DNA of 64,000 nt, taken from assembly GCF_009646095.1 (NCBI RefSeq), contig NZ_CP045725.1, forward strand, positions 1,922,001 to 1,986,000, written 5' to 3'. Every line of letters begins with the position of its first letter. The stretch's first letter is position 1. Positions 1 through 64,000 of this stretch are shown here, piece by piece. This stretch comes from Raineyella fluvialis (lineage in GTDB: Bacteria > Actinomycetota > Actinomycetes > Propionibacteriales > Propionibacteriaceae). The notes under the pieces are model-generated. The model saw nothing but the letters and a program-made list of their open reading frames with translations, was not told where the DNA came from and did not search any database. Position numbers and translations under genes: made by a program.

Positions 1-2227
<2,227 letters not shown>

Positions 2228-2364
2228 CAGTCCCCGGTGAGGATGACCCCGGCGGCCCGGCCGCGGCAGTGACCCGGCCGCCGGACACCCTCACCCTCGC
2301 TGACCGAGAAACACCGACCACGAGAAGTACCCACCACCTGAACCATGGATGAGAGGCCGCGCCG

Positions 2365-3515
2365 GTGAGCACCAAGGACTGGCTCGAGAAGGACTACTAC
2401 AAGGTCCTGGGCGTCCCCAAGGACGCCACCCAGGACGACATCAAGAAGGCCTTCCGCAAGCTGGCGCGCGAGAACCATCCGGACGCCAACCCCGGCAACG
2501 CCGACAAGGCCGAGCGGTTCAAGGCCGTCTCGGAGGCGAATGACGTCCTCTCCGACCCGGGGAAGCGCAAGGAGTACGACCAGCAGCGCAGCCTGTTCGG
2601 CGGCGGCTTCCGCTTCAACCGCGGGCAGGGCCAGGCGACGCCCAACGTCGACGACCTCTTCCGCAACGCCACCTCCGGCGCCGGCGACTTCTCCGATCTG
2701 CTCGGCGGCCTCTTCGGTGCCTCCGGCGGCGTCCGGCGGCCGGCCAGCCGCAGCCCCCGCCGCGGTGCCGACGTCGAGGGCGACGTGACGATCGACTTCG
2801 ACCAGGCGGTCGAGGGCACCACGGTCTCCATGCAGATGGTGTCCGACGCCCCGTGCGCCGCGTGTTCCGGCACGGGGGCCAAGTCGGGAACCGTGCCGCG
2901 GGTCTGCCCCGCCTGCCAGGGCTCCGGGATGCGGACCGCCACCACGGGTGGCGTCTTCCAGGTCACCGAGCCCTGCCCCGACTGCCACGGCCGGGGTCTG
3001 ATCGTGGACGACCCGTGCCCGGTCTGCCAGGGGTCAGGACGCGGCCGGTCCACGCGCACCATGCAGGTGCGGATCCCCGCCGGGGTCGAGGACGGCCAGC
3101 GGATCCGGCTGAAGGGCAAGGGCTCCCAGGGCGAGCACGGCGGGGCCCCGGCGACCTCTACGTCGACGTGCACGTCACCCCGCACCGGATCTTCGGCCGG
3201 AGCGGCTCCAACCTCACCGTCACCGTGCCGGTCACCTTCACCGAGGCTGCCCTGGGAGCGGAGATCGAGGTCCCGACGCTGCACGGGCAGAACGTCCGCA
3301 TGCGGATCCCCGGCGGCACCCCCAACGGGCGTACGCTCCGCATCCGCGGACGTGGTGTACCCCGCAAGGACGGGACCAAGGGTGACCTGCTCGTCACCGT
3401 CGAGGTGACCGTGCCGGCGCACCTGACCGACCGGGCCCGCAACGCGCTGCTGATCTACGCCGACGAGGCCGGCGAGACCAATCCCCGCGCGGCTCTCTTC
3501 GCCCAGGAGCCCTGA
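2365..3515 (+). pseudogene. dnaJ: DnaJ co-chaperone with an apparent -1 frameshift
   Basis: J-protein that delivers clients to DnaK and stimulates its ATPase. The J domain (about residues 10-75) carries the HPD motif in ENHPDAN. A Gly/Phe-rich stretch follows, then four zinc-binding repeats: CAACSGTG, CPACQGSG, CPDCHGRG and CPVCQGSG. Around 3148-3151 (ccccggcgacc) one base is missing. The original frame runs on with unrelated Ser/Pro/Arg-rich sequence to 3408, while the true C-terminal domain (GDLYVDVHVTPHRIFGR onward) continues in another frame to the stop at 3513-3515, overlapping hspR. All other family features are intact, so a base-calling or assembly error is as likely as a real mutation. 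Confidence 0.9.
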
Positions 3516-3949
3516 TGGTCCCCGAGTCGAGCCGGCTCCCGGAGCGGATCGATCGTGATGCGCCGATCTTCGCCATCTCGGTCGCGGCCCGACTCGCCGG
3601 CATGCATCCGCAGACGCTGCGGACGTACGACCGGCTGGGGCTGGTGTCGCCGCGGCGTACGTCGGGGCGCGGCCGGCGGTACTCACCCCGGAACGTCGAA
3701 CGGCTCCGGATGATCCAGCACCTCAGTCAGGCCGAGGGCATCAACCTGGAGGGCATCCGCCGCATCCTGCAGATGCAGGACATGGTGGAGGACCTGCAGC
3801 GCCAGGTCAGCGAACTGGAGGAACGGCTCCAGCAGGCCCTCGTCGCCCCCGCGGGGTCCAGGTTCTTCACCGCGGACCCGTCCGGCGGCGTACGACTCGG
3901 CTCGTCCTTCGGCCGCCGTCATCCGCCGCGGGCGCTGACCAGTCGCTGA
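3515..3949 (+). CDS. hspR: HspR, MerR-family heat-shock repressor
   Basis: Transcriptional repressor of the dnaK operon in actinobacteria, known to work with DnaK as co-repressor. The 144-residue protein has a MerR-type winged helix (about 20-85: FAISVAARLAGMHPQTLRTY and RRYSPRNVERLRMIQHLSQ), then a dimerising coiled coil (DMVEDLQRQVSELEERLQQAL). Its ATG overlaps the dnaJ stop by one base. The inverted-repeat HspR operator would sit upstream of dnaK, outside the window. The next gene converges, leaving only 18 bases between stops. Confidence 0.95.
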   Translation: MVPESSRLPERIDRDAPIFAISVAARLAGMHPQTLRTYDRLGLVSPRRTSGRGRRYSPRNVERLRMIQHLSQAEGINLEGIRRILQMQDMVEDLQRQVSELEERLQQALVAPAGSRFFTADPSGGVRLGSSFGRRHPPRALTSR

Positions 3950-3967
3950 GCGAACAGCCCGGACGGC

Positions 3968-5293
3968 TCAGGAGGCCGGCGCCTCCGTAGCCGCCGCGGG
4001 CTGCAACCTGTGCAGCCCGGTCACCGGGCGGTGCCGTGTGGAGCCCGAGGCTGTCAGGCCCAGGTCGACCAGGACGGCCTCGGCCGCGCGCTGACCCGAC
4101 ACCATGGCGCCGTGGAGGGAGCCGGTCTTGCGGTGGTCGCCCGCGACGTACACGTTGTTCCAGATTCGCACCTGCTGGCGGTCCGACAGTGGTGGACGGT
4201 GGGTCGGTATCGCGTTGGGCAGTTCGAAGTGCGCGACGACCTCCCAGTCGTCGGTGGGCACCCCGTAGATCGCCGACAGGTGCCGCCTGACGACGCGAGC
4301 GTTCGCCCGGCCGTCGAACCGGTCGAGCAGCGTCTTCGCCGCGATCAGGTGCTGCTGGGGAGGGGCGTACGAGGGGGCGAAGCTGGTGACCTCGACCGCC
4401 GTCCAGACGGGGCCGATCGGTCCCCGCCCGTCCAGCGCGAAGACCGGCAGTGAGAACGGCGCCTCGGGAGCCCTGAACCACCACGTCGCCACCCCCTGCA
4501 TCCGCGGTCGACGGACCGGCAACAACTGGTTGACCGCCTCGGGGCTGACCGCGACGACGGCCTTCTGCGCCCGCAGAGTCTCGCCCCAGGTCCTGACCTC
4601 CACTCCGAGGGCCGTCTCCAGCACCGCTGAAGCGTGCACCTCGAGGCGCACCGGACTGACCAGTTGCGAGGCGAGCAGCTCAGGAAGCGCCTGCATGCCG
4701 TGGGCGGGCAGGCCCGGGGTGCCGGCGAGGATGGAGTGCAGCACCCACTTCGCGTACGCCGCCGACGTCGTGCCGCTGCTGTCGGCGAGCATCGAGTAGA
4801 GGACCGGCAGCAGCAGTTCCTCGCGGAGGGCCCGGCCGACCCGGAACTCGTCGAGTGATTCCACGAGTGTCGTGTCGTTCTCGGAGTCGAGCACCCGGCC
4901 ACCCACCAGTCCGCTCGCCGACCAGCGGGCGAGGGCCGTCAGGTCGCCCGCCGAGATCATCCGGTTGCGGACCATCGAGGGCAGCAGCCGGGGGACCCGG
5001 CGTGGATCGCCGAAGACCTGCGGGCCGTCGGTACGCCGCACCAGGAAGGCGGCCATCGGATACTTCATGTCGAGGCGGTCGAGATCCACCCAACGCTGCA
5101 CCGCCGGCATCTGCGGATTGAGAGTCTGCAGACCCCAGTCGCAGGTGAAACCGTCGATGCGCGAGGACCTGATCCGGCCGCCGACACTCTGCCCCGCGTC
5201 CACCGTGAGGACGTGCAGACCGGCGTCCTCCAGAGCTCGGGCGCAGCGCAGACCCGCCACGCCGGCACCGATCACGATGACGTCAGCGTCCAT
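3968..5293 (-). CDS. FAD-dependent amine oxidase / phytoene-desaturase-like oxidoreductase
   Basis: A 441-residue flavoprotein. The N-terminal Rossmann fold has VIVIGAGVAGLRCARALEDA and the second FAD contact GQSVGGRIRSS. The C-terminal FAD motif is NVYVAGDHRKTGSLHGAMVS. The class covers monoamine oxidases, protoporphyrinogen oxidases and carotene desaturases, and the substrate cannot be told from sequence. The ATG at 5293 is chosen because an AGGAGGTGG ribosome site lies 5 bases upstream on the minus strand; the open frame extends further without homologous sequence. No carotenoid or haem genes are adjacent. Confidence 0.85.
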   Translation of the reverse strand: MDADVIVIGAGVAGLRCARALEDAGLHVLTVDAGQSVGGRIRSSRIDGFTCDWGLQTLNPQMPAVQRWVDLDRLDMKYPMAAFLVRRTDGPQVFGDPRRVPRLLPSMVRNRMISAGDLTALARWSASGLVGGRVLDSENDTTLVESLDEFRVGRALREELLLPVLYSMLADSSGTTSAAYAKWVLHSILAGTPGLPAHGMQALPELLASQLVSPVRLEVHASAVLETALGVEVRTWGETLRAQKAVVAVSPEAVNQLLPVRRPRMQGVATWWFRAPEAPFSLPVFALDGRGPIGPVWTAVEVTSFAPSYAPPQQHLIAAKTLLDRFDGRANARVVRRHLSAIYGVPTDDWEVVAHFELPNAIPTHRPPLSDRQQVRIWNNVYVAGDHRKTGSLHGAMVSGQRAAEAVLVDLGLTASGSTRHRPVTGLHRLQPAAATEAPAS

Positions 5294-5375
5294 GCCGACC
5301 ACCTCCTGGACCGGGCACGTCCAGCCCTCGACGAGCCGCCAGTTGCAGCATAGTCCCGGTCCGTCCGGATCTCCG

Positions 5376-5804
5376 TCAGCTGAGCTCGAGCTGCCCGAAC
5401 ATGTTGAACCGGACGAGTTCCTGGTCGGGGTTGTGGACGAACTCCCACAGGTGGGCGTCCGGGTCGGCGACGATCGCCGTGTACGCTCCCCAGTCGCGGT
5501 CGGCCGGCGGTCGCACCGAGTAGCCTCCCGCCGCGATCCATTCGTCGTACGCCTCGCGCACCTGGACCATCGAGTGGAAGTGGGACACCAGCCGTTGCCC
5601 CCGGAAGCCGTCCCCGGCAGGGGAGAGATGGGCGTCCTCGGCGAGAGCCTCCCAGGAGGCGAGCGCGAGGATCGGGCCGATGGTCTGGAAGAGCACGGCG
5701 TTCGACGTCCCACGCCGGACCTCGAAACCGACGGCTTCGTAGAACCGGGCCGAACGCTCGAGGTCCTTGACCCCGAGGGTCACGATCGACAGTCGCGGCT
5801 GCAC
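5376..5804 (-). CDS. VOC (glyoxalase/dioxygenase superfamily) protein
   Basis: A 142-residue single-domain vicinal-oxygen-chelate protein with the typical beta-alpha-beta opening LSIVTLGVKDLERSARFYEAVGF and ending VADPDAHLWEFVHNP. Metal-binding residues of true glyoxalases are only partly recognisable, so enzymatic activity is uncertain. GTG start at 5804. It lies in tandem with another VOC gene at 5913-6425 that shares its layout (SITLGVRDRARSEAFYQAVGFEV, VADPDGHLWEM), so the two probably arose by duplication. Confidence 0.85.
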   Translation of the reverse strand: MQPRLSIVTLGVKDLERSARFYEAVGFEVRRGTSNAVLFQTIGPILALASWEALAEDAHLSPAGDGFRGQRLVSHFHSMVQVREAYDEWIAAGGYSVRPPADRDWGAYTAIVADPDAHLWEFVHNPDQELVRFNMFGQLELS

Positions 5805-5912
5805 GGGCTCACCGCTCCCGCAGGCGCTGGCCTCGCCTGATGGTGCTCGATCCGGTCGGGATCGGCCGGTTGGGCACCGGCCGGGTGGTCATCGGGGTGG
5901 CCGCAACCCTCG

Positions 5913-6425
5913 TCACGCCGCCGGCTCCGCGGTGTCCCGGCCCTCAGCCGTGTCTGCCGGCTCGGCGACGTCCGGGTCGTCGCTGGCCGTGACGGTTCCG
6001 GTGTCGGTGTCGGAGCGGCACAGCCCCAGGACGGACTCGATGCCGGCCACGAAGCACATCTCCCACAGGTGCCCGTCGGGGTCGGCCACCACGCCGGCGT
6101 AGCCGCCCCAGGGCTTCTCCGTCGGTTGCCGGACGCCGATCGCCCCGGCGGTGATCCAGGTGGCGTACGTACCGTCGACGATGTCGCGGTCGGCGAGGTG
6201 CAGCGTCACGTGGGAGCCGCGGAATCCGCCGGCCTCCGGTGCCACCCCGAAGTCGTCGGCCAGATCGGCCCAGTTGCGCAGGATGAGGTGCAGGCCGTGC
6301 GCCGCGAGAAGAGTCCCCAGCTCATCGTCGCCGAGGACCTCGAACCCGACCGCCTGATAGAAGGCCTCGGAGCGTGCGCGGTCGCGCACGCCCAGGGTGA
6401 TCGATGACAGGCAGGAAGGCGTCAT
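5913..6425 (-). CDS. VOC family protein with acidic C-terminal tail
   Basis: A 170-residue protein. Residues 1-135 form a VOC fold (SITLGVRDRARSEAFYQAVG near the N-terminus, VVADPDGHLWEMCFVAG at the end). The last 35 residues are an unusual Asp/Glu/Thr-rich, probably disordered tail with a repeated Asp-Thr-Ala-Glu pattern. It is a likely paralogue of the VOC gene just downstream (5376-5804). Substrate unknown. Both could be resistance-type or dioxygenase-like VOC proteins. Confidence 0.85.
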   Translation of the reverse strand: MTPSCLSSITLGVRDRARSEAFYQAVGFEVLGDDELGTLLAAHGLHLILRNWADLADDFGVAPEAGGFRGSHVTLHLADRDIVDGTYATWITAGAIGVRQPTEKPWGGYAGVVADPDGHLWEMCFVAGIESVLGLCRSDTDTGTVTASDDPDVAEPADTAEGRDTAEPAA

Positions 6426-6506
6426 GACCCCAGCTTATGTCCCGCCCCGCGGGGGTCGGTGCCTCGCGTGTCGGCGGGCGCGCGCAGCGGCGGGGGTGCG
6501 CGGCGA

Positions 6507-8405
6507 TCAGGACCCGAGGAATGCCTTCAGCAGGGGACCGGCGCTCGCCGCCCCGGAGGTCCCGTCCCCGACGTACGCGGCGACGGCGACCCCGTCGCGG
6601 TAGCCGATCATCCAGGCGTGCGTCTTCGGCGGATTGTCGGTGCCGTACTCGGCGGTGCCGGTCTTCGCGCCCGTCAGGGTGCCGCGCAGGGCGGAGGCGG
6701 TTCCGTCGGTCACCACCGACTGCATGATCGTCTGCAGTGCGGTCGCTTCCTGGGCGGTCAGCGGCGCCGCGTCGGCGGTGGGCCGGTGCGCCTCCAGCAG
6801 GTAGGGCACGACGGTGTGGCCGCCGGCCACCGAGGCGGCGACGCCAGCCAGCGCCATCGGGGAGGCCTCGACGAGACCCTGACCGATCAGGGCCTCGGCC
6901 CCGCCGACGGGGTTCGCCGGTGGCGGCACCGACCCGTAGAAGGCCGGGAACCCGGCGTCGTGGTCCTTGCCGAGACCGAGGCTGGCGGCGGCGTCGGTGA
7001 GTTGCTGGGGCGTGATCCGGTCCCGCTGGCCGATCATCGCCGTGTTGCAGGAGTTGCTGACCGCCATCCGCAGCGTGGTCCGCCCCAGACCGCGCGACGG
7101 GAACTCGGAGTAGTTGGTGAACGTACGGCCGTCGACGGTCACATTCGGTGGGCAGTCGAGGGCACTGTCCGGGGTCAGCCCGGAGCGGAGCAGCGCGAGG
7201 CTGGTGACGACCTTGAACGTCGACCCCGGCGCGAAGCGGCCGAACGTCGCGGTCGGGTTGGCGGCGTCGTCGGGGGAGGTGGCGGCCGCCAGCAGGGCAC
7301 CGGACGTGGTGTCGACGGCGACCAGGGCGGCGGAGCCGTGGACGCCGGACAGCGCCTGCTCGGCCTTGGTCTGGGTGCTTTCGTCGAGGGTGGTCTCCAG
7401 TGCGGCCCCCGCGGTCGGCGTGGCGTTGAAGATCGCCGGCGGGTCGGCGGACTGACCGGCGGGGGTGTCGCGTGGCGCGATGATCACCCGGTCCCCGGGC
7501 TTACCGCGCAATTGGGCGTCGTAGCGCTGCTGCAGGCCGCCGACGCCGATCGGGTCGCCCTCCAGGATCGTGCCGCCCGAGGCCTTGGCCTGGTTGGCGT
7601 CGGCGGTGCCGACCGAGCCGAGTACGCCTTGGGCGAAGGTCGCGGTCGGCGCCAGTTGGCGAACGCCCTTCTGGATCCGCGCCCCGGGCGTGGCGATGAA
7701 GTCGGGGGAGACCTGGGCCCGGTCGGCTCGGATCGTCAGGGCGTCGACGAAGGCGATCGCGCCGGCGCCGTGCACGCGGTCGAGGTAGCGCTGCTGGTCG
7801 ATCCCGAGGGCGGTGGCGATGCGGCGCGCGGAGTCGTCGACCTTGTCGGCAGGGATGGTGGACTTGTCGAGGCCGAGGGTGAAGGTGTCGCGTTCCTTGA
7901 CGATGGGCACGCCGCCGTGGCCGAGGATCTGGCCGCGGGTCGCCTGGGTGCGTCGGTGCACCAGGCGGGTGGTGGCGGACAGGGAGGGGTGCACGGTCGT
8001 CGGAGCCCAGTCAAGTGCCCACTTGCCGCCGGTGCGGCTGTAGGTCGCGGTGGCGTCGTAGTGCCAGGTCCCGGCCGGGAAGGCCCAGTCGTACGTCAGG
8101 GGGACAGTGGCCTTCTGGCCGTTGACGCTGATCCGCCCGGGGGTGACCTGGGGCCTCACCCCGTCCATTCCGCTGGTCAGGGCGTTGAGGTCGGCGCCCG
8201 GGTCGGTCCCGTTGCTGGTGCGCAGGCCGGCCAGGTTGCCGGACTCCAGCCCGTGCTCCAGGGCCGTCACCTCCGTGGGCAAGCCCCACTGGGTGAGCGC
8301 GCCGCAGCCGGCCGTGCCGGTCAGCAGGATCAGGGTGAGGGCCGCGGGCACCATCCGCCGGGAAGTACGGGACACCCTGGCAGTCTTCGCCACCCGGGGG
8401 GTCAC
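6507..8405 (-). CDS. Penicillin-binding transpeptidase lipoprotein with NTF2-like N-terminal domain
   Basis: Class B-type DD-transpeptidase that would cross-link peptidoglycan at the outer membrane face. Order: lipoprotein signal (hydrophobic stretch then lipobox LTGTAGC), MecA-N/NTF2-like domain (CGALTQWGLPTEVTALEHGL...), PBP dimerisation region, transpeptidase domain. The catalytic motifs are present: GSTFK, SNSCN (SxN) and KTGTAE. Several starts are possible. The GTG at 8405 has a GAGGA site upstream; an ATG at 8354 would begin right at the signal peptide; a longer frame to 8543 would overlap the divergent VOC gene. The gene resembles actinobacterial PbpA/MecA-like proteins of about 600-640 residues. 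Confidence 0.88.
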   Translation of the reverse strand: MTPRVAKTARVSRTSRRMVPAALTLILLTGTAGCGALTQWGLPTEVTALEHGLESGNLAGLRTSNGTDPGADLNALTSGMDGVRPQVTPGRISVNGQKATVPLTYDWAFPAGTWHYDATATYSRTGGKWALDWAPTTVHPSLSATTRLVHRRTQATRGQILGHGGVPIVKERDTFTLGLDKSTIPADKVDDSARRIATALGIDQQRYLDRVHGAGAIAFVDALTIRADRAQVSPDFIATPGARIQKGVRQLAPTATFAQGVLGSVGTADANQAKASGGTILEGDPIGVGGLQQRYDAQLRGKPGDRVIIAPRDTPAGQSADPPAIFNATPTAGAALETTLDESTQTKAEQALSGVHGSAALVAVDTTSGALLAAATSPDDAANPTATFGRFAPGSTFKVVTSLALLRSGLTPDSALDCPPNVTVDGRTFTNYSEFPSRGLGRTTLRMAVSNSCNTAMIGQRDRITPQQLTDAAASLGLGKDHDAGFPAFYGSVPPPANPVGGAEALIGQGLVEASPMALAGVAASVAGGHTVVPYLLEAHRPTADAAPLTAQEATALQTIMQSVVTDGTASALRGTLTGAKTGTAEYGTDNPPKTHAWMIGYRDGVAVAAYVGDGTSGAASAGPLLKAFLGS

Positions 8406-8517
8406 GGTCAACGAGTCCTCGGGACCGCGCTGGCCCGGGGTCACGCCACGTCCTGGGCGGGCGAGGAGCGGAACCGATCTCTGGCGCGCCGCCGCGCCCA
8501 GGGGGCACGATGACCCC

Positions 8518-8934
8518 ATGATCACGGCGATGCACCTGCTCATCTACTCCGACGATGCCGCAGCGACCCGGGAGTTCTTCCGCGACGTCCTTCTGTTGGA
8601 GTCGGTGTCGGCCCGGGAGGCCGAGAAGGAGGAGACCTCCCCCGACGATTGGCTGATCTTCGCGGCCGGGCCGTGTGAGCTCGCCGTCCACCCCACCCAC
8701 GCGGAGAGCGCCGGCGAGACGTACGACTCCCCGCGCCACCACAGCATCTCGCTGATGTGTGACGACCTCGAGGACACCATGGCCGAGCTCGCGGGACGTG
8801 GCGCCGTGTTCACCGGCGCGGCCGAGGACCTCGGCTGGGGCATCGCGGTGACGCTCCAGGTGCCGGGCGCCGAGGACATGCTGCTCTATCAGCCCCGGCA
8901 TGCGACGGCGTACGCCAAGGGCCTGCGCGTCTGA
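8518..8934 (+). CDS. VOC (glyoxalase-like) family protein
   Basis: A 138-residue protein with a VOC beta-alpha-beta-beta-beta layout: MHLLIYSDDAAATREFFRDV at the start, a middle HHSISLMCDDLEDTMAELAGRG, and a closing TLQVPGAEDMLLYQP. ATG at 8518 follows an AGGGGG stretch and is divergent from the PBP gene; the open frame upstream of it is the shadow of that gene. It is the third VOC gene within 3.5 kb, but more distant from the other two than they are from each other. Function unknown. Confidence 0.85.
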   Translation: MITAMHLLIYSDDAAATREFFRDVLLLESVSAREAEKEETSPDDWLIFAAGPCELAVHPTHAESAGETYDSPRHHSISLMCDDLEDTMAELAGRGAVFTGAAEDLGWGIAVTLQVPGAEDMLLYQPRHATAYAKGLRV

Positions 8935-8942
8935 GCCGGCCC

Positions 8943-8995
8943 GACTCCCAAGGCTGGGCTGGACTCAAGGCTGGGCCGGACTCAGGGCTGGGCTG
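8943..8995. repeat. Short tandem repeat, three units of 17-19 bp
   Basis: Three imperfect copies of GACTC(CC)AAGGCTGGGCTG at 8943-8961, 8962-8978 and 8979-8995, between the VOC gene and the convergent histidine kinase. The last copy forms the 3' end of the kinase reading frame. This looks like replication slippage. Confidence 0.7.
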
Positions 8996-10604
8996 GGCCA
9001 GGGGTGTGAGGCCCAGGGCCGGTCGGGGGCACCAGTGTCCCGGCCGCCGGCAGGCGAACGGTGAAGACGGTGTCGCCCGGCCGGGAGGTGCAGCTGACGG
9101 TCCCGCCGTGGGCCTCGACGACGGCCCGCACGATCGCCAGACCGAGACCCGTGCTGCCCTCGGTCGACTTCCGCGCGGAGTCACCGCGCGCGAACCGGTC
9201 GAACATGTGGGGCAGGAACCCCGGGTCGATGCCCGGACCGTTGTCAGTGACGGTCGCCTCGACCGCTCCGTCGGCGGCGCGCCGGACGACGATGCCGACC
9301 ACCGTCCCCGCGGGGGTGTGCTTGCGCGCGTTCGACAACAGGTTGGCCAACACCTGGGAGAGCTGGCGCCGGTCGCCGTGGACGGTCATCGGATCGTCCG
9401 GGACATCGCACGTGAAGGTATGGTCCGGGCCGGCCGCGGTGGCGTCGAGCACCGCCTCCACGGCGAGCTCACTCAGATCGAGGTCGGCGAAGGTCGGCGT
9501 GCGCCCCTCGTCGAGGCGCGCCAGCATCAGCAGGTCCTCGACGAGTGCCGTCATCCGGTCGGTCTGCGACTCCACCCGTCCCAAGGACGTACGGCCCTCC
9601 GGGCTGAGTTCCTCGGTGAGCCGCAGGATGTCCGTATAGCCGCGCACAGCCGCCAGCGGCGTCCGTAGCTCGTGCGAGGCATCCGCGACGAACGCCCGCA
9701 GCTGGCCCTCGGTGCGGGCCCGAGCGGTCAGGGCGTCGTCCACGCTGTCGATCAGCCGGTTGAGGGCATGGCCGACATTGCCGACCTCTGTGCCTGGTTC
9801 GGCGAGGTCGCCGGGCACCCGACTGCTGCTCAGATCGACGGTGCCGGTCTGGAGCGGCATCGCGGCCACGTCGGTGGCGACCGTCGAGATGCGGGCGAGC
9901 GGTCTCAGCGAGCGGCTGATCGCCAGCGTGGCCACTGCCCCGGCCAGGGCGAGGGCGGACACGCCACCGATGAGCTCGGTCACGGTGAGGAACGAGACCG
10001 GCCCGTCCACGGTGCTGGTCGGCAGCCCGGTCGCCACCACACGGACCGTCCCGGTCGCGGAGTCGAGGACCGTGATGGGCAGCATCCGGTACTCACCGAT
10101 CGAGAGCCTGACGGTGACCGGACGCGGCAGGCGTGGCGTGGCCTCTGGGTCACCGAGCTGGGCGCTGCCCGTCGAGGGCGCGAGCAGACCGGCGTCCGCG
10201 ATCGTCTGCACGTCGGCCACGCGCAGTGCCGCCGCCGAGCCGTCCGGCACACGGTAGTAGGCGGCCACCGCGCCGTTGGTGTCGCGGACCAGGGTGATCA
10301 CCCGGCTCGGCTGTCCCGGGGCGTCGATCGGGTTGCGGTTGCGTTCACCGTCGTCGTGGTCGCTGGGATGCGCGTACGAGAGGGAGCGCAGGGCGGCCTG
10401 CTGCAGGTCGGAGTCGAGCCGCTGGGAGAGGTTGTGGTGCATCACCGCGACGGTGGCGGTCCCGAACAGCAGCAGGATCGCCGCCATGATCGCCAGGATC
10501 ATCGCGACCAATCGTGTCGTCAGCGAGAAGCGTCGCCTGCGGCGTCGGGTGGGCTGCACAGCGGTGCCGGTCGGAAGGACAGCGGGGGTGTGGTCCACCG
10601 CCAT
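8982..10604 (-). CDS. Sensor histidine kinase (HAMP-HisKA-HATPase), OmpR-system partner
   Basis: A 540-residue membrane sensor. An Arg-rich N-terminus leads into transmembrane helix 1 (LVAMILAIMAAILLLFGTA, about 32-50), an extracytoplasmic domain of about 150 residues, helix 2 (GGVSALALAGAVATLAI), HAMP, the H-box FVADASHELRTPLAAVRGY with the phosphorylated His, the N-box LANLLSNARKHTPAG, and DNGPGIDP plus GSTGLGLAIV ATP-binding boxes. Its ATG overlaps the response-regulator stop by one base, so the two are co-translated. The architecture resembles mycobacterial TcrY/PhoR-type kinases. Signal unknown. Confidence 0.93.
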   Translation of the reverse strand: MAVDHTPAVLPTGTAVQPTRRRRRRFSLTTRLVAMILAIMAAILLLFGTATVAVMHHNLSQRLDSDLQQAALRSLSYAHPSDHDDGERNRNPIDAPGQPSRVITLVRDTNGAVAAYYRVPDGSAAALRVADVQTIADAGLLAPSTGSAQLGDPEATPRLPRPVTVRLSIGEYRMLPITVLDSATGTVRVVATGLPTSTVDGPVSFLTVTELIGGVSALALAGAVATLAISRSLRPLARISTVATDVAAMPLQTGTVDLSSSRVPGDLAEPGTEVGNVGHALNRLIDSVDDALTARARTEGQLRAFVADASHELRTPLAAVRGYTDILRLTEELSPEGRTSLGRVESQTDRMTALVEDLLMLARLDEGRTPTFADLDLSELAVEAVLDATAAGPDHTFTCDVPDDPMTVHGDRRQLSQVLANLLSNARKHTPAGTVVGIVVRRAADGAVEATVTDNGPGIDPGFLPHMFDRFARGDSARKSTEGSTGLGLAIVRAVVEAHGGTVSCTSRPGDTVFTVRLPAAGTLVPPTGPGPHTPGPAQP

Positions 10605-11353
10605 CAGACGGCGGGCTTCAGCACGTAGCCGACGCCCCGCACCGTGTGGATCATCGGCTCACGCCCGGCATCAATCTTCTTGCGCAGGTAGGAGATGTAG
10701 AGCTCGACGATGTTCGCCTGGCCCGCGAAGTCGTAGTGCCAGACGTTGTCGAGGATCTGGCCGCGGGTGAGCACCACCTTCGGGTTCTCCATCAGGTAGC
10801 GGAGCAGTTCGAATTGCGTCGCGGTGAGGTCGATGTCGTCGCCGCCACGGGTCACCTCGCGGGTCTCGACGTTCATCGACAGATCACCGACGACCAGTTC
10901 GGCGGAGTCCGCGTACGCCGCGCCCGACCGCTCGACCAGCCGGTGCAGCCGCAGCAGCACCTCCTCGATGGCGAACGGCTTGGTGACGTAGTCGTCGCCG
11001 CCCCGGACGAGACCGGTGATGCGGTCCTCGACGCTGTCCTTCGCGGTGAGGAACAGGCAGGGCACCTCGGGGAAGTGCTGACGGATCCGCGCCAGCACCT
11101 CGTCACCCTCGATCCCCGGCAGCATCCAGTCGAGGACGAGCACATCGGGAGCGTACGTCCGGGCCTGCTCCACGGCGTCGAGGCCGTCGTGGGAGATCCG
11201 GACGTCCCAATTGCACATCCGCAGCCCCATGGCGACGAGGTCGGCGAGGACCGCCTCGTCGTCGACGACGAGGGCGCGGATGGGCGAGCCGTCCGGATGG
11301 CTCAGCTTGGGCAGTGCCTCGGCGAGTGCGGCGAAGTTCTGGTGCGTGCTCAT
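10604..11353 (-). CDS. OmpR/PhoB-family response regulator
   Basis: A 249-residue DNA-binding regulator. The receiver domain (about 27-140) has acidic pocket VVDDEAV, phospho-Asp in VLVLDWMLPG and conserved Lys in DDYVTKPFA. The C-terminal winged helix (about 150-247) has LTATQFELLRYLMENPKVVL and SYLRKKIDAG...HTVRGVGYVLK. It precedes the kinase in the same operon. The divergent gene is a GT39-like membrane glycosyltransferase, a plausible target. Four GTGGTGAT-like direct repeats lie 40-100 bases upstream. Confidence 0.94.
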   Translation of the reverse strand: MSTHQNFAALAEALPKLSHPDGSPIRALVVDDEAVLADLVAMGLRMCNWDVRISHDGLDAVEQARTYAPDVLVLDWMLPGIEGDEVLARIRQHFPEVPCLFLTAKDSVEDRITGLVRGGDDYVTKPFAIEEVLLRLHRLVERSGAAYADSAELVVGDLSMNVETREVTRGGDDIDLTATQFELLRYLMENPKVVLTRGQILDNVWHYDFAGQANIVELYISYLRKKIDAGREPMIHTVRGVGYVLKPAV

Positions 11354-11694
11354 GCCGTCCCTCAGCGATCGTGCCGCGTGCGGCGGCGGTTGGTGGTGAT
11401 TGCGGTCCCCGTGGTGATCTCGGTCCCGTGGTGACGTCAGTCTGGTGATCTTGCCAGTCTAGATTCCTCGCTCCCCGGGCAGCGGTGGGCGGAGGCTCTG
11501 CACCATGGCACGCGTCGATGGTGTGCGGGCCGCGTACGCAGGCTGTGCCGGTCCTGTGAAGGAGGGTCGGGGCGACGGTGGGAGTCGGGTCCGGAGGTGC
11601 CGAGGGTCGGTTGATCACCCCTGGCGCCGTACGCCACAGAGCCGGCACAGGATCGGCTGCTCGCCGGCACACACCAGGGAGCGACCGTCGTCCC
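11354..11694. promoter_or_regulatory. Divergent intergenic region with four GTGGTGAT-type direct repeats
   Basis: No gene is seen in these 341 bases between the divergent response regulator and the glycosyltransferase. Direct repeats GTGGTGAT begin at 11393 and 11411, GTGGTGAC at 11428 and TGGTGAT at 11443, spaced 18, 17 and 15 bases. OmpR-type regulators commonly bind tandem repeats of this kind, so this may be an autoregulatory site. That last step is inference. Confidence 0.5.
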
Positions 11695-14016
11695 ATGACT
11701 GCGAACACCGCTCTGACGACCCTCGCCGGTCCACCGCACGTCGCGGCCCCCTGGACCGGCTCCGACCTCGACGGGGTGTCCGGTCCCGCCGGCTCCACTG
11801 ATGGCCCTGACTGCCCGGACTTCCCCGACGGTCCGGCGGGTTCCGGTCCGAACGGCCCCCTGCGGCGGACCGGTGGCTCCGGTTCCGGAGGCGGAGCCGA
11901 GGACGTCGCCTCCGCCCCGATCGCCGGCTGGCTCGTGGCCGCCTCGGTCGTTCTGCTGCTGGCTGGGACCACTGTGCTCTACCTCTACGGCTTGTCGCGG
12001 TCGGGCTGGGCGAACTCCTTCTACTCAGCGGCGGCCCAGGCTGGCGGCACCGACTGGAAGGCCTGGTTCTACGGGTCGCTCGACGCCGGTAACGCCATCA
12101 CCGTCGACAAGCCTCCGGCGGCGATGTGGTTGATGGGGCTGTCCGTCCGGCTGTTCGGGCTGTCCTCGTGGAGCATCCTGGCGCCCGAAGCGTTGCTGGG
12201 GGTGGCCTCCGTGGGGGTGCTGTACGCCACGCTGCGCCGCGTCCTGACGCGCGGTGACAACGGCACCCGTACGCCGCTGACCGTCCGCGCCCACGTCGCC
12301 GCACTCCTCGGCGCCGTCGTGTTCGCGCTGACCCCCGTCGCGGTGCTGATGTTCCGGTTCAACAATCCCGATGCGCTGCTGACGTTCTGCCTGGTGCTGG
12401 CGACGTACCTCACCCTGCGCGGAACCGAGCGGGCGAGGTCGCGCTGGCTGATCGGCGCGGGGGTGGTGATCGGTCTCGGCTTCCTCACCAAGATACTGCA
12501 GGCCTTCCTGGTGCTCCCCGCGCTGGTCGTCGCGTACGCCATCGCCGCGCCGACCGGATGGGCCCGCAAGGTCCGTCACCTGCTCTACGCGTTCGTGGCG
12601 ATGGTCGTGTCGTTCGGCTGGTACGTCGCCGTCGTCGAACTGACGCCCGCCTCGCTGCGTCCCTACATCGGCGGCTCGCAGACCAACTCGCTGCTCGAAC
12701 TGGCCTTCGGCTACAACGGCCTGGGCCGGATCACGGGCAACGAGACAGGATCGGTCACCGGCGGGGGTGCCGCGGCGGCCACCGGGGCCGGGGGCAACGC
12801 CGGCGGCATGTGGGGCCAGACAGGCCCGCTGCGGATGTTCTCCGGGGTCTCCGGGGGCATGGTCTCCTGGCTCATCCCGGCCGGACTGATCCTCGGCGTC
12901 GCCGCGCTCGTGTTCCTGCACGGCCGGAGCCGCACCAGCGTGTTACGCGCCGCGATCGTTGCCTTCGGTGGCTGGCTCGTCACGATGATGACGGTCTTCT
13001 CCTTGATGGCGGGCATCTACCACGACTACTACACCGTGGTGCTCGCCCCGGCCATCGGCGCCCTGGTCGCCCTCGGCGCGTACGTCGTCTGGGGCCGGCG
13101 CGGCACCCTCGCCGGGCGGCTCGTCCTGGCGGGCACGATGGCGGTCACCACGGTCTGGTCCGTCGTGCTGCTCAGTGAGGCGACGGGCGTCTATCTGGCC
13201 CTGCGATGGGCCGTGCTGCTGCTCGGCGCCGTCGCGACACTCGGCCTGCTGACCGTACGGGTCGTGGGTCGCGCGCTGCGGTCCACGGTGGCCGGCATGG
13301 CTCTGGCCGCGGCGCTTGTCGGCCCGACGGCGTACGCGCTGAACACCGCGGCCACACCGCACACCGGCTCGATCGTCACCGCAGGTCCGGTGAGCAACCG
13401 TGGCCCCGGCGGCGCGGGTCGCACGGGGACACGTACGTTCACCCGGAACGGGACGACGGGCGGTACGCCGCCTCAGGGTGGCTTCGGTCAGGGTGGCCCC
13501 GGCGTGCCTCCAGGCTTCAGCCAGAACGGGACCACCCGGAACGGGACCACCCAGAACGGCACCACCGGAGCCGCGGGCACCGGCCAGTTCCCGGCTGGCG
13601 GGCAGGCCGCAACGGCGGGAGGCGACTTCGGAATAGGTGGCTTCGGTGGGGCCGGTGGACTGCTCGGCGGCGCGCAGGTCTCGGCCGAGATGACGACGCT
13701 GCTGACCACCGACGCGTCCTCCTACACGTGGGTGGCCGCGAGCATCGGGTCCCAGAACGCCGCCTCCTACCAGCTCGCCACCCAACTGCCGGTGATGGCG
13801 ATCGGCGGCTTCAACGGCTCCGACCCGAGCCCGACACTGGCCCAGTTCCAGCAGTATGTCGCCCAGGGCAAGATCCACTACTTCATCGCCGGCGGCATGG
13901 GTGGTCAGCAGAACGGCGGATCGTCCGCCGCCTCGGAGATCTCGTCCTGGGTGAGCTCCCACTACACGGCGAAGACAGTGGGTAGCACCACGGTCTACGA
14001 CCTCACACAGCCGTAA
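11695..14016 (+). CDS. GT39-like polytopic membrane glycosyltransferase (PMT_2/ArnT-type)
   Basis: A 773-residue polytopic membrane protein that would transfer a sugar from a polyprenyl-phosphate donor to an extracytoplasmic acceptor. After about 75 Gly/Pro-rich residues comes a first membrane helix, then the catalytic loop GSLDAGNAITVDKPPAAMW (GT39/ArnT-like acidic residues), about ten further helices, and from about residue 560 a Gly/Asn/Thr-rich linker with NGTT repeats. A C-terminal extracytoplasmic domain (TDASSYTWVAASIGSQNAAS...) closes it. ATG at 11695 is preceded by AGGGAG; the frame stays open upstream but without recognisable sequence. Its 3' end overlaps the convergent small gene by 14 bases. 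Confidence 0.85.
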   Translation: MTANTALTTLAGPPHVAAPWTGSDLDGVSGPAGSTDGPDCPDFPDGPAGSGPNGPLRRTGGSGSGGGAEDVASAPIAGWLVAASVVLLLAGTTVLYLYGLSRSGWANSFYSAAAQAGGTDWKAWFYGSLDAGNAITVDKPPAAMWLMGLSVRLFGLSSWSILAPEALLGVASVGVLYATLRRVLTRGDNGTRTPLTVRAHVAALLGAVVFALTPVAVLMFRFNNPDALLTFCLVLATYLTLRGTERARSRWLIGAGVVIGLGFLTKILQAFLVLPALVVAYAIAAPTGWARKVRHLLYAFVAMVVSFGWYVAVVELTPASLRPYIGGSQTNSLLELAFGYNGLGRITGNETGSVTGGGAAAATGAGGNAGGMWGQTGPLRMFSGVSGGMVSWLIPAGLILGVAALVFLHGRSRTSVLRAAIVAFGGWLVTMMTVFSLMAGIYHDYYTVVLAPAIGALVALGAYVVWGRRGTLAGRLVLAGTMAVTTVWSVVLLSEATGVYLALRWAVLLLGAVATLGLLTVRVVGRALRSTVAGMALAAALVGPTAYALNTAATPHTGSIVTAGPVSNRGPGGAGRTGTRTFTRNGTTGGTPPQGGFGQGGPGVPPGFSQNGTTRNGTTQNGTTGAAGTGQFPAGGQAATAGGDFGIGGFGGAGGLLGGAQVSAEMTTLLTTDASSYTWVAASIGSQNAASYQLATQLPVMAIGGFNGSDPSPTLAQFQQYVAQGKIHYFIAGGMGGQQNGGSSAASEISSWVSSHYTAKTVGSTTVYDLTQP

Positions 14017-14209
14017 GGGCCGCCAACTGCTCGCGAGCTCGGCGGGTGACCAAATTCGGCAGGTAGCTGTTGATCGTGGAGTGGTGCTCGAGAAGGTCCC
14101 AGGCGTCGTTCACGACGGTCGCGATCTGGTCGGGGTCGAACACCCCGCGATAGCCGGGCGTGAGTTCACGGACGATCTGGCTGATCAATCTGTCACGTTC
14201 TGCATCCAC
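14003..14209 (-). CDS. Small three-helix-bundle dimerisation-domain protein
   Basis: A 68-residue protein predicted to be three helices: DRLISQIVRELTPGY, DPDQIATVVNDAWDLLEHH and VTRRAREQLAAL. It resembles a small actinobacterial family named for a three-helix-bundle dimerisation domain, of unknown function. GTG start at 14209 has AGGAGC upstream. It is convergent with, and overlaps by 14 bases, the glycosyltransferase gene. Confidence 0.7.
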   Translation of the reverse strand: MDAERDRLISQIVRELTPGYRGVFDPDQIATVVNDAWDLLEHHSTINSYLPNLVTRRAREQLAALTAV

Positions 14210-14295
14210 AGCTGCTCCTACCTTCGGGGCACTCCGTCCACTGCTCGGTCCCGTACTCAGGTCCGACGCAGGAGGGCGGGTCGGTTCTGGGGGCT

Positions 14296-14637
14296 TTGCC
14301 TGTGAAGGACCTACGCCTCCTCAGGGTTTACTCAGTCTACGCAGACGGTCAATCACTTGAGTGCCTGATCAACGTGGCTTGCGACACACAGCCGAGCGAC
14401 ACGTTCTTACGATCGGGTGCCTACCGCACCACGACACCCTTCCCTTTCGGGATCGGGCGCGACCTCGTCGGCACGGTGGCGTTCGCTCAGTACGCGGTGG
14501 TACCGGTTGACCGCCTCTACCACCTGCCCGCCGGAGTCGATCCGGCCCAGGCCGTCGGTCACCGAATCGCGCGGCACCGTCGTCCGACCCCGGAGATCGG
14601 GGTCCTGTCCGTGGGGGTCGCTAGGGTGGTGCCATGA
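14296..14637 (+). pseudogene. Remnant of a zinc-type alcohol dehydrogenase / quinone oxidoreductase
   Basis: The frame holds a typical N-terminal MDR segment (QPSDTFLRSGAYRTTTPFPF, then GIGRDLVGTV) joined directly to FAQYAVVPVDRLYHLPAGVD. In intact family members these are separated by about 30 residues (VGxxVxxFxxGDRVW...G), so an internal deletion has occurred. The Rossmann NAD(P) domain that should follow is absent. It lies in the otherwise gene-free stretch 14210-14633. A decayed gene is the best reading; expression is unlikely. Confidence 0.6.
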
Positions 14638-14960
14638 CCGAGGTGACTGTCACCCGCAATGATGCCGAGGGACGCTACGAGGCCCACGTCGGCGGGGAAC
14701 TCGCCGCCTACTCGGAGTTCCAACTCGCCACGAACCTGATCGTGTTCTCCCATTCCGAGACACTGCCCGCGTTCGAGGGCAAGGGCGTCGCTTCGGCGCT
14801 GGCACGCGCGGCGCTCGACGAGGTGCGGGCCGAGGGTGATCGCGAGGTCCTGGCCATCTGCCCGTTCATCAACGGCTGGATGCACCGCCATCCCGACTAC
14901 CTCGATCTGCTGTACAAGGGACATCCGCGCCAGGACCAGGAGCAGGTCGAGCAGGACTGA
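14634..14960 (+). CDS. GNAT-like N-acetyltransferase, short YidJ/YjdJ type
   Basis: A 108-residue protein of the short GCN5-related class. It opens VTVTRNDAEGRYEAHVGGEL, has the acetyl-CoA loop in FEGKGVASALARAALDEVRAEG, and ends with CPFINGWMHRHPDYLDLLYKG, a Cys-containing signature of the class related to human GTLF3/NATD1. ATG at 14634. The next gene starts 20 bases downstream on the same strand, so co-transcription is likely. Substrate unknown. Confidence 0.88.
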   Translation: MTEVTVTRNDAEGRYEAHVGGELAAYSEFQLATNLIVFSHSETLPAFEGKGVASALARAALDEVRAEGDREVLAICPFINGWMHRHPDYLDLLYKGHPRQDQEQVEQD

Positions 14961-14980
14961 TCGCGACGGGGAGGAACGTC

Positions 14981-16051
14981 ATGAACCGCGCGGAACTGCT
15001 GGCCCAGCGCCTGGCCACCCAGCGGCTCACCGCGGATCCGGCCGATCCGGTCGAGGTCGTCCGTGAGTCCCTGGCCGTTCAGTCCCAGGACGCTCCGATG
15101 GCCCGCTGGTCCATCGGGATGCGCTCGGCGACGGACGGGAGCGCGCTGTCCGGTGCCGTCGACCGGGGCTCCATCGTCCGCACCCACCTGCTGCGCCCGA
15201 CCTGGCACTACGTCGTGCCGGAGGACCTTCGGTGGCTGCTCGCGCTGAGCGCCGAGCGGATCGAGCGGTCGATGGGAGCTCGGCACCGGCAGCTGTGTAT
15301 CACCGACGTGATCGTGGACTCGGCCTTCGACGTCCTGCGACAGGCGATCAACGACAGTGGTCCCCTGACCCGTCGCCAGCTCCACCCGCTGCTACCGCCC
15401 ACCGGCTTCCCGGAGCAGGGTCAGGTGGTGGCGCACCTTCTCATGCTCGCCGAGATCCGGGGGCTGATCATCTCGGGACCGACGGCGAACGGTCAGCACA
15501 CGTACGTCCTGATGGACGGCCTGGTCCCGCCGGTGCCGCACCGCCCGCGCGAGGACCTGGTCCGTGATCTCGTCGCCCGGTTCTTCGCCGGCCACGGACC
15601 GGCGTCACTGCGCGACCTCACCCGGTGGGCCACCGTCACGCTCACCGAGGCCCGCGCCGCGGTCGCCGACCTGGACCTGTCCTCGGCCAAGGTCGACGGC
15701 GTGGAGCTGTGGTGGGACCCAGCGGCGGTGCTGCCTGAGACGAGGCCACGGCGCGCCCATCTCCTGCCGACCTTCGACGAGGCGACGCTGTCGTACCTGG
15801 CCCCGACCTGGGAACGCAGCCCCGGTCACCCGAAGGGTGACCAGCCGCCCTCGTACGCCCGGGTGGGCGGAGGAGTGGTGATCTGCGACCTGGCCGAGGT
15901 CGGGCTGTGGCAGCGCCGTGCCGGCGGGGCGACGACCCGGGTGACGCTGGACCTCAGCCCGCGGGTGTCGTCGGCCCAGCGGGCGGCGATCCTGGCGGAG
16001 GCGGAACGGCTGGCCGCGTTCGAGGGACGGCCCTTGGAGCTGGTCGACTGA
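14981..16051 (+). CDS. Winged-helix DNA-binding protein, AlkZ-like (HTH_42) family
   Basis: A 356-residue protein of the family that contains the DNA glycosylases AlkZ/YcaQ, which unhook interstrand crosslinks or alkylated bases. The N-terminal region has RLATQRLTADPADPVEVV then AVQSQDAPMARWSIGMRS, the usual Q-x-Q/AQ-type loop of this family, followed by tandem winged-helix segments (RTHLLRPTWHYVVPEDLRWL, LTRRQLHPLL). ATG at 14981 is preceded by GAGGAA. Activity is unproven: many actinobacteria carry several paralogues without known substrate. Confidence 0.85.
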   Translation: MNRAELLAQRLATQRLTADPADPVEVVRESLAVQSQDAPMARWSIGMRSATDGSALSGAVDRGSIVRTHLLRPTWHYVVPEDLRWLLALSAERIERSMGARHRQLCITDVIVDSAFDVLRQAINDSGPLTRRQLHPLLPPTGFPEQGQVVAHLLMLAEIRGLIISGPTANGQHTYVLMDGLVPPVPHRPREDLVRDLVARFFAGHGPASLRDLTRWATVTLTEARAAVADLDLSSAKVDGVELWWDPAAVLPETRPRRAHLLPTFDEATLSYLAPTWERSPGHPKGDQPPSYARVGGGVVICDLAEVGLWQRRAGGATTRVTLDLSPRVSSAQRAAILAEAERLAAFEGRPLELVD

Positions 16052-16059
16052 GGGTCAGG

Positions 16060-16656
16060 TCAGCGCGGTTCGTCCGGGGTGAGGCCGGGGACCGGGCCCT
16101 CACCGAGGGATCGCACCAGCCACGCCACGTCGCGCCAGGCGCCGTGTTTGAACCCGATGGAGGGCAGCAGCCCGACCTGGGTGAACCCGAACGACCGATG
16201 CATCGCCATGCTCGTCTCGTTCGGCTGGGTGATCACCGCGACCGCCCTCCGGTAGCCGCGCTCGGTCAGCCGATCGAGGAGGGCGGTGTAGAGGACGCGT
16301 CCCAAGCCCTTGCCCCGCGCGTCGGGGGCGAGGTAGATGCTGGTCTCGCTCGACCAGCGGAAGGCGACGCGTTCCTTGAATCGCCCGGCGTACGCGTAAC
16401 CGAGGACCTCTCCGTCGACCTCGGCGACCAGCCAGGCCCACTGCCGCGCTGCCCGGGCCATCCGCCCTGCCATCTCCTCGACGGACGGCGGCGTCTCCTC
16501 GAACGTGATGGTGGTGTCGCGGACGTAGGGGGCGTAGATCGCCGCACAGGCTGCCGCGTCGGCCGGGACGGCGTCGCGCACGATCACCGGGGCGTGCTCC
16601 AGCGAGGTGGGAGCGGGGACGGGGGTAGGAACGCCATCACGGACCACGGGAACCAT
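16060..16656 (-). CDS. GNAT N-acetyltransferase, phosphinothricin-acetyltransferase-like
   Basis: About 198 residues. It matches the PAT/YncA layout: VRDAVPADAAACAAIYAPYV at the N-terminus, TITFEETPPSVEEMAGRM, the CoA-binding APDARGKGLGRVLYTALLD, and the C-terminal NETSMAMHRSFGFTQVGLL with GFKHGAWRDVAWL. Family members acetylate phosphinothricin, methionine sulfone and similar amino acids. The ATG at 16656 removes a low-complexity extension; a GTG at 16746 is also possible but would overlap the next upstream gene by 17 bases. Confidence 0.88.
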   Translation of the reverse strand: MVPVVRDGVPTPVPAPTSLEHAPVIVRDAVPADAAACAAIYAPYVRDTTITFEETPPSVEEMAGRMARAARQWAWLVAEVDGEVLGYAYAGRFKERVAFRWSSETSIYLAPDARGKGLGRVLYTALLDRLTERGYRRAVAVITQPNETSMAMHRSFGFTQVGLLPSIGFKHGAWRDVAWLVRSLGEGPVPGLTPDEPR

Positions 16657-16729
16657 GGGCCCGATGGTAGGCGATGGTCCCACGTGGTCCGTGGTGGGTG
16701 TCAGAGGTTGTGGTGTCCGAGGTGCGGTC

Positions 16730-16960
16730 TCAGATGGTGAAGTCACCGGGCTTCGGCTGATCGGACGGCTCGGTGCCGGCGGGAGGGGTGTCCCCTGGCC
16801 CGGCCTCGCCCTCCTGCTTCTGCTCCAGCTTCTCGCTCAGGGTCTCCCGGCCCTTCTCGATCACGTCGTCGATCTGGTCGACGGTCTCCTTGACGACCTG
16901 TGCCACCTTGTCCAGGGTCTCGTCCAGACTCTTCTTGGCTTCGTCGAAGTTGAATCCCAT
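16730..16960 (-). CDS. Small coiled-coil hypothetical protein
   Basis: A 76-residue soluble protein not matched to a named family. Residues 1-48 form one highly charged amphipathic helix (DEAKKSLDETLDKVAQVVKE and ETLSEKLEQKQEGEAG), and the rest is a Pro/Gly/Asp-rich tail. ATG at 16960. A ribosome site GGAGCACTGAC precedes the start. Helical repeats of this kind occur in stress/antitoxin-like or CsbD-like small proteins, but there is no direct evidence for either. Confidence 0.7.
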   Translation of the reverse strand: MGFNFDEAKKSLDETLDKVAQVVKETVDQIDDVIEKGRETLSEKLEQKQEGEAGPGDTPPAGTEPSDQPKPGDFTI

Positions 16961-17215
16961 GTCAGTGCTCCCGTGCTGGTGCGCCGCCGGGGACCGGCTG
17001 CTGTTGCTTCCAGGCTAGCCAGCACCGTGGCGCAGCGGCAGCGTACGTGACGCGGATCCGGGAGATCTGGGTGCTCGGCTTCGGCCGGTTCCGGGTCGGG
17101 TGGGTGATCGTCCCCCGGGCACACAGGAACCACACGAGAATCTCTCATCAGTGTCATGTCCAGCGCGGTCACGATGGAGGCGTTCCGTCCACCCCACCCA
17201 GTGCGGGAGCGTCCC

Positions 17216-18178
17216 ATGGTCACACTCGTCGTCGCGGTCGTCCTCGGTCTGGCCAGCGTCGCCGTCAGCCGGGACCTCCCCGGCACGCGCCGGCTGCACC
17301 ACCTGTGGCTACGCCGCGGGCCCGACCTCGTCCAGTACGTCCGGACCGCCCCGGCGACGTTCGTCACCCTGGCCGTCCTCGGCGTCACGACGTGGATCCT
17401 GGCCGGCACCGGTGACCGGTTGACCACCGCCCTGCTGCGCGAGATGAGTACGAACCTGCACCAACTCCAGCGCGAGCCGATGACCGTCCTCGTACGCAGC
17501 GCCTTCTGGGCCACCCCCACCGAGATGGTGGCCTGGCTCGTCCTGTTCGCCGTCGTCGCCGCCCCCATCGAGCACTGGATCGGCACCCGGTCCTGGCTGG
17601 TGGTGTTCTGGACCGGCCACATCGGAGCCACGTTGCTGGTGGCGGTGCTGCTCACTCTCGGGATGAACGCCGGCGTGGTGCCCGCGACGGTCGCGAACTC
17701 CATCGACGTAGGCGCCAGTTACGCGTTCTTCTGCCTGGTCGCGGTGGCGACGTACGCGCTGCCGGGACGCTGGCGGTATGGATGGGCCGCGCTGGTGGTC
17801 GGCTACGTCGCCCAGGGGATGGTCCTCACCACCGGGTTCACCGCGCTGGGACACCTGCTGTCGGTCGCCATCGGCCTGGCGATCGGACCGATCTTCCTGC
17901 GCCGGTCCGCGGCCACCGGATGGCCGGTGGTCCAGCTGGAGCGCGCCGGGCACCGACTCGGCGCTGTTGCGGCAACCCTCCGGACGCGCCGGTCAGGCCG
18001 CCCCGTCCCGGTGCCCGCCTTACTGGTGGACGCCTCGCATCAGGACGTCCGCGACGCGAGGACCGAGGAAGCGGCCCCGCGGATCCAGCCGCTCCCGCAG
18101 CTCGCGGAACTCCTCGAAGCGGGGGAGCGCCGTGAAGTCGAACAGGTCCGCATCGAAGTACTTGCCCCAGTGCGGTAG
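17216..18178 (+). CDS. Rhomboid-like integral membrane protein
   Basis: About 320 residues with roughly six membrane helices (first at MVTLVVAVVLGLASVAVS) and a rhomboid-type helix bundle (PIEHWIGTRSWLVVFWTGHI, NSIDVGASYAFFCLVAV, GHLLSVAIGLAIGPIF). The GxS of active rhomboid proteases is replaced by VGAS in helix 4 and a His is present in GFTALGHLLS, so protease activity cannot be excluded. ATG at 17216 has GGGAG eight bases upstream; an ATG at 17156 in frame lacks one. The last 53 codons overlap the 3' end of the opposite-strand oxidoreductase gene. Confidence 0.72.
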   Translation: MVTLVVAVVLGLASVAVSRDLPGTRRLHHLWLRRGPDLVQYVRTAPATFVTLAVLGVTTWILAGTGDRLTTALLREMSTNLHQLQREPMTVLVRSAFWATPTEMVAWLVLFAVVAAPIEHWIGTRSWLVVFWTGHIGATLLVAVLLTLGMNAGVVPATVANSIDVGASYAFFCLVAVATYALPGRWRYGWAALVVGYVAQGMVLTTGFTALGHLLSVAIGLAIGPIFLRRSAATGWPVVQLERAGHRLGAVAATLRTRRSGRPVPVPALLVDASHQDVRDARTEEAAPRIQPLPQLAELLEAGERREVEQVRIEVLAPVR

Positions 18179-19411
18179 TCCGCCGAGCGCGGCCAAGGCC
18201 TGCTGGATGTCGCGGAGAAGGGCGAGTGAGCCGTCCGGGACCGAGCCGTCGGGTCGCTGGTAGACGACGAACCCGAACCAGACCACCTCCCGTGCGTACG
18301 CCGACGACAACCACGCCTGCGAGCGGCCGGTGGGCCGGAGGATGACCGGATAGTGCAGCCGGAATCGTGAGGCGTCGATCACCTGCGCCAGCGCAGCCAT
18401 CGCCTCGTCGAACCGGGTCAGCGGCACCCCGACTTCCATGTTGATCTGCGGGGCGGGGATGCCGTTGCGGAAGATCTCGACCAGATCCCCGGTGGTGTCG
18501 GTGTAGTCGAAGAACCGCCCGACCGTACGCTGCGGGGCCGCATCGTTGTCGTGATCGCCGGTGTCGTCGCCGAGCCGGGCCTGGGTCGCCTCCAGGATCG
18601 GATTGAGATCCGTGTGCGGCGAGGAAGAATGCGCTGAGGCCAGCGGTGTGGAGGCCAGTGCCGGGGAAGTCTGCGGCCGGACCTCCCAGACGTGCGCCCG
18701 ATCCTCCTCCACCCACCACCAGGCTTTGACGTGGTCGGAGCGTCGGTTCCAGGCGCTGAAGCCGTCGCGGAGCTCGCTGCCCGACGTCGTGTACTTGGCG
18801 CACCGGTAACGAGTGTTCGGCTGCACGGCGAGGGTCACCCGGGTCAGGACACCCAGGCAGCCCAGGTGCAGGAGGAACGCCCCGAACCCCTCGTCGTCCG
18901 CCGTCACCTCGTGCTCGGCGCCGTCGGCCCCCACGTACGTGACGGCGCGGACGGCGTCCGCCAGCAGGCCCTCGCCGAGCCCTTGGGCGTGGGTGCCGGT
19001 GCCGAGTGCCCCGGCGACGGTCTGTTCGGTGATCACCGGGGGACAGACCGGCAGCGTGAGGCCCCAGTCGCGGACGTGTTCCCAGACCTCGGTGAGGGGG
19101 CAGTCCGCGGTCACCGTGACCGTCTGCTCGTCGAGGTGCAGGATGCGCGGGCCCCTGCTGCGCAGGTGGAGCGCGATGCCGTCCGTGCCGTCGATCAGGG
19201 TGGGGTAGCTGAAGCGGGAGCCGAGGAGCTGCACCCGGCTGTCCGCGTGGGCGGCCAGCAGCCCCGCGACCTGGCCTGCGTCTCCAGCGGCGTACGACCT
19301 CTCCGGCAGGGCCAGGGTCGTCGTTTCACACCAGTTGCGGGTCGGCAGAGGGGAGGAGGTCGTCACCGCAGCATCATCCCATCGGGGGAGGCGACGGTCG
19401 GGGGTGCTCAC
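18020..19411 (-). CDS. FAD-linked oxidoreductase, D-arabinono-1,4-lactone / L-gulonolactone oxidase type
   Basis: A 463-residue VAO-family flavoenzyme. The PCMH-type FAD domain (about 40-230) has VQLLGSRFSYPTLIDGTDG and VAGALGTGTHAQG. The C-terminal ALO domain ends with the family signature HWGKYFDADLFDFTALPRFE and LDPRGRFLGPRV. Such enzymes oxidise aldonolactones or sugar alcohols with O2 or a cytochrome as acceptor. GTG at 19411 is the furthest start; a GTG near 19366 is an alternative and neither has a strong ribosome site. The 3' end overlaps the rhomboid-like gene by 159 bases. Confidence 0.88.
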   Translation of the reverse strand: MSTPDRRLPRWDDAAVTTSSPLPTRNWCETTTLALPERSYAAGDAGQVAGLLAAHADSRVQLLGSRFSYPTLIDGTDGIALHLRSRGPRILHLDEQTVTVTADCPLTEVWEHVRDWGLTLPVCPPVITEQTVAGALGTGTHAQGLGEGLLADAVRAVTYVGADGAEHEVTADDEGFGAFLLHLGCLGVLTRVTLAVQPNTRYRCAKYTTSGSELRDGFSAWNRRSDHVKAWWWVEEDRAHVWEVRPQTSPALASTPLASAHSSSPHTDLNPILEATQARLGDDTGDHDNDAAPQRTVGRFFDYTDTTGDLVEIFRNGIPAPQINMEVGVPLTRFDEAMAALAQVIDASRFRLHYPVILRPTGRSQAWLSSAYAREVVWFGFVVYQRPDGSVPDGSLALLRDIQQALAALGGLPHWGKYFDADLFDFTALPRFEEFRELRERLDPRGRFLGPRVADVLMRGVHQ

Positions 19412-19429
19412 GGATGCTCAGCGCGATGG

Positions 19430-20050
19430 TCAGCGGCCGAACATGCCGCCGCCCTGGCCGACCGGGAGCAGACCGAAGCCACCGGTGCCCTCGCCGATGA
19501 GGAGCAATCCGAAGAGCACGAAGAGAGCGGCGGCACCGATCTTGATCACCTTCTCGGGAAGCTTCCGCTTGAGGACGAAGCCGACGAGGATCGCCAGGGC
19601 ATCGGCCGCGACCATGCCGACGGTCGACCCGATCCAGGTCCAGAACCAGTTCTCCTGGGTGGCGAGCGTGATGGTGGCGAGCATGGTCTTGTCGCCCAGC
19701 TCGGCGAGGAAGAAGGCGGTGCCGACGGCGACAAGGGAGAAGCCCTTGGCGTGGCGAGCCTTGTCGGCCTCCGCCTCGGTCAGTTCGTCGCCGCGCAGTG
19801 TCCACACGGCAAAGATGAGGAAGGCGATGCCCGCGACGATGGCGATGCCACCCTGCCACTGGCCGAACACGTCACCGATGAAGAAGCCGATGGCCACCGA
19901 AGCCAGGTGCACGATGGCGGTGGCGATGCTGATGCCGATCAGGACGTCGCGAGGGCGGTAGCGAGCGGCGAAGGTCATCGCCATCAGCTGGCTCTTGTCG
20001 CCGAGTTCGGCGACGAAGATGACAGCGATGCTGAGCAGCAGGGCGTTCAC
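19430..20050 (-). CDS. TMEM165/GDT1 (UPF0016) family manganese exporter
   Basis: A 206-residue membrane protein with six helices and both family repeats of the ExGD(K/R)(T/S) motif: FVAELGDKSQLMAM (residues about 12-25) and FFLAELGDKTMLATI (about 113-127). Bacterial members such as MneA export Mn2+. GTG start at 20050 with GGAGAGG upstream. The leader carries a yybP-ykoY Mn2+ riboswitch (20110-20215), which independently supports a manganese role. Confidence 0.93.
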   Translation of the reverse strand: MNALLLSIAVIFVAELGDKSQLMAMTFAARYRPRDVLIGISIATAIVHLASVAIGFFIGDVFGQWQGGIAIVAGIAFLIFAVWTLRGDELTEAEADKARHAKGFSLVAVGTAFFLAELGDKTMLATITLATQENWFWTWIGSTVGMVAADALAILVGFVLKRKLPEKVIKIGAAALFVLFGLLLIGEGTGGFGLLPVGQGGGMFGR

Positions 20051-20109
20051 GGGGGGTCCTCTCCGGGCGGCCGTGACAGCCCGGAAGGGATGACTCCGAC
20101 CGTCCCCGA

Positions 20110-20215
20110 TGGTGGGGCGACATGGTCGAAAGTCTCGTCCGCCACTGAGGATGGCCGGTCGCGCCGGGCCGGAGCCAGTGTGTCGACGCGACTGTTGGGG
20201 ACTACTCCCTTTCAG
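20110..20215 (-). promoter_or_regulatory. yybP-ykoY manganese riboswitch
   Basis: Read on the minus strand, the leader begins GAAAGGGAGTAGTCCCC (complement of 20197-20213), matching the conserved GGGGAGUAG loop. It ends CGGACGAGACTTTCGACC (20123-20140), matching the second conserved loop (GAGACCUUU-like); a GC-rich helix joins the two. These two loops form the Mn2+ site in this riboswitch class, which normally turns on Mn exporters at high Mn2+. It sits 60-165 bases upstream of a TMEM165-type exporter. Confidence 0.85.
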
Positions 20216-20357
20216 GTGGCCATCTTATCCGAGGGCGGTTGGGGCGCGAATCGAGCCCGTCCCCCGTGCCGGACGTCGGCGTCGACGTGTCTGCCGGACG
20301 TCGCTGCCGGGCGTAACACCGAGCGTCGGTGCCACGGCACCCGGTGCCCGCCGCACC

Positions 20358-20819
20358 TCACTCCCGCGGCCGGACCGGATGCTCGCTGAGAATGGAGATG
20401 CGGTTGTAGACGTTCATCCTGATCGCGGCCCACTGCAGGGCGGAATACTGTCCATCGGTCAGCGCCTCGCGGGCTGACGCCAGTTCAGCCTTCCGGACCT
20501 CGGGGTCGGGCAGCTCGGTCGCCGCCTCGCCGATGGTCAGCGCGGCACGCTCGACCTCGGAGAACAGCTCGTCGGCCTCCCGCCAGCTCGCCAGCACCGC
20601 GAGTTGCTGGGGAGTGAGGCCCAGCTGCAGTGCCTTGCGGCCGTGGACATCCAGGCAGTAGGCGCAGCCGTTCATCTGGGAGATACGCAGGCTCATCAAC
20701 TCGATCACGGCGGGGTGCAGGCCGGCGGCCTTCGTCGACTCGGCGATCCGGGCCGACCAGGCATTGGTGGCCGCCCAGTTCTGCGGGTCGGCCTTGTCCA
20801 GGTAGAACCTTCCAGCCAT
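20358..20819 (-). CDS. Carboxymuconolactone decarboxylase / AhpD-like family protein
   Basis: A 153-residue alkylhydroperoxidase-D-like protein. The redox signature CAYCLDVHGRKALQLG sits at about residues 52-67, after VIELMSLRISQMNG, and the rest is the all-helical CMD fold. AhpD-like members act as peroxidase adaptors through the Cys pair. ATG at 20819 with GGAGG upstream. It lies 2.5 kb from ahpC-ahpF but on the other strand, so a functional link is possible but not shown. Confidence 0.9.
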   Translation of the reverse strand: MAGRFYLDKADPQNWAATNAWSARIAESTKAAGLHPAVIELMSLRISQMNGCAYCLDVHGRKALQLGLTPQQLAVLASWREADELFSEVERAALTIGEAATELPDPEVRKAELASAREALTDGQYSALQWAAIRMNVYNRISILSEHPVRPRE

Positions 20820-21009
20820 GATCCATCCTCCGTCGGTAGTGGGCTCAGATTATCCGGCCCGTCGGACAGCGGGGACGTCCGCCGAGCCGCCGAGTCCCGA
20901 TGTGACGGAGCCGATGTCGCGGCACAACGTCCACACAGACTGGCGCAACCCCTGCCCTAACCGGCGTTCCTAACGTCGAGGCACTACTACAGGCTGCGTG
21001 AGGAGGACC

Positions 21010-22506
21010 ATGTTCGGTTTGACGGTCCGGCGGGAATTGTTCCGCCGGCGAAAGGAAACGATCATCATCGCCTTGGGGATGGCAGTGGCCACAGCGCTAC
21101 TGATCGTCCTCAGTGGTGTCTCGGCGGGCATCCGCAACGGCCAGTCGCAGGTGCTGCAGTCGTTGTACGGGGTGGGCACCGACATCACGGTGAGCCAGGT
21201 CGCCGCACCGGGCAGTGCGGCGACGCCGGGGCAGCGGTTCGACTTCAACCGTGACCAGGGCTCCACCCAGAACGGCACCACCACCCTCCAGTCCAGCCGG
21301 CTGGAGACCTCCCGGGGGAGCGCGACGCTCGATGCGGCCACCGTCGACACCGTCCGCGGCGTCAGCGGCGTGTCCGCCGCGACCGGAGTGCTCACGCTCA
21401 ATCTGATGAACTTCTCCGGGCAGCTGCCCAGCGGCGCCGCCTCGGCGACTGCCCAGCGTCCGGCGGCGACGCAGCAGGAGGGGGCTGCCGGTGGCTTCGG
21501 CGGCGGCAGCTTCGGCTTCCAGCAGACCTCCGTGTCGGGCATCGACCCGGCATCGGCCCAACTCGGCCCGCTGGCCTCGGCCACCATCACCGATGGGCGC
21601 GCCCTGGCGGCCTCCGATGGGACCGACCCGGTCGCGGTGATCAGTTCGACGTACGCCAGCACCCAGAGCCTCGGTGTCGGCAGCACCATCACCATCGGCA
21701 CCACGGCGGTCAAGGTGGTCGGGATCGCCACCTCCGGCTCCACCACCCTGTCGGACATCTACCTTCCGCTGGGCTATGCACAGACCGCGTCCGGCGAGGT
21801 CGGCAAGGTCAACGAGGTCTACGTACGCGTTACCTCGGCAGACCAGGTCGACAGCACCGCCACCGCCCTGCGCGCGGCGTTGCCCTCGGCGACCGTCTCC
21901 ACCCAGGCGGACCTCGCCTCGTCGGTGTCCGGCTCGCTGGCCTCCGCCGCCAAGCTGACCGAGGGACTCGGGCAGTGGGTGTCGGTGGCGACCCTGGTCC
22001 TGGCCTTCCTTCTCGCGATGCTCTTCACACTTTCCGGGGTGAACCGGCGTACGCGTGAACTGGGCACGCTCAAGGCGATCGGCTGGTCGAACAAGCGGGT
22101 GGTCGGCCAGATCACCGGGGAGGCCGCCGTCAGGGCGGCGATCGGCGGGCTGGTCGGTATCCCGTTGGGGGTCGGCGTCGTCGAGGTCCTCAACGCGGTC
22201 GGGATCACGCTGTCGGGCTCCGCCGGCCTCGGGCTGGGGCGCCCTGGCGGCGAGGGCGGCATGGGCGGCGTGCCCAGCGTGGCGGCCGGGGTCGCCGGTG
22301 CTGCTGCCTCCGCCGCGGGCCGGATCGGCGGGGCAGTCGGCGACAGCGCTGCCGGTGTCCAGGTGGTGCTGCACAGCCCGTTGCAGGTGAGCGTCCTGGG
22401 CCTGGGGTTGGCGGCCGCCGTGGTCGGCGGGCTGTTGGCCGGACTGGTGGGCGGATCCCGCGCGGCTCGGCTCAGCCCCGCAGTGGCCCTTCGAAGCATG
22501 GATTGA
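21010..22506 (+). CDS. MacB/FtsX-type ABC transporter permease
   Basis: About 498 residues. An N-terminal membrane helix (ETIIIALGMAVATALLIVLSG) is followed by a large extracytoplasmic MacB-PCD-like domain (about 40-310) and three C-terminal helices with FtsX character (LVLAFLLAMLFTLSGVNRRTRELGTLKAIGWS). The last contains VLGLGLAAAVVGGLLAGLVG. ATG at 21010 is chosen because AGGAGGACC precedes it. It probably moves a lipid, peptide or lipoprotein out of the membrane with the ATPase 10 bases downstream. No substrate clue. Confidence 0.9.
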   Translation: MFGLTVRRELFRRRKETIIIALGMAVATALLIVLSGVSAGIRNGQSQVLQSLYGVGTDITVSQVAAPGSAATPGQRFDFNRDQGSTQNGTTTLQSSRLETSRGSATLDAATVDTVRGVSGVSAATGVLTLNLMNFSGQLPSGAASATAQRPAATQQEGAAGGFGGGSFGFQQTSVSGIDPASAQLGPLASATITDGRALAASDGTDPVAVISSTYASTQSLGVGSTITIGTTAVKVVGIATSGSTTLSDIYLPLGYAQTASGEVGKVNEVYVRVTSADQVDSTATALRAALPSATVSTQADLASSVSGSLASAAKLTEGLGQWVSVATLVLAFLLAMLFTLSGVNRRTRELGTLKAIGWSNKRVVGQITGEAAVRAAIGGLVGIPLGVGVVEVLNAVGITLSGSAGLGLGRPGGEGGMGGVPSVAAGVAGAAASAAGRIGGAVGDSAAGVQVVLHSPLQVSVLGLGLAAAVVGGLLAGLVGGSRAARLSPAVALRSMD

Positions 22507-22516
22507 GGAGCGGACG

Positions 22517-23182
22517 ATGTATCAGTTGTCAGGGGTCAGCAAGACCTACCGGGGCAAGCGGAGCGTGATCGCGCTCAAAGACGTGGACCTGGCCATCCCC
22601 GACGGTCAGCTGGTGGCCGTGCAGGGACCCACGGGGGGTGGCAAGTCCACCCTGCTGCAGATGCTCGGCGGCCTGGATCGGCCGAGTGGCGGCCAGGTCG
22701 TGATGGCTGGCCGTGACCTGGCCGCCATGCGCGAGGGCACGCTGACCAAGGTCAGGGCCGACGAGATCGGATTCGTCTTCCAGGCGTTCAACCTCATCCC
22801 GACGCTGTCGGCACGGGAGAACGTCGAGTCGGCCCTCGTGCCGGGACGCTTGTCGGCCGGCGAGCGGCGGGAACGCGCCCAGGAAGCACTGGAGGCGGTG
22901 GGGCTCGGCAGCCGGGCGGACCACCTGCCGGGTGAGCTGTCCGGGGGCCAGCAGCAGCGGGTCGCCATCGCCCGGGCTCTGGTCAAGAAGCCGAAGGTCC
23001 TGCTCGCTGACGAGCCGACGGGCAATCTGGACGAGGCGATGCGCGACGAAATCATGGAGCTGCTGGAGTCCTACTGGCGCGACGAGAAGCTGACCATGGT
23101 GATCGTCACGCACGACTCCACCGTCGCGGCCCGGGCCCAGCGGCGCCTGCGGATCGTGGCGGGAGAGGTCTCGGACTGTTGA
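22517..23182 (+). CDS. ABC transporter ATP-binding protein, MacB/LolD type
   Basis: A 221-residue ATPase with Walker [10 protein letters not shown] (about 36-44), Q-loop [10 protein letters not shown], signature LSGGQQQR, Walker [13 protein letters not shown] and H-loop VTHD. The FQAFNL and GNLDE features are typical of MacB/LolD exporters. The usual GPSGSGKST appears as GPTGGGKST, a mild variation. It partners the permease at 21010-22506 in a two-gene operon. Confidence 0.93.
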
Positions 23183-23196
23183 TGGAGCTCCTGTTG

Positions 23197-23233
23197 ATAG
23201 ACGGAGCCTATGATTCGATCCACAACATCGATC
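23197..23233 (+). promoter_or_regulatory. Candidate OxyR operator upstream of ahpC
   Basis: ATAG (23197-23200), seven bases, CTAT (23208-23211) match the first half of the OxyR consensus ATAG-N7-CTAT-N7-ATAG-N7-CTAT. The second half is degenerate (TCCA-N7-GATC). An oxyR-like gene lies at 25646, and ahpC starts 80 bases downstream. Confidence 0.5.
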
Positions 23234-23264
23234 GAAACCGGCTATCGAAACCCTGCCAACCGAT

Positions 23265-23277
23265 ATACAGTCTGTAT
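23265..23277. promoter_or_regulatory. Perfect 6+1+6 palindrome in the ahpC leader
   Basis: ATACAG-T-CTGTAT is a perfect inverted repeat 38 bases before the ahpC ATG, in an AT-rich patch. It could be a second operator or overlap the -10 region; the binding protein is unknown. Confidence 0.4.
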
Positions 23278-23315
23278 TGCATTCGCACGCCACCTACATC
23301 GAAGGGGTTCACCCG

Positions 23316-23879
23316 ATGTCGCTCATGAACACGAAGATCCTGCCGTTCACGACGCAGGCCTACCACCAGGGCAAGTTCGTCGAGGTCTCCGAGAAGGACG
23401 TCCTCGGCAAGTGGTCGGTCTTCTTCTTCTACCCGGCCGACTTCACCTTCGTCTGCCCGACCGAGCTCGGCGACATGGCCGACCACTACGACGAGCTGCA
23501 GAAGCTGGGCGTCGAGGTTTTCTCCGTGTCCACCGACTCGCACTTCGTGCACAAGGCCTGGCACGACTCGTCGGAAGAGGTCGGCAAGATCCAGTACTTC
23601 ATGCTGGGTGACTCCAACGGCACCATCACCAACAACTTCGACAACATGCGTCCGGGTGCCGGCCAGGCCGACCGCGCGACCTTCCTGGTCGACCCCGAGG
23701 GCACCATCCAGTACATCGAGACGACCGCCGAGGGCATCGGCCGTGAGGCCGGCCAGCTGATCCGCAAGATCAAGGCCGCTCAGTACGTCGCCGCCCACCC
23801 GGGTGAGGTCTGCCCGGCCAAGTGGGAAGAGGGCGAAGCCACCCTCACCCCCGGCATCGACCTCGTCGGCAAGATCTGA
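23316..23879 (+). CDS. ahpC: Alkyl hydroperoxide reductase subunit C (peroxiredoxin)
   Basis: A 187-residue 2-Cys peroxiredoxin, the same length as enteric AhpC. It reduces H2O2, organic peroxides and peroxynitrite, recycled by AhpF. The peroxidatic Cys47 is in [15 protein letters not shown] and the resolving Cys in EVCPAKW near residue 166. ATG at 23316 gives [11 protein letters not shown], matching the family start. It is followed by a hairpin and then ahpF, with oxyR further downstream. This is the AhpF-dependent type rather than the mycobacterial AhpD-dependent type. Confidence 0.97.
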
Positions 23880-23900
23880 TCGGCGCACCAGCCGAGTGAG

Positions 23901-23934
23901 CGGTGGGTGCCCGGTCCGTCCGGGCGCCCACCGC
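23901..23934 (+). terminator. Hairpin between ahpC and ahpF
   Basis: CGGTGGGTGCCCGG (23901-23914) can pair with CCGGGCGCCCACCG (23920-23933), a 14-bp stem with one G-U pair. It may be an attenuator letting ahpC outproduce ahpF. No clear U-tract follows (CGTTTGCC). Confidence 0.6.
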
Positions 23935-23970
23935 GTTTGCCTCAGCCCACCCCGCATCCTGGAGGACACC

Positions 23971-25551
23971 ATGCTCGACGCCACCCTCAAGACCCAGCTC
24001 AAAGAGCAGTACTTCACCAAGCTCACCGAGCCCGTCGAACTCGTCAGCTCCCTGGACGACCGTCCGAAGTCGCGGGAGATGGCCGAGCTGCTCGACGAGC
24101 TCGCCGGCCTCTCGGCCCTGGTCACCCACCGCCGGGCCGACGACGACGAGCGCCGGCCCTCCTTCGCCATCACCCGCCCGGGTAGCGACATCTCCATCCG
24201 CTTCGCCGGCATTCCGATGGGGCATGAGTTCAGCTCCCTCGTCCTGGCCCTCCTGCAGGTCGGCGGCGTCCCCGTCAAGGAGGATGCGGAGACCCTCGAA
24301 GCGGTCGCCAACCTCGAGGGTGACTTCGAGTTCGTCACCTACATGTCGCTGAGCTGTCAGAACTGCCCGACCGTCGTCCAGGCCCTGAACTCGATGGCCG
24401 TCCTCAACCCGCAGATCAAGCACACCGCCGTCGAGGGGTCACTCTTCCAGGACGAGATCGAGGAGCGCCGCATCCTCGCGGTCCCGACGATCTACCTCAA
24501 CGGCGAGGAGTGGGGCTCCGGGCGTACGGACATGAAGCAGTTCGTCGAACGCCTCGACCACCACGCCGCGTCGCGGACCGCCGAGAAGCTCAACGCCCGC
24601 GAACCGTACGACGTCCTCGTCGTCGGTGGCGGCCCGGCCGGCGCCTCCGCCGCGATCTACGCCGCTCGCAAGGGCATCCGCACCGGCATGGTCTGTGATC
24701 GGATCGGCGGCCAGGTGCTCGACACCCTGGCCATCGAGAACCATGTCTCGCAGGTCTACACCGAGGGCCCCAAGCTCGGCGCGGCCTACGCCGAACACAT
24801 GAACGCGTACGACATCGACCAGATCGCCGGAGTGCAGGCCACCCGCCTCATCCCGGGCGAGGACGGCGAGCTGCACACGGTCGAGTTCGAGGGTGGTGGC
24901 CGGCTCCAGGCGCAGAGCGTCATCCTGGCCACCGGCGCCCGCTGGCGTACGCTCGGCGTCCCTGGTGAGGCGGACTACCGCAACAAGGGCGTCTCGTTCT
25001 GCCCGCACTGTGACGGGCCCCTGTTCAAGGGCAAGCCGATCGCCGTCGTCGGCGGTGGCAACTCCGGTGTCGAGGCGGCGATCGACCTGGCCGGCGTCAC
25101 CGAGCACGTCACCGTCATCGAGTTCCTCGACCAGCTCAAGGCCGATGAGGTGCTGCTCCGCAAGTTGCACAGCCTGCCCAACACCGAGGTCGTCACGTCA
25201 GCGCGCACCACGCAGGTGGACGGCGACGGGCGCGCCATGACCTCCCTGCAGTACGAGGATCGCGAGACCGGCGAGCTGAGGACCCTCGACGTCGCCGGCG
25301 TCTTCGTCCAGATCGGTCTGCTGCCCAACACCGAGTGGCTGAAGGGATCGATCCCGCTCAGCCCGCGCGGTGAGGTCATCATCACCGAGAAGGGCGAGAC
25401 GGCCATCCCGGGCATCTACGCCGCCGGTGACTGCACCACTGTCCCGTTCAAGCAGATCGTGATCGCCGAGGGCTCCGGTGCCACCGCGGCGCTCGCCGCC
25501 TTCGAGCACATGATCCGCACCACGGCGCCGGTCCCGGCCGCCGCGCTCTGA
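23971..25551 (+). CDS. ahpF: Alkyl hydroperoxide reductase subunit F
   Basis: A 526-residue flavoprotein disulfide reductase that passes NAD(P)H electrons to AhpC. The N-terminal tandem thioredoxin-like domain carries Cys129/Cys132 in [10 protein letters not shown], the same positions as the E. coli enzyme. The FAD motif is [19 protein letters not shown], the active-site disulfide is FCPHCDGP, the NAD(P) motif is [17 protein letters not shown] and the closing FAD motif is [15 protein letters not shown] at 23971 has GGAGGACACC upstream. Confidence 0.97.
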
Positions 25552-25559
25552 CACCGGGC

Positions 25560-25593
25560 CCGCCGGGGCCGCCTGACGTGGCGGCCCCGGCGG
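25560..25593 (+). terminator. Strong hairpin after ahpF
   Basis: CCGCCGGGGCCGCC-like arm (25560-25573) pairs perfectly over 14 bases with 25580-25593, loop TGACGT. There is no U-tract. It probably ends most ahpCF transcripts before oxyR. Confidence 0.65.
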
Positions 25594-25645
25594 TCCGCCG
25601 GCCGGCGAGTGGCCGTCGACCCGAGACCCCGCGGGAGGAGAACCG

Positions 25646-26560
25646 GTGAACCTGCGTGACCTGGAATATCTGGTGGCCCTGCACGAGCACCGCCACTTCG
25701 GCCGGGCCGCCGCGGCCTGTTTCGTCAGTCAGCCGACCCTGTCGACCCAGCTGCGCAAGCTGGAATCCGAACTCGGGGTCGAGCTGATCGAGCGCAGCTC
25801 CCGCAGCGTCATCTTCACCGCCGTGGGGGAGGCGGTGGTCGTCCGCGCCCGGCGGATGCTCGCGGACGCCGAGGACATCCGAGCCCTCGCCCGGCAGGCC
25901 GGCACACCCCACGCCGGCACCGTCCGGCTCGGGCTCTTCCCCACCCTCGGCCCCTACCTGCTCCCGCACGTCGTGCCCGAGTTGCACAACCGCTTCCCGG
26001 GCCTGGAGATCCTCCTGATCGAGGAGAAGACCGCCGTCCTGCTGGACGCGCTGCGCAGCGGCGCGCTGGACGCCGCCGCGGTGGCGATGCCGATCGTCGA
26101 CGAGACGCTGCACATCGAACCGCTCTTCCGTGAGGACTTCGTCTTCGCGGCACCCGTCGGCGACACGATCGCCGAGGGTGACGGCCCGCTGAGCCCCGAT
26201 GCTCTGGCGGGTGAGGACCTGTTGCTGCTGACCGAGGGGCACTGTCTGCGGGACCAGGCCCTTGAGATCTGCTCCGAGACCGGCGCGGTCGAGCACGTGG
26301 GCTTCCGGGCCACCAGTCTGGAGACCCTCCGGCACATGGTCGCCGCAGGGGTCGGCGCGACGCTGCTGCCCGAACTGGCGGTGGCGCCCCCGGTCACGCC
26401 CAATCCTGGGATCCTGCTGCGACGCTTCCGCGAGCCGGCTCCCCACCGCGACATCGTGCTGTTGTGGCGGCGCACCAGTGTCTTCCGCGATCTGTTGCCG
26501 GAGATCGCAGAGGTGCTGCGCAACGTCCCCGGTGGGCTGGTGCATCCGCTGGCGGCCTGA
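25646..26560 (+). CDS. oxyR: OxyR, LysR-family peroxide sensor
   Basis: A 304-residue LysR regulator. The N-terminal helix-turn-helix is MNLRDLEYLVALHEHRHFGR and AACFVSQPTLSTQLRKLE. The C-terminal sensor domain contains EGHCLRDQALEICSETG, reproducing the reactive cysteine pair of OxyR (C-x8-C, preceded by Gly-His). GTG start at 25646 with GGGAGGAG upstream. It lies downstream of and co-oriented with ahpC-ahpF, which it likely activates on peroxide oxidation. Confidence 0.95.
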   Translation: MNLRDLEYLVALHEHRHFGRAAAACFVSQPTLSTQLRKLESELGVELIERSSRSVIFTAVGEAVVVRARRMLADAEDIRALARQAGTPHAGTVRLGLFPTLGPYLLPHVVPELHNRFPGLEILLIEEKTAVLLDALRSGALDAAAVAMPIVDETLHIEPLFREDFVFAAPVGDTIAEGDGPLSPDALAGEDLLLLTEGHCLRDQALEICSETGAVEHVGFRATSLETLRHMVAAGVGATLLPELAVAPPVTPNPGILLRRFREPAPHRDIVLLWRRTSVFRDLLPEIAEVLRNVPGGLVHPLAA

Positions 26561-26567
26561 GCCGACG

Positions 26568-26627
26568 ACAGCCGCGGATCTCGAGGCCTCGGAGCTGGCT
26601 GCTCCAGGGTTCGAGATCCGCGGCTGT
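26568..26627. terminator. 17-bp perfect inverted repeat after oxyR
   Basis: ACAGCCGCGGATCTCGA (26568-26584) is exactly complementary to 26611-26627, with a 26-base loop. It sits between convergent oxyR and the membrane protein gene at 26720, so a bidirectional terminator is likely. Confidence 0.65.
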
Positions 26628-26719
26628 GTTCGTGCTGGTGTTTCGTGCTGGTGGTCGTCCTGGTGATCCCGGGACGGCCTTCGGAAGTTCGACTACTCCC
26701 GTCGTGCCGGGGCTGCGGG

Positions 26720-27256
26720 TCAGGCGGCGGCCGACTTGCGCAGCGGGCCCCAGCCGAGCACGCCGAGGATGACGGCGACGACGATCAGGGCGATGCCGGC
26801 GTACAGAGCGATCGAGCCGATGAGCCACCAGGCGTACGCGGTCAGCAGGGCGGTGCGCAGCATGTCACCCATGAAGAGCGACTGGCGCAGGTCACCGAGC
26901 TTCTGGACCTGGGCCTTGTCGGCGTTCGTGTCCTTGGACAGCGTCATGAACTGACCGGAGATCTCGTTGTAGGTCTTGCCACCGCTCGAGGCGTTCATGT
27001 GCTCGAGGATGTAGTGGTTGGCGTACGCCTGGGCCTTGGGGCCGTTGTCGAGCGGGGTGCCCGCGTACTTGGTGAGGGCGGCCTTCATGGCGTCGTTGGT
27101 GAGGGCTGGCCCGGCAGGCATGGTGATGCGTTCCTGGGACAGCTGATCCTTGACGTAACCATGGGCCCAGCTGCCGCCGATGATGGCCACGGCTCCCACG
27201 AGTACAAGGACGATGGCTGCGACGCGGCTGAGGACACCGTATGTGGTGCGTTCCAT
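26720..27256 (-). CDS. Two-helix membrane protein of unknown function
   Basis: A 178-residue protein: a first membrane helix near the N-terminus (VAAIVLVLVGAVAIIGGSW), an extracytoplasmic domain of about 100 residues (VKDQLSQERITMPAG through FMTLSKDTNADKAQ), and two closely spaced C-terminal hydrophobic stretches (AWWLIGSIALYAGIALIVVA). ATG at 27256 is chosen for its GAGGGA site; an ATG at 27280 is also in frame. Actinobacteria have many such uncharacterised proteins. No catalytic motif seen. Confidence 0.75.
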   Translation of the reverse strand: MERTTYGVLSRVAAIVLVLVGAVAIIGGSWAHGYVKDQLSQERITMPAGPALTNDAMKAALTKYAGTPLDNGPKAQAYANHYILEHMNASSGGKTYNEISGQFMTLSKDTNADKAQVQKLGDLRQSLFMGDMLRTALLTAYAWWLIGSIALYAGIALIVVAVILGVLGWGPLRKSAAA

Positions 27257-27838
27257 GATCTGTTCCCTCTTCCTCTCCATTGGTTTGGGGGATACGAGTG
27301 AAAAGTACACCACCGGGGGTCGTAGTACGACGTTGCGTAGGAGAGGATCCGGCTGTGTATTGGAAGGTAAGGCTTTCCTGTGAGGCCTACAGGGCGGAAC
27401 CGCGTCGTTCTGCGGTGTGAGGGCTACCCCTGGAGGGTATTCACAGCTCATACTGAGTGATTCACGTCACGCTCTCAGATTGGAGCGCGCGTGGGATGGG
27501 TCACAGGGCGCTGGTATTCCACCGTAAACCGGATCCTGTGGATGCCCGGCCAGCTCGTCGCGGACCGAGGCCACCACGACGCAATGGGGTGCCCAGGGGC
27601 TGCTGCGGATGGTGCGCATGGGGGCGGCGTGAGCCCTCGCGGACGGTATGGGGGCGGCGTGAGCCCTCGCGGACGGTATGGGGGCGGCGTGAGCCCTCGC
27701 GGACACTCCAGTTTCTCGCTGCCGTTGTGAGGTCCGCGAGTTCCTTGAGTATCCGCGAGGTGGCGGCTGGAGGCTGGATCATCCGCGGGCCTGGGGGTGG
27801 GGGCATCGGATCATCCGCGGGGCCGCGGGAGCCCCCGC
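27257..27838. other. Gene-free 582-bp interval with a 30-bp tandem repeat
   Basis: No reading frame here is convincing. The left half is moderately AT-rich and probably holds the promoter of the membrane protein. The right half contains the tandem repeat at 27618-27706 and the 3' flank of the PBP1A gene. Confidence 0.6.
27618..27706. repeat. Three tandem copies of a 30-bp unit
   Basis: Units begin ATGGGGGCGGCGTGAGCCCT at 27618, 27648 and 27678. The first two are identical over 30 bases and the third diverges after GCGGACA. The period is a multiple of three (GVSPRGRYG if translated), but no gene start or family supports coding. Confidence 0.8.
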
Positions 27839-30334
27839 TCAGCCCCGCAGCCGCGGCCGGGCCGCGTACGACGGCTCGGCGAACTTCTCGACCGGGTCCC
27901 CCTGGGTCGCCACCGACATGTACTGCAGCCAGGTCTTGGCCGGATAGCCGGCGCCGAAGAACGTACGATCCCCCGGCATGGCGTAGGGATCCAGGTCGGA
28001 CTGCCCGTCGCCGCCCGCCACGTACATCACGGCCGTGGAGACCCGCGGTGTCGCCCCGACGAACCAGGCGGCGTAGATCTTGTCCTCCACGCCGGCGGTG
28101 CCGGTCTTGCCGGCGACCGGCCGGTTCAGGGCGGACACCGAGGTGCCGGTGCCCTGTGTGGTGACCTGCTGCAGGGCGTACGTCGTGTCACGGGCGATGT
28201 CGGGCTCGATCGCCTGCTCACCCTTGGCGTCAGTCTTGTACAACACCTTGCCGCTCATGTCGCGCACCTCGCGCACCACGTGGGAGGAATACCGCATGCC
28301 GCCGTTGGTGATGGTGGCGTACGCGCTGGCCATGTTGAGCGGGCTCACCTCGGGCTCGCCCAGCACCATCCGGTCGTAGTTGCCCCAGCCGGTGCCGCTC
28401 GGCGCGCCGGCATCGTTGGCGGCCTTCATCACCTTCTTGGGGCCGCCCTGCATCTGGTGCACCAGGTCGACGAACGCGGTGTTGATCGACTCCTGGGTGG
28501 CGTACTGCAGCGACACCGCGGGGCCGTAATTGGTGTTGAACTCGTTGCGCACCGGCATCGGCTGGCGGTCGAGCTGGAACGTGTTGCCGTTGAAGGTCGA
28601 CCGCAGCGTGAATCCGTCGCGCAGCCCCGCGACCAGGCCGAAGGCCTTGAAGGTCGACCCGGTCATCCGGGCCGTGGTCGCCCAGTTGCGGGAGTTCTTG
28701 ACGAAGTCGTCACCGCCGTAGAGGGCGAGCACCTCACCCGTCCGGCTGTCCACCGAGGCGATCGCGGCGTGCAGGTCACCGGCCGGGGCACCGGGAACGT
28801 TGCCGGCGGCCTTGGCCTGGTACTTCTGGGCGGCGTCCTGGGCGGCCTGCTGCGCCTTGGGGTCGAAGGTGGTGGTCACCCGCAGTCCGCCGCCGTTGAT
28901 CTGGGCCTCGGTGAAGCCGAGCCGCTTCAGCTCCTGCTCGACCATGTTGACCAGGAAGCCCTGCGGCCCCTGGTAGCGCTTCTCCGGGGTCTGCACCGGG
29001 GTCGGCGGGAGGTGGTTGTGGAACTGGTCGTACTGGGCCCGGGTGATGCTGCCCATCTCGAGCATCCCCGAGAGCACGTACTCGTAGCGGGCCTGGAGCC
29101 GCGGCAGGTTCTCCGGGTCGATCGAGGGGTCGAGGATCGAGGAGTTCTGGATCACCGCGGCGAGCACCGCGCTCTGCCCGATAGTGAGGTCCTTGGCGTC
29201 CTTGCCGAACCACGCCTTCGCCGCCGCCTGGACGCCGTACGCGTCGCGGCCGAAGAAGACGGTGTTGAGGTAGTCACCGAGGACCTGGTCCTTCGACCGG
29301 GTGTTGGCGACCTTGAGGGCGTACGCGATCTCCTTGACCTTGCGGGTGAGCGTACGGTCCTGCGACAGGTAGACGAGCTTGACGTACTGCTGGGTGATGG
29401 TCGAGCCGCCCTGCACCTGCTTGCCGCTGACCATCGCCAGGGTGGCGCGGGCCATGCCCTGCACGGACACGCCGGGGTCGGTCCAGTAGGAGCGGTTCTC
29501 CGCCGCCACCGCGGCGTCACGCATCGACGCCGGGATCTGGGCGTACGGGATGGTGGTGCGGTTCTGGACGACGAGGGTGCTCAGCGCGGTCTTCCCGTCG
29601 CCGAAGTAGAGCGAGGTGGTGTTGCTGGTGAAGGCCTTGTTGGTGTCGGTGAGGTCGGCCCGCGCGTAGAGCATGCCGGAGCCGGCGGCGGTGCCGAGGA
29701 CGACCAGGGCGAGCATGCCGACGATGAGGCCGGCCAGTCGGCGCCCCCGCGGGAGGCGATCCCGCAGCCGCGGCTGAGCCGTCCCGTCCTCGGCGCCAGG
29801 GTGACCCCACCGGGAGCGGACCGAGGCGACGTCGCCGAGACTCTCGGGGTCCTCGCCGGCCCGTTCGTACGACGGTGAATCCTGGGGGCCGTCGGGTCCG
29901 TACCGGTGGCGGGCGACGGGGTCCCCATCGGGGAAGGGAAACCCGGGGGACAGGATCCCGGACGGTGCCTCGGGGGCCGCGCCGGTGGCGGTGCCCTCGG
30001 CGCCTCCGCCGAACGATGCGGACGAGGGGGCAGGCAGGCCCGTGTCGAGGCTGGAGCGGATCGGGTCCGGTGCGGGCGTCGGGATGGGGCGCCACCACGC
30101 CTCGAGGGGGTCCTCGGTGTCCGCGGCCACGGTGGCGATGGTCCGCCCGTCGCTCACGGCATCCGCAGCGGCATCCTGCGTGGTCGTGCTTGGCGCACCC
30201 GCAGCGCTCGCCGCGAGGGCTGCCCGGTGGGCGTGGAGACGAGCACGATAGGTCCCTGGCGCTGCGACCGGCTGTGCCGACCCCGGGAGGGTCGGCTGCG
30301 GGACGTCGGGGGACGGATGGTGTTCGTCGGTCAT
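27839..30334 (-). CDS. Bifunctional penicillin-binding protein 1A (GT51 transglycosylase plus transpeptidase)
   Basis: An 831-residue class A PBP that polymerises and cross-links peptidoglycan. The long Pro/Ala-rich cytoplasmic N-terminus (about 200 residues) precedes one membrane helix (LAGLIVGMLALVVLGTAAG). The GT51 domain has AAENRSYWTDPGVSVQGMAR, QGGSTITQQYVK and RKVKEIAYAL. The transpeptidase domain has GSTFKAFGLVAG (nucleophile Ser), ESINTAFVDL (SxN) and GKTGTAG. ATG at 30334 follows GAGGTGG. It lies downstream of an NlpC/P60 hydrolase on the same strand, suggesting a cell-wall cluster. Confidence 0.95.
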   Translation of the reverse strand: MTDEHHPSPDVPQPTLPGSAQPVAAPGTYRARLHAHRAALAASAAGAPSTTTQDAAADAVSDGRTIATVAADTEDPLEAWWRPIPTPAPDPIRSSLDTGLPAPSSASFGGGAEGTATGAAPEAPSGILSPGFPFPDGDPVARHRYGPDGPQDSPSYERAGEDPESLGDVASVRSRWGHPGAEDGTAQPRLRDRLPRGRRLAGLIVGMLALVVLGTAAGSGMLYARADLTDTNKAFTSNTTSLYFGDGKTALSTLVVQNRTTIPYAQIPASMRDAAVAAENRSYWTDPGVSVQGMARATLAMVSGKQVQGGSTITQQYVKLVYLSQDRTLTRKVKEIAYALKVANTRSKDQVLGDYLNTVFFGRDAYGVQAAAKAWFGKDAKDLTIGQSAVLAAVIQNSSILDPSIDPENLPRLQARYEYVLSGMLEMGSITRAQYDQFHNHLPPTPVQTPEKRYQGPQGFLVNMVEQELKRLGFTEAQINGGGLRVTTTFDPKAQQAAQDAAQKYQAKAAGNVPGAPAGDLHAAIASVDSRTGEVLALYGGDDFVKNSRNWATTARMTGSTFKAFGLVAGLRDGFTLRSTFNGNTFQLDRQPMPVRNEFNTNYGPAVSLQYATQESINTAFVDLVHQMQGGPKKVMKAANDAGAPSGTGWGNYDRMVLGEPEVSPLNMASAYATITNGGMRYSSHVVREVRDMSGKVLYKTDAKGEQAIEPDIARDTTYALQQVTTQGTGTSVSALNRPVAGKTGTAGVEDKIYAAWFVGATPRVSTAVMYVAGGDGQSDLDPYAMPGDRTFFGAGYPAKTWLQYMSVATQGDPVEKFAEPSYAARPRLRG

Positions 30335-30503
30335 GACCACCTCGAGGACCGGGGGAGGGAACGTACGGTGTGGGGCGGCTCCGGCTCACGGCCCCGGCCC
30401 ACGGTAACTGACGGCCGACCCCGTCCGGCGACGTCGGCCCACGCGACGACGCCCCCGGCCAGGCCGAGGGCGTCGTCGAACGTCACCGTGGGGGGTGTGA
30501 CGA

Positions 30504-31394
30504 TCAGGACACGGAGTAGTAACCGCTGACCGGCATCCAGCTCACCGGGTGCAGCTGGGTGCCCTCGCGGGGGTTGAGCGCGGAGATCATCATGCCGTTG
30601 CCGACGTAGATGCCGACGTGGCCGCCACCGTTCTGGAGGACCAGGTCGCCGGGCTGCGGGGTGCTGGTGCGCTGCAGGGCGCCGGGCTGCGAGTACGACG
30701 TGCGCGGCAGGCTGATGCCGGCCTGGGCGTACGCCCACATGGTGAAGCCGGAGCAGTCCCAGGCGCCGAACGCGGTGCCGCCGTAGACGTAGGACGAACC
30801 GATGCCGCGGTAGGCGGCCTTGACGATCGCGGCCCGCTTGGCGGACAGCGAGGAGGTGTCGACCGACGCCGAGGCCTTGGTCGAGGTGGCCGCGCTCGTC
30901 CCGCTCGGGGAGCTGCCGGCGTGCGGGACGCCGTCGCTCAGATAGCGGGTGGCCACCCAGCGCTTGGCGCCCTGGTAGTCGATCTGGGTCCAGTCGGTGA
31001 CCGTGACGCCGGTCGTGGTGACCTTGGTGCCGGACGCGAGCGTGGTCACCCGGGAGAACTGGGTGCCGGCGCCGGTGCGCACGTTGAGGGCGACGGTGGT
31101 GGTGCGGGTGCCCGCGGTCGAGCTGGGGCGGGGGGCGGTGTTGACCGGGGCCGAGATGGGCGCCATGGTCGTGGTCGTCGTGGCACCCGCCGGAGCGGAG
31201 CCCTCGGCGTGGGCGGCCGGGGTGGCGACACCCAGGGTGACCAGACCGGCGACGGCGGCGACGCCGGCGCGTGCGGCGATCGAGGTGTCGGCGAAGCCGG
31301 CGCTGTGAGCGGCGACGGCATTGGCGCGCCAGGTGCGCGATCCGGCGAGGCCGGCGCTACGACGGGGAGTGGTGGTGGACAGGAACTGCGACAT
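30504..31394 (-). CDS. Secreted NlpC/P60 peptidoglycan hydrolase with SH3b domain
   Basis: About 296 residues. A signal sequence ends near ATPAAHAEG after a hydrophobic stretch. An SH3b domain follows (TTTVALNVRTGAGTQFSRVT through RWVATRYLSDG), then a Ser/Thr linker and the NlpC/P60 papain-like domain. Its catalytic Cys is in AWDCSGFTMWAYAQAG and its His in GGGHVGIYVGNGMM. It would cleave stem peptides of peptidoglycan. ATG at 31394 has GGAGG upstream. The leader contains a c-di-AMP riboswitch, a frequent control on such hydrolases in actinobacteria. Confidence 0.95.
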   Translation of the reverse strand: MSQFLSTTTPRRSAGLAGSRTWRANAVAAHSAGFADTSIAARAGVAAVAGLVTLGVATPAAHAEGSAPAGATTTTTMAPISAPVNTAPRPSSTAGTRTTTVALNVRTGAGTQFSRVTTLASGTKVTTTGVTVTDWTQIDYQGAKRWVATRYLSDGVPHAGSSPSGTSAATSTKASASVDTSSLSAKRAAIVKAAYRGIGSSYVYGGTAFGAWDCSGFTMWAYAQAGISLPRTSYSQPGALQRTSTPQPGDLVLQNGGGHVGIYVGNGMMISALNPREGTQLHPVSWMPVSGYYSVS

Positions 31395-31400
31395 GAGGCC

Positions 31401-31580
31401 TCCGTTACGCCTGCGAAGTGAGCTGTCGGGTTCGGGTGGGAGGCACCCGGCGTCGGGGGATGTGATGGTCCCCGTCGGCTTCACCCCAAGGCCGGCCTGG
31501 TTGGTCGGTCACAAGTGGTTCCCCCGCTTCTGCCTGAGCGTGATGACAAAGAACGCGGGTGGCGGCAGAACTCGGCGGAC
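31401..31580 (-). promoter_or_regulatory. ydaO-yuaA (c-di-AMP) riboswitch
   Basis: On the minus strand the leader contains, in order, the conserved blocks AAGCGGGGGAACCAC (31515-31529), TTGGGGTGAAGCC (near 31478-31490) and CCGAACCCGACAGCTCACTT then GCAGGCGTAACGG (31402-31440). These match the order and wording of ydaO elements found before actinobacterial rpf and NlpC/P60 genes. It ends a few bases before the GGAGG site, so c-di-AMP binding could affect transcription or translation. Confidence 0.88.
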
Positions 31581-32024
31581 CGCCCGCGGCGCGGTTCCTG
31601 GTGTCCCCACGCGGTCGTCACGCTAACCCGAATCCAGGCAAGATCACAAACCGATAACGGCGCCTCCGGGTGTCGAAGGGGTGTCCCAGGGTTCCCACCC
31701 AGCAGGTGGTCGGGCCCTCAGGGGTGTGGGCAGGGTTCCGTCCTTGCCACTGAATCGCCTTGTCAGGGCGCCAATTCGCGGCTGGCGTCGAGCTCCGTCG
31801 CCGCCGATCAGTCCCTCGGGAAGAGCCTGAAAACTTTGTGAGGCAGTTCACATGAGAGCGTCGAGTCAGGGTTCAAGGTCACGCTGCGATCTCGGTGCGA
31901 TCACCGTACGATCACGGGTCTCGCGCCTCGGGCAACCCGTCTCAAAGGCGGCGAACGGGCGGTCGCGCGGTGCGAGGACGGTGTCGGGCGGGCAACGACC
32001 GGGTGAATTCTTCCGGCGTGCCGC
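31581..32024. other. Promoter region upstream of the c-di-AMP riboswitch; no gene
   Basis: No coding sequence is convincing in this 444-bp interval. It must hold the promoter of the NlpC/P60 gene and the 3' flank of the gene at 32025. A short direct repeat CGATCAC occurs twice near 31898-31917. Confidence 0.5.
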
Positions 32025-32960
32025 TCAGTGGAACTCTTCGGACTCCTCGGCCGTGTAGAAGAGGCCGAGGTCGTCGTCCCGGAGTGCCTCGACGGGGACG
32101 GTGAGCAGTCGTTCCCGGTGGATCCGCCTGGTCACCTCGGCCTCCGCGGCGAAGGCCGCCAGTTGGTCCACCACCCCGGCCTGCGCGAGCACCTCCTTGG
32201 CCTGTCCGAAGAGGGCCTCGTCGCCGCAGAGGAAGGCGCTCTCGTTCCACACCTTGCAGGCGACCATGGCGTGGAAGTCGGCCAGGGCTGTTTGGGTGCG
32301 CAGCGTCGCCAGGGACTTGACGACGTAGTCGATCTCCTCGCGGAAGCCAGGGCTGCGTAGGTAGAAGTACTTCTTGGCGTAGATCGCCTCGTCGAGCGCC
32401 TCGAGGAGCCCCGCCGGGGCGTCGTCACCGATCAGGACGACGATGTCGAGGTCGGAGCCCTGGACGAGGATCCCGGTGGAGCGCTCGGGGCGGAGTACGT
32501 CGTGGGCCATCCCGTAGACGATGTCGCCGGCGATGGCAACGCAGAAATGGGGCGCCAGCTCCGGATCGGCCAGGAAGGTCCGGGTGAGGTCGTCCATGAT
32601 CCGCCGAGCGGTGTAGAGCTTGCGACGGCTCACCTGGGCGATGTGGTCGGCCAACTGCGCCGCCGCCTCGTCCAGCGCTGCCGGCTCGTCCGCCGGCCCG
32701 ACGACCGTGTAGGTGAGGAACTCGCGCAGGATCGAGGGGGAGAGCCGTACGTACCCCTCGAGCTTGAGGTCGAGACGTACGTAATGCCGGCCGACCACCC
32801 GATGGGCGAGCCGCGGGTCGCCCATGCACGCCTTCCACAGCGGGATGCCTCCGGTCCCCAGCACCTCCTGCAGCTGGGAACCGGTCTGCGGCCCGCGCGA
32901 GGCGACCGTACGCAGCGCCCGCTCCGCCAGCTCGGTGAGCGCGCGGTCGGGGGACGACAT
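32025..32960 (-). CDS. Nucleotidyltransferase-fold protein with N-terminal winged helix (function unknown)
   Basis: A 311-residue protein. Residues 1-75 look like a winged helix (ERALRTVASRGPQTGSQLQE). Residues about 130-185 contain a nucleotidyltransferase-like core with GILVQGSDLDIVVLIGDD, matching the GS-x-x-DxD metal-binding pattern. A helical C-terminus follows. It starts three bases after the glmM stop and is co-transcribed with it, but I do not know a named family for it. It could be a nucleotidylating regulator or an MNT-like protein. Confidence 0.65.
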   Translation of the reverse strand: MSSPDRALTELAERALRTVASRGPQTGSQLQEVLGTGGIPLWKACMGDPRLAHRVVGRHYVRLDLKLEGYVRLSPSILREFLTYTVVGPADEPAALDEAAAQLADHIAQVSRRKLYTARRIMDDLTRTFLADPELAPHFCVAIAGDIVYGMAHDVLRPERSTGILVQGSDLDIVVLIGDDAPAGLLEALDEAIYAKKYFYLRSPGFREEIDYVVKSLATLRTQTALADFHAMVACKVWNESAFLCGDEALFGQAKEVLAQAGVVDQLAAFAAEAEVTRRIHRERLLTVPVEALRDDDLGLFYTAEESEEFH

Positions 32961-32963
32961 CGG

Positions 32964-34322
32964 TCAGCCGATGGTGGCGCGAACGACGGCGGCGATCGAC
33001 TCGGCGTAGCGGTTGGTGACATCGACGGTCGGTCCCTCCACCATGACGCGGCAGAGGTTCTGGGTGCCGGAGTAGCGCACCAGCACCCGGCCCCGGCCGC
33101 CCAGCTCGGACTCGGCCGTGGCGATGGCGGTGACGAGCTGGGGGATGGTGTCGATCTCCGGCTTGCTGGTGACGTCGATGTTGAGCAGCACCTGCGGGAA
33201 GACGTCCATCGCCGCGGCCAGCTCGGACAGCGGCTTGCCGGTCCGCAGCATCGTGGCCACCAGTTGGAGGGCGGTGAGCTCGCCGTCACCGGTGGTGTGG
33301 TGGTCGAGGAAGATGACGTGTCCGGAGTCCTCGCCGCCGAGGTTCGCCCCCAGTCGGCGCATGTCCTCGAGGACGTAGCGGTCGCCGACCTTGGCTGCGT
33401 GGTGCTTGTAGCCGTACTTCTCGCAGGCCAGCACCATGCCCAGATTGCTCATTACGGTCGACACCAGGAGGTCGTTCTTCAGCCTGCCCTCGGCGTGCAG
33501 CTGGTTGGCGCAGACGATGAGGATCTGGTCGCCGGTGATCTCGTTGCCGAGCTCGTCGACGGCGATCAGCCGGTCGCCGTCGCCGTCGAAGGCCAGACCG
33601 ACATTGGCGCCGGTGCGCAGCACCTCTGCCCGCAGGTCCTGGGTGTGCTGGGAGCCGCAGTTGTCGTTGATGTTGTAGCCGTTGGGCTCATCGTGGATGA
33701 CGGTGACGTCGGCGCCCAGCTCACGGAAGATCGCCGGACCCACCTGGTAGGTCGCGCCGTTGCCGGTGTCGAGGACGACCTTGAAGCCCTCCATGGACAG
33801 GTCGCGGGGGAAGGTGTTCTTGAGGAAGACGGTGTAGCGACCGACGGCATCGTCGAGGCGGTGGCCGCTGCCCAGGTCGTGCGGGGCGGCGACCAGAGCG
33901 TCGAGCCCGTCGCCGAGGATCAGCTCCTCGATTTCCCGCTCGTCCTCGTCGGAGAGCTTGAAGCCGGTCCCCGCGAACACCTTGATGCCGTTGTCCTCGT
34001 ACGGGTTGTGCGAGGCGGAGACGACGAAGCCGGCATCGGCGCGCATCGACTCGGTCATGTACGCGATGCCCGGGGTGGGCAGCACGCCGACCATCTCGAC
34101 ATTGCCACCCATCGAGGTCACGCCGGCCTCGAGGGCGCCCTCCAGCATGTCGCCGGAGATCCGGGTGTCCTTGCCGATGACGATCCGCACCCGGTGTCCT
34201 GCGGGCTTGTCCCGGCTCACCACATGCGTGACGGCCTGCCCCAGCCGGAACGCGGTGATCGCGTCCATCGGATACTTGTTGGCCTCGCCACGGATGCCGT
34301 CGGTGCCGAACAACTTGCCCAT
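32964..34322 (-). CDS. glmM: Phosphoglucosamine mutase
   Basis: A 452-residue enzyme converting glucosamine-6-phosphate to glucosamine-1-phosphate for UDP-GlcNAc and peptidoglycan synthesis. The N-terminus MGKLFGTDGIRGEAN is the family signature. The phospho-Ser is in GFVVSASHNPYEDNGIKVF, the metal loop in AFDGDGDRLIAVD and the sugar loop in LGGEDSGHVIF. ATG at 34322 follows GAAGGAGACACAGC. It is cotranscribed with the gene at 32025 and probably with the beta-helix gene upstream. Confidence 0.97.
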   Translation of the reverse strand: MGKLFGTDGIRGEANKYPMDAITAFRLGQAVTHVVSRDKPAGHRVRIVIGKDTRISGDMLEGALEAGVTSMGGNVEMVGVLPTPGIAYMTESMRADAGFVVSASHNPYEDNGIKVFAGTGFKLSDEDEREIEELILGDGLDALVAAPHDLGSGHRLDDAVGRYTVFLKNTFPRDLSMEGFKVVLDTGNGATYQVGPAIFRELGADVTVIHDEPNGYNINDNCGSQHTQDLRAEVLRTGANVGLAFDGDGDRLIAVDELGNEITGDQILIVCANQLHAEGRLKNDLLVSTVMSNLGMVLACEKYGYKHHAAKVGDRYVLEDMRRLGANLGGEDSGHVIFLDHHTTGDGELTALQLVATMLRTGKPLSELAAAMDVFPQVLLNIDVTSKPEIDTIPQLVTAIATAESELGGRGRVLVRYSGTQNLCRVMVEGPTVDVTNRYAESIAAVVRATIG

Positions 34323-34491
34323 CTGCTGTGTCTCCTTCTGGTGCCGGGTCATTCACCCGACGGTGTTCCTGCTGGCACCCACCCGACCTGCCTCGCGGGT
34401 GCTCATCGGTCGCCTGCCCTGGTCGTGTGCGCGGCCATGTCCTGTCGGGGCCGGGTTGGGGTCCGGGGCCCGACCTGCCGCGGTGATTGTG

Positions 34492-35715
34492 TCAGTCGGC
34501 CTCGAAGAGGCCCATGTCCGGGACGAGTGCGGCCGCCCGGCGGCACGTGTCGTCGATCATCGCCTGGAGCCAGGCCGTGCCCGCCTCCTTCGCCGGGGAC
34601 TCGAGTGCCTGGACGGCCGCGATGTAGCCGGTGCCGGCCTGCGCCGCGGCGGTGAGCGGGCCGACGAGAGCGGCCGGCGCCTGGCGAAGGTGGCCGGGCA
34701 CCTGGTCCGGCGCACAGGACGCCAGGAGGTCGGCGTGCCGGTCGACGAGTTGGCGGCGGCCGTCGGTGTCCGGCTCGATCGTCGCGATCAGGGCGGCCAG
34801 CCGCTTCGTACGCTCCGCACGGGCTCCGGCCAGCACCTCCAGCGCACCCTCCAGCATGAGGGGGCCGAACTCCTGCTGGGCGAAGAACGGAGTCCGGACC
34901 GTGCGGTACCACGCCTCGAGGGCGACCAGGCCGGCGAGGTAGCCGAGGTTCTTCTCCAGCAGTGGCGCGAGGCGCTTGTAGCGCCGGGGGGTGTTGGGCC
35001 GGCTCACCCCGTCGGGGGCCGGGGTGAGGACCAGCAGACCGTCCTCGCGGACGTCGTCGCGCAGGATCGATCCGGCGCCGACGACCGTGCCGAAGCCGAC
35101 CTGGACCGGGCCGACGGTGCCGCCCTGGCCGCCCAGGAAGATCGCGGGCTGGTCGAGCATCACGCCGCGCGCCACGTCGCCGAAGGTCGAGGCGGTCGTC
35201 TTGTTGCCGTCCGGGGTGAAGTTGAAGTGGATGTAGGCGGAGCCGACCTCCGAGTGGTCCTTGCGACTGGTGCCGCCGGCCATCAGGACGTCGCAGAAAT
35301 TGATCAGGCTGCCCAGCGTGACGAACGGGAAGAGGATCGTCTGCTTCAGGCCCACCGTGTGGGCGCCGCTGGCCTGCTCCTCCAGCAGCGTGCCCTCCCG
35401 GACGTGGGCACCGAGCCCCATCGAGGAGCCCTCGAGGAACACCGCGTGGTCGAAGTAACCGGCCTTGAGTCGTACGCCCGGGCCGAGCCGGCAGTCCCGC
35501 ACGGTGGCAGGGCCCTCCTCGCCCAGGTGGACGCCCGCGGAGATGACGGTCGCGGCACCGTGGAGGCGGCAGCCGGGGTGGATCGTCACGCCGTCGGAGG
35601 AGATCCGGTCGAGATCGACGTCGTCGCCGATGTCGAGGCTCCAGGGATTGGGGATGTCGACACCACGCTCGATGAGCTGCATGGCCTTGTCGAAGCCGCG
35701 GGGCTTCCCCTGCAT
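34492..35715 (-). CDS. Left-handed beta-helix, GlmU-like acyltransferase-fold protein
   Basis: A 407-residue protein. From about residue 30 to 240 it shows irregular hexapeptide repeats typical of a left-handed beta-helix: GVTIHPGCRLHGAATVISAG, RLGPGVRLKAGYF, GPVQVGFGTVVGAGSILRDD. The C-terminal 160 residues are helical. Bacterial UDP-GlcNAc pyrophosphorylase-related proteins look like this, but no nucleotide-binding GxGTRM motif is present. ATG at 35715 has GGAGGAT upstream. Position before glmM suggests amino-sugar metabolism; the reaction is unproven. Confidence 0.65.
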   Translation of the reverse strand: MQGKPRGFDKAMQLIERGVDIPNPWSLDIGDDVDLDRISSDGVTIHPGCRLHGAATVISAGVHLGEEGPATVRDCRLGPGVRLKAGYFDHAVFLEGSSMGLGAHVREGTLLEEQASGAHTVGLKQTILFPFVTLGSLINFCDVLMAGGTSRKDHSEVGSAYIHFNFTPDGNKTTASTFGDVARGVMLDQPAIFLGGQGGTVGPVQVGFGTVVGAGSILRDDVREDGLLVLTPAPDGVSRPNTPRRYKRLAPLLEKNLGYLAGLVALEAWYRTVRTPFFAQQEFGPLMLEGALEVLAGARAERTKRLAALIATIEPDTDGRRQLVDRHADLLASCAPDQVPGHLRQAPAALVGPLTAAAQAGTGYIAAVQALESPAKEAGTAWLQAMIDDTCRRAAALVPDMGLFEAD

Positions 35716-35850
35716 GGACGATCCTCCCACCGCCGGCGGGCGCCGGCCGGGTCGAGTCTAACTGCGCGGCACCTGCTGCGCCGCATCGTCGCGGTAAGGG
35801 CACAGCCGGGCCGCAGCCGGGCCATCGCCACGCAGCGCCTGCGGCCAGGG

Positions 35851-35915
35851 GGTGGCACGGTGGGAGAAAAGTGTCATAGGGCAGCCCTATGGAACGTTTC
35901 TGGCACTGTGCCCCC
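35851..35915. repeat. 65-bp imperfect palindrome centred at 35883
   Basis: The core CATAGGGC-A-GCCCTATG (35875-35891) is perfect, and the flanks keep symmetry outward (GGxGGCACxGTG at both ends, AGAAA). Arms of 32 bases match at roughly three quarters of positions. It lies between the response regulator 3' end and the beta-helix gene start. Confidence 0.7.
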
Positions 35916-35932
35916 TGTCGAACGGTGCGAGT

Positions 35933-35980
35933 GCGGCAGGGCATGCGGTAGGGCATGCGGCAGGGCATGCGGCAGGGCGG
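35933..35980. repeat. Four tandem copies of a 12-bp unit
   Basis: Units GCGGCAGGGCAT, GCGGTAGGGCAT, GCGGCAGGGCAT and GCGGCAGGGCGG run without gaps just after the response-regulator stop. Probably slippage; no coding support. Confidence 0.8.
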
Positions 35981-35990
35981 TGTGCCGGCG

Positions 35991-36665
35991 TCAGCGCACC
36001 AGCCCGGTCTGGTAGGCGATCACCACCAACTGGGGCCGGTCCCGGGCCCCGAGTTTGGCCATGATGTGGCTGACATGGGTCCGGGCGGTGGCGGTGCTCA
36101 CCACCAGCCGGTCGCCGATCTCCGCGTTGTTGAGCCCCTCACCGACAAGGGCGAGCACCTCCTGTTCCCGCTCGGTCAGCACGGCGAGGCGCCCGTCGGA
36201 GCGTACGGTCGGGGTGGCGCCGGTGAACGAGGCGATGACCGTACGGGTGACGCTGGGGGACAGCAGGGACGAGCCGCCCGCCGCGAGGCGGATGCCGCGC
36301 AGGATGTCGTCCGGCTCGGAGTCCTTGACCAGGAAGCCGGCGGCGCCGGCCTGGAGTGCGGCGAAGACGTACTCGTCGAGCTCGAAGGTGGTCAGCACCA
36401 CCACCCGGGTCGAGGTGCAGGTGGGATCCGCCCCGATCCGGCGCAGGGCGGCGATGCCGTCCAGTTCGGGCATCCGGATGTCCATCAGCACGACGTCGGG
36501 ATGCAACTCCTGGACCCGTGCCACCGCCTCCACCCCGGTGCCCGCCTCCGCGACCACCGACATGTCGTGTTCGGCGTCGACCAGGGCCCGCAGGCCCATC
36601 CGAACCAACGGCTGGTCGTCGGCGATGAGGACCGTGATGGGACTGCTGGGCTGCTCGTCGGTCAT
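35991..36665 (-). CDS. NarL/LuxR-family response regulator
   Basis: A 224-residue regulator. The receiver domain has acidic pocket LIADDQPLVRMGLRAL, phospho-Asp in VVLMDIRMPELDG and Lys in GFLVKDSEP. The C-terminal LuxR-type helix-turn-helix is LTEREQEVLALVGEGLNNAE, then STATARTHVSHIMAKLGARD. It follows the histidine kinase by seven bases in the same operon. Target genes unknown. Confidence 0.94.
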   Translation of the reverse strand: MTDEQPSSPITVLIADDQPLVRMGLRALVDAEHDMSVVAEAGTGVEAVARVQELHPDVVLMDIRMPELDGIAALRRIGADPTCTSTRVVVLTTFELDEYVFAALQAGAAGFLVKDSEPDDILRGIRLAAGGSSLLSPSVTRTVIASFTGATPTVRSDGRLAVLTEREQEVLALVGEGLNNAEIGDRLVVSTATARTHVSHIMAKLGARDRPQLVVIAYQTGLVR

Positions 36666-36672
36666 GATCTCT

Positions 36673-38004
36673 CTATACCTGCCAGGGTGCCGCGGAGGTC
36701 GGTGTCACGGATCCCGGCGTGGCGGTGCGCCCGAGCGGCAGGTCCGCCCGGATGGCGACGCCACCGGGCCCGGCGTCGTCGATGGTCAGCACGCCGCCGA
36801 GCGTGGCGACCCGCTCGCGCATGCCGCGCAGGCCGTTGCCCTCGACGATCCGATGGGCCGGCGCCGGTCCACCGTTGCGCACCTCGATCCGCAGCCGGTC
36901 ACCGCTGCGGCCGATCGTGATGTCCACCGGTGTGCCCGGGGCGTGGCGGACGGCGTTCGTCAGGCCCTCCTGGATGATGCGGTAGGCGACCTGCTGGACC
37001 GGGGTGGGAACGCCGGCCACCAGTCCGGGAGTGCGGTGCAGGGTGATCGCCGCCCCACCGGCGATGAGCGGCGCGACCAGGTCGTCGAGCCGATCCAGCG
37101 TCGGGCCGGGTGCGAGCGGTGCCGCCTCCTCGGGATCCCGGAGGATGCCGAGGGTCCGGCGGACATCGGTGAGGGAGTCCTTGGCGCTGGTCCGGATCGC
37201 CTCCAGGGAAGCGCGCGCCTGTGCGGGGTCGTCGTCGAGGAATCGCAACGCCACCCCGGCCTGCAGGGAGATCGTCGACAGGCTGTGCCCGACCACGTCG
37301 TGCAGGTCCTGGGCGAGCCGGAGCCGCTCCTGGTAGGCGACGCGCTGCATCTCCTCCTCGTGCGCCTGCCGACGGACACTGACCTGGCTGCGCCGCATCT
37401 CGCTGATCAGGGTCGGCACGAGGATCGCCGCGAAGCCGAAGATGATCGCCGGGTAGAGCCAGGCACTGGTCAGGCCGAGGTAGGGCTGGCGCCAACCGAC
37501 GGCCCACAGCATCGGCACCAGCGCCAGCACCCACGCGGTCCACGAGCGGCCGGGACGGCTGCCGGAGAGGGCCACCAGCGCGATCGCGGGGGCCGGTAGG
37601 GCGAACGGCAGCGATCCACCGGCCAGCAGATAGGCCGTCACGCCGGCCAGGACCAGCACGTAGGCCAGCCGGGGCCGGACGTAGCGCAGCAGGAGGCCGA
37701 CGCCCACCGCGACGCAGGCGCCGACGAGCAGCGGCAGCCAGGGGGACTCGACCAGTGCCTGCGCCCAGGGGCCGGTCGGGTCGGGATAGCGGGGGTCGTA
37801 CGGGTCGTACCGCCCGGGCATCATCGACTGGCCGCGCATGTGGGAGCGCATGCTGCGCTGCGCCGTCGAGGGCAGGGCGGCGACGAGCATCAACCAGGCC
37901 ACGACGACGGCGCTGACCACGGCGGTGATCGCCCGGTGCCGGGCATGGAAGCGTCCATCGGGGGAGTCCGGCCCCGAGGCGGGCAGGCCGGGGCGCAGTT
38001 CCAT
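36673..38004 (-). CDS. Sensor histidine kinase, HisKA_3 (NarL-system) type
   Basis: A 443-residue kinase with an N-terminal Pro/Arg-rich region, about six membrane helices (through residue 200), and the phospho-acceptor helix RLAQDLHDVVGHSLSTISLQ. The HATPase domain has GNGLRGMRERVATLGG. The kinase domain is intact. It is cotranscribed with the downstream regulator. The membrane part lacks an obvious ligand domain and could sense membrane stress, as do DesK/LiaS-type kinases. Confidence 0.92.
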   Translation of the reverse strand: MELRPGLPASGPDSPDGRFHARHRAITAVVSAVVVAWLMLVAALPSTAQRSMRSHMRGQSMMPGRYDPYDPRYPDPTGPWAQALVESPWLPLLVGACVAVGVGLLLRYVRPRLAYVLVLAGVTAYLLAGGSLPFALPAPAIALVALSGSRPGRSWTAWVLALVPMLWAVGWRQPYLGLTSAWLYPAIIFGFAAILVPTLISEMRRSQVSVRRQAHEEEMQRVAYQERLRLAQDLHDVVGHSLSTISLQAGVALRFLDDDPAQARASLEAIRTSAKDSLTDVRRTLGILRDPEEAAPLAPGPTLDRLDDLVAPLIAGGAAITLHRTPGLVAGVPTPVQQVAYRIIQEGLTNAVRHAPGTPVDITIGRSGDRLRIEVRNGGPAPAHRIVEGNGLRGMRERVATLGGVLTIDDAGPGGVAIRADLPLGRTATPGSVTPTSAAPWQV

Positions 38005-38169
38005 GCTTCCGATCGTACGGAGGGAACCGAGGGGGCACCATCGCCGCGGCGACGTAGGTTTCGGCGGCGGCGTACGTCACCGCGATGGGTCGGCGTACGT
38101 CGAGGGGCGTACGTGAAGTGCCGCCCGCGGGCCGATGTGCGACGTGGAGGTCCGACGCAGACTGGAGTC

Positions 38170-38622
38170 ATGTTCAACTCGCTGCTGCCCTTGGTGATGC
38201 CGGGCTACTACGGCGGGCCCGGCGGCCCCATGATGGGTCATGGAGCTTACGGCCACCACATCTTCGGAGGGATTCTGATGTTCATCGGCCCGCTCATTCT
38301 CGTCCTGGCGCTGATCTACCTGTACAAGCGGGCGGAGCGTCGTGGGACGCCGCTCTTCGGCTGGAGTGAGGGTCGCCCCGAGGGTGCCCCCGGTCATCCG
38401 CACCCGCACCACCATGGGCCGTTCGCCCCGCCGGCCCCCGAGGACGAAGCGCTGCGTACGCTCGCCAATCGCCTCGCCGCCGGCGACATCAGTCCGGAGG
38501 ACTACCAGGCGCGGGTCAACATCCTGCGCGCCACCAAGGCCCAGGGCGACGACCCCACCGCGGGCATGCCGTACATGGGCCCCGAGGACAAGACCACCCC
38601 GGGAGAGGGCGGCCAGTCATAA
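38170..38622 (+). CDS. SHOCT-domain membrane protein
   Basis: A 150-residue protein: a Gly/Met/His-rich start (GYYGGPGGPMMGHGAYGHH), one membrane helix (GGILMFIGPLILVLALIYLY), a Pro/His-rich linker, and a C-terminal SHOCT-like motif EALRTLANRLAAGDISPEDY. The Met/His-rich N-terminus could bind metal, which is inference. ATG at 38170. It is divergent from the NarL-type kinase, 165 bases away. A 40-bp perfect palindrome follows it. Confidence 0.82.
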   Translation: MFNSLLPLVMPGYYGGPGGPMMGHGAYGHHIFGGILMFIGPLILVLALIYLYKRAERRGTPLFGWSEGRPEGAPGHPHPHHHGPFAPPAPEDEALRTLANRLAAGDISPEDYQARVNILRATKAQGDDPTAGMPYMGPEDKTTPGEGGQS

Positions 38623-38678
38623 CCCCCTGGGGTCTCCCAGGAGCAGGTCCTGTCATGTGGGAAGGGCGGGACGCCAGA

Positions 38679-38718
38679 ACGATCGGGCTCTCCGGCACGT
38701 GCCGGAGAGCCCGATCGT
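38679..38718. terminator. 40-bp perfect palindrome, probable bidirectional terminator
   Basis: Twenty bases on each side of 38698/38699 are exactly complementary (arm ACGATCGGGCTCTCCGGCAC). It separates the 3' ends of the convergent SHOCT gene and the RiPP operon. No U-tract. Confidence 0.75.
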
Positions 38719-38740
38719 GTGTCGGGGCGGTCGTGGTGGG

Positions 38741-38878
38741 TCACCCTGAGCCGGACCCGCTGCCGGTCTCTGTCCCGCACTTGCAGGAGCAGCCCGGATT
38801 GTTGCTGCGCAGGGTATTGGCGGCTGGGAGTTCCGGCTCCTCGAACCGCTTCGCTGGTGGTTGGTCATTCTTGGCCAT
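38741..38878 (-). CDS. RiPP precursor peptide, type A copy 2 (CxCxC core)
   Basis: A 45-residue peptide. The leader has MAKNDQPPAKRFEEPELPAA, then NTLRSNNP, the core GCSCKCG and a Thr/Gly/Ser tail (TETGSGSGSG). It is a paralogue of the peptide at 41192-41326: both share FEEPELP, LRS and PGCSCKCG. A strong site AAGGAGAGGCTGAC precedes the ATG at 38878, so it is clearly translated. It is last in the operon. No named RiPP family was recognised; the three alternating Cys are probable crosslink sites for the radical SAM enzyme. Confidence 0.8.
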   Translation of the reverse strand: MAKNDQPPAKRFEEPELPAANTLRSNNPGCSCKCGTETGSGSGSG

Positions 38879-38910
38879 GTCAGCCTCTCCTTGGAACGAA
38901 ATGATGGAGG

Positions 38911-39132
38911 TCAGTAGCCCCCGATGCCGGTACCGAGGCCTGCGCTGGGGGAGGTGCAGGTGCACCAGCAGTCCTCTCGAGAGCGCAGGTCCGATTCGGG
39001 GAGGATCGGCGGCTCGAACTGCCGCGCGACCTTCACGTCGAGCGTGACGGGCTCGCCGTTGACGGTGACCTGTACGCGGATCGGGTCTGTGGGCCGATCG
39101 CTCGGGGAGTCACCGGGTGTCGATGTCGTCAT
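38911..39132 (-). CDS. RiPP precursor peptide, type B copy 2 (CxCxC core)
   Basis: A 73-residue peptide. A Pro/Ser/Asp N-terminus leads to PTDPIRVQVTVNG, a short insertion (GEPVTLDVKVA), then RQFEPPILPESDLRS, the core CWCTC and a Ser/Gly tail ending GLGTGIGGY. It is a paralogue of the peptide at 41414-41587, sharing DPIRV, DVKV, QFEPP, LRS/MRS and the three alternating Cys. ATG at 39132 has an AGGGGG site inside the last codons of the ferredoxin gene, so translation is probably coupled. Confidence 0.78.
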   Translation of the reverse strand: MTTSTPGDSPSDRPTDPIRVQVTVNGEPVTLDVKVARQFEPPILPESDLRSREDCWCTCTSPSAGLGTGIGGY

Positions 39133-39138
39133 GGGTCG

Positions 39139-39450
39139 TCACCCCCTCAGACCTGTGAGCTTGACACTCGGCGCCTCCAGCTTGTGCCAGAGATCGGTGT
39201 CCGTCGGGTCGCGGTCCGGGCGCAACCGGGTGTAGAGGGCGGACAGTTCCACGGTGCTGGTGGAGTCCAGCGTGATGGCTCCGGTCGGACAGACCACCAT
39301 GCACTGGCTTTCGCCGTGGAAGCCGAAGCATTCCGTGCAGGTGGCACTGTCGACCACCGGTCGCTCGGGGCCGGGGCGGATCGCCTGGGTGGGACATTCC
39401 CATTCGCAGGCCCCGCAGCGAATACAGGTCGTGCCGATGCTGGCGGCCAT
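39139..39450 (-). CDS. 4Fe-4S ferredoxin (Alvin type), likely electron donor to the radical SAM enzyme
   Basis: A 103-residue ferredoxin with two 4Fe-4S motifs. The first is CIRCGACEWECP. The second is CTECFGFHGESQCMVVCP, with eight residues between the second and third Cys as in Alvin-type ferredoxins. The C-terminal extension (LSALYTRLRPDRDP...) is helical. ATG at 39450 has GAAGGAG upstream. It lies between the PqqD-like gene and precursor B2 and would supply electrons for S-adenosylmethionine cleavage. Confidence 0.88.
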   Translation of the reverse strand: MAASIGTTCIRCGACEWECPTQAIRPGPERPVVDSATCTECFGFHGESQCMVVCPTGAITLDSTSTVELSALYTRLRPDRDPTDTDLWHKLEAPSVKLTGLRG

Positions 39451-39466
39451 GATTACTCCTTCTTCG

Positions 39467-39730
39467 TCAATCCGAGCGCGTCATCAACCCCGCCGCGACC
39501 AGCTTGGCCACGAACAGATCGCGATGATGGGCGAGATTGCTCGGCGGTTCGTCCGGATAGCTGCGGGACAGTTCCGCCAGGACTTCATCGTCGGACTTGT
39601 CGGCATACAGTTGATAGATTTCGGCACCGCTGCCGGCCAAGGTGTAAATGTCCCCCGACACCGGTTCGCAGACCACCAGGGAATCGTCGAGCCATTCATG
39701 GAACACCCCCGGGGAATGTTGATACCTCAT
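39467..39730 (-). CDS. PqqD-like RiPP recognition element protein
   Basis: An 87-residue standalone recognition protein of the PqqD fold: HEWLDDSLVVCEPVSGDIYT, LAGSGAEIYQLYADKSDDEV, LAELSRSYPDEPPSNL and a C-terminal helix FVAKLVAAGLMTRS. PqqD-like domains bind precursor leaders and present them to the modifying enzyme. Its ATG overlaps the radical SAM stop by 3 bases (ATGA), so the two are coupled. It is short, as expected. Confidence 0.85.
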   Translation of the reverse strand: MRYQHSPGVFHEWLDDSLVVCEPVSGDIYTLAGSGAEIYQLYADKSDDEVLAELSRSYPDEPPSNLAHHRDLFVAKLVAAGLMTRSD

Positions 39731-41211
39731 GGGTTGCTCCGCAGTGTCGGCATTCCGAGCATGACCGCCGGCGTGCTCGAGCCGTCGATGGAGGGATCGG
39801 CCCATTCGTTCCGCCGGGCCGCGGGCACCTCCCCGGTCGAACGCCAGGCCTTGACTTCGAACGTGCGGCGAAGGTAGCTGCAGAAGATGGGTGCCGCCTC
39901 GTCGTAGTGGCCGGTGAACGAGTAATGAATGCCCCGGCATCCGCCGCCGCAGCCACGTTGGATGATGCAGGTCCGGCAGGTCGGCAGGACGTCGGACGTC
40001 GAGGCCTGGGCCTTCTGCAGGATCGGGTCCGTGGCGTACAGGGTCGCGATGGAGGTGTCACGGATGTTGCCCGCCCGGAGTTCCGGGTACTGCAGGAGCT
40101 TGCAGGGATAGACCCAGCCCTCCGGATCGACCGACACCTCGCTCAGCCCGGCCCCGCAATGGTCCCGTACGTCTCCCTTGCCGGACGGCGTGGACTCCTC
40201 TTCGGTGGCTCCTGGCGTGCCGGGCCGGCTGGCGCCGGAGACCTGCGCCATCTGGTCACTCAGGCCCAGGAGCTGGTTGGCGCTCAGCTCGTCACCGCGG
40301 CTGGTGCCGCCACGGCCCATCGGGAACTGCGGCACGATCTTGTGCATCCCGATCCGCTTGGCCCGCCGCAACCCGACCAGTGCGGCCAGGTCCTCGATCC
40401 CGTGCCGGGAGAGCACGCTGTTGATGTCGACCGAGACGCCGGCCTCGAGCAGCAGGTCGATCGCCCGGATCGCCTTCTCCCAGGATCGATGGCCGCGAAT
40501 GCGGTCGTGGTGCTCCGGAATGAGGTGGTCGAGACTCACGGTGACCAGATCGAAGATCGATGCCACCCGGTCGATGTTGTGGACGTTGATGAACGCGCCG
40601 TTGGTGATGACATTGGTCCGCAGCCCTTTGGATTTGCTGTAGGCCGCGAGTTCCAGCAGGTCCCGACGGGAGAAGGGCTCACCACCGGTGAACACGAACG
40701 TCTGCGCGCCCGCCGCGTGGGCCTGGTCGATGACCGCCTTCCCCTCGTCGGTCGACAGTTCCTCGGCACGTGGTCGGGCAGCGTCCTGATAGCAGTAGGT
40801 GCAGCGCAGATTGCACTTCTGGGTGGTGATCCAGTAGACCGTCCCGAGCGGTGCGTCAGGGTGGACCACGGGCTGCAGTGCCGGCTCGTGGTCGAGATAC
40901 AGCAGGCGGCGCAGCACGAGTTTCTCCGCCGTCCTGATCAGGGGTTCGCCGGTTTCACCCAGAGGGGTGTGGCGCGCCACGTAGTCGCGTAGGCCCTGCC
41001 GGTCACGGCCGGCGCGGAGCCATCGCAACATCGCCGCTGCCGCGGGATCGATCCGGTGCCATACGTTGAAAGCTGGGTTGTACCCCAGGACGTTGTCCCC
41101 TCGGCAGATCAGTGACAGTCGGGCGGGGACGAGCAGCCGCTCCAGAAACTGCTCGTCCCCGACCTCGGCCGTAGCCACTGCGGGGGGCAGGTCAACCCTT
41201 GCCGCCGCCAC
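39727..41211 (-). CDS. Radical SAM/SPASM peptide-modifying enzyme
   Basis: About 494 residues. The N-terminal 95 residues resemble a second PqqD-type fold (RGDNVLGYNPAFNVWHRID). The radical SAM domain has the cluster motif CNLRCTYCYQ at about 133-140 and glycine loop VFTGGEPFSRRD. The C-terminal SPASM domain binds auxiliary clusters, with Cys in HCGAGLSEVSVDPEGWVYPC, CRTCIIQRGCGGGC and FCSYLRR. Family members install thioether or other carbon crosslinks in peptides. GTG at 41211 is chosen because GGAGAGG lies 9 bases upstream; it overlaps the end of precursor A1 by 20 bases. Confidence 0.9.
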   Translation of the reverse strand: MAAARVDLPPAVATAEVGDEQFLERLLVPARLSLICRGDNVLGYNPAFNVWHRIDPAAAAMLRWLRAGRDRQGLRDYVARHTPLGETGEPLIRTAEKLVLRRLLYLDHEPALQPVVHPDAPLGTVYWITTQKCNLRCTYCYQDAARPRAEELSTDEGKAVIDQAHAAGAQTFVFTGGEPFSRRDLLELAAYSKSKGLRTNVITNGAFINVHNIDRVASIFDLVTVSLDHLIPEHHDRIRGHRSWEKAIRAIDLLLEAGVSVDINSVLSRHGIEDLAALVGLRRAKRIGMHKIVPQFPMGRGGTSRGDELSANQLLGLSDQMAQVSGASRPGTPGATEEESTPSGKGDVRDHCGAGLSEVSVDPEGWVYPCKLLQYPELRAGNIRDTSIATLYATDPILQKAQASTSDVLPTCRTCIIQRGCGGGCRGIHYSFTGHYDEAAPIFCSYLRRTFEVKAWRSTGEVPAARRNEWADPSIDGSSTPAVMLGMPTLRSNP

Positions 41212-41326
41212 TTCCGGTTTCCTCTCCACACTTGCACGAGCAGCCCGGATCACTCCGAAGCGCGTTGGGATCCGGCAGTTCCGGTTCCTCGAACTGCTTC
41301 GAAGGTGGAGTGTTCTTCTCGGCCAC
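41192..41326 (-). CDS. RiPP precursor peptide, type A copy 1 (CxCxC core)
   Basis: A 44-residue peptide: MAEKNTPPSKQFEEPELPDP leader, NALRSDPGCSCKCG, and a Gly/Ser tail. The GTG start at 41326 has an AAAAGGAGGAACA site, the strongest in the operon. It shares FEEPELP, LRS and PGCSCKCG with the copy at 38741. Its last 20 bases overlap the start of the radical SAM gene, so precursor and enzyme are translated together. Confidence 0.82.
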   Translation of the reverse strand: MAEKNTPPSKQFEEPELPDPNALRSDPGCSCKCGEETGSGGGKG

Positions 41327-41413
41327 TGTTCCTCCTTTTCGTACGTGACCGGCGGGATTCTCCGGTCGCTGTGACTCAGTTCGCCGAGGTGTCTTTCTCG
41401 GCGACACCGGGAA

Positions 41414-41587
41414 CTAGCCGCCGGAGCCGCCGCCGGCCTTGCTTCCGCAATCGCACAGGCAAATGTCGGATCGCATGAGATTCGGCTCGTTCAGAGTCGG
41501 TGGCTCGAACTGCTGGCGGGTCACTTTGACGTCGACGCGGATCGGGTCATTCTGCGGATCCGTCGGCGTCTTGCTGGGTTCCGTCAC
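41414..41587 (-). CDS. RiPP precursor peptide, type B copy 1 (CxCxC core)
   Basis: A 57-residue peptide: MTEPSKTPTDPQNDPIRVDV, VKVTRQQFEPPTLNEPNL, MRS, the core CLCDCG, and the tail SKAGGGSGG. The shared leader motif with type A is Q-F-E-x-P. GTG at 41587 has an AGGAGAGG site about 13 bases upstream, a longer gap than usual; a frame extending to 41695 would lie over the promoter, so I reject it. It is first in the operon. Confidence 0.75.
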   Translation of the reverse strand: MTEPSKTPTDPQNDPIRVDVKVTRQQFEPPTLNEPNLMRSDICLCDCGSKAGGGSGG

Positions 41588-41632
41588 GAGGTATTCACTT
41601 CCTCTCCTTGTGAGGTCGATCACATGCCCACG

Positions 41633-41662
41633 ATTAAAGGGGGCCGGATGGGCGGCTGTCAA
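41633..41662 (-). promoter_or_regulatory. Near-consensus promoter of the RiPP operon
   Basis: On the minus strand TTGACA (complement of 41657-41662) and TTTAAT (41633-41638) are separated by 18 bases. It lies 46 bases before the first precursor gene. Such a sequence is unusually good for a GC-rich genome. Confidence 0.65.
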
Positions 41663-41688
41663 CCAGTTCCGGCTGCCATTGATAAGGG

Positions 41689-41739
41689 GGATCAAAAGTC
41701 GATGAATTCCTGTGGATCAAAAGTCGATACTTTCCTGTG
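41689..41739. repeat. Two tandem 25-bp direct repeats upstream of the RiPP promoter
   Basis: GGATCAAAAGTCGAT, 3-4 variable bases, TTCCTGTG occurs at 41689-41713 and 41714-41739. The block starts 27 bases upstream of the -35 element, a position typical of activator sites. Confidence 0.75.
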
Positions 41740-41964
41740 GGCCTTCCGCCGACCGTCTGCCCGTGCTCACCCCTCGAGGCGAGGGCGGCCGCACGACGTC
41801 AAGCACCTCGCATCCCGTGCGGCTGGCACTGTCGCTGTCTGCGACGCTCAGGTCGGGACGGTGCGTGAGATCGTCACAGGAACAGGTCCTGCGTCCGAGC
41901 GGTGCGCTGAGGCAGCAGGAGCGATGGTCGCGATATCGGCGCGGGTTCTGGATAGCCTGTGGCC

Positions 41965-43592
41965 ATGAGCGATGCCAACGAGGTCATCCGTGCGGGCTAC
42001 ACCTTCGCCAGCGACGCCATCGAACTGGGCGTCCTCGTCGACGAGGGGACCCCATTGCCCGACATCACCATCCGGCTCGCGCTGAGCATGCTGAACCGGC
42101 ACGGGCTGGTCGCCGGTGCGACGGGCACCGGCAAGACGAAGACGCTGCAGCTCATGGCGGAGCAGATCTCCGCCGCCGGCGTCCCCGTGTTCGCCGCGGA
42201 TCTCAAGGGCGACCTGTCCGGCGTGGCGGCCCCCGGCGTGGCGAATGAGAAGCTGCTCGCCCGGACGGCGGCGATTGGGCAGAAGTTCGTCCCTGCCGCG
42301 TGCCCGGTGGAGTTCTACGCCCTGGGCGGTCAGGGCAAGGGCGTGCCGCTGCGCGCCACCGTCACGTCGTTCGGGCCGCTGCTGTTGTCGAAGGTGCTCG
42401 GGCTCAACGCCACCCAGGAGTCGTCCCTCACCCTCGTCTTCCATTACGCCGACACCAAGGGCCTGCTGCTGCTCGACCTCAAGGACCTCAACGAACTGCT
42501 GAAGTTCCTCGTCTCCGATGAGGGCAAGCCGGAGCTCGCCGACCTCGGTGGCCTCTCGAAGGCGACCGTCGGCGTCATCCAGCGCCAGCTCTCGGCGCTG
42601 TCCGCGCAGGGCGGCGAGGAGTTCTTCGGTGAGCCGGAGTTCGAGACCGAGGACCTGCTGCGCCTCGCGCCGGACGGGCGCGGCCTCATCTCGCTGCTCG
42701 AACTGCCGGACCTGGCGCAACGGCCCGCCCTGTTTTCCACCTTCCTGATGTGGTTGCTCGCGGACCTCTACCAGCACCTGCCGGAGGCCGGCGACCTGGA
42801 CAAGCCCAAGCTCGTGTTCTTCTTCGACGAGGCGCACCTGCTGTTCGAGGGCGCCTCGAAGGCGTTCCAGGACGCCATCGAGCAGACCGTACGACTCATC
42901 CGGTCCAAGGGCGTGGGCGTCTTCTTCGTCACCCAGTCGCCGAAGGACGTGCCCGAGGACGTCCTGGCCCAGCTCGGGTCGCGCGTCCAGCACCAGTTGC
43001 GCGCCCACACCCCGAACGACGCGAAGGCGCTGAAGGCGGCGGTGGCGACGTACCCGAAGACCGACTACGACCTGGCCGAACGGCTCCAGCAGCTCGGCAT
43101 CGGTGAGGCGATCGTCACCGTCCTCAACCCCGACGGCGCCCCCACGCCGGTGGCCTGGACCCGGATGCGGGCGCCGCAGGCGTCGATGCAGCCGCTCGAC
43201 GCTCCGGCGATGGATACTGCGGTGGCCAACTCCCCCAGCAGGCGCGCTACGGCAGCGCCATCGACCGCGAATCGGCGTACGAGGTGCTCCGCGCCAAGCT
43301 CGAAGCAGGAGCGGCGGCCGCCGCCGCGGAACAGTCCGCTGCGGAGCAGGCGAAGGCGGATGCCGAACGGGCCAAGGCTGAGGCGGCGCAGGAGAAGGCG
43401 GACGCCGCCGCCCAGCGGGAGGCCGAGCGAGGCTCCCGCGCGGAGCCGGAACGTACGCCACCGGCCCGCTCGACCCGGCGGGAGAAGTCCCTGATCGAGG
43501 AGATCAGCCAGAACACGCTGGTGCGTCAGGTCGCCCGGTCGGCGGCTCGGGAGATCGCCCGGTCACTGTTCGGGACGGGCCGGCGACGCTGA
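41965..43592 (+). pseudogene. HerA-like ATPase (DUF853), apparent frameshift near 3' end
   Basis: Cytoplasmic ATPase of the HerA/FtsK superfamily with Walker A GATGTGKTKT, Walker B VFFFDEAHLL and the conserved VTQSPKDVPEDVL motif; role unknown in bacteria. It matches the DUF853 family from ATG 41965. At about 43231-43236 a run of five C seems one base short: in frame the protein then reads Ser/Arg-rich sequence to 43494, while the true C-terminus continues in another frame (AYEVLRAKLEAG onward, ending SLIEEISQNTLVRQVARSAA) to 43592. Likely a sequencing error or recent mutation. Confidence 0.82.
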
Positions 43593-43642
43593 GGGCTCGG
43601 CGAAAGTCCGTCGGGCCCTCTCTCGCCCGATAGGATTCTTTT

Positions 43643-44956
43643 GTGCTGACAAACGAACAACCGGTCGCCTCGTCGTCACGCGGTGCGCGGATCTGGGGTC
43701 TGGTCCCGGTCGTTGCCCTGCTGCTGATGGCGCTGGTGCTGCGGGCACCCGTCGCGGTCGTGCCGCCGCTGCTGCCGCAGTTCCAGTCAGCGCTGCACCT
43801 GGACACGATCCAGGCGGCCCTGCTCACCAGCATCCCGGTGCTGTGCTTCGGTCTGCTCACCCCGCTGGTCTCCCAACTGGTGCACCGGATCGGCATCAAC
43901 CATGCCGTGAGCTGGGGACTCGTCGCGGTGATCATCGGTTCCCTGGTCCGGGTCGAGGGCACAATCGTCGGACTGTACGCGGGGACCCTGCTGATCGGGC
44001 TCGGGCTGACCATCGGCAATCTGGGCATGCCGATGCTGATCAGCCGCCAGTACCGGCACCGCGCCGCGCTGCTCACCGGCGCGTCCTCGGCGACGATCAA
44101 CATCGCGGTGACTTTGGCCACGGCGACGGCCGTCCCGGTGGCGATGGTCGTCGGCTGGCAGCGCTCCTCGGCCCTCTGGGGCACGATCATCGGCGGCGCC
44201 GCGCTGGTCGTCTGGCTGATCGTCTACCCGCCCGGTCTCCGCGGCGCGCGAGGAGTCTTCCGCCGTCATGCCGGGCAGGAGGCGCCGGCGCAGACCGTCC
44301 GTCAGGGCCGGGCCCAGCTGCGCACGGCCGGCCCCGGGGCCCCGCTGCTGCGCTCGCCTCTGGCCTGGCTGCTCGCCGCGGCCTTCTCCGGCCACACCTT
44401 GGCCTATTACGCCGTGACGTCCTGGCTGCCGCGGGCCTTGGTCGACCTCCGTGGCCTGAGCGCGAGCTCGGCGGGTGTCGGGGCCTCGATCTTCCAGGCG
44501 GCCGGCATCGTGGGACCGTTCGTGACGTCCTGGCTGGTCGACGGGCGCCACTGGTCGCTGACCCGCACCGCCCTACTGGTGGGAGCCAGCTGGGCGGTGC
44601 TCCCGCTGGGCATCGTGCTCGCTCCCGCAGGCTGGATGGCCTGGAGCTTGCTCGGCGGTCTGGCGCAGGGTGCCTTCTTCACCCTGGTCTTCGTCATCGT
44701 CGTACGCCGCACGCGCACAGTCGACGACAACCGGCGCCTCACCGCAATGGTGCAGACCATCGGCTACTCGGCCGCAGCGACCGGACCGGTGGTGATGGGG
44801 TGGGTCCACGACCACCTGCACGCATGGGGTCCCTCGTTCCTGGTGGTGCTGGTGGCGGTCGTCGTGATGGTGGTGACCGTGATCGGGGCGGCGAGGGATC
44901 GGGGCCGTCTCTGGCTGGCTGAGCCTTTGCGGGAGCACGTCGACCATGAGTCGTAG
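43643..44956 (+). CDS. MFS transporter, CynX/NimT type
   Basis: A 437-residue major-facilitator with twelve predicted helices. Helix 1 contains PVVALLLMALVLRAPVAVVPPL, and the next loop QFQSALHLDTIQAALLTSIPVLCFG matches the cyanate/nitroimidazole permease subfamily. GTG start at 43643. Its stop sits directly before a relaxase remnant, so it marks the last backbone gene left of the island. Substrate unknown. Confidence 0.88.
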   Translation: MLTNEQPVASSSRGARIWGLVPVVALLLMALVLRAPVAVVPPLLPQFQSALHLDTIQAALLTSIPVLCFGLLTPLVSQLVHRIGINHAVSWGLVAVIIGSLVRVEGTIVGLYAGTLLIGLGLTIGNLGMPMLISRQYRHRAALLTGASSATINIAVTLATATAVPVAMVVGWQRSSALWGTIIGGAALVVWLIVYPPGLRGARGVFRRHAGQEAPAQTVRQGRAQLRTAGPGAPLLRSPLAWLLAAAFSGHTLAYYAVTSWLPRALVDLRGLSASSAGVGASIFQAAGIVGPFVTSWLVDGRHWSLTRTALLVGASWAVLPLGIVLAPAGWMAWSLLGGLAQGAFFTLVFVIVVRRTRTVDDNRRLTAMVQTIGYSAAATGPVVMGWVHDHLHAWGPSFLVVLVAVVVMVVTVIGAARDRGRLWLAEPLREHVDHES

Positions 44957-44958
44957 GG

Positions 44959-45687
44959 GTCGGGGTCGCCCGGGATTATGCGGCGTTGATGGGGTTCGAC
45001 GGGTCGGACGGTAAGGCGGCGTGTCGGTGGGCGGCGTTTCATCATGGCCTGTCGTCGGGCGACAACGATCACATTCACATCGTGGTCGGGTTGGTGCGTG
45101 AGGACGGTACGTGGGCGTCGAATTTCCGCTCGGTGCAGCGGTCGCAGGACGCGCGTCGGGCGTTGGAGAAGGCGTACGGGTTCGCGCCGGTGGGGGTGGT
45201 GGCGGCGCAGCGGGATTTCCAGGCGTATTCGATGGTCGATGTGCAGCGGGCGGCCACGGTCGGCCAGGACGGGTCGCGGGTGGTGGGCGAGACCGATGTG
45301 GAGGCGTTGCGTCGGTTGATGTTGGGCGCGGCGACGCAGGCGACCTCGGAGGCGGGGTATGTGCGGGCGTTGTGGCGGGCGGGGGTGTTGTCCCGGCCCC
45401 GTTACGCGGCCGGGACCACGGATGTGGTGGTGGGGTATTCGGTGGCGCTGCGGCCGCAGGGCGACCAGGCGCCGTTCTGGTATGCGGCGGGCAAGGTCCA
45501 CAAGAGTCTGACGTTGCCGAACGTGCGGTCGCGGTATGTCGATTCGCCGGAGGCGGCGGTGGAGGCGGCAGCGACGTGGGCCACGTATAACGGGGTCACG
45601 CCGGCCCCGACTCGCATGTCCGTGACTCACGGAATCCAGGGCCTCAATCGCCGCTGGTCCACTGAGTTACCGGCTTTATTGGATTAA
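44959..45687 (+). pseudogene. Relaxase (mobilisation nuclease) remnant, 5' truncated
   Basis: The frame is open from 44950 with no start codon that fits the family. It begins RDYAALMGFDGSDGKAACRW and has the His-triad motif III NDHIHIVVGLVREDG followed by SVQRSQDARRALEKAYGF, all relaxase hallmarks. The catalytic-Tyr N-terminal part is missing. It touches the MFS stop and its 3' end overlaps a convergent gene by 44 bases. This marks an insertion or deletion boundary of a mobile element. Confidence 0.75.
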
Positions 45688-47866
45688 GAGAGCGGATATG
45701 TCGTCGACGGAAGTCTGACTTAATCCTATCAGCGCTTCTAGACATCACACTCAGTCGACGCGCCTCATCGTAGTTCTCAGCCTCCTTCAGTTCGTCAAGT
45801 ATCTGGCGAACTACTGTCGAATTCATGCGCCGAGAGAGCTCAAGTCCCAGCGTTGATGGGAAGAGATGCTGGTAGGTCCGGCGAACCTGAGCCATACTTG
45901 GTGCCAAGGTGAAGAAGTTCAGAAGAAAGTCGGGTCGCATCATGTAGCGCGCACCGGCGTGGTCAGCGACAACTTCACGTGTGTGACTTAACACTCGAGT
46001 CTCTGTTGTGAGCCACCATGTATGATGGCCAAAGACCGTTGCACCTGAATCCTCGCCGTTGGCAGAGCGTTTTCCGTAGACAGCGTGAACCATCATCGCG
46101 TCGTTTTCAGCCAATTCAAACTTGGTCTTCTCTGCGAGCAGTGCCTCAGTCAGCATTTGAACCTGACTGGCATCGGTGATCTTCTCCAAGGTGGTCCGGG
46201 ATTCATACTCCATGCCGAACTTTGCCAGCAGATACAAGCGTATATCTTCTTCTGCAGTCGGCTTATGAAGGGTTCTGTAGTCACAGAATTGATCGATAAA
46301 GGCTGGCCACGAGTTGGGTCAATGATCGGCAGTACGGTTGTAGAAGTAGCTGCGGATCATTATCTTGGGGATCTCGCCGTAAAGTTCGGTCGGCAGATGC
46401 CCTTCAACCCCTGAATAGTAGTGCTCGAATTCTCTATCCGCTGCTCTCAGGTGTGTAACAACTTCCTCCAGTACAGGTTCGGTAAGAATCAACCTAGCAC
46501 CTGCCGACTGAGCCATGCCCAACAGGTTGGTGGCGGATTGATTCTCGCGATCCAGATAGCGTTCACTCATTGCTAGAACGAGAAGGTCAGTCCCAACATA
46601 CAATGTGAAATTGGATGTCATATCTTCCAGGTATTCGACGACTTTAGGATCCTGACGTAGTACGAACAGCATCGAATAGGTCTTCGCAAGTCGGCGCAGG
46701 TATTCGCGCTCATCATCTCCGCCGTTATAGAGGCAATCCCTAACGGTGGCCAGTGTTGCGATGAAGAAGTTCTCCCGGAGGGCTGGGCCTGGAGAGGCTT
46801 CATCGACAGCCGACCGCACAGGTTCGTCGAGATCTGGCAGCGTAGGACTTGTTTCGCCACTCGATAGGAAGGCAGAGAATTGGAGTCCTCGACTTTCAAA
46901 GGTTTTCTGTAGGGCCACGAGTGCCGCCGAACCAACCCCCTTGGGGTTCACGCCTCCCTCGCAGTATTTTTCGGCCCTGGTGGTCAAATAGTCCACGACG
47001 CGGATCTGTAGCGCCTCGTCATCTGCGTTCCGGGCCGACAGCTGCTGGCGTGTCTCGAACGGTAAAGCAAATTCGTTGGACGCTTTATACCATCGAACCT
47101 GGCGACCTTGCTTGCCAGACTTGGCCGATAGTAATTTGAGCCGCGAGAGGATACGGTCGGTTGTGAGCAGTCCTTCAATCGAAGGCAGGACTTCGAGCAC
47201 CCTGTTGAGGACATCCTGTGCCGACATTAGTTGGCCGTTGTCCGGATCGGTATCGTGGAGTGCCCATAGGGACAAGGCGTCAGTAACCGAATCCATGAAG
47301 GGCTCGTCTTCCTCGCGATCTGACTGCTGGCGCAAGAAGACGAAAACGGTCGGGTCTCGCATGTAGGCAGACTGGGTTGGGAGGGGCGCGCTCCCCAAGC
47401 TACGTAGATGCTCGAGGTAGTGGCCAAAATCCTCACGAAAAATGGCCTGGTGTCGGGAAGAGTCGTTCAAGTGAGCGATAATGTACTCGCGGTCCCTGAT
47501 TCTGACGCCTACTGAGATTTCGTCTGATATTTCTTGCTCGATCAGATCGAGTTTCGGAACTTGCTGCGACGTTATGTACGTCAGTTGATGAACTGTTCGG
47601 CCATTCTTCTGAAGTGCGGCGATAGTCTTCTTTATCTTCGACTTTGCATCCTTTTCGATACTCGCCTGCAAGAAATGGGTGGGGCGATTTTCGATCTGAG
47701 AAGTGTTTCGGAGGATGATTCCATCTGCTCCGCCATCGTGCATGCCCCCCAGTGGCACGTAAGTGTGACCGAGGGTGGTCGCAATGAACGACTGGGCGAA
47801 AGCTTCGAAAGTCTGACCGTCCGTCTTTGCGAGGGCTACCTCGGCTTCGTTTCGAGTGATATGCAT
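45644..47866 (-). pseudogene. PD-(D/E)xK nuclease plus PIN-like protein, split by one in-frame TGA
   Basis: Two reading frames, 46319-47866 (515 residues) and 45644-46237, are in the same frame and separated only by a TGA at 46319-46321; the codons in between (NSWPAFIDQFCDYRT...) stay open. Joined length is about 740 residues. The N-terminus resembles a Mrr-like nuclease (GQTFEAFAQSFIATT, GGADGIIL, FLQASIEK). The second half looks PIN-like (LYVGTDLLVLAMSE, ARLILTEPVLEEVV). The region is visibly AT-richer than its neighbours, so it is probably acquired. It is downstream of hsdR on the same strand. Confidence 0.65.
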
Positions 47867-47945
47867 CCCGTCCTGTCCTCTCGTTGGTCCTTCTTGCCTG
47901 CGGGAGCGTTCGATGCGGATGATGGAATCGAGGAACTCTTGATGA

Positions 47946-50900
47946 TCAGTAGTGTTCCGCGATGTAGTCGTAGGCGCGTTCGAAGAGTCCGTTGACGGTG
48001 TGGAGTTCGTATTTGCGTAGGACGACGCGGACGCCGCGGCGGACGGCGCGGTCGGCTTTCTGGGCGTTGAGCCAGTCGCGGTCGCCGGCGGTGATCTGGC
48101 TGACCAGGGCGTCGATGTCGGTCACGACCCGTTCGATCATGGTCGGGGTCTCGGGTGGGGCATACTCGCGGAAGATCTGGGTGAGGGCACCGATGTTCGG
48201 GTTGGGGAGCAGGTCCAGGCCGGTACGGCCCTGCTCGTCCTCGGCCTTCTCGGCGGCGGTGAGGTCTTTGGCGACGGTGAACAGTTCACGCAGCCATTCG
48301 ATCGAGTTCTCCGCGGCGGTCAGGGTCCGTTCCCGCAGGCTGTCGAGGCGTTCGGCCAGGGACCGGTAGATGACGTGGTCGCCGTTGGGCCCGGCGATCC
48401 GCTTCTTGAGGCGGTTCGCGATGGTGTCGATGACCTCATCGGCGCTCTTGTGCTCCACGTCGGTGATGTCGGGCAGCAGGCCCTCCTCGGACAGGCGGCG
48501 GATGGTGTCGGCGTCGGCGATGACCACGGTGGGGTGGTCGGCGTCGATCGTGACCTCGCCCATGTGGGCGTGGACCAGCTCGAGGGTTTTCGCGCCGACC
48601 CGGGTCCAGACCACGTCGTCGTTGACGGTTGAGGGCTGCAGGGAGGCGTAGACCTTGGCGAGGAACCGGTAGGGGTCCTTGTGCGCCAGCAGGCGGGGGT
48701 GGGGGGCGACGGCCTCCCAGATGCCTTCCAGCATGTTGAACTCGGCAGCGAAGTCGTCCAGGTCTTCGGCGGGGACGCGTTGCTGGGCATCGATGAGGGT
48801 GGTCGCGCCGACGTGGGTGATGTCGAGGCCGGCGAAGCGGCGCATCGCCAGCTTCAGCCCGCCCTCGAAGGCGTCGATCAGCCCGTCGATGTCGATGCTG
48901 CGCTGTTCCTGGTCCGGGTTCGCGGGGGCCATCGCGCGGGCGAACCCATCGCCCAGGCCGACGTAGTCCACGACCAGGCCGTAGCGCTTCTCCTGGCCTG
49001 TCTGGGGGTTCTTCCAGGTCCGGTTGGTGCGGGTGATGGTCTGGAACAGGGTGTGCTTCTTCAGTGGCTTGTCCAGGTACATGACGCCCTCGATGGGGGC
49101 GTTGAAGCCGGTGCCCAGCTTGGCGGTGACGATCAGGAACTTCAGCGGGTCCCCGAAGGTCCGGAACCGCTTCAGCAGGTCCTCCTCCTGGGACTCGGTC
49201 AGCCCGTAGTCGTCCCAGTCCTTGTCGTCGTCCTTGCCCCCGACCCGGGTCATGTCGACCGCGGCCTCATCCAGCGCCTCCCCGGCGGTGTAGCGGGCCT
49301 GGAGGAGGCGGGTGAGTTCGCGGTGGTAGTCCACGCACGCTGCCCGGTCGTAGACGACGATCTGGGCCTTCATGCCCAGCGGGTCGACGGTGGAGTAGAA
49401 GTGCTCCACGATGTCGGCACACACCGCCTCGATGCGGGCCGGGTTGGAGAAGAACGTGCCGACCCGCGAGGCGCGCCGGCTGACGATGTCGGCTTCCTCC
49501 TCGGACAGGTTCTCCTCGGCGGCAAGCTCCTGGAACGCCTCGTCGAGCTTGTCCTTGTCGAGTTGGAAGCGCACCAGGCGGGGGGAGACGTGGATCGGGA
49601 CGACGACGCCGTCGGCGATCGCCTGGTCGGAGGTGTAGGTGTGCAGGGCCTTGCCCGGGTCGTCGGGGTCGCCGAACGTGGCGAAGGTGTTGCGGTCCAG
49701 TTCGGCCAGCGGGGTGCCGGAGAACGCGAAGAACAGCGTGTTGGGCAGCGCGGCGCGCATCGTCAGGCCCAGCCCGCCTTCCTGGGTGCGGTGGGCCTCA
49801 TCGACCAACACGACGATGTTGCGCCGGGTGTTCAGGTCGGCGGGGGCGCCGGCGAACTTGTGGACGGTGGAGAAGATCAGGCCCCGCTGGTCGGTGCCGC
49901 CGTGCTCCTTGTCGCCCAGCCTTGAGCGCAGATCGGTCGCGGTCGCCGGGGTCAGGAGGCGCGGCATGCCGGTGGTGCGGAACTGGTCCCACATCTGGTT
50001 GACCAGCTGCACCCGGTCGGCGATCAGCACGATCGTCGGATTCTCCAGCACCGGGTCGCGGAGGATCTTCGCGGCGGCGAACACCATCGCCAGCGTCTTG
50101 CCTGTGCCCTGAGTGTGGTAGATCAGGCCGCGGCGCTTGAGGCCGTCGTGGGCACGGGCGGCCATCAGCTGGACCGCGTCGTACTGCATGTAGCGGGCGA
50201 TCAGCTTCTTCAACCCGCCACCCAGGTTGTCCTGCGGCTCCTCATACAGCGTGAAGTCATCCAGCAACGACAACACCGTGGCCGGCGCCAGCAGGCTGGA
50301 GACCGACTCCAGGACGTCGGCGAGCTTCGGGCCGGTGCGGGCCGGCCCCCACAGCTCCCAGAAGTCCAGCGGCGCCCCGGTCGCGCCGTAGGCGAGCTCC
50401 TTGCCCTCGGTGGCCGCGTTGAACACGTTCGGGACGAAGAACGCCGGCCATCCGGGCTGGTAGTGGTCGGCGACCTCACGGGCGCCCTTGAGCCAGGAGA
50501 TCTTGCGGTCCACGGCGGTCTTGCACTCGATCACGACCAGCGGGATCCCGTTGACGTACAGCACGATGTCGAAGCGCGCCTTGCGCCCGACCGTTCCGTA
50601 GGTGACCTCATCGGCCACGACCAGCCGGTTGTTGCCCGGATGCTCCAGGTCGATCAGCCGGACCGGGACGTGGCGGGGCAGGCCAGCGAACTTGTGCGTC
50701 CGCAGCCCCCGCAACCACTGCGCCATCGCCCGGTTCGTCTCGACCAGCCCGTCGTCCTCGACCGCCAACGTCAGGGCCCGCAGCTCCTTCATGACCTCAC
50801 CCGCCCGGCCCGGCTCCTGATCGATCAGCGGGTTCAGCCGTTCCAGCCCGGCCACGAGATCAGCCTCGAGGAACACCTGCTCGATCTCCCGGCCCAGCCG

Positions 50901-50987
50901 GTCGCCTGGGACGTGGGTCCAGCCAAGCTCGACCAGCCGGTCCACGATCGGCTGCTGCACCGAGTTCCGTTCGTCCAGGCCGGCCAT
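47946..50987 (-). CDS. hsdR: Type I restriction enzyme, R subunit
   Basis: A 1013-residue motor/nuclease subunit. The N-terminal nuclease has FDIVLYVNGIPLVVIECKTA (PD-ExK). The SF2 helicase has Walker A HTQGTGKTLAM, DEAH-box VLVDEAHRTQ and motif III FAFSGTPL. It translocates DNA and cuts far from unmethylated sites. ATG at 50987 starts one base after the Mrr-like stop; the operon order is hsdM, hsdS, mrr-like, hsdR. Confidence 0.96.
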   Translation of the reverse strand: MAGLDERNSVQQPIVDRLVELGWTHVPGDRLGREIEQVFLEADLVAGLERLNPLIDQEPGRAGEVMKELRALTLAVEDDGLVETNRAMAQWLRGLRTHKFAGLPRHVPVRLIDLEHPGNNRLVVADEVTYGTVGRKARFDIVLYVNGIPLVVIECKTAVDRKISWLKGAREVADHYQPGWPAFFVPNVFNAATEGKELAYGATGAPLDFWELWGPARTGPKLADVLESVSSLLAPATVLSLLDDFTLYEEPQDNLGGGLKKLIARYMQYDAVQLMAARAHDGLKRRGLIYHTQGTGKTLAMVFAAAKILRDPVLENPTIVLIADRVQLVNQMWDQFRTTGMPRLLTPATATDLRSRLGDKEHGGTDQRGLIFSTVHKFAGAPADLNTRRNIVVLVDEAHRTQEGGLGLTMRAALPNTLFFAFSGTPLAELDRNTFATFGDPDDPGKALHTYTSDQAIADGVVVPIHVSPRLVRFQLDKDKLDEAFQELAAEENLSEEEADIVSRRASRVGTFFSNPARIEAVCADIVEHFYSTVDPLGMKAQIVVYDRAACVDYHRELTRLLQARYTAGEALDEAAVDMTRVGGKDDDKDWDDYGLTESQEEDLLKRFRTFGDPLKFLIVTAKLGTGFNAPIEGVMYLDKPLKKHTLFQTITRTNRTWKNPQTGQEKRYGLVVDYVGLGDGFARAMAPANPDQEQRSIDIDGLIDAFEGGLKLAMRRFAGLDITHVGATTLIDAQQRVPAEDLDDFAAEFNMLEGIWEAVAPHPRLLAHKDPYRFLAKVYASLQPSTVNDDVVWTRVGAKTLELVHAHMGEVTIDADHPTVVIADADTIRRLSEEGLLPDITDVEHKSADEVIDTIANRLKKRIAGPNGDHVIYRSLAERLDSLRERTLTAAENSIEWLRELFTVAKDLTAAEKAEDEQGRTGLDLLPNPNIGALTQIFREYAPPETPTMIERVVTDIDALVSQITAGDRDWLNAQKADRAVRRGVRVVLRKYELHTVNGLFERAYDYIAEHY

Positions 50988-50988
50988 G

Positions 50989-52050
50989 TCAGTTCTCTTC
51001 GTCGTCGAGGACCCAGGCCATGCGCAGCGGGACCGAGGCCTTGGTCGTGGCGGGCAGCTTGTCGTAGGTCGCGAACAGGCGTTCCAGCAGTTCCTCGCCG
51101 TCCCAGATCCGCAACCGGGTGCGCATCTGAGCGAATTCCCGGCTGGCCGGGGTCGTGACTCCGCCCCAGGCGACCAGCAGCGCCTGATCTGCCTGGTATT
51201 GGGTCATGGCGCTGTGCAGGCCACGGACCACCTGGGCGCCCACCTGGCCCGGTTCGGACTTCACCTCGACGATCAGGGTCGGGGAGTCCAGTCCCAGGGG
51301 ACCGGTTCCGGCGAGGATGTCCACCCCGCCGTCGGGGCCCGAGGGGGAGACGATGCACACGAAGCCCAGAGCTTCGAGGATGTCGGCGACCAGGCCGGTC
51401 AGCTTGTGGCCGGAGAAGTTCTCCACCAAGTGAGTACGGATCCGGTCCCGGATCGCCTCCAGAGTCGGAACCGTCTCCGGGTCCGTCACGTCCTCGACGC
51501 CCTCATCAACGGGGGCAGCGGGTGCGGTAGGGGGCTTCTTGATCGCTGTGGCGCCGGGATCGACGGCGGTCAAGAAGACCTGCTCCAGCCGGGCGACCGC
51601 CTCGTTGCGGGTCGGGTTGAATACCGTCATGGCGCCGTTCAGCGAGTTCAGCAGGTCGTCCTTGATCGCCGACCTCGAGACCGGGTCGGGCTTCCACTCC
51701 ACCGGCAGCTGCTTGCGGCGTGACGGGTCCGGCTCCTGCCCGGCGTAACGGAACGGGCCCGTACACCGACCCAGATACAGGTAGCCCGGCCGCAGCTTCG
51801 AGGGCATCACCACCAGATCCCCCGGCTTGATCGAAGACCGGAACGCCCACACCTGCCCCGTGGTGTTTGCCCGCCGGGCACCCGAGTCCTGCGGGTAGGC
51901 CGCATCGACCATCGCCCGAACATCCTCCCGCGACTGGCAGGCAGTGACGTCACCAACCGCCTGGAAGCTGATCGTGGTCACCTGGTTCTCAAGGTTGAAC
52001 TGCTCGTGCTCACCCTGACTGCCAGCCCGCACCACCCACGCATTCGTCAC
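50989..52050 (-). CDS. Mrr-type restriction endonuclease inserted in the hsd operon
   Basis: A 353-residue protein. The first 110 residues (VWAFRSSIKPGDLVVMPSKL through GYLYLGRCTGPFRY) resemble a PUA/EVE-type modified-base reader. The C-terminal domain has the Mrr nuclease core GPDGGVDILAGTGPLG and LIVEVKSEPGQVGAQVVRGL, with the Asp and Glu-Val-Lys catalytic residues. It overlaps hsdS by four bases and abuts hsdR by one, so it is translationally linked to the type I system. It could cut modified or foreign DNA. Confidence 0.8.
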   Translation of the reverse strand: MTNAWVVRAGSQGEHEQFNLENQVTTISFQAVGDVTACQSREDVRAMVDAAYPQDSGARRANTTGQVWAFRSSIKPGDLVVMPSKLRPGYLYLGRCTGPFRYAGQEPDPSRRKQLPVEWKPDPVSRSAIKDDLLNSLNGAMTVFNPTRNEAVARLEQVFLTAVDPGATAIKKPPTAPAAPVDEGVEDVTDPETVPTLEAIRDRIRTHLVENFSGHKLTGLVADILEALGFVCIVSPSGPDGGVDILAGTGPLGLDSPTLIVEVKSEPGQVGAQVVRGLHSAMTQYQADQALLVAWGGVTTPASREFAQMRTRLRIWDGEELLERLFATYDKLPATTKASVPLRMAWVLDDEEN

Positions 52051-53207
52051 GATGCCTCCCCCAACAACTCGTCGTACGACTCCGGAATCTCGTGCTCACC
52101 CGACAACAAGACCGTCAGCAGGTTCGAGCGGAGAGTGCGGAGGTGGGCGACAAGTTCTGCTCGCGCACGAGCCGCTTCTCTCATGTCGCCAAGCAGGCGA
52201 GCCGCGGCGGTTGCCTTGGCCGGTTCGACCCAAGGCACTCGCGTGGCTCGGATGAGCCCCATGTTCAGTGACGGGACAGCTCCCGTCTGCACGAGGGACG
52301 ACAGGCTGAAGTTCTCCATAACTGCCAACAAGACTTCGCTGGGTGTCCCGGATCGGGGAGTTAGAACAAGGTGGTTCTCGTCGACCGCGCCGTCAACAAG
52401 CATCAGGCGCTTCTTCTCGGTCTGTACTGCGGCGCCGACTCTTGGGAAAACCACCGCCCCCGCTGGCACAATGTGTCCCCCAAGGCCAATGATCTCTTGC
52501 AATCCCATCTGGGTCTCTGCCTGTCGGTAACCGAACATGTTATGTGGCTGTGCCATGTCAGCGATCTTGAACCAGGGCAGGTTCCCCGACTTTGTACCCT
52601 GTACCTTCTTGGGGAGACTTCTACCTTGAGACACAACCGCGACCGATTCGATTGTTACTTGGTCTCCCTCGGTGGAGATGGCTCGGACATACGCACGCCT
52701 AGCTTCCTGCGCCGCAGTAGCGCAGCACTCCGCCTTGGCGATCGTGTCGTCCAAGGCACTGATCAGGTCCACGATGCGCCGCTGATCGGGAAGCGGAGGG
52801 AGGTTGATGGTCGCGCTTGACAGGGCCTTCTGCGAAAGGGAAACGTTGGCCGTCCCCTTCATCAGTGGAACGATGATCTCGTCCTTCCCATGATCGAGGA
52901 GCAGCCACAAGAATTTCATGTCGACCGGCGCATCTGCCTTACGTTGGAGCGCCGTGATGATGTTGGCAACAGCGAACTTGCCTCTGACGTAGTGGACGCG
53001 CTTTAGGGATGCATGACCATGTCCAGTCGAAGAGACCATGGGGACGCAGACTGCTTCGCCCTCGAACTGATAGTTCTCTGAGGTTAAGAAGTCCGCGGCA
53101 GTGACCACCAGCGGATACCGCCCCGGCACTGCCTTCAGGGTCGGCGTCGTGCCCTTCGTCAGGTTGCAGATTTCCCCCAGCGTCCTCGCCTTCCATCCGT
53201 CACGCAT
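52047..53207 (-). CDS. hsdS: Type I restriction-modification specificity subunit
   Basis: A 386-residue DNA recognition subunit with two target-recognition domains. The first begins WKARTLGEICNLTKGTTPTL and the second VTIESVAVVSQGRSLPKKVQ. Each is followed by a helical spacer with the conserved end LPPLPDQRRIVDLISALDDTI and LRSNLLTVLLSGEHEIP. It overlaps hsdM by 8 bases. The target sequence cannot be read from the protein. Confidence 0.93.
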   Translation of the reverse strand: MRDGWKARTLGEICNLTKGTTPTLKAVPGRYPLVVTAADFLTSENYQFEGEAVCVPMVSSTGHGHASLKRVHYVRGKFAVANIITALQRKADAPVDMKFLWLLLDHGKDEIIVPLMKGTANVSLSQKALSSATINLPPLPDQRRIVDLISALDDTIAKAECCATAAQEARRAYVRAISTEGDQVTIESVAVVSQGRSLPKKVQGTKSGNLPWFKIADMAQPHNMFGYRQAETQMGLQEIIGLGGHIVPAGAVVFPRVGAAVQTEKKRLMLVDGAVDENHLVLTPRSGTPSEVLLAVMENFSLSSLVQTGAVPSLNMGLIRATRVPWVEPAKATAAARLLGDMREAARARAELVAHLRTLRSNLLTVLLSGEHEIPESYDELLGEAS

Positions 53208-54711
53208 TGAAGCCAGCCGCCTTCAGCTTCTCGTCCAAGACGCGCTCTGCCGTCCGAAGAGTCTCGCGCGAATCCATGTAGGCAGCGAGGGCGGCTTCAA
53301 CGTCGACCTCAGCAGCGGCCTCGGTCTGGAGGTAGCGGCCGATGTTGAGGTCGTAGCCATTGGCCTCGACCTCGGCCATGTCGACCAGGCGCAGGTTCAG
53401 GCCGCCTTCGCCGTCGATGTCCTCGCCGTTGGCATAGGCGGTGTGGATGACCTCGATGTCGGCATCGTCCATGATGTTCTGGTTCTTGCCCGGCTTGGAC
53501 CGTGCCGACGCGTCGACGAACAGGACCTTGCCCTGACGTTCGGCGGGCTTGGTCTTGCGCCAGATCAGTAGACAGACGGGGATGGAGGTTGAGTAGAACA
53601 GGTTGGTCGGCAGTCCAATAACGGCCTCCAGCAGGTCCTTCTCCAGCAGACACTGCCGGATCGCACCTTCTTTGCCGCCGCGGAACAAGACGCCGTGGGG
53701 CATAACGACCCCGACTCGGCCGGTGTCGTCCTTGGCGGAGGCGACCATGTGCTGGATCCAGGCGTAGTCGGCGTTCTTGGCGGGCGGGACCGCGCAGAGG
53801 ACGCGCCCGTACGGGTCGTGGATCCAGGCTGCGGCTCCCCAGTTCTGTAGGGAGAACGGCGGATTTGCGATGACGACGTCGAACTTCTGCAGCTTGCCGC
53901 GGTCGAGGAACTTCGGTTCGCGGAAGGTGTCGCCGCGCTTGATGTCGAAGTCCTCCAATCCGTGGAGGTAGAGGTTCATCTTCGCGATGGCTGAGGTGGT
54001 CAGGTTCACCTCCTGGCCGTGCAGGCGCAGGCTGTCCGGGTTGCCGCCGGCGGCCCGTACCTCGTTCACCGTCTCGACCAGCATGCCGCCCGACCCGCAC
54101 GCAGGGTCGACAACCGACTCACCCGGGCGGGGGTCGAGGATCTTCACCAGCAGATGCACGACGTGGCGGGGCGTGAAGAACTCACCGGCCTTCTTGCCCG
54201 ATGCCTCGGCGAACTCCCGCAGCAGATACTCGTATGCGGCACCCAGAAGGTCGCCGTTCACGTGATTGGGGTCCAGGGTCAGACCGTGGAACGCGTCGAG
54301 CAGGGCGGCGAGGGCGCTCTCGGGAAGTCGTTCGGGGTTGGCCCAGTTCACGTCGCCGAACACCCCGACCAGGTCGCGGTTCGACTCCTCGATGCGGCCC
54401 AAGGCAAGGGCGACTTTGTTGCCCAAGTTGAAGGTGGTGCCGTGGACATCGGCCCAGTGGCAGCCCTTGGGGACGACGAACGGCTGGTAGTCGCTGTACT
54501 CGATGTCGTCGGTCAGTTCGTCGCCCCACTCGGCCAGCGCCTGGGCGTGCCGGTAGTCCCAGTTGTCGCTGATCCACTTGAAGAACATGATCGGGAAGAC
54601 GTAGGCCTTGAAGTCGCCCGGGTCGACCGGCCCTCGCAACGCGTTCGCGGCGGCCCATAGGGTCGATTCCAACTCGCGCTGGGTGAGGCGAGCGGGGACT
54701 TGCAATGTCAT
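53200..54711 (-). CDS. hsdM: Type I restriction-modification methyltransferase subunit
   Basis: A 503-residue N6-adenine methyltransferase. The N-terminal helical domain (RELESTLWAAANALRGPVDP) precedes GEFFTPRHVVHLLVKIL, motif I VVDPACGSGGMLVETVNEVR and catalytic motif IV VIANPPFS. ATG at 54711 has GAGAGAAG upstream; a longer open frame to 54852 has no family support. First gene of the hsd operon. Confidence 0.96.
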   Translation of the reverse strand: MTLQVPARLTQRELESTLWAAANALRGPVDPGDFKAYVFPIMFFKWISDNWDYRHAQALAEWGDELTDDIEYSDYQPFVVPKGCHWADVHGTTFNLGNKVALALGRIEESNRDLVGVFGDVNWANPERLPESALAALLDAFHGLTLDPNHVNGDLLGAAYEYLLREFAEASGKKAGEFFTPRHVVHLLVKILDPRPGESVVDPACGSGGMLVETVNEVRAAGGNPDSLRLHGQEVNLTTSAIAKMNLYLHGLEDFDIKRGDTFREPKFLDRGKLQKFDVVIANPPFSLQNWGAAAWIHDPYGRVLCAVPPAKNADYAWIQHMVASAKDDTGRVGVVMPHGVLFRGGKEGAIRQCLLEKDLLEAVIGLPTNLFYSTSIPVCLLIWRKTKPAERQGKVLFVDASARSKPGKNQNIMDDADIEVIHTAYANGEDIDGEGGLNLRLVDMAEVEANGYDLNIGRYLQTEAAAEVDVEAALAAYMDSRETLRTAERVLDEKLKAAGFNA

Positions 54712-54967
54712 GTTCTTCTCTCTCGGATCCGGCGGGCCGGGCTCAGAGCCCACACGCCAACTTATCTGTGCGGATCGGACTATCAGGGCAGGCAGCCCTG
54801 AAGCCCCCGCAACCTTCCCCTTGCCGCGGTACCGCTGAAGGCTCTTCCTCACCGTGCATGCTGTGAGGGCTCGGGGAGCTGCTGTTTAAGTTGCCTTAGC
54901 TTTACTAGCTTGTCATGCTGGTTTAGCTCGTCCCGTGGTGATCGACGACCTCAGCCTTCCTGGATCT

Positions 54968-56494
54968 TCAAGACAGTGGCCATGGGTGTGGCTGGTTCCA
55001 GTCGCCTGCTCGTCCCACGTTTCGCAGGTTGTGACGGGTGCGGTACGTCCACTGTCCGCCGGATCTCACGGTGATCGTGATCAAGCCGAGGTCGTGCAGG
55101 CGCCGCATTGCCAGGCCTGCGGGGTCGGCGGTCTCCTCTGCGAGCTTTCTCACCGAACCGGAGGGCTCGATGGTGCTGAGGTAGAGGGCGACCCAGGCCG
55201 GATCCACCAGGTCGGGGCGCAGTTGTTCGACCCACCGGCCGTCGATCTGGCTGGTCCACCATTCATAGGACGCTGCATGGAGCACCAAGGCGGTCCACCA
55301 CGTCCCCTCGGGCGTGACGGGCCGCCCTGTCCGGGCTGTCCAGTCCTGGAGGTCGCGGGGTGTCAGGACGGTCGGGCGAGGTCCTGGCAGTGGGGTGGCC
55401 GGCAACGGCGGGGCCGGGGCGGCCGTCTTCCGTACGCAGGCGAACTGGTGCCACGCGTTCAGGTTGACGACCTTTCCGGTTGTAGACATCCGTGGCATGT
55501 CTTCGCGGGCCAACGCGGCGAGGGTGCGTCGCCGGAGCTCGTCCACGGGAACCCTGGGCTCATTCTCACGGCGGGCAGCCTGGTCGTTGGCCCACTGGCG
55601 GTCCTGCTCTTCGGCGGCCTTTCGTCGTAGCGCATCCAGCAGACGTTCCCTCTGGGCGAGCTCGGCCTGCTTACGCGCCTTCTCCTCGGCGGCCGCGCGG
55701 CGGTTGTTCATCACCTCCTGCTTGGCCTGCAGAAGGCCGGGGGCCATCAGTCCGTGTGCTAGGTCGAAGGTGCACGCGGTCAGCGGGAACCAGCTGTCCT
55801 TGGGAAGCTGGCCGGCGGGTGATTCGGCCCGGAGCCCGATCTCGATCGGCCACGTGGCGGCGGTCTCCAACCTGGACCACTCCTGCCCGGTGGGCCGAGC
55901 CGCCAGCCGGACGAGTTGGGTCACTCCGTGCTCGCTCATCTCGTGGTCACGGCTCGCAATGAAGCGGTCAGCGCCGAACAGCCAGGTCACGTTGCCGCCG
56001 TACCGTTCGGTACGGTCCAACTTGGAAACCGCGGTCTCGTTCGACAGTTGCACCTCGATTACCCACTCCATGCCGCCGCCGACGGACACGTCGACCCTGG
56101 AGCGCTTTTCCCTCCCGACGTAGCGTTCTGCCTCGGCTGTGAAGCCTTGACCGGTCAGCCACCGCACAAGCTCACGCTGGATCTGGCGGTGGGTGAAGAT
56201 GTCGCGGTCCTCCCCTCGGAATCCGCACGAGGACCCGGGGAAGTGGCGGAAGTAGGGGCGGCGGATGTCGCCGGCCGCCGCGACGAGTTCCTCTCCGCAC
56301 CCGTCCAACGAGGGTGGGCAGTAGAAGTTCTTACCAGCCTTCCGCGCGGCCTGCTGCAGCCTGATCATGTCGTCTCGGGCGTCGGGTGCCATGACGAGGT
56401 CACCGTCAGGCCCGCCCATCGCAGCCATGGGGAAGAACCCCTCGTCGTCATTCCGGCGCGTCGATTCGTGCCGGATCTGATTGGTGGTCGCCAT
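54968..56494 (-). CDS. CoiA-like competence/nuclease family protein
   Basis: A 508-residue protein. A Cys-rich section (FYCPPSLDGCGEELVAAAGD and PYFRHFPGSSC) precedes a nuclease core with HRQIQRELVRWLTGQGF, EKRSRVDVSVGGGMEWVIEV and QLSNET. The D-x(n)-E-x-Q pattern matches the PD-(D/E)xK fold of CoiA. The centre is charged helical repeats and the C-terminus may be a small winged helix (VRKLAEETADPAGLAMRRLH). ATG at 56494. In a restriction island it is more likely a defence or DNA-processing nuclease than a competence factor; that is inference. Confidence 0.72.
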   Translation of the reverse strand: MATTNQIRHESTRRNDDEGFFPMAAMGGPDGDLVMAPDARDDMIRLQQAARKAGKNFYCPPSLDGCGEELVAAAGDIRRPYFRHFPGSSCGFRGEDRDIFTHRQIQRELVRWLTGQGFTAEAERYVGREKRSRVDVSVGGGMEWVIEVQLSNETAVSKLDRTERYGGNVTWLFGADRFIASRDHEMSEHGVTQLVRLAARPTGQEWSRLETAATWPIEIGLRAESPAGQLPKDSWFPLTACTFDLAHGLMAPGLLQAKQEVMNNRRAAAEEKARKQAELAQRERLLDALRRKAAEEQDRQWANDQAARRENEPRVPVDELRRRTLAALAREDMPRMSTTGKVVNLNAWHQFACVRKTAAPAPPLPATPLPGPRPTVLTPRDLQDWTARTGRPVTPEGTWWTALVLHAASYEWWTSQIDGRWVEQLRPDLVDPAWVALYLSTIEPSGSVRKLAEETADPAGLAMRRLHDLGLITITVRSGGQWTYRTRHNLRNVGRAGDWNQPHPWPLS

Positions 56495-56817
56495 TCTTCT
56501 TCCCCCGTGTCACCCCGTCGTTGAGGGGACCATAGGGGCACCCGCTGACATTTCTTACGCCCGAATGGCATTGCCGATTGGAGGAGCTCCGAGGTCGGAC
56601 GCCCGTCGCGCCCCTTGACGCGGCCCGCAGGGGTGGGACTGTGACACCGACAGGAGTTGCCACCCAGCGTCGGCCATGAGCGCAGCATTGCACGGGACGG
56701 CTGAAACTTCGAGGATCCTGCTCGTTAGGGGCTCCAGTTCAAACGTGGCCTGACTGAATCATGAGTGAAACTGAAGTCACGTGCTAGGCTCTTTCTCGTC
56801 AACCGAGAGGGGTCCTG
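56495..56817. other. Divergent intergenic region; no gene
   Basis: These 323 bases lie between the CoiA-like gene and the ImmA/IrrE partner, with two divergent starts. No reading frame is convincing. Both promoters must be here but no clear -35/-10 pair stands out. Confidence 0.5.
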
Positions 56818-57564
56818 ATGGGCGTGCAGTACGAGTGCAGCGACTGGCGGAGCGAGTTCAAGGCAGACGAGCTTGACGCGATCCGCAGCCGGATTCCGCA
56901 AGCGATCCAGCAGAGCCAGGAACGCGCGGCCCGCGCCCAAACGGAGTACGCCGACCCCGATGGTGACCAGGATGTCTACGGTGCTGGCATGGCGCGCGGT
57001 GTGCAGAAGGAAGTACGCGCGCTGCTTGCACCGCTGCCCTCGTACCGCGAGGTGCCGGTGTCCGGGACTCGTCGAATGTTGACCTTCCTCGGTGACGCGC
57101 TGATCTTTCCTCATCGGGTCGGCAAGCAGATGCGGCGCAACCACCACCGCCTCAGGCTCAACTACCTCTCTGACGCTCGCCGTGAGCTGCTGCAGAAGAC
57201 CAGCAACGTCAAGTACGCCGCTCCTGGGCTCTTCGACCTTGAGGACGAATCAGGCAGTGATCAGACTGCACAGCTGGACGACGCCCTGGCCCTGATTGCT
57301 GAAGACGGTCCGCGTACGACGCTGTTCGTCCCCTACTACAGCAGCACACCTCAAGGCGTCGGCACGATGTACTTCGCTCCCGCACGGCTGAACGGCCAGT
57401 ACCTGGAGTTCACCGACCCGGAGCGTCTCACCTACCAGCAGGTCCCCGCCGCGGTCGAGCAGGTGCGCACCGTGCTGAAGCCCGTGGCCGGCTTCGCCGA
57501 GGGGGAGCGTCCGCGTACCTCGGTGAAGCTGCGGTCGCACTCGACCCAGGAGGAGGGCAGCTGA
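56818..57564 (+). CDS. Hypothetical partner of the ImmA/IrrE protein
   Basis: A 248-residue soluble protein with no family I can name. It opens with a charged helical region (SDWRSEFKADELDAIRSRIP, QAIQQSQERAARAQTEY). The middle contains LTFLGDALIFPHRVGKQMRR, and an AT/beta-like segment TTLFVPYYSSTPQGVGTMYF follows. ATG at 56818 has GAGAGGGG. Its stop is two bases before the XRE-ImmA/IrrE gene, so the pair probably forms one module, perhaps toxin or phage-stress target and its protease. Confidence 0.7.
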   Translation: MGVQYECSDWRSEFKADELDAIRSRIPQAIQQSQERAARAQTEYADPDGDQDVYGAGMARGVQKEVRALLAPLPSYREVPVSGTRRMLTFLGDALIFPHRVGKQMRRNHHRLRLNYLSDARRELLQKTSNVKYAAPGLFDLEDESGSDQTAQLDDALALIAEDGPRTTLFVPYYSSTPQGVGTMYFAPARLNGQYLEFTDPERLTYQQVPAAVEQVRTVLKPVAGFAEGERPRTSVKLRSHSTQEEGS

Positions 57565-57566
57565 CG

Positions 57567-58649
57567 ATGACCGCTTCTCCTCACCAGAACCCCGACCTGG
57601 CCGACATCGCCAGGATGTTCGACCCGGCCAGACTCACCCAGGCGCGGCGCATCAACAAGATGTCGAAGACCGACCTCCACAGGAAGGTCGGGGTTTCCGT
57701 TGCTGCTATTGGCCAGTACGAACGTGGTGAGGTTCGCCCACGCGCCGACACCGTGCGCGCCCTGGCCGAGGCGCTGAGCGTGCCCCCTGGCTTCTTCGCG
57801 CTGGGTCGTCCGCGGGTACAGGTTGAGATTGCTGAAGCATCCTTCCGGCGCCTTCGCTCAACGACGGTCGCCCAGCAGCAGCAGGCAACCGCCTATGTCG
57901 AACAAGCCTGGGAACTCAGCTGCTTCCTCGAAGAGCACGTCGAGTTCCCCGAAGTCGATCTTCCGCAATGGGCCCAGCCCGACTGCGAGGATGTCCCCGA
58001 CCCCGTAACGGCGGCTCGGGCGATGCGACAGCACTGGAGCCTAGGAACCGAGCCGATCCAGCACCTCGTCTACCAGCTCGAGCAACACGGCATCCTGACC
58101 GTCTTCTTCTCCATGAAGCAAGACGGGGACCCCGATGACAAGAGCCGCATCGACGCCTTCTCCACGATCGCTCTGCCGCGACCGATGATCGTGCTCACCC
58201 CAGACAAGGCAAATGACGTCATGAGGCACCGCTTCTCGGCAGCCCACGAACTAGGACACATCGTTCTGCACCACGGACGTCAAGGCACCGACAGCCAGCT
58301 GGAGCGCCAGGCGGACATGTTCGCAGCCGAGTTCCTGACACCCCGCGACATGATCAGCGGTGAGCTACCCAGGCGCGTGAACTTCAATCGCTACGAAGAG
58401 CTCAGCCAGCGCTGGGGCGTCTCCGTCCACTCACTCCTCTACCGGTCTCGAGAACTTGACCTGATCTCCGAGTCAACCGCTCGACGCGCATACATCACGC
58501 TGAACAGTCTTCCGCGACGACCCATGCCGATCCGCGATTACCCGGGCGAGCGCCCAGAGCTCTTGAAGTCTGCCATCGAACTGCTCGATGGAGCGGGAAT
58601 GCCCCTGATCCAGATCGCGAACGACCTCCAGATGACCCCCGTCAAGTAA
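57567..58649 (+). CDS. XRE regulator fused to ImmA/IrrE metallopeptidase
   Basis: A 360-residue protein. An XRE helix-turn-helix (LTQARRINKMSKTDLHRKVG and AAIGQYERGEVRPRADTVRA) lies at about 22-75. The zinc-peptidase domain has the HExxH motif in FSAAHELGHIVLHHGRQG near residues 225-240, then a Glu-containing helix QADMFAAEFLTPRDM. Such fusions cleave repressors in response to stress or act in toxin-antitoxin and phage-defence modules. It shares the last 28 codons with a remnant at 60691. Confidence 0.88.
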   Translation: MTASPHQNPDLADIARMFDPARLTQARRINKMSKTDLHRKVGVSVAAIGQYERGEVRPRADTVRALAEALSVPPGFFALGRPRVQVEIAEASFRRLRSTTVAQQQQATAYVEQAWELSCFLEEHVEFPEVDLPQWAQPDCEDVPDPVTAARAMRQHWSLGTEPIQHLVYQLEQHGILTVFFSMKQDGDPDDKSRIDAFSTIALPRPMIVLTPDKANDVMRHRFSAAHELGHIVLHHGRQGTDSQLERQADMFAAEFLTPRDMISGELPRRVNFNRYEELSQRWGVSVHSLLYRSRELDLISESTARRAYITLNSLPRRPMPIRDYPGERPELLKSAIELLDGAGMPLIQIANDLQMTPVK

Positions 58650-59010
58650 GGCGTCTGGCAGACATTGACGCACAACAGCCAAAACTCACACTGGTCTCGA
58701 AATACTCCAATGCTACGGGGCGAGCGGAACAGTGAAGCGTCATATTACACACGAGGAATTCCGGGCCTTACTTCTGGAACACAATGATCGAGACTTGAAA
58801 GGGCTCCTGTTGCCTAGGGATATCTAAAGACGTCTTGCCTGTTCTGTTTGGTTTAGCTGGTTTATCTTGACAGCGTGTCTGGCGGGCTAGCCTTCAGTGT
58901 GCGGTCGAGATGATGAGAATCGTCGATTCACTGCCGTTGCTGCCTGATCAGCAACTGAGAGGGGGTAACGTGCCGCAATCATCAAGACCGTCGGATCATG
59001 GTGCTTCATC
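58650..59010. other. Gene-free 361-bp interval
   Basis: Between the ImmA/IrrE 3' end and the convergent cyclase 3' end I see no gene, RNA or repeat. It is more AT-rich than the backbone. Confidence 0.5.
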
Positions 59011-59931
59011 TCATTTTCCTCGATTGACCGGTCGCCCCTGATTCCATGGGCGCTTGGCGTCCAGTGCCTGCTGCATCTTCATCTTGATGATGCTCTGGCG
59101 AACTGATTCCGGGATGTCGCGCTTCGTCTTCCCAGTCATGATTGCCTCGCAGAAGGCAGGCCCACAGGTCGCGCACCAAGGCGATTCGAGCTTCACAGCA
59201 GCTTGGTCGTCGGCCGGTAGACGGTCGACTGTCATGTCAGACCAGAGGTTCGCGGTTGGTCCGTCGTTGCAATCACAACTGAATGCAATGTAGTCGTTGT
59301 TTTTGAACCTGTCCCAGACGTCGCCAGTGATCACGACCTCGTGGCGGTCCGCAGACTGAGCGCACTTCGCCGCGTAGTTAACTGGTTTACCGGCCCACAC
59401 CGCCTCCTGTTCGGAGATCACACGCCTGGTCCCAATCCGCTTTACCAACGTCCGCCCCGCGTGGATGCCAACCTTGTATCCGGTGCTGGGCGCGTCTGGC
59501 CAGCGGGTCTCAAGTCGCTTCACGAAGTGCTTCTCGCTGAATGTACGAATCGTGACGGCAGCACACAGCGCCCGTTCGTAAGCGCGGTCCCCCCAGAAGA
59601 GTCCAAAACCACCATCCCCCTGAATGTCGATGAAGTCGGCCTCGAACTCGTGGAAGATGCGGACCGCCCCCTCCACCCCAGCCTTATAGATGCGGGTGGT
59701 CGACTTGTCATGCTTCCCAGTTCCCAGATGCGTGGAACCCTTCAGATCACAGACGACGGCCACCACGTTGCTCAACTTGATCCAGGTATCCGAAGATGAC
59801 GACGGGACGTCCTTGACATCGAACCCGTCATCCCTCTCCACCACCGTGACTTGGGCGTTGTTCAGCGCCTCATTCACCTCATGGTCAAGAGAATCAAGAA
59901 GGTTGTTCAGAAACTGCTCCGCTTCACTCAT
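59011..59931 (-). CDS. Pycsar-like class III nucleotide cyclase
   Basis: A 306-residue cyclase-domain protein. The catalytic core has the metal-binding Asp in VAVVCDLKGSTHLGTG and the second metal site in FIDIQGDGGFGLFWGD. GYKVGIHAGRTLVKR follows, then VWAGKPVNYAAKCAQSADRH. Defence cyclases of this family (PycC) make cyclic CMP or cyclic UMP after phage infection. A Cys-rich tail (FSCDCNDG, WCATCGPAFC) could hold zinc. The product nucleotide is not deducible. The effector gene is directly upstream in the operon (37-bp gap). Confidence 0.82.
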   Translation of the reverse strand: MSEAEQFLNNLLDSLDHEVNEALNNAQVTVVERDDGFDVKDVPSSSSDTWIKLSNVVAVVCDLKGSTHLGTGKHDKSTTRIYKAGVEGAVRIFHEFEADFIDIQGDGGFGLFWGDRAYERALCAAVTIRTFSEKHFVKRLETRWPDAPSTGYKVGIHAGRTLVKRIGTRRVISEQEAVWAGKPVNYAAKCAQSADRHEVVITGDVWDRFKNNDYIAFSCDCNDGPTANLWSDMTVDRLPADDQAAVKLESPWCATCGPAFCEAIMTGKTKRDIPESVRQSIIKMKMQQALDAKRPWNQGRPVNRGK

Positions 59932-59968
59932 GAGGCCAATATATAGGAACCCTCCGACAGTCCCGACG

Positions 59969-60562
59969 TCATCGGGTCATCACAACCCCGGCACCGAGGG
60001 CGAGCGTGAATCCTAGTGCGACCATTCCGCTCCAAATGGCGCGATTTGCCCAGAAGTACTTGCGTGTCGCAACGCTGGAGTTCGCAAACGCCTGTCGGGC
60101 GAGCTGTTTGACCAAGGCGTCGGAGTCCGCAAGCGTGGAGCTCAGGTTCTCAACGTACTCAGACTCCCGGCCTGCGAAATGGTGGGCAATGTCGCTGTAG
60201 TAGAGAGGGTTTGCCTGCGAGAGGTCGGCCTGATGTTGGTAGCGAGGAAGCACCCCCAGTGCCGCACAGGTCGAGGCGGCCAGCACGGACAGGCCAGCTA
60301 CTCCCTCGAGACCGAGTATAAGGCATGAGGGATCTTCTGCTTCGATGGCTAACGCGATGAGTGCCGCGGCAAGCACACCAATGAAGGCCAAGACGACAGC
60401 GAGCTTGGCTTCTGCATGCTTCACCCATTCGTTCACCAAGGTCAGCAGATTCCACGCGTCCTCGGGCTTGATTTCCCTGCTATTAGGTTCCGTAGAGGGT
60501 GGGGTGGGCGGCGGCGCTGTCGATCCTGGCCTCATCCAGAGTCTCCGAAGCAAAGTGAACAT
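59969..60562 (-). CDS. Pycsar-type membrane effector (PycTM-like)
   Basis: A 197-residue membrane protein: helix pair near the N-terminus (AEAKLAVVLAFIGVLAAALI, VAGLSVLAASTCAALG), a family-typical soluble segment (NPLYYSDIAHHFAGRE, VENLSSTLADSDALVKQLAR) and a last helix (IWSGMVALGFTLALGAGVV). This matches PycTM effectors, which bind the cyclic pyrimidine and disrupt the inner membrane. ATG at 60562 has AGAGGG upstream; the ATG at 60586 has none. Confidence 0.8.
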   Translation of the reverse strand: MFTLLRRLWMRPGSTAPPPTPPSTEPNSREIKPEDAWNLLTLVNEWVKHAEAKLAVVLAFIGVLAAALIALAIEAEDPSCLILGLEGVAGLSVLAASTCAALGVLPRYQHQADLSQANPLYYSDIAHHFAGRESEYVENLSSTLADSDALVKQLARQAFANSSVATRKYFWANRAIWSGMVALGFTLALGAGVVMTR

Positions 60563-60690
60563 CTCATCCCTCTTTCCGTCCGGCATGACAGGGTCAAAAC
60601 ATTAGACCTGTGGGCCTGGTAACTATGCATCTCAGCCGGCGGCGCTATCTCGCGCCAGGCAGCCGCGCGTTCGATCTGCGAGTACGCGGT

Positions 60691-60786
60691 TGAGCGCCCG
60701 GAGCTCTTGAAGTCCGCCGTCGAGCTGCTTGATGGAACGGGAGTGCTCTTGGTGCAGATCGCGAATGACCTCCCGAGACCCCCGCG
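60691..60786 (+). pseudogene. Fragment of a second ImmA/IrrE gene 3' end
   Basis: The frame VERPELLKSAVELLDGTGVL and LVQIANDL matches the last 28 codons before the end of the ImmA/IrrE protein at 57567-58649 (GERPELLKSAIELLDGAGMP, LIQIANDL) at 22 of 28 residues. No upstream gene body remains. A relic of a duplicate or of an element swap. Confidence 0.72.
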
Positions 60787-60902
60787 TCAGTTGAGGCATC
60801 CGTTGACATCGACGAACTGCCCACCAACAGCGGTTCCGAAGGGGGTCCCGCCACCACTGACGTGGGCCAGTCCGCAGTCCCGGCCGACTGTCCCTGGCCG
60901 GT

Positions 60903-61532
60903 CTAACTTGTTGGTGTCTCTAGCGTGCTTAGCTTGTCTGTGGTTCTCAGGGAGACGATTCCCGCTTCGTTGAGCGCTTTGTAGATGGTCGCCCTGGAGA
61001 CGTGGTAGGCGCCGGCGATCTGGGCGACTGTCCAGTGGTTGTTCTCTTGGTAGCGCTGGATGATCTCGCGTTTCTGGGTGGGGGTGAGTGCTGGCTTGCG
61101 GCCACCCTGCCGGCCGCGGGCCCGGGTGGTGGCCAGCGCGGCGCGGGTGCGTTCGGAGACCAGCGAGGCCTCGAACTCGGCGGCGGCTCCCATGATCGAG
61201 ATGAACAGCCTCCCCGACGAAGTCGCGGTGTCGACGTTGGAGTCCAGCAGGACCAGCGAGGCACCCTTGCCGCGGATCTCGGCGTCCAACTCCAGCAAAT
61301 CCTTCAACGATCTGGCGAGGCGGTCCAGCTTGGCGACAACGAGCTGGTCACCCTCGCGCAGGGTGCGCAGCGCGTTGCGCAGCTCGGGCCGGTTGGCCTT
61401 GGTCCCCGTGATGTGTTCGGAGTAGATGTCGCTCCGATTCACCCCGGCCCGGGTGAGTTGGTCGATCTGCCAGTCCAGTCCGATCTCCTGGCCCCCGGTC
61501 GAGACCCGGGCGTAGCCGATCTTTCGGCCCAC
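60903..61532 (-). CDS. Serine recombinase (resolvase/invertase family)
   Basis: About 209 residues. The N-terminal resolvase domain has KIGYARVSTGGQEIGLDWQI with the catalytic Ser, then VAKLDRLARSLKDLLEL and IMGAAAEFEASLVSERTRAAL. The C-terminal helix-turn-helix is TVAQIAGAYHVSRATIYKAL. GTG at 61532 begins the usual GRKIGYARVS; a longer frame opens with a TTG at 61595. It is the last island gene and may have acted on a site just upstream (61630-61692). Confidence 0.9.
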   Translation of the reverse strand: MGRKIGYARVSTGGQEIGLDWQIDQLTRAGVNRSDIYSEHITGTKANRPELRNALRTLREGDQLVVAKLDRLARSLKDLLELDAEIRGKGASLVLLDSNVDTATSSGRLFISIMGAAAEFEASLVSERTRAALATTRARGRQGGRKPALTPTQKREIIQRYQENNHWTVAQIAGAYHVSRATIYKALNEAGIVSLRTTDKLSTLETPTS

Positions 61533-61629
61533 GTCAACGGTCCACGCCGGGAGAGGGGGAAACCGGCAGGCTGAGGGCCTGGAAGGTGTGGCCAAGTGTC
61601 CATCTATTCATACGTTGACCATACATAGA

Positions 61630-61692
61630 TTGACAGACACAAAACGACGCCCCGTAGGGCGTGTTTCAACGATTTCTACAGATGTCTGTCAA
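61630..61692. repeat. Inverted repeat near the recombinase start, possible res/att site
   Basis: TTGACAGACA (61630-61639) and its exact complement TGTCTGTCAA (61683-61692) flank a stem-loop ACGCCC-CGTA-GGGCGT. The rest of 61533-61913 shows no gene. Confidence 0.5.
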
Positions 61693-61913
61693 ACGAACGT
61701 GATTGTCAGACTGAGGCCTATCGGGCGGGGATGACTACCCGTCGGGATTCAGATCCCTGAGGGCCCTCACCCGAAGTCGTCAGGCAGGTGCAGGTGACCG
61801 ATGACGACTCCGGGCGGCTGGCCGTCGTCACCCACATCATGGTGCCGCGCTGAGCTCTTCTCGGAAGCATGGTGAGGCCCCGCGACCGGTCCGGTGGCGG
61901 GGCCTCAGGCTCG

Positions 61914-62744
61914 TCACTCGTGCAGGAACAGTTCGGCCAGGGCCCGGAACCGGTCGACCTGCTCGATCTGCACCCAGTGGCCGGCGTGCGGCAGCACGTG
62001 CAGCTGGGCGTTGGGCAGGTGCTCCTCGAAGTACCACGAGGCCTCACGGGGGATCATCCGGTCCTCGCGGCCGTGGACCAGGAGGACCTCCTGCGTGATG
62101 GTCGCCAGTTCCTCGGGGGAGTAGACCAGCGGGGCCTCGCCGGGCGCGAAGGTCGTCTGGTGGGATCCGCGGACGTCGGGGCGGATGGCAACGGCCGTAC
62201 GGTCCTCGCTGATCTCCTGCAGCCGGTCGCCGAGCATGGCCGTGTCATACACGAACCGCCCGATCAGGTCCTGCATGGTCCCGGGCGTCGGGTCGTTGTA
62301 GAACGTGATCATCCGGATCAGGTCCTCGGTCGGGGAGACCGGCGCTCCTCCGCTACCCATCAGGATCGCCCGGTCGAAGCGCTCCGGTGCTTCCAGCAGA
62401 AGTCGCAGCGTGATCATGCCGCCCATCGAGTTGCCGACCACGTGGACCTTCTCCAGGCCCAGCTCGTCGAGCAGATCGAGGACAGAGGCGGCTCTGGCCG
62501 CAACCGTCGCAGGGATCCCCGGCGGCAGGTCGGGATGCTCGGAGTCGGCGAAGCCCAGCAGGTCCGGGGCGACATGGCGCCAGGCGGGCATCGACTGCAG
62601 CAGACTGAGCCAGTTGGACAACGCGCCGGCGCCCGGGCCCGAGCCGTGCAGCCACAGGATGGTCGGCGCGGTCGGATCGCCTGCCTCGTAGACGCGCAAC
62701 CGGTGGCCGCCCGCGACCACATCACGCGAGAGGATGCCGCTCAT
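61914..62744 (-). CDS. Meta-cleavage-product hydrolase (alpha/beta hydrolase)
   Basis: A 276-residue C-C bond hydrolase that splits the ring-fission product of extradiol cleavage. Oxyanion loop ILWLHGSGPGAGALSNW, nucleophile Ser106 in VVGNSMGGMITLRL, Asp228 in LLVHGREDRMIP and His256 in PHAGHWVQIEQ match BphD/MhpC/HsaD enzymes. ATG at 62744 overlaps the dioxygenase stop (ATGA). Specific substrate not known. Confidence 0.93.
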   Translation of the reverse strand: MSGILSRDVVAGGHRLRVYEAGDPTAPTILWLHGSGPGAGALSNWLSLLQSMPAWRHVAPDLLGFADSEHPDLPPGIPATVAARAASVLDLLDELGLEKVHVVGNSMGGMITLRLLLEAPERFDRAILMGSGGAPVSPTEDLIRMITFYNDPTPGTMQDLIGRFVYDTAMLGDRLQEISEDRTAVAIRPDVRGSHQTTFAPGEAPLVYSPEELATITQEVLLVHGREDRMIPREASWYFEEHLPNAQLHVLPHAGHWVQIEQVDRFRALAELFLHE

Positions 62745-63661
62745 GCGCCCACGACCTCCGGCTGCTCGACCGGGTGGATGATCGCCGGCGGCGGGAGCTC
62801 TCCCGACTCGTTGTGGTGGCCCCAGACGCTGATCGCCTCGAAGCGGTGCGGCCGCGCGTGCTCGTGGTCCACCAGCAGGCCGCCCCAGCCGTACTCGATG
62901 TCGAAGGCGGCCGGCGTACGGACGTAGAACGAGGTCATGTGGTCGTTGGTGTGGGTTCCCATGTCCATCTGGATGGTGTGGCCATCGACCTTGAGCAGGT
63001 CGAGTGCGGTGCCGACGTCGTCGAGGGAACGGGTCTCCAGCATCAGGTGCTGCACACCGGTGATCCCGGGGACTTCGGCCATCGCCAGTGAGTGGTGGCG
63101 CGGGTTGCAGTGGTAGAAGTGGATCCGCGGGCCACCGGTGGGCTGGATCTCGTCGGTCAGGGCGAAGCCCAGCAGGTCGCAATAGAAGGCCTCGGACTGT
63201 TCCAGGCTCGGGGTGATCAGCACGATGTGGCCCAGGCCGCCGTCGCCGGTGACGAAGCCGGACATCGGGCGCCCGGGCCGGAAGGTGCTCGGGTAGGTCG
63301 TGATGCCCCAGGCGGCCTCGTTGCGCAGGCCGAAGGGATCGTGGAAGGAGATCAGCTCCACCACGCCACGTTCGGCGGCGAGGTCGGTCTCGCGGACCAC
63401 CTCGACGCCGGCCGTGCGTAGCCGCTGCTCGAGCGCGGCGAGGGCGCGGGAGCTCTCGACCGTCCAGCCGATGTAGGCCAGGTCGTCGCGCTCCCCGGGG
63501 TGGATGGCGAGGCGGTAGGCGGTGTCGTCCATGCGGAGGCGTACGGCACCGTCGGTGCCGCGGGTCGACGCGACCTCGAGGCCCAGGTACGTCGGGCCCC
63601 ACTCGAGCCATTCCTCGTGGCGTGGGGAGGTGAAGCCGGCGTAGCCGAGGGACTGGATCAT
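62741..63661 (-). CDS. Type I extradiol ring-cleavage dioxygenase (VOC)
   Basis: A 306-residue two-domain dioxygenase that cleaves catechols next to the diol. The Fe(II) ligands are predicted as His145 (GLGHIVLIT), His205 (GVQHLMLET) and Glu256 (AAFDIEYGWG), close to the positions in BphC. HNESGELPPP near the end is also family-like. The downstream hydrolase and upstream monooxygenase complete a meta-cleavage route, but the substrate (biphenyl, phenylpropionate, steroid ring or other) is not determined. Confidence 0.93.
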   Translation of the reverse strand: MIQSLGYAGFTSPRHEEWLEWGPTYLGLEVASTRGTDGAVRLRMDDTAYRLAIHPGERDDLAYIGWTVESSRALAALEQRLRTAGVEVVRETDLAAERGVVELISFHDPFGLRNEAAWGITTYPSTFRPGRPMSGFVTGDGGLGHIVLITPSLEQSEAFYCDLLGFALTDEIQPTGGPRIHFYHCNPRHHSLAMAEVPGITGVQHLMLETRSLDDVGTALDLLKVDGHTIQMDMGTHTNDHMTSFYVRTPAAFDIEYGWGGLLVDHEHARPHRFEAISVWGHHNESGELPPPAIIHPVEQPEVVGA

Positions 63662-63708
63662 GGTTGTTCTCCTGGAGGTTCGGGGTCGAATGGGTCAGAA
63701 ACGGGGGA

Positions 63709-64000
63709 TCAGACCGGCGCGTTCGCGCGCAGCGAGCGGGCGAACTCACGCAGGTTCTGCGGGAAGGCGGACGTGGGCTCGGCCGCGTATTCGAGGTTGC
63801 CCCGGGCCGGCGGGACGTCGAGCCCGGTCGGGTCGGCGGCGGCCACGAACCGGTCGGGGCGCAGCACGATGACCTTGGCGCCGTACTTCGTCATCCAGCG
63901 GCGCAGCGTGCCGGTGTGGTCGACGATGGTGTCCGCGTCGCTGCGCGAGTCGCCCGAAGCGACGACGGTGACCATCCGGGCGCCGAGGCGCTCCCAGCCC
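63709..64000 (-). CDS. FAD aromatic monooxygenase, C-terminal part (window end)
   Basis: The frame is open to the window edge (WERLGARMVTVVASGDSRSD at the 5' side visible) and ends at 63709. The closing segment GAKVIVLRPDRFVAAADP and TGLDVPPARGNLEYAA matches the thioredoxin-like C-terminal domain of FAD hydroxylases such as MhpA. It is upstream of the extradiol dioxygenase by 47 bases. The catalytic FAD domain is outside the window, so identity is provisional. Confidence 0.65.
   Translation of the reverse strand, partial: GWERLGARMVTVVASGDSRSDADTIVDHTGTLRRWMTKYGAKVIVLRPDRFVAAADPTGLDVPPARGNLEYAAEPTSAFPQNLREFARSLRANAPV

Follow-up and report, generated by a model that had tools for sequence, protein, structure and literature searches.

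The window, which is the whole 64,000-nucleotide stretch of Raineyella fluvialis DNA analyzed here, carries a seven-gene operon on the minus strand (38741–41587) that is likely to encode a sactipeptide-type RiPP system, sister to the StsA/StsB/StsC (StsABC) system of Streptomyces, with crosslinks predicted in four CxCxC precursor peptides. Judged by sequence, its radical SAM (rSAM) enzyme, PqqD-like protein, leader motif, and core appear to be distant relatives of StsABC. The operon is a real, conserved, and rare unit, and extends the StsABC sactipeptides by a distinct branch that bears its own ferredoxin.

Operon layout and conservation

A first-pass annotation had placed four small CxCxC peptides with Gly/Ser tails around a SPASM enzyme, a PqqD-like protein, and a ferredoxin, and all seven genes are present (Table 1). 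They comprise a long and a short CxCxC peptide, the rSAM/SPASM enzyme, the PqqD-like protein, a 2[4Fe-4S] ferredoxin, and a second long–short pair. Start codons are our choice; the longest rSAM ORF begins at 41253. The start of the PqqD-like gene overlaps the rSAM stop. By eye, Shine-Dalgarno-like stretches 5′ of the peptide starts are clear for A2 (AAAAGGAGG) and A4 (AAGGAG), and weaker for A1 and A3. A2 and A4 align in two blocks of 73–74% DNA identity, at distances of 2448 and 2451 nt.

Table 1. Features of the operon and its flanks, in window coordinates
Feature	Coordinates	Strand	Details
Precursor A1, long type, 57 aa	41414..41587	-	GTG start; leader DPIRVDVKV...RQQFEPPTL; core CLCDCGSKAGGGSGG
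Precursor A2, short type, 44 aa	41192..41326	-	GTG start; leader QFEEPEL; core CSCKCGEETGSGGGKG
Radical SAM/SPASM peptide maturase, 494 aa	39727..41211	-	GTG start; PF04055, PF13186
PqqD-like discrete RRE protein (StsC-like), 87 aa	39467..39730	-	PF05402
2[4Fe-4S] Alvin/YfhL-like ferredoxin, proposed dedicated electron donor	39139..39450	-	YfhL model, ligand Cys
Precursor A3, long type, 73 aa	38911..39132	-	Leader DPIRVQVTVNGEPVTLDVKVARQFEPPIL; core CWCTCTSPSAGLGTGIGGY
Precursor A4, short type, 45 aa	38741..38878	-	Leader RFEEPEL; core CSCKCGTETGSGSGSG
Likely promoter upstream of A1	41633..41662	-	TTGACA - 18 nt - TTTAAT; by eye
Two tandem 25-nt repeats upstream of promoter	41689..41738		GGATCAAAAGTCGAT...TCCTGT; repeat search
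Candidate terminator past A4	38679..38718		Perfect 20-nt inverted repeat, without T run

A promoter scan, which requires the second hexamer to have an A at its second position, found none at the operon, and a terminator scan did not list the inverted repeat past A4. The tandem repeats are possibly a regulator site or the trace of a mobile element; against a plasmid collection they gave short, chance-level matches only. GC content is 65.4% in the operon, 70.8% in the left flank, and 64.7% in the right, and base composition does not clearly point to transfer of the operon. The adjoining two-component system occupies the same position in congeners without the operon, and is therefore no part of it.

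Six reading frames across the 64-kb window have CxCxC within their last 32 residues, four of which are A1–A4, while third-order Markov simulations (n = 30) gave 0–2 CxCxC frames each. Three of the window frames have a tail more than half Gly/Ser, compared with none across the 30 simulations; the A3 tail is exactly half Gly/Ser and did not pass this rule. Gene order and peptide type are also kept at independent loci in other genera. The order precursor(s)–rSAM–PqqD–ferredoxin is displayed by all four ferredoxin-bearing loci (the window, Nonomuraea solani, a Streptosporangiaceae strain, and a Nitrospira MAG), which span two phyla provided that the MAG was binned rightly; the clade apparently reaches Nitrospirota. 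Distribution across genome samples is rare and patchy. One sample gave 32 matching genomes (G708 left out), and two further samples, redrawn from the same pool, added one locus, L065. The operon is absent from the matching site in two Raineyella congeners, and the 16 loci on viral contigs contain distant rSAMs only (27–35% identity over parts).

The window rSAM matches PF04055 and PF13186 above cut-off and contains the CxxxCxxC motif (CNLRCTYC) together with seven SPASM cysteines (C-x12-G-x4-C and C-x2-C-x5-C-x3-C...C); the rSAM cysteines are invariant across the four aligned homologues. StsB (NF045574) is its best NCBIfam model, with a score of 249.7 bits where the cut-off is 625, and is likewise the top model for the three sister enzymes (263.6–274.9 bits; runner-up 148.4–156.3 across all four), compared with 696–909 bits for four StsB-type enzymes. 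In the tree, the four ferredoxin-bearing loci form a separate clade (support 99/99), joined to the StsB clade by a branch with support of 88/73; few outgroups underlie this sister relation. The nearest solved structures by sequence are PqqE, CteB-like 5wgg, and SkfB (E 5e-18 to 4e-15), and do not discriminate the bond type; a structure model from the four-row alignment (mean pLDDT 42.4) was too poor for use. Compared as a possible RRE in its own right, the N-terminal stretch of the rSAM scored a probability of 0.8 on a 0–100 scale in an hhalign profile comparison with PqqD-like proteins, and one of two N-terminal segments tested matched Pfam PqqD with an E value of 0.073.

A discrete PqqD-type RRE lies beside the rSAM in all four clade loci, matching PF05402 above the cut-off of 23.4 bits (window, 30.0 bits; homologues at the same place in the three relatives, 42.2–51.1 bits). 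The ferredoxin scores 71.2 bits with the YfhL model (cut-off 86), and its eight ligand Cys are invariant in 4/4. Families, gene order, and relatives thus bear out the initial description of a RiPP operon with a SPASM enzyme, a PqqD-type recognition protein, and an Alvin-type ferredoxin.

Leader motif and cysteine–glycine register

Of the 39 peptide frames from the window and 33 related loci, 38 have an aromatic-xxP motif ([WYF]xxP) ahead of the Cys, and the gap between the two is 11–16 residues in 37 of the 39, against 1.0 expected from shuffling. This count covers frames with GxG after the Cys; two L020 chance frames were excluded beforehand. The 39th frame, which lacks the motif, was judged a second, chance frame of a locus (L005) whose real precursor has it. 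FxxP is found in all four window peptides and Y/FxxP in all four sister precursors, so that the aromatic residue is kept and the Trp is not. PMC12710340 describes W/Y/LxxP/L/I as the recognition sequence of PqqD/StsC-type RREs; there, StsA with the W or P of WxxP changed is no longer retained by StsC (UniProt A0A1R1S990), and a change at K(-18)/P(-17), outside WxxP, also abolished binding. The F-E-x-P motif of the window peptides, first read as matching nothing known, is a version of this recognition sequence.

Each of the 34 distinct rSAM loci studied has a CxC or CxCxC frame close to the rSAM. This set excludes four loci with identical rSAM segments, L012, L013–L018, and L048; among the 50 frames listed, 9 were judged chance by eye. 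An earlier, Gly-requiring pattern had given precursors in 29 of 36 loci; inspection of six loci traced five misses to filter artefacts, hence the Gly-free pattern.

Of 12 distinct CxCxC cores, 11 have Gly at all three of positions +5, +7, and +9 counted past the final Cys; within-tail shuffles give 1.15 expected and 0 of 20000 reached as high, although the tails are related and the test therefore overstates independence. The all-Gly Nitrospira tail, which is uninformative, was left out (L010). The alternative phase (+4, +6, +8) occurs in 0/12; A3 has its register shifted by one residue (+6, +8, +10). Numbered from the first Cys, the 11 cores have Cys at 1, 3, and 5 and Gly at 10, 12, and 14. 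Of the 22 CxC frames, 20 have Gly at both +5 and +7, and the remaining two are the chance frames of L020. A third Gly likewise occurs in 13 of these 20 two-Cys cores, and the numbers of Gly and Cys therefore agree only partly.

Proposed crosslinks and alternatives

From the operon, its families and conservation, the leader motif, and the Gly register, which are established from the sequences, we infer binding, electron transfer, bond type, ring pattern, and processing as follows. The PqqD-like protein would bind the aromatic-xxP leader of each precursor and present it to the SPASM rSAM, which would receive electrons from the co-encoded ferredoxin and bond the sulfur of each of the three alternating Cys to the alpha-carbon of a small residue within the Gly/Ser tail. 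Leader removal and export would fall to unlinked host proteins. The thioether product postulated at first pass finds support in the families, gene order, and relatives, the bond itself being a prediction; a sulfur-to-alpha-carbon linkage is the probable one.

The Cys 1/3/5 and Gly 10/12/14 pattern suggests nested Cys-to-Gly alpha-carbon thioethers, and the alternating Gly are the likeliest acceptors. The product would be a nested hairpin of up to three rungs, each costing 2 Da, with a Cys strand opposite a Gly strand, paired positions summing to 15, and one spacer residue per rung. The exact three-rung register (C5–G10, C3–G12, C1–G14) is a possibility that may well not hold; the alternating Gly could instead serve flexibility and not linkage. 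More tentative still is the combination of a three-rung sactionine ladder, a two-rung ladder in the CxC relatives, and a co-inherited Alvin-type ferredoxin that serves this enzyme and enables the operon to move between phyla. The fixed register nonetheless provides a concrete prediction of ring topology from sequence.

SPASM rSAM enzymes with RREs make both sactipeptides and ranthipeptides, and the window rSAM also matches the ranthipeptide maturase PapB, weakly (NF047865, 73.4 bits; cut-off 340). A ranthipeptide or other non-alpha thioether, joining Cys sulfur to beta or gamma carbons of core Ser, Thr, Lys, or Glu, is nevertheless unlikely, given that StsB is the best family for the enzyme by about 100 bits and that the conserved residues past the Cys are Gly, without a beta carbon.

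Three closely spaced Cys would also suit peptides that bind a thiophilic metal such as copper, zinc, or mercury, with either the rSAM modifying something other than Cys or the thioethers binding the metal. The Streptosporangiaceae locus encodes a MerR-family regulator (L011 2508–2879), approximately 1.8 kb upstream of the precursor, with a near-end CRSGNC, and MerR proteins with such cysteines often sense metals. However, the other three operons have no such neighbor in the locus segments examined, no metal transporter or chaperone domain occurs in the 8 + 8 flanking genes scanned, and the two-component system beside the window operon also occurs in operon-free congeners, which makes metal binding quite improbable. 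Most improbable is a peptide-derived cofactor of the PQQ/mycofactocin kind, a short modified fragment serving a redox enzyme: the PqqD-like protein, SPASM enzyme, and ferredoxin fit it, as does an rSAM score of 137.6 bits with the mycofactocin maturase (TIGR03962, cut-off 265 not reached), but the duplicated set of four precursors, which fall into two types, the Cys-rich core, the lack of a dehydrogenase in the operon, and the rare, patchy distribution all argue against it.

Peptide-modifying rSAM enzymes are usually assayed with artificial reductants. If the co-encoded ferredoxin of the proposed sactipeptide system is the physiological reductant, it would bear on a general open point for these enzymes and would offer a portable part for making such peptides.

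Comparison with known systems

Two streptococcal systems were compared by description, not sequence. Streptosactin (GggA/GggB, Streptococcus) shares Gly/Ser acceptors and an rSAM sactisynthase, but is quorum-regulated and has two unnested rings (Cys25–Ser28 and Cys31–Gly34; PMC8172795). Suisactin (QMP family, Streptococcus suis) has two sactionine bridges in a short core, with rings that differ from the window prediction in their single intervening residue (PMC13361665). Searches of open PMC papers, for CxCxC and radical SAM with RiPP or precursor peptide and for the NCBIfam family names and S. sparsogenes sactipeptide, found nothing; given this coverage, absence of the clade from print is not claimed. 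The 2023 StsA paper by Precord is said to have demonstrated sactionines for StsB, and reportedly lists further new sactipeptide groups, among which the window clade could be.

Streptomyces-type genomes encode StsA-related CxC sactipeptides (NF045559, plus the NF045560 leader domain; L005 138.3 and L023 142.6 bits, cut-off 75), which resemble the window system in their xxP leader (WxxP), Gly at +5/+7, PqqD-like protein, and StsB-type rSAM. They differ in having two Cys, a longer leader with NF045560, and a core that is mostly CxCGxWSG(S/A)G.

The StsABC-type system is covered by the NCBIfam models NF045558, NF045559, and NF045574. With the StsA model NF045558 (cut-off 42 bits), A2 gives 17.8 bits (E 0.0023) and A4 14.9 bits (E 0.019), while A1 and A3 have no match to it or to NF045559 (cut-off 75). 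The NF045558 cut-off is weak as a test because two of the four CxCxC peptides beside StsB-type enzymes miss it (L019 45.2 and L020 42.4 bits pass; L021 27.6 and L047 23.2 fail). The window rSAM and peptides fall below the StsB and StsA cut-offs, and therefore represent a sister group rather than a plain StsABC member; the first-pass view that no family could be named gives way to a distant StsABC relationship, and stands insofar as those cut-offs miss the ferredoxin-bearing branch. Both systems combine a SPASM rSAM with a discrete PqqD-type RRE (PF05402 in L005 and L047), an aromatic-xxP leader, and a CxCxC core with a Gly/Ala/Ser tail, and the Gly register of the StsABC-type loci L019, L020, L021, and L047 is that of the window clade. 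The window system is distinguished by a leader motif whose aromatic residue is F/Y instead of W, by duplicated long–short precursor pairs, and by a dedicated ferredoxin, whose motif is present in 4/4 loci of the window clade and 0/30 StsB-type loci in the locus segments examined.

Operon architecture and precursor pairs

All seven genes described in the first-pass annotation, encoding four CxCxC precursor peptides (A1–A4), a radical SAM/SPASM enzyme, a PqqD-like protein and a ferredoxin, are present. The likely start of the radical SAM gene is overlapped by the end of A2, and its stop by the start of the PqqD-like gene. Two precursor types occur: short (A2 and A4; 44 and 45 residues, 70% identical) and long (A1 and A3), the latter with an FEPP motif preceded by DPIRVxVxV. 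DNA repeats between A2 and A4 (73–74% identity, 2448–2451 nt spacing) and between A1 and A3 (72% over 36 nt, 2491 nt spacing) point to duplication of a long-short pair, with the copy landing on the opposite flank of the enzyme genes. Given that precursors are found only upstream in the three close relatives, we read A3–A4 as the added pair.

Features of the operon, its surroundings and the compared loci (window positions unless a locus is named)
Feature	Position	Strand	Remarks
A1, A2, radical SAM/SPASM enzyme, PqqD-like protein, ferredoxin, A3, A4 (in order)	38741–41587	minus	seven genes
Promoter TTGACA-18-TTTAAT	41662–41633	minus	read by eye
Two tandem 25-nt repeats, core GGATCAAAAGTCGAT	41689–41738		upstream of operon promoter; unique to this site within window
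Relaxase-like fragment	44986–45687		right of operon; PF03432, 23.6 bits, just under 24.6 cut-off
Type I restriction HsdR subunit	47946–50987		right of operon
C39-family peptidase, Nitrospira MAG	L010 698–1390	same as precursor	PF03412, 78.1 bits; ~3.3 kb upstream of precursor
Precursor, Nitrospira MAG	L010 4677–4880
MerR-family regulator ending CRSGNC, NEAU-GS5	L011 2508–2879		upstream of precursor
Pentapeptide-repeat protein, NEAU-GS5	L011 3804–4589		just upstream of precursor
StsB-type operon, S. cattleyicolor plasmid pSCAT	L047 5540–9524		core CSCGCGSGGGGGAGS; PqqD-like protein

A promoter scan found none. The tandem repeat core has two exact matches against 0.04 expected, and is possibly a regulator site or the trace of a mobile element; a similar repeated GATCnAGCAAGAAGTCCAC lies at the corresponding, operon-free position in one congener (L069). 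A perfect hairpin follows A4.

Conservation, rarity and origin

Six frames in the 64-kb window end in CxCxC, four of them A1–A4, while 30 Markov simulations gave 0–2 per run and none with a Gly/Ser-rich tail. The strongest evidence against chance is not this count but the homologous loci found elsewhere. One scan of a genome collection (stated to cover 84,980 species), not exhaustive since exact 8-residue words are needed, returned three close radical SAM homologs (50–54% identity) in Nonomuraea solani, Streptosporangiaceae bacterium NEAU-GS5 and a Nitrospira MAG, the binning of the last being uncertain because the locus lies near a contig end. In all three, one or two CxCxC peptides closely precede the enzyme, and the PqqD-like protein and then the ferredoxin closely follow it, as in the window. 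The same scan gave one distant enzyme (L012; 25% over a part), and sixteen viral contigs (L049–L064) carry distant, partial radical SAM relatives.

The operon is real, conserved and rare. Of 396 sampled genomes from the window's phylum, the four-member profile (E 1e-100) picked out one with a member of this clade, and of 198 from the MAG's phylum (E 1e-50) again one, in each case the member already known; the window protein likewise matched only its own genome among 57 near relatives (E 1e-30). A 298-genome sample around Nonomuraea yielded 32 genomes with a match at E 1e-50, with two in this clade and 29 of the other 30 examined and placed in the StsB clade.

None of the operon genes was matched in the stretches compared from three congeners. 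The SHOCT-domain and HerA genes that flank the operon are adjacent in two of these (~160 and ~200 nt between matches); the third stretch has a two-component system and neither flanking gene. The operon was thus either gained in the window lineage or lost in the congeners, and gain by transfer is the likelier because of the patchy spread. The right flank, with its relaxase-like fragment and HsdR gene, appears island-like.

Leader motif and Cys–Gly register

The FExP leader motif noted at first pass proved general as [WYF]xxP, preceding the first Cys in 38 of 39 distinct peptide ends, with a gap of 11–16 residues in 37 (1.0 expected on shuffling). The sole exception is a chance frame in the StsB-type locus L005, whose real precursor has WSRP; the lone short-gap case, the Nitrospira peptide, also carries FIQP as a further motif, 16 residues ahead of the Cys. 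According to a 2025 paper (PMC12710340), W/Y/LxxP/L/I is the sequence that PqqD- and StsC-type RREs recognize. In that study StsC ceased to retain StsA once W(−15)/V(−14) or K(−13)/P(−12) had been replaced, and K(−18)/P(−17) also, unexpectedly, mattered.

Counted from the first Cys, the CxCxC cores follow C1-x-C3-x-C5-x-x-x-[TASG]-G10-x-G12-x-G14. Gly occupies positions 10, 12, and 14 in 11 of 12 distinct CxCxC cores (all-Gly Nitrospira core excluded), against 1.15 expected from within-tail shuffles (0/20000 as high), although kinship of the sequences inflates these statistics. The exception, A3, is shifted by one, and none of the 12 has the other Gly phase. Among CxC frames, 20 of 22 have Gly at both matching positions (the remaining two are chance frames in the StsB-type locus L020), and 13 also fill the third. 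The pairing of two Cys with GxG, and of three with GxGxG, is as a nested hairpin with cross-strand Cys–Gly pairs would require, a structure inferred here from the register. The Nitrospira precursor differs from other members in having four alternating Cys, ten consecutive Gly, two FxxP motifs, and a follower beyond the Gly run.

Proposed maturation and relation to the Sts system

The leader would be held by the PqqD-like protein, a role that, by analogy, has experimental support in StsC. The SPASM enzyme, its clusters presumably fed by the low-potential ferredoxin, may then abstract hydrogen and close Cys sulfur onto Gly α-carbons, with trimming and export probably left to host proteins. The NCBIfam naming of StsB implies sactionine formation, which StsB is said to perform in work by Precord from 2023. 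By class default, the product may be a local antimicrobial or signaling peptide.

No immunity or export gene common to the four loci was seen. Individual loci hold the pentapeptide-repeat protein (a possible immunity protein), the MerR-family regulator (a possible metal sensor), the C39-family peptidase (a candidate leader peptidase) and, downstream on the other strand in Nonomuraea, a candidate X-Pro dipeptidyl-peptidase-like gene. The pSCAT operon has an apparent two-gene ABC transporter, judged by eye; the plasmid collection's annotation lists no gene in this interval.

The operon was called uncharacterized at first pass. The best NCBIfam model for its radical SAM enzyme is StsB, 101 bits above the next, yet the window enzyme scores 249.7 bits, far below the cut-off of 625. 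Its three sister enzymes score 263.6–274.9 bits, and the four StsB-type enzymes checked 696–909. In a midpoint-rooted tree of 40 enzymes, including six outgroup enzymes, one clade (support 99/99) is made up of the four ferredoxin-bearing loci and another (95/98) of the 30 StsB-type loci; the branch uniting them has support of 88/73. The ferredoxin motif is present in 4/4 loci of the former and 0/30 of the latter, nearly all of which were covered only ~1.3 kb past the radical SAM gene, so that a more distant ferredoxin would escape; the S. cattleyicolor locus has none across 13 kb. PqqD-like proteins are found in both clades, with PF05402 above cut-off in 4/4 loci of this clade and in both StsB-type loci tested (L005 and L047). 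The operon thus represents a lineage sister to a known sactipeptide system, carrying an added ferredoxin and offering a ring register that can be tested.
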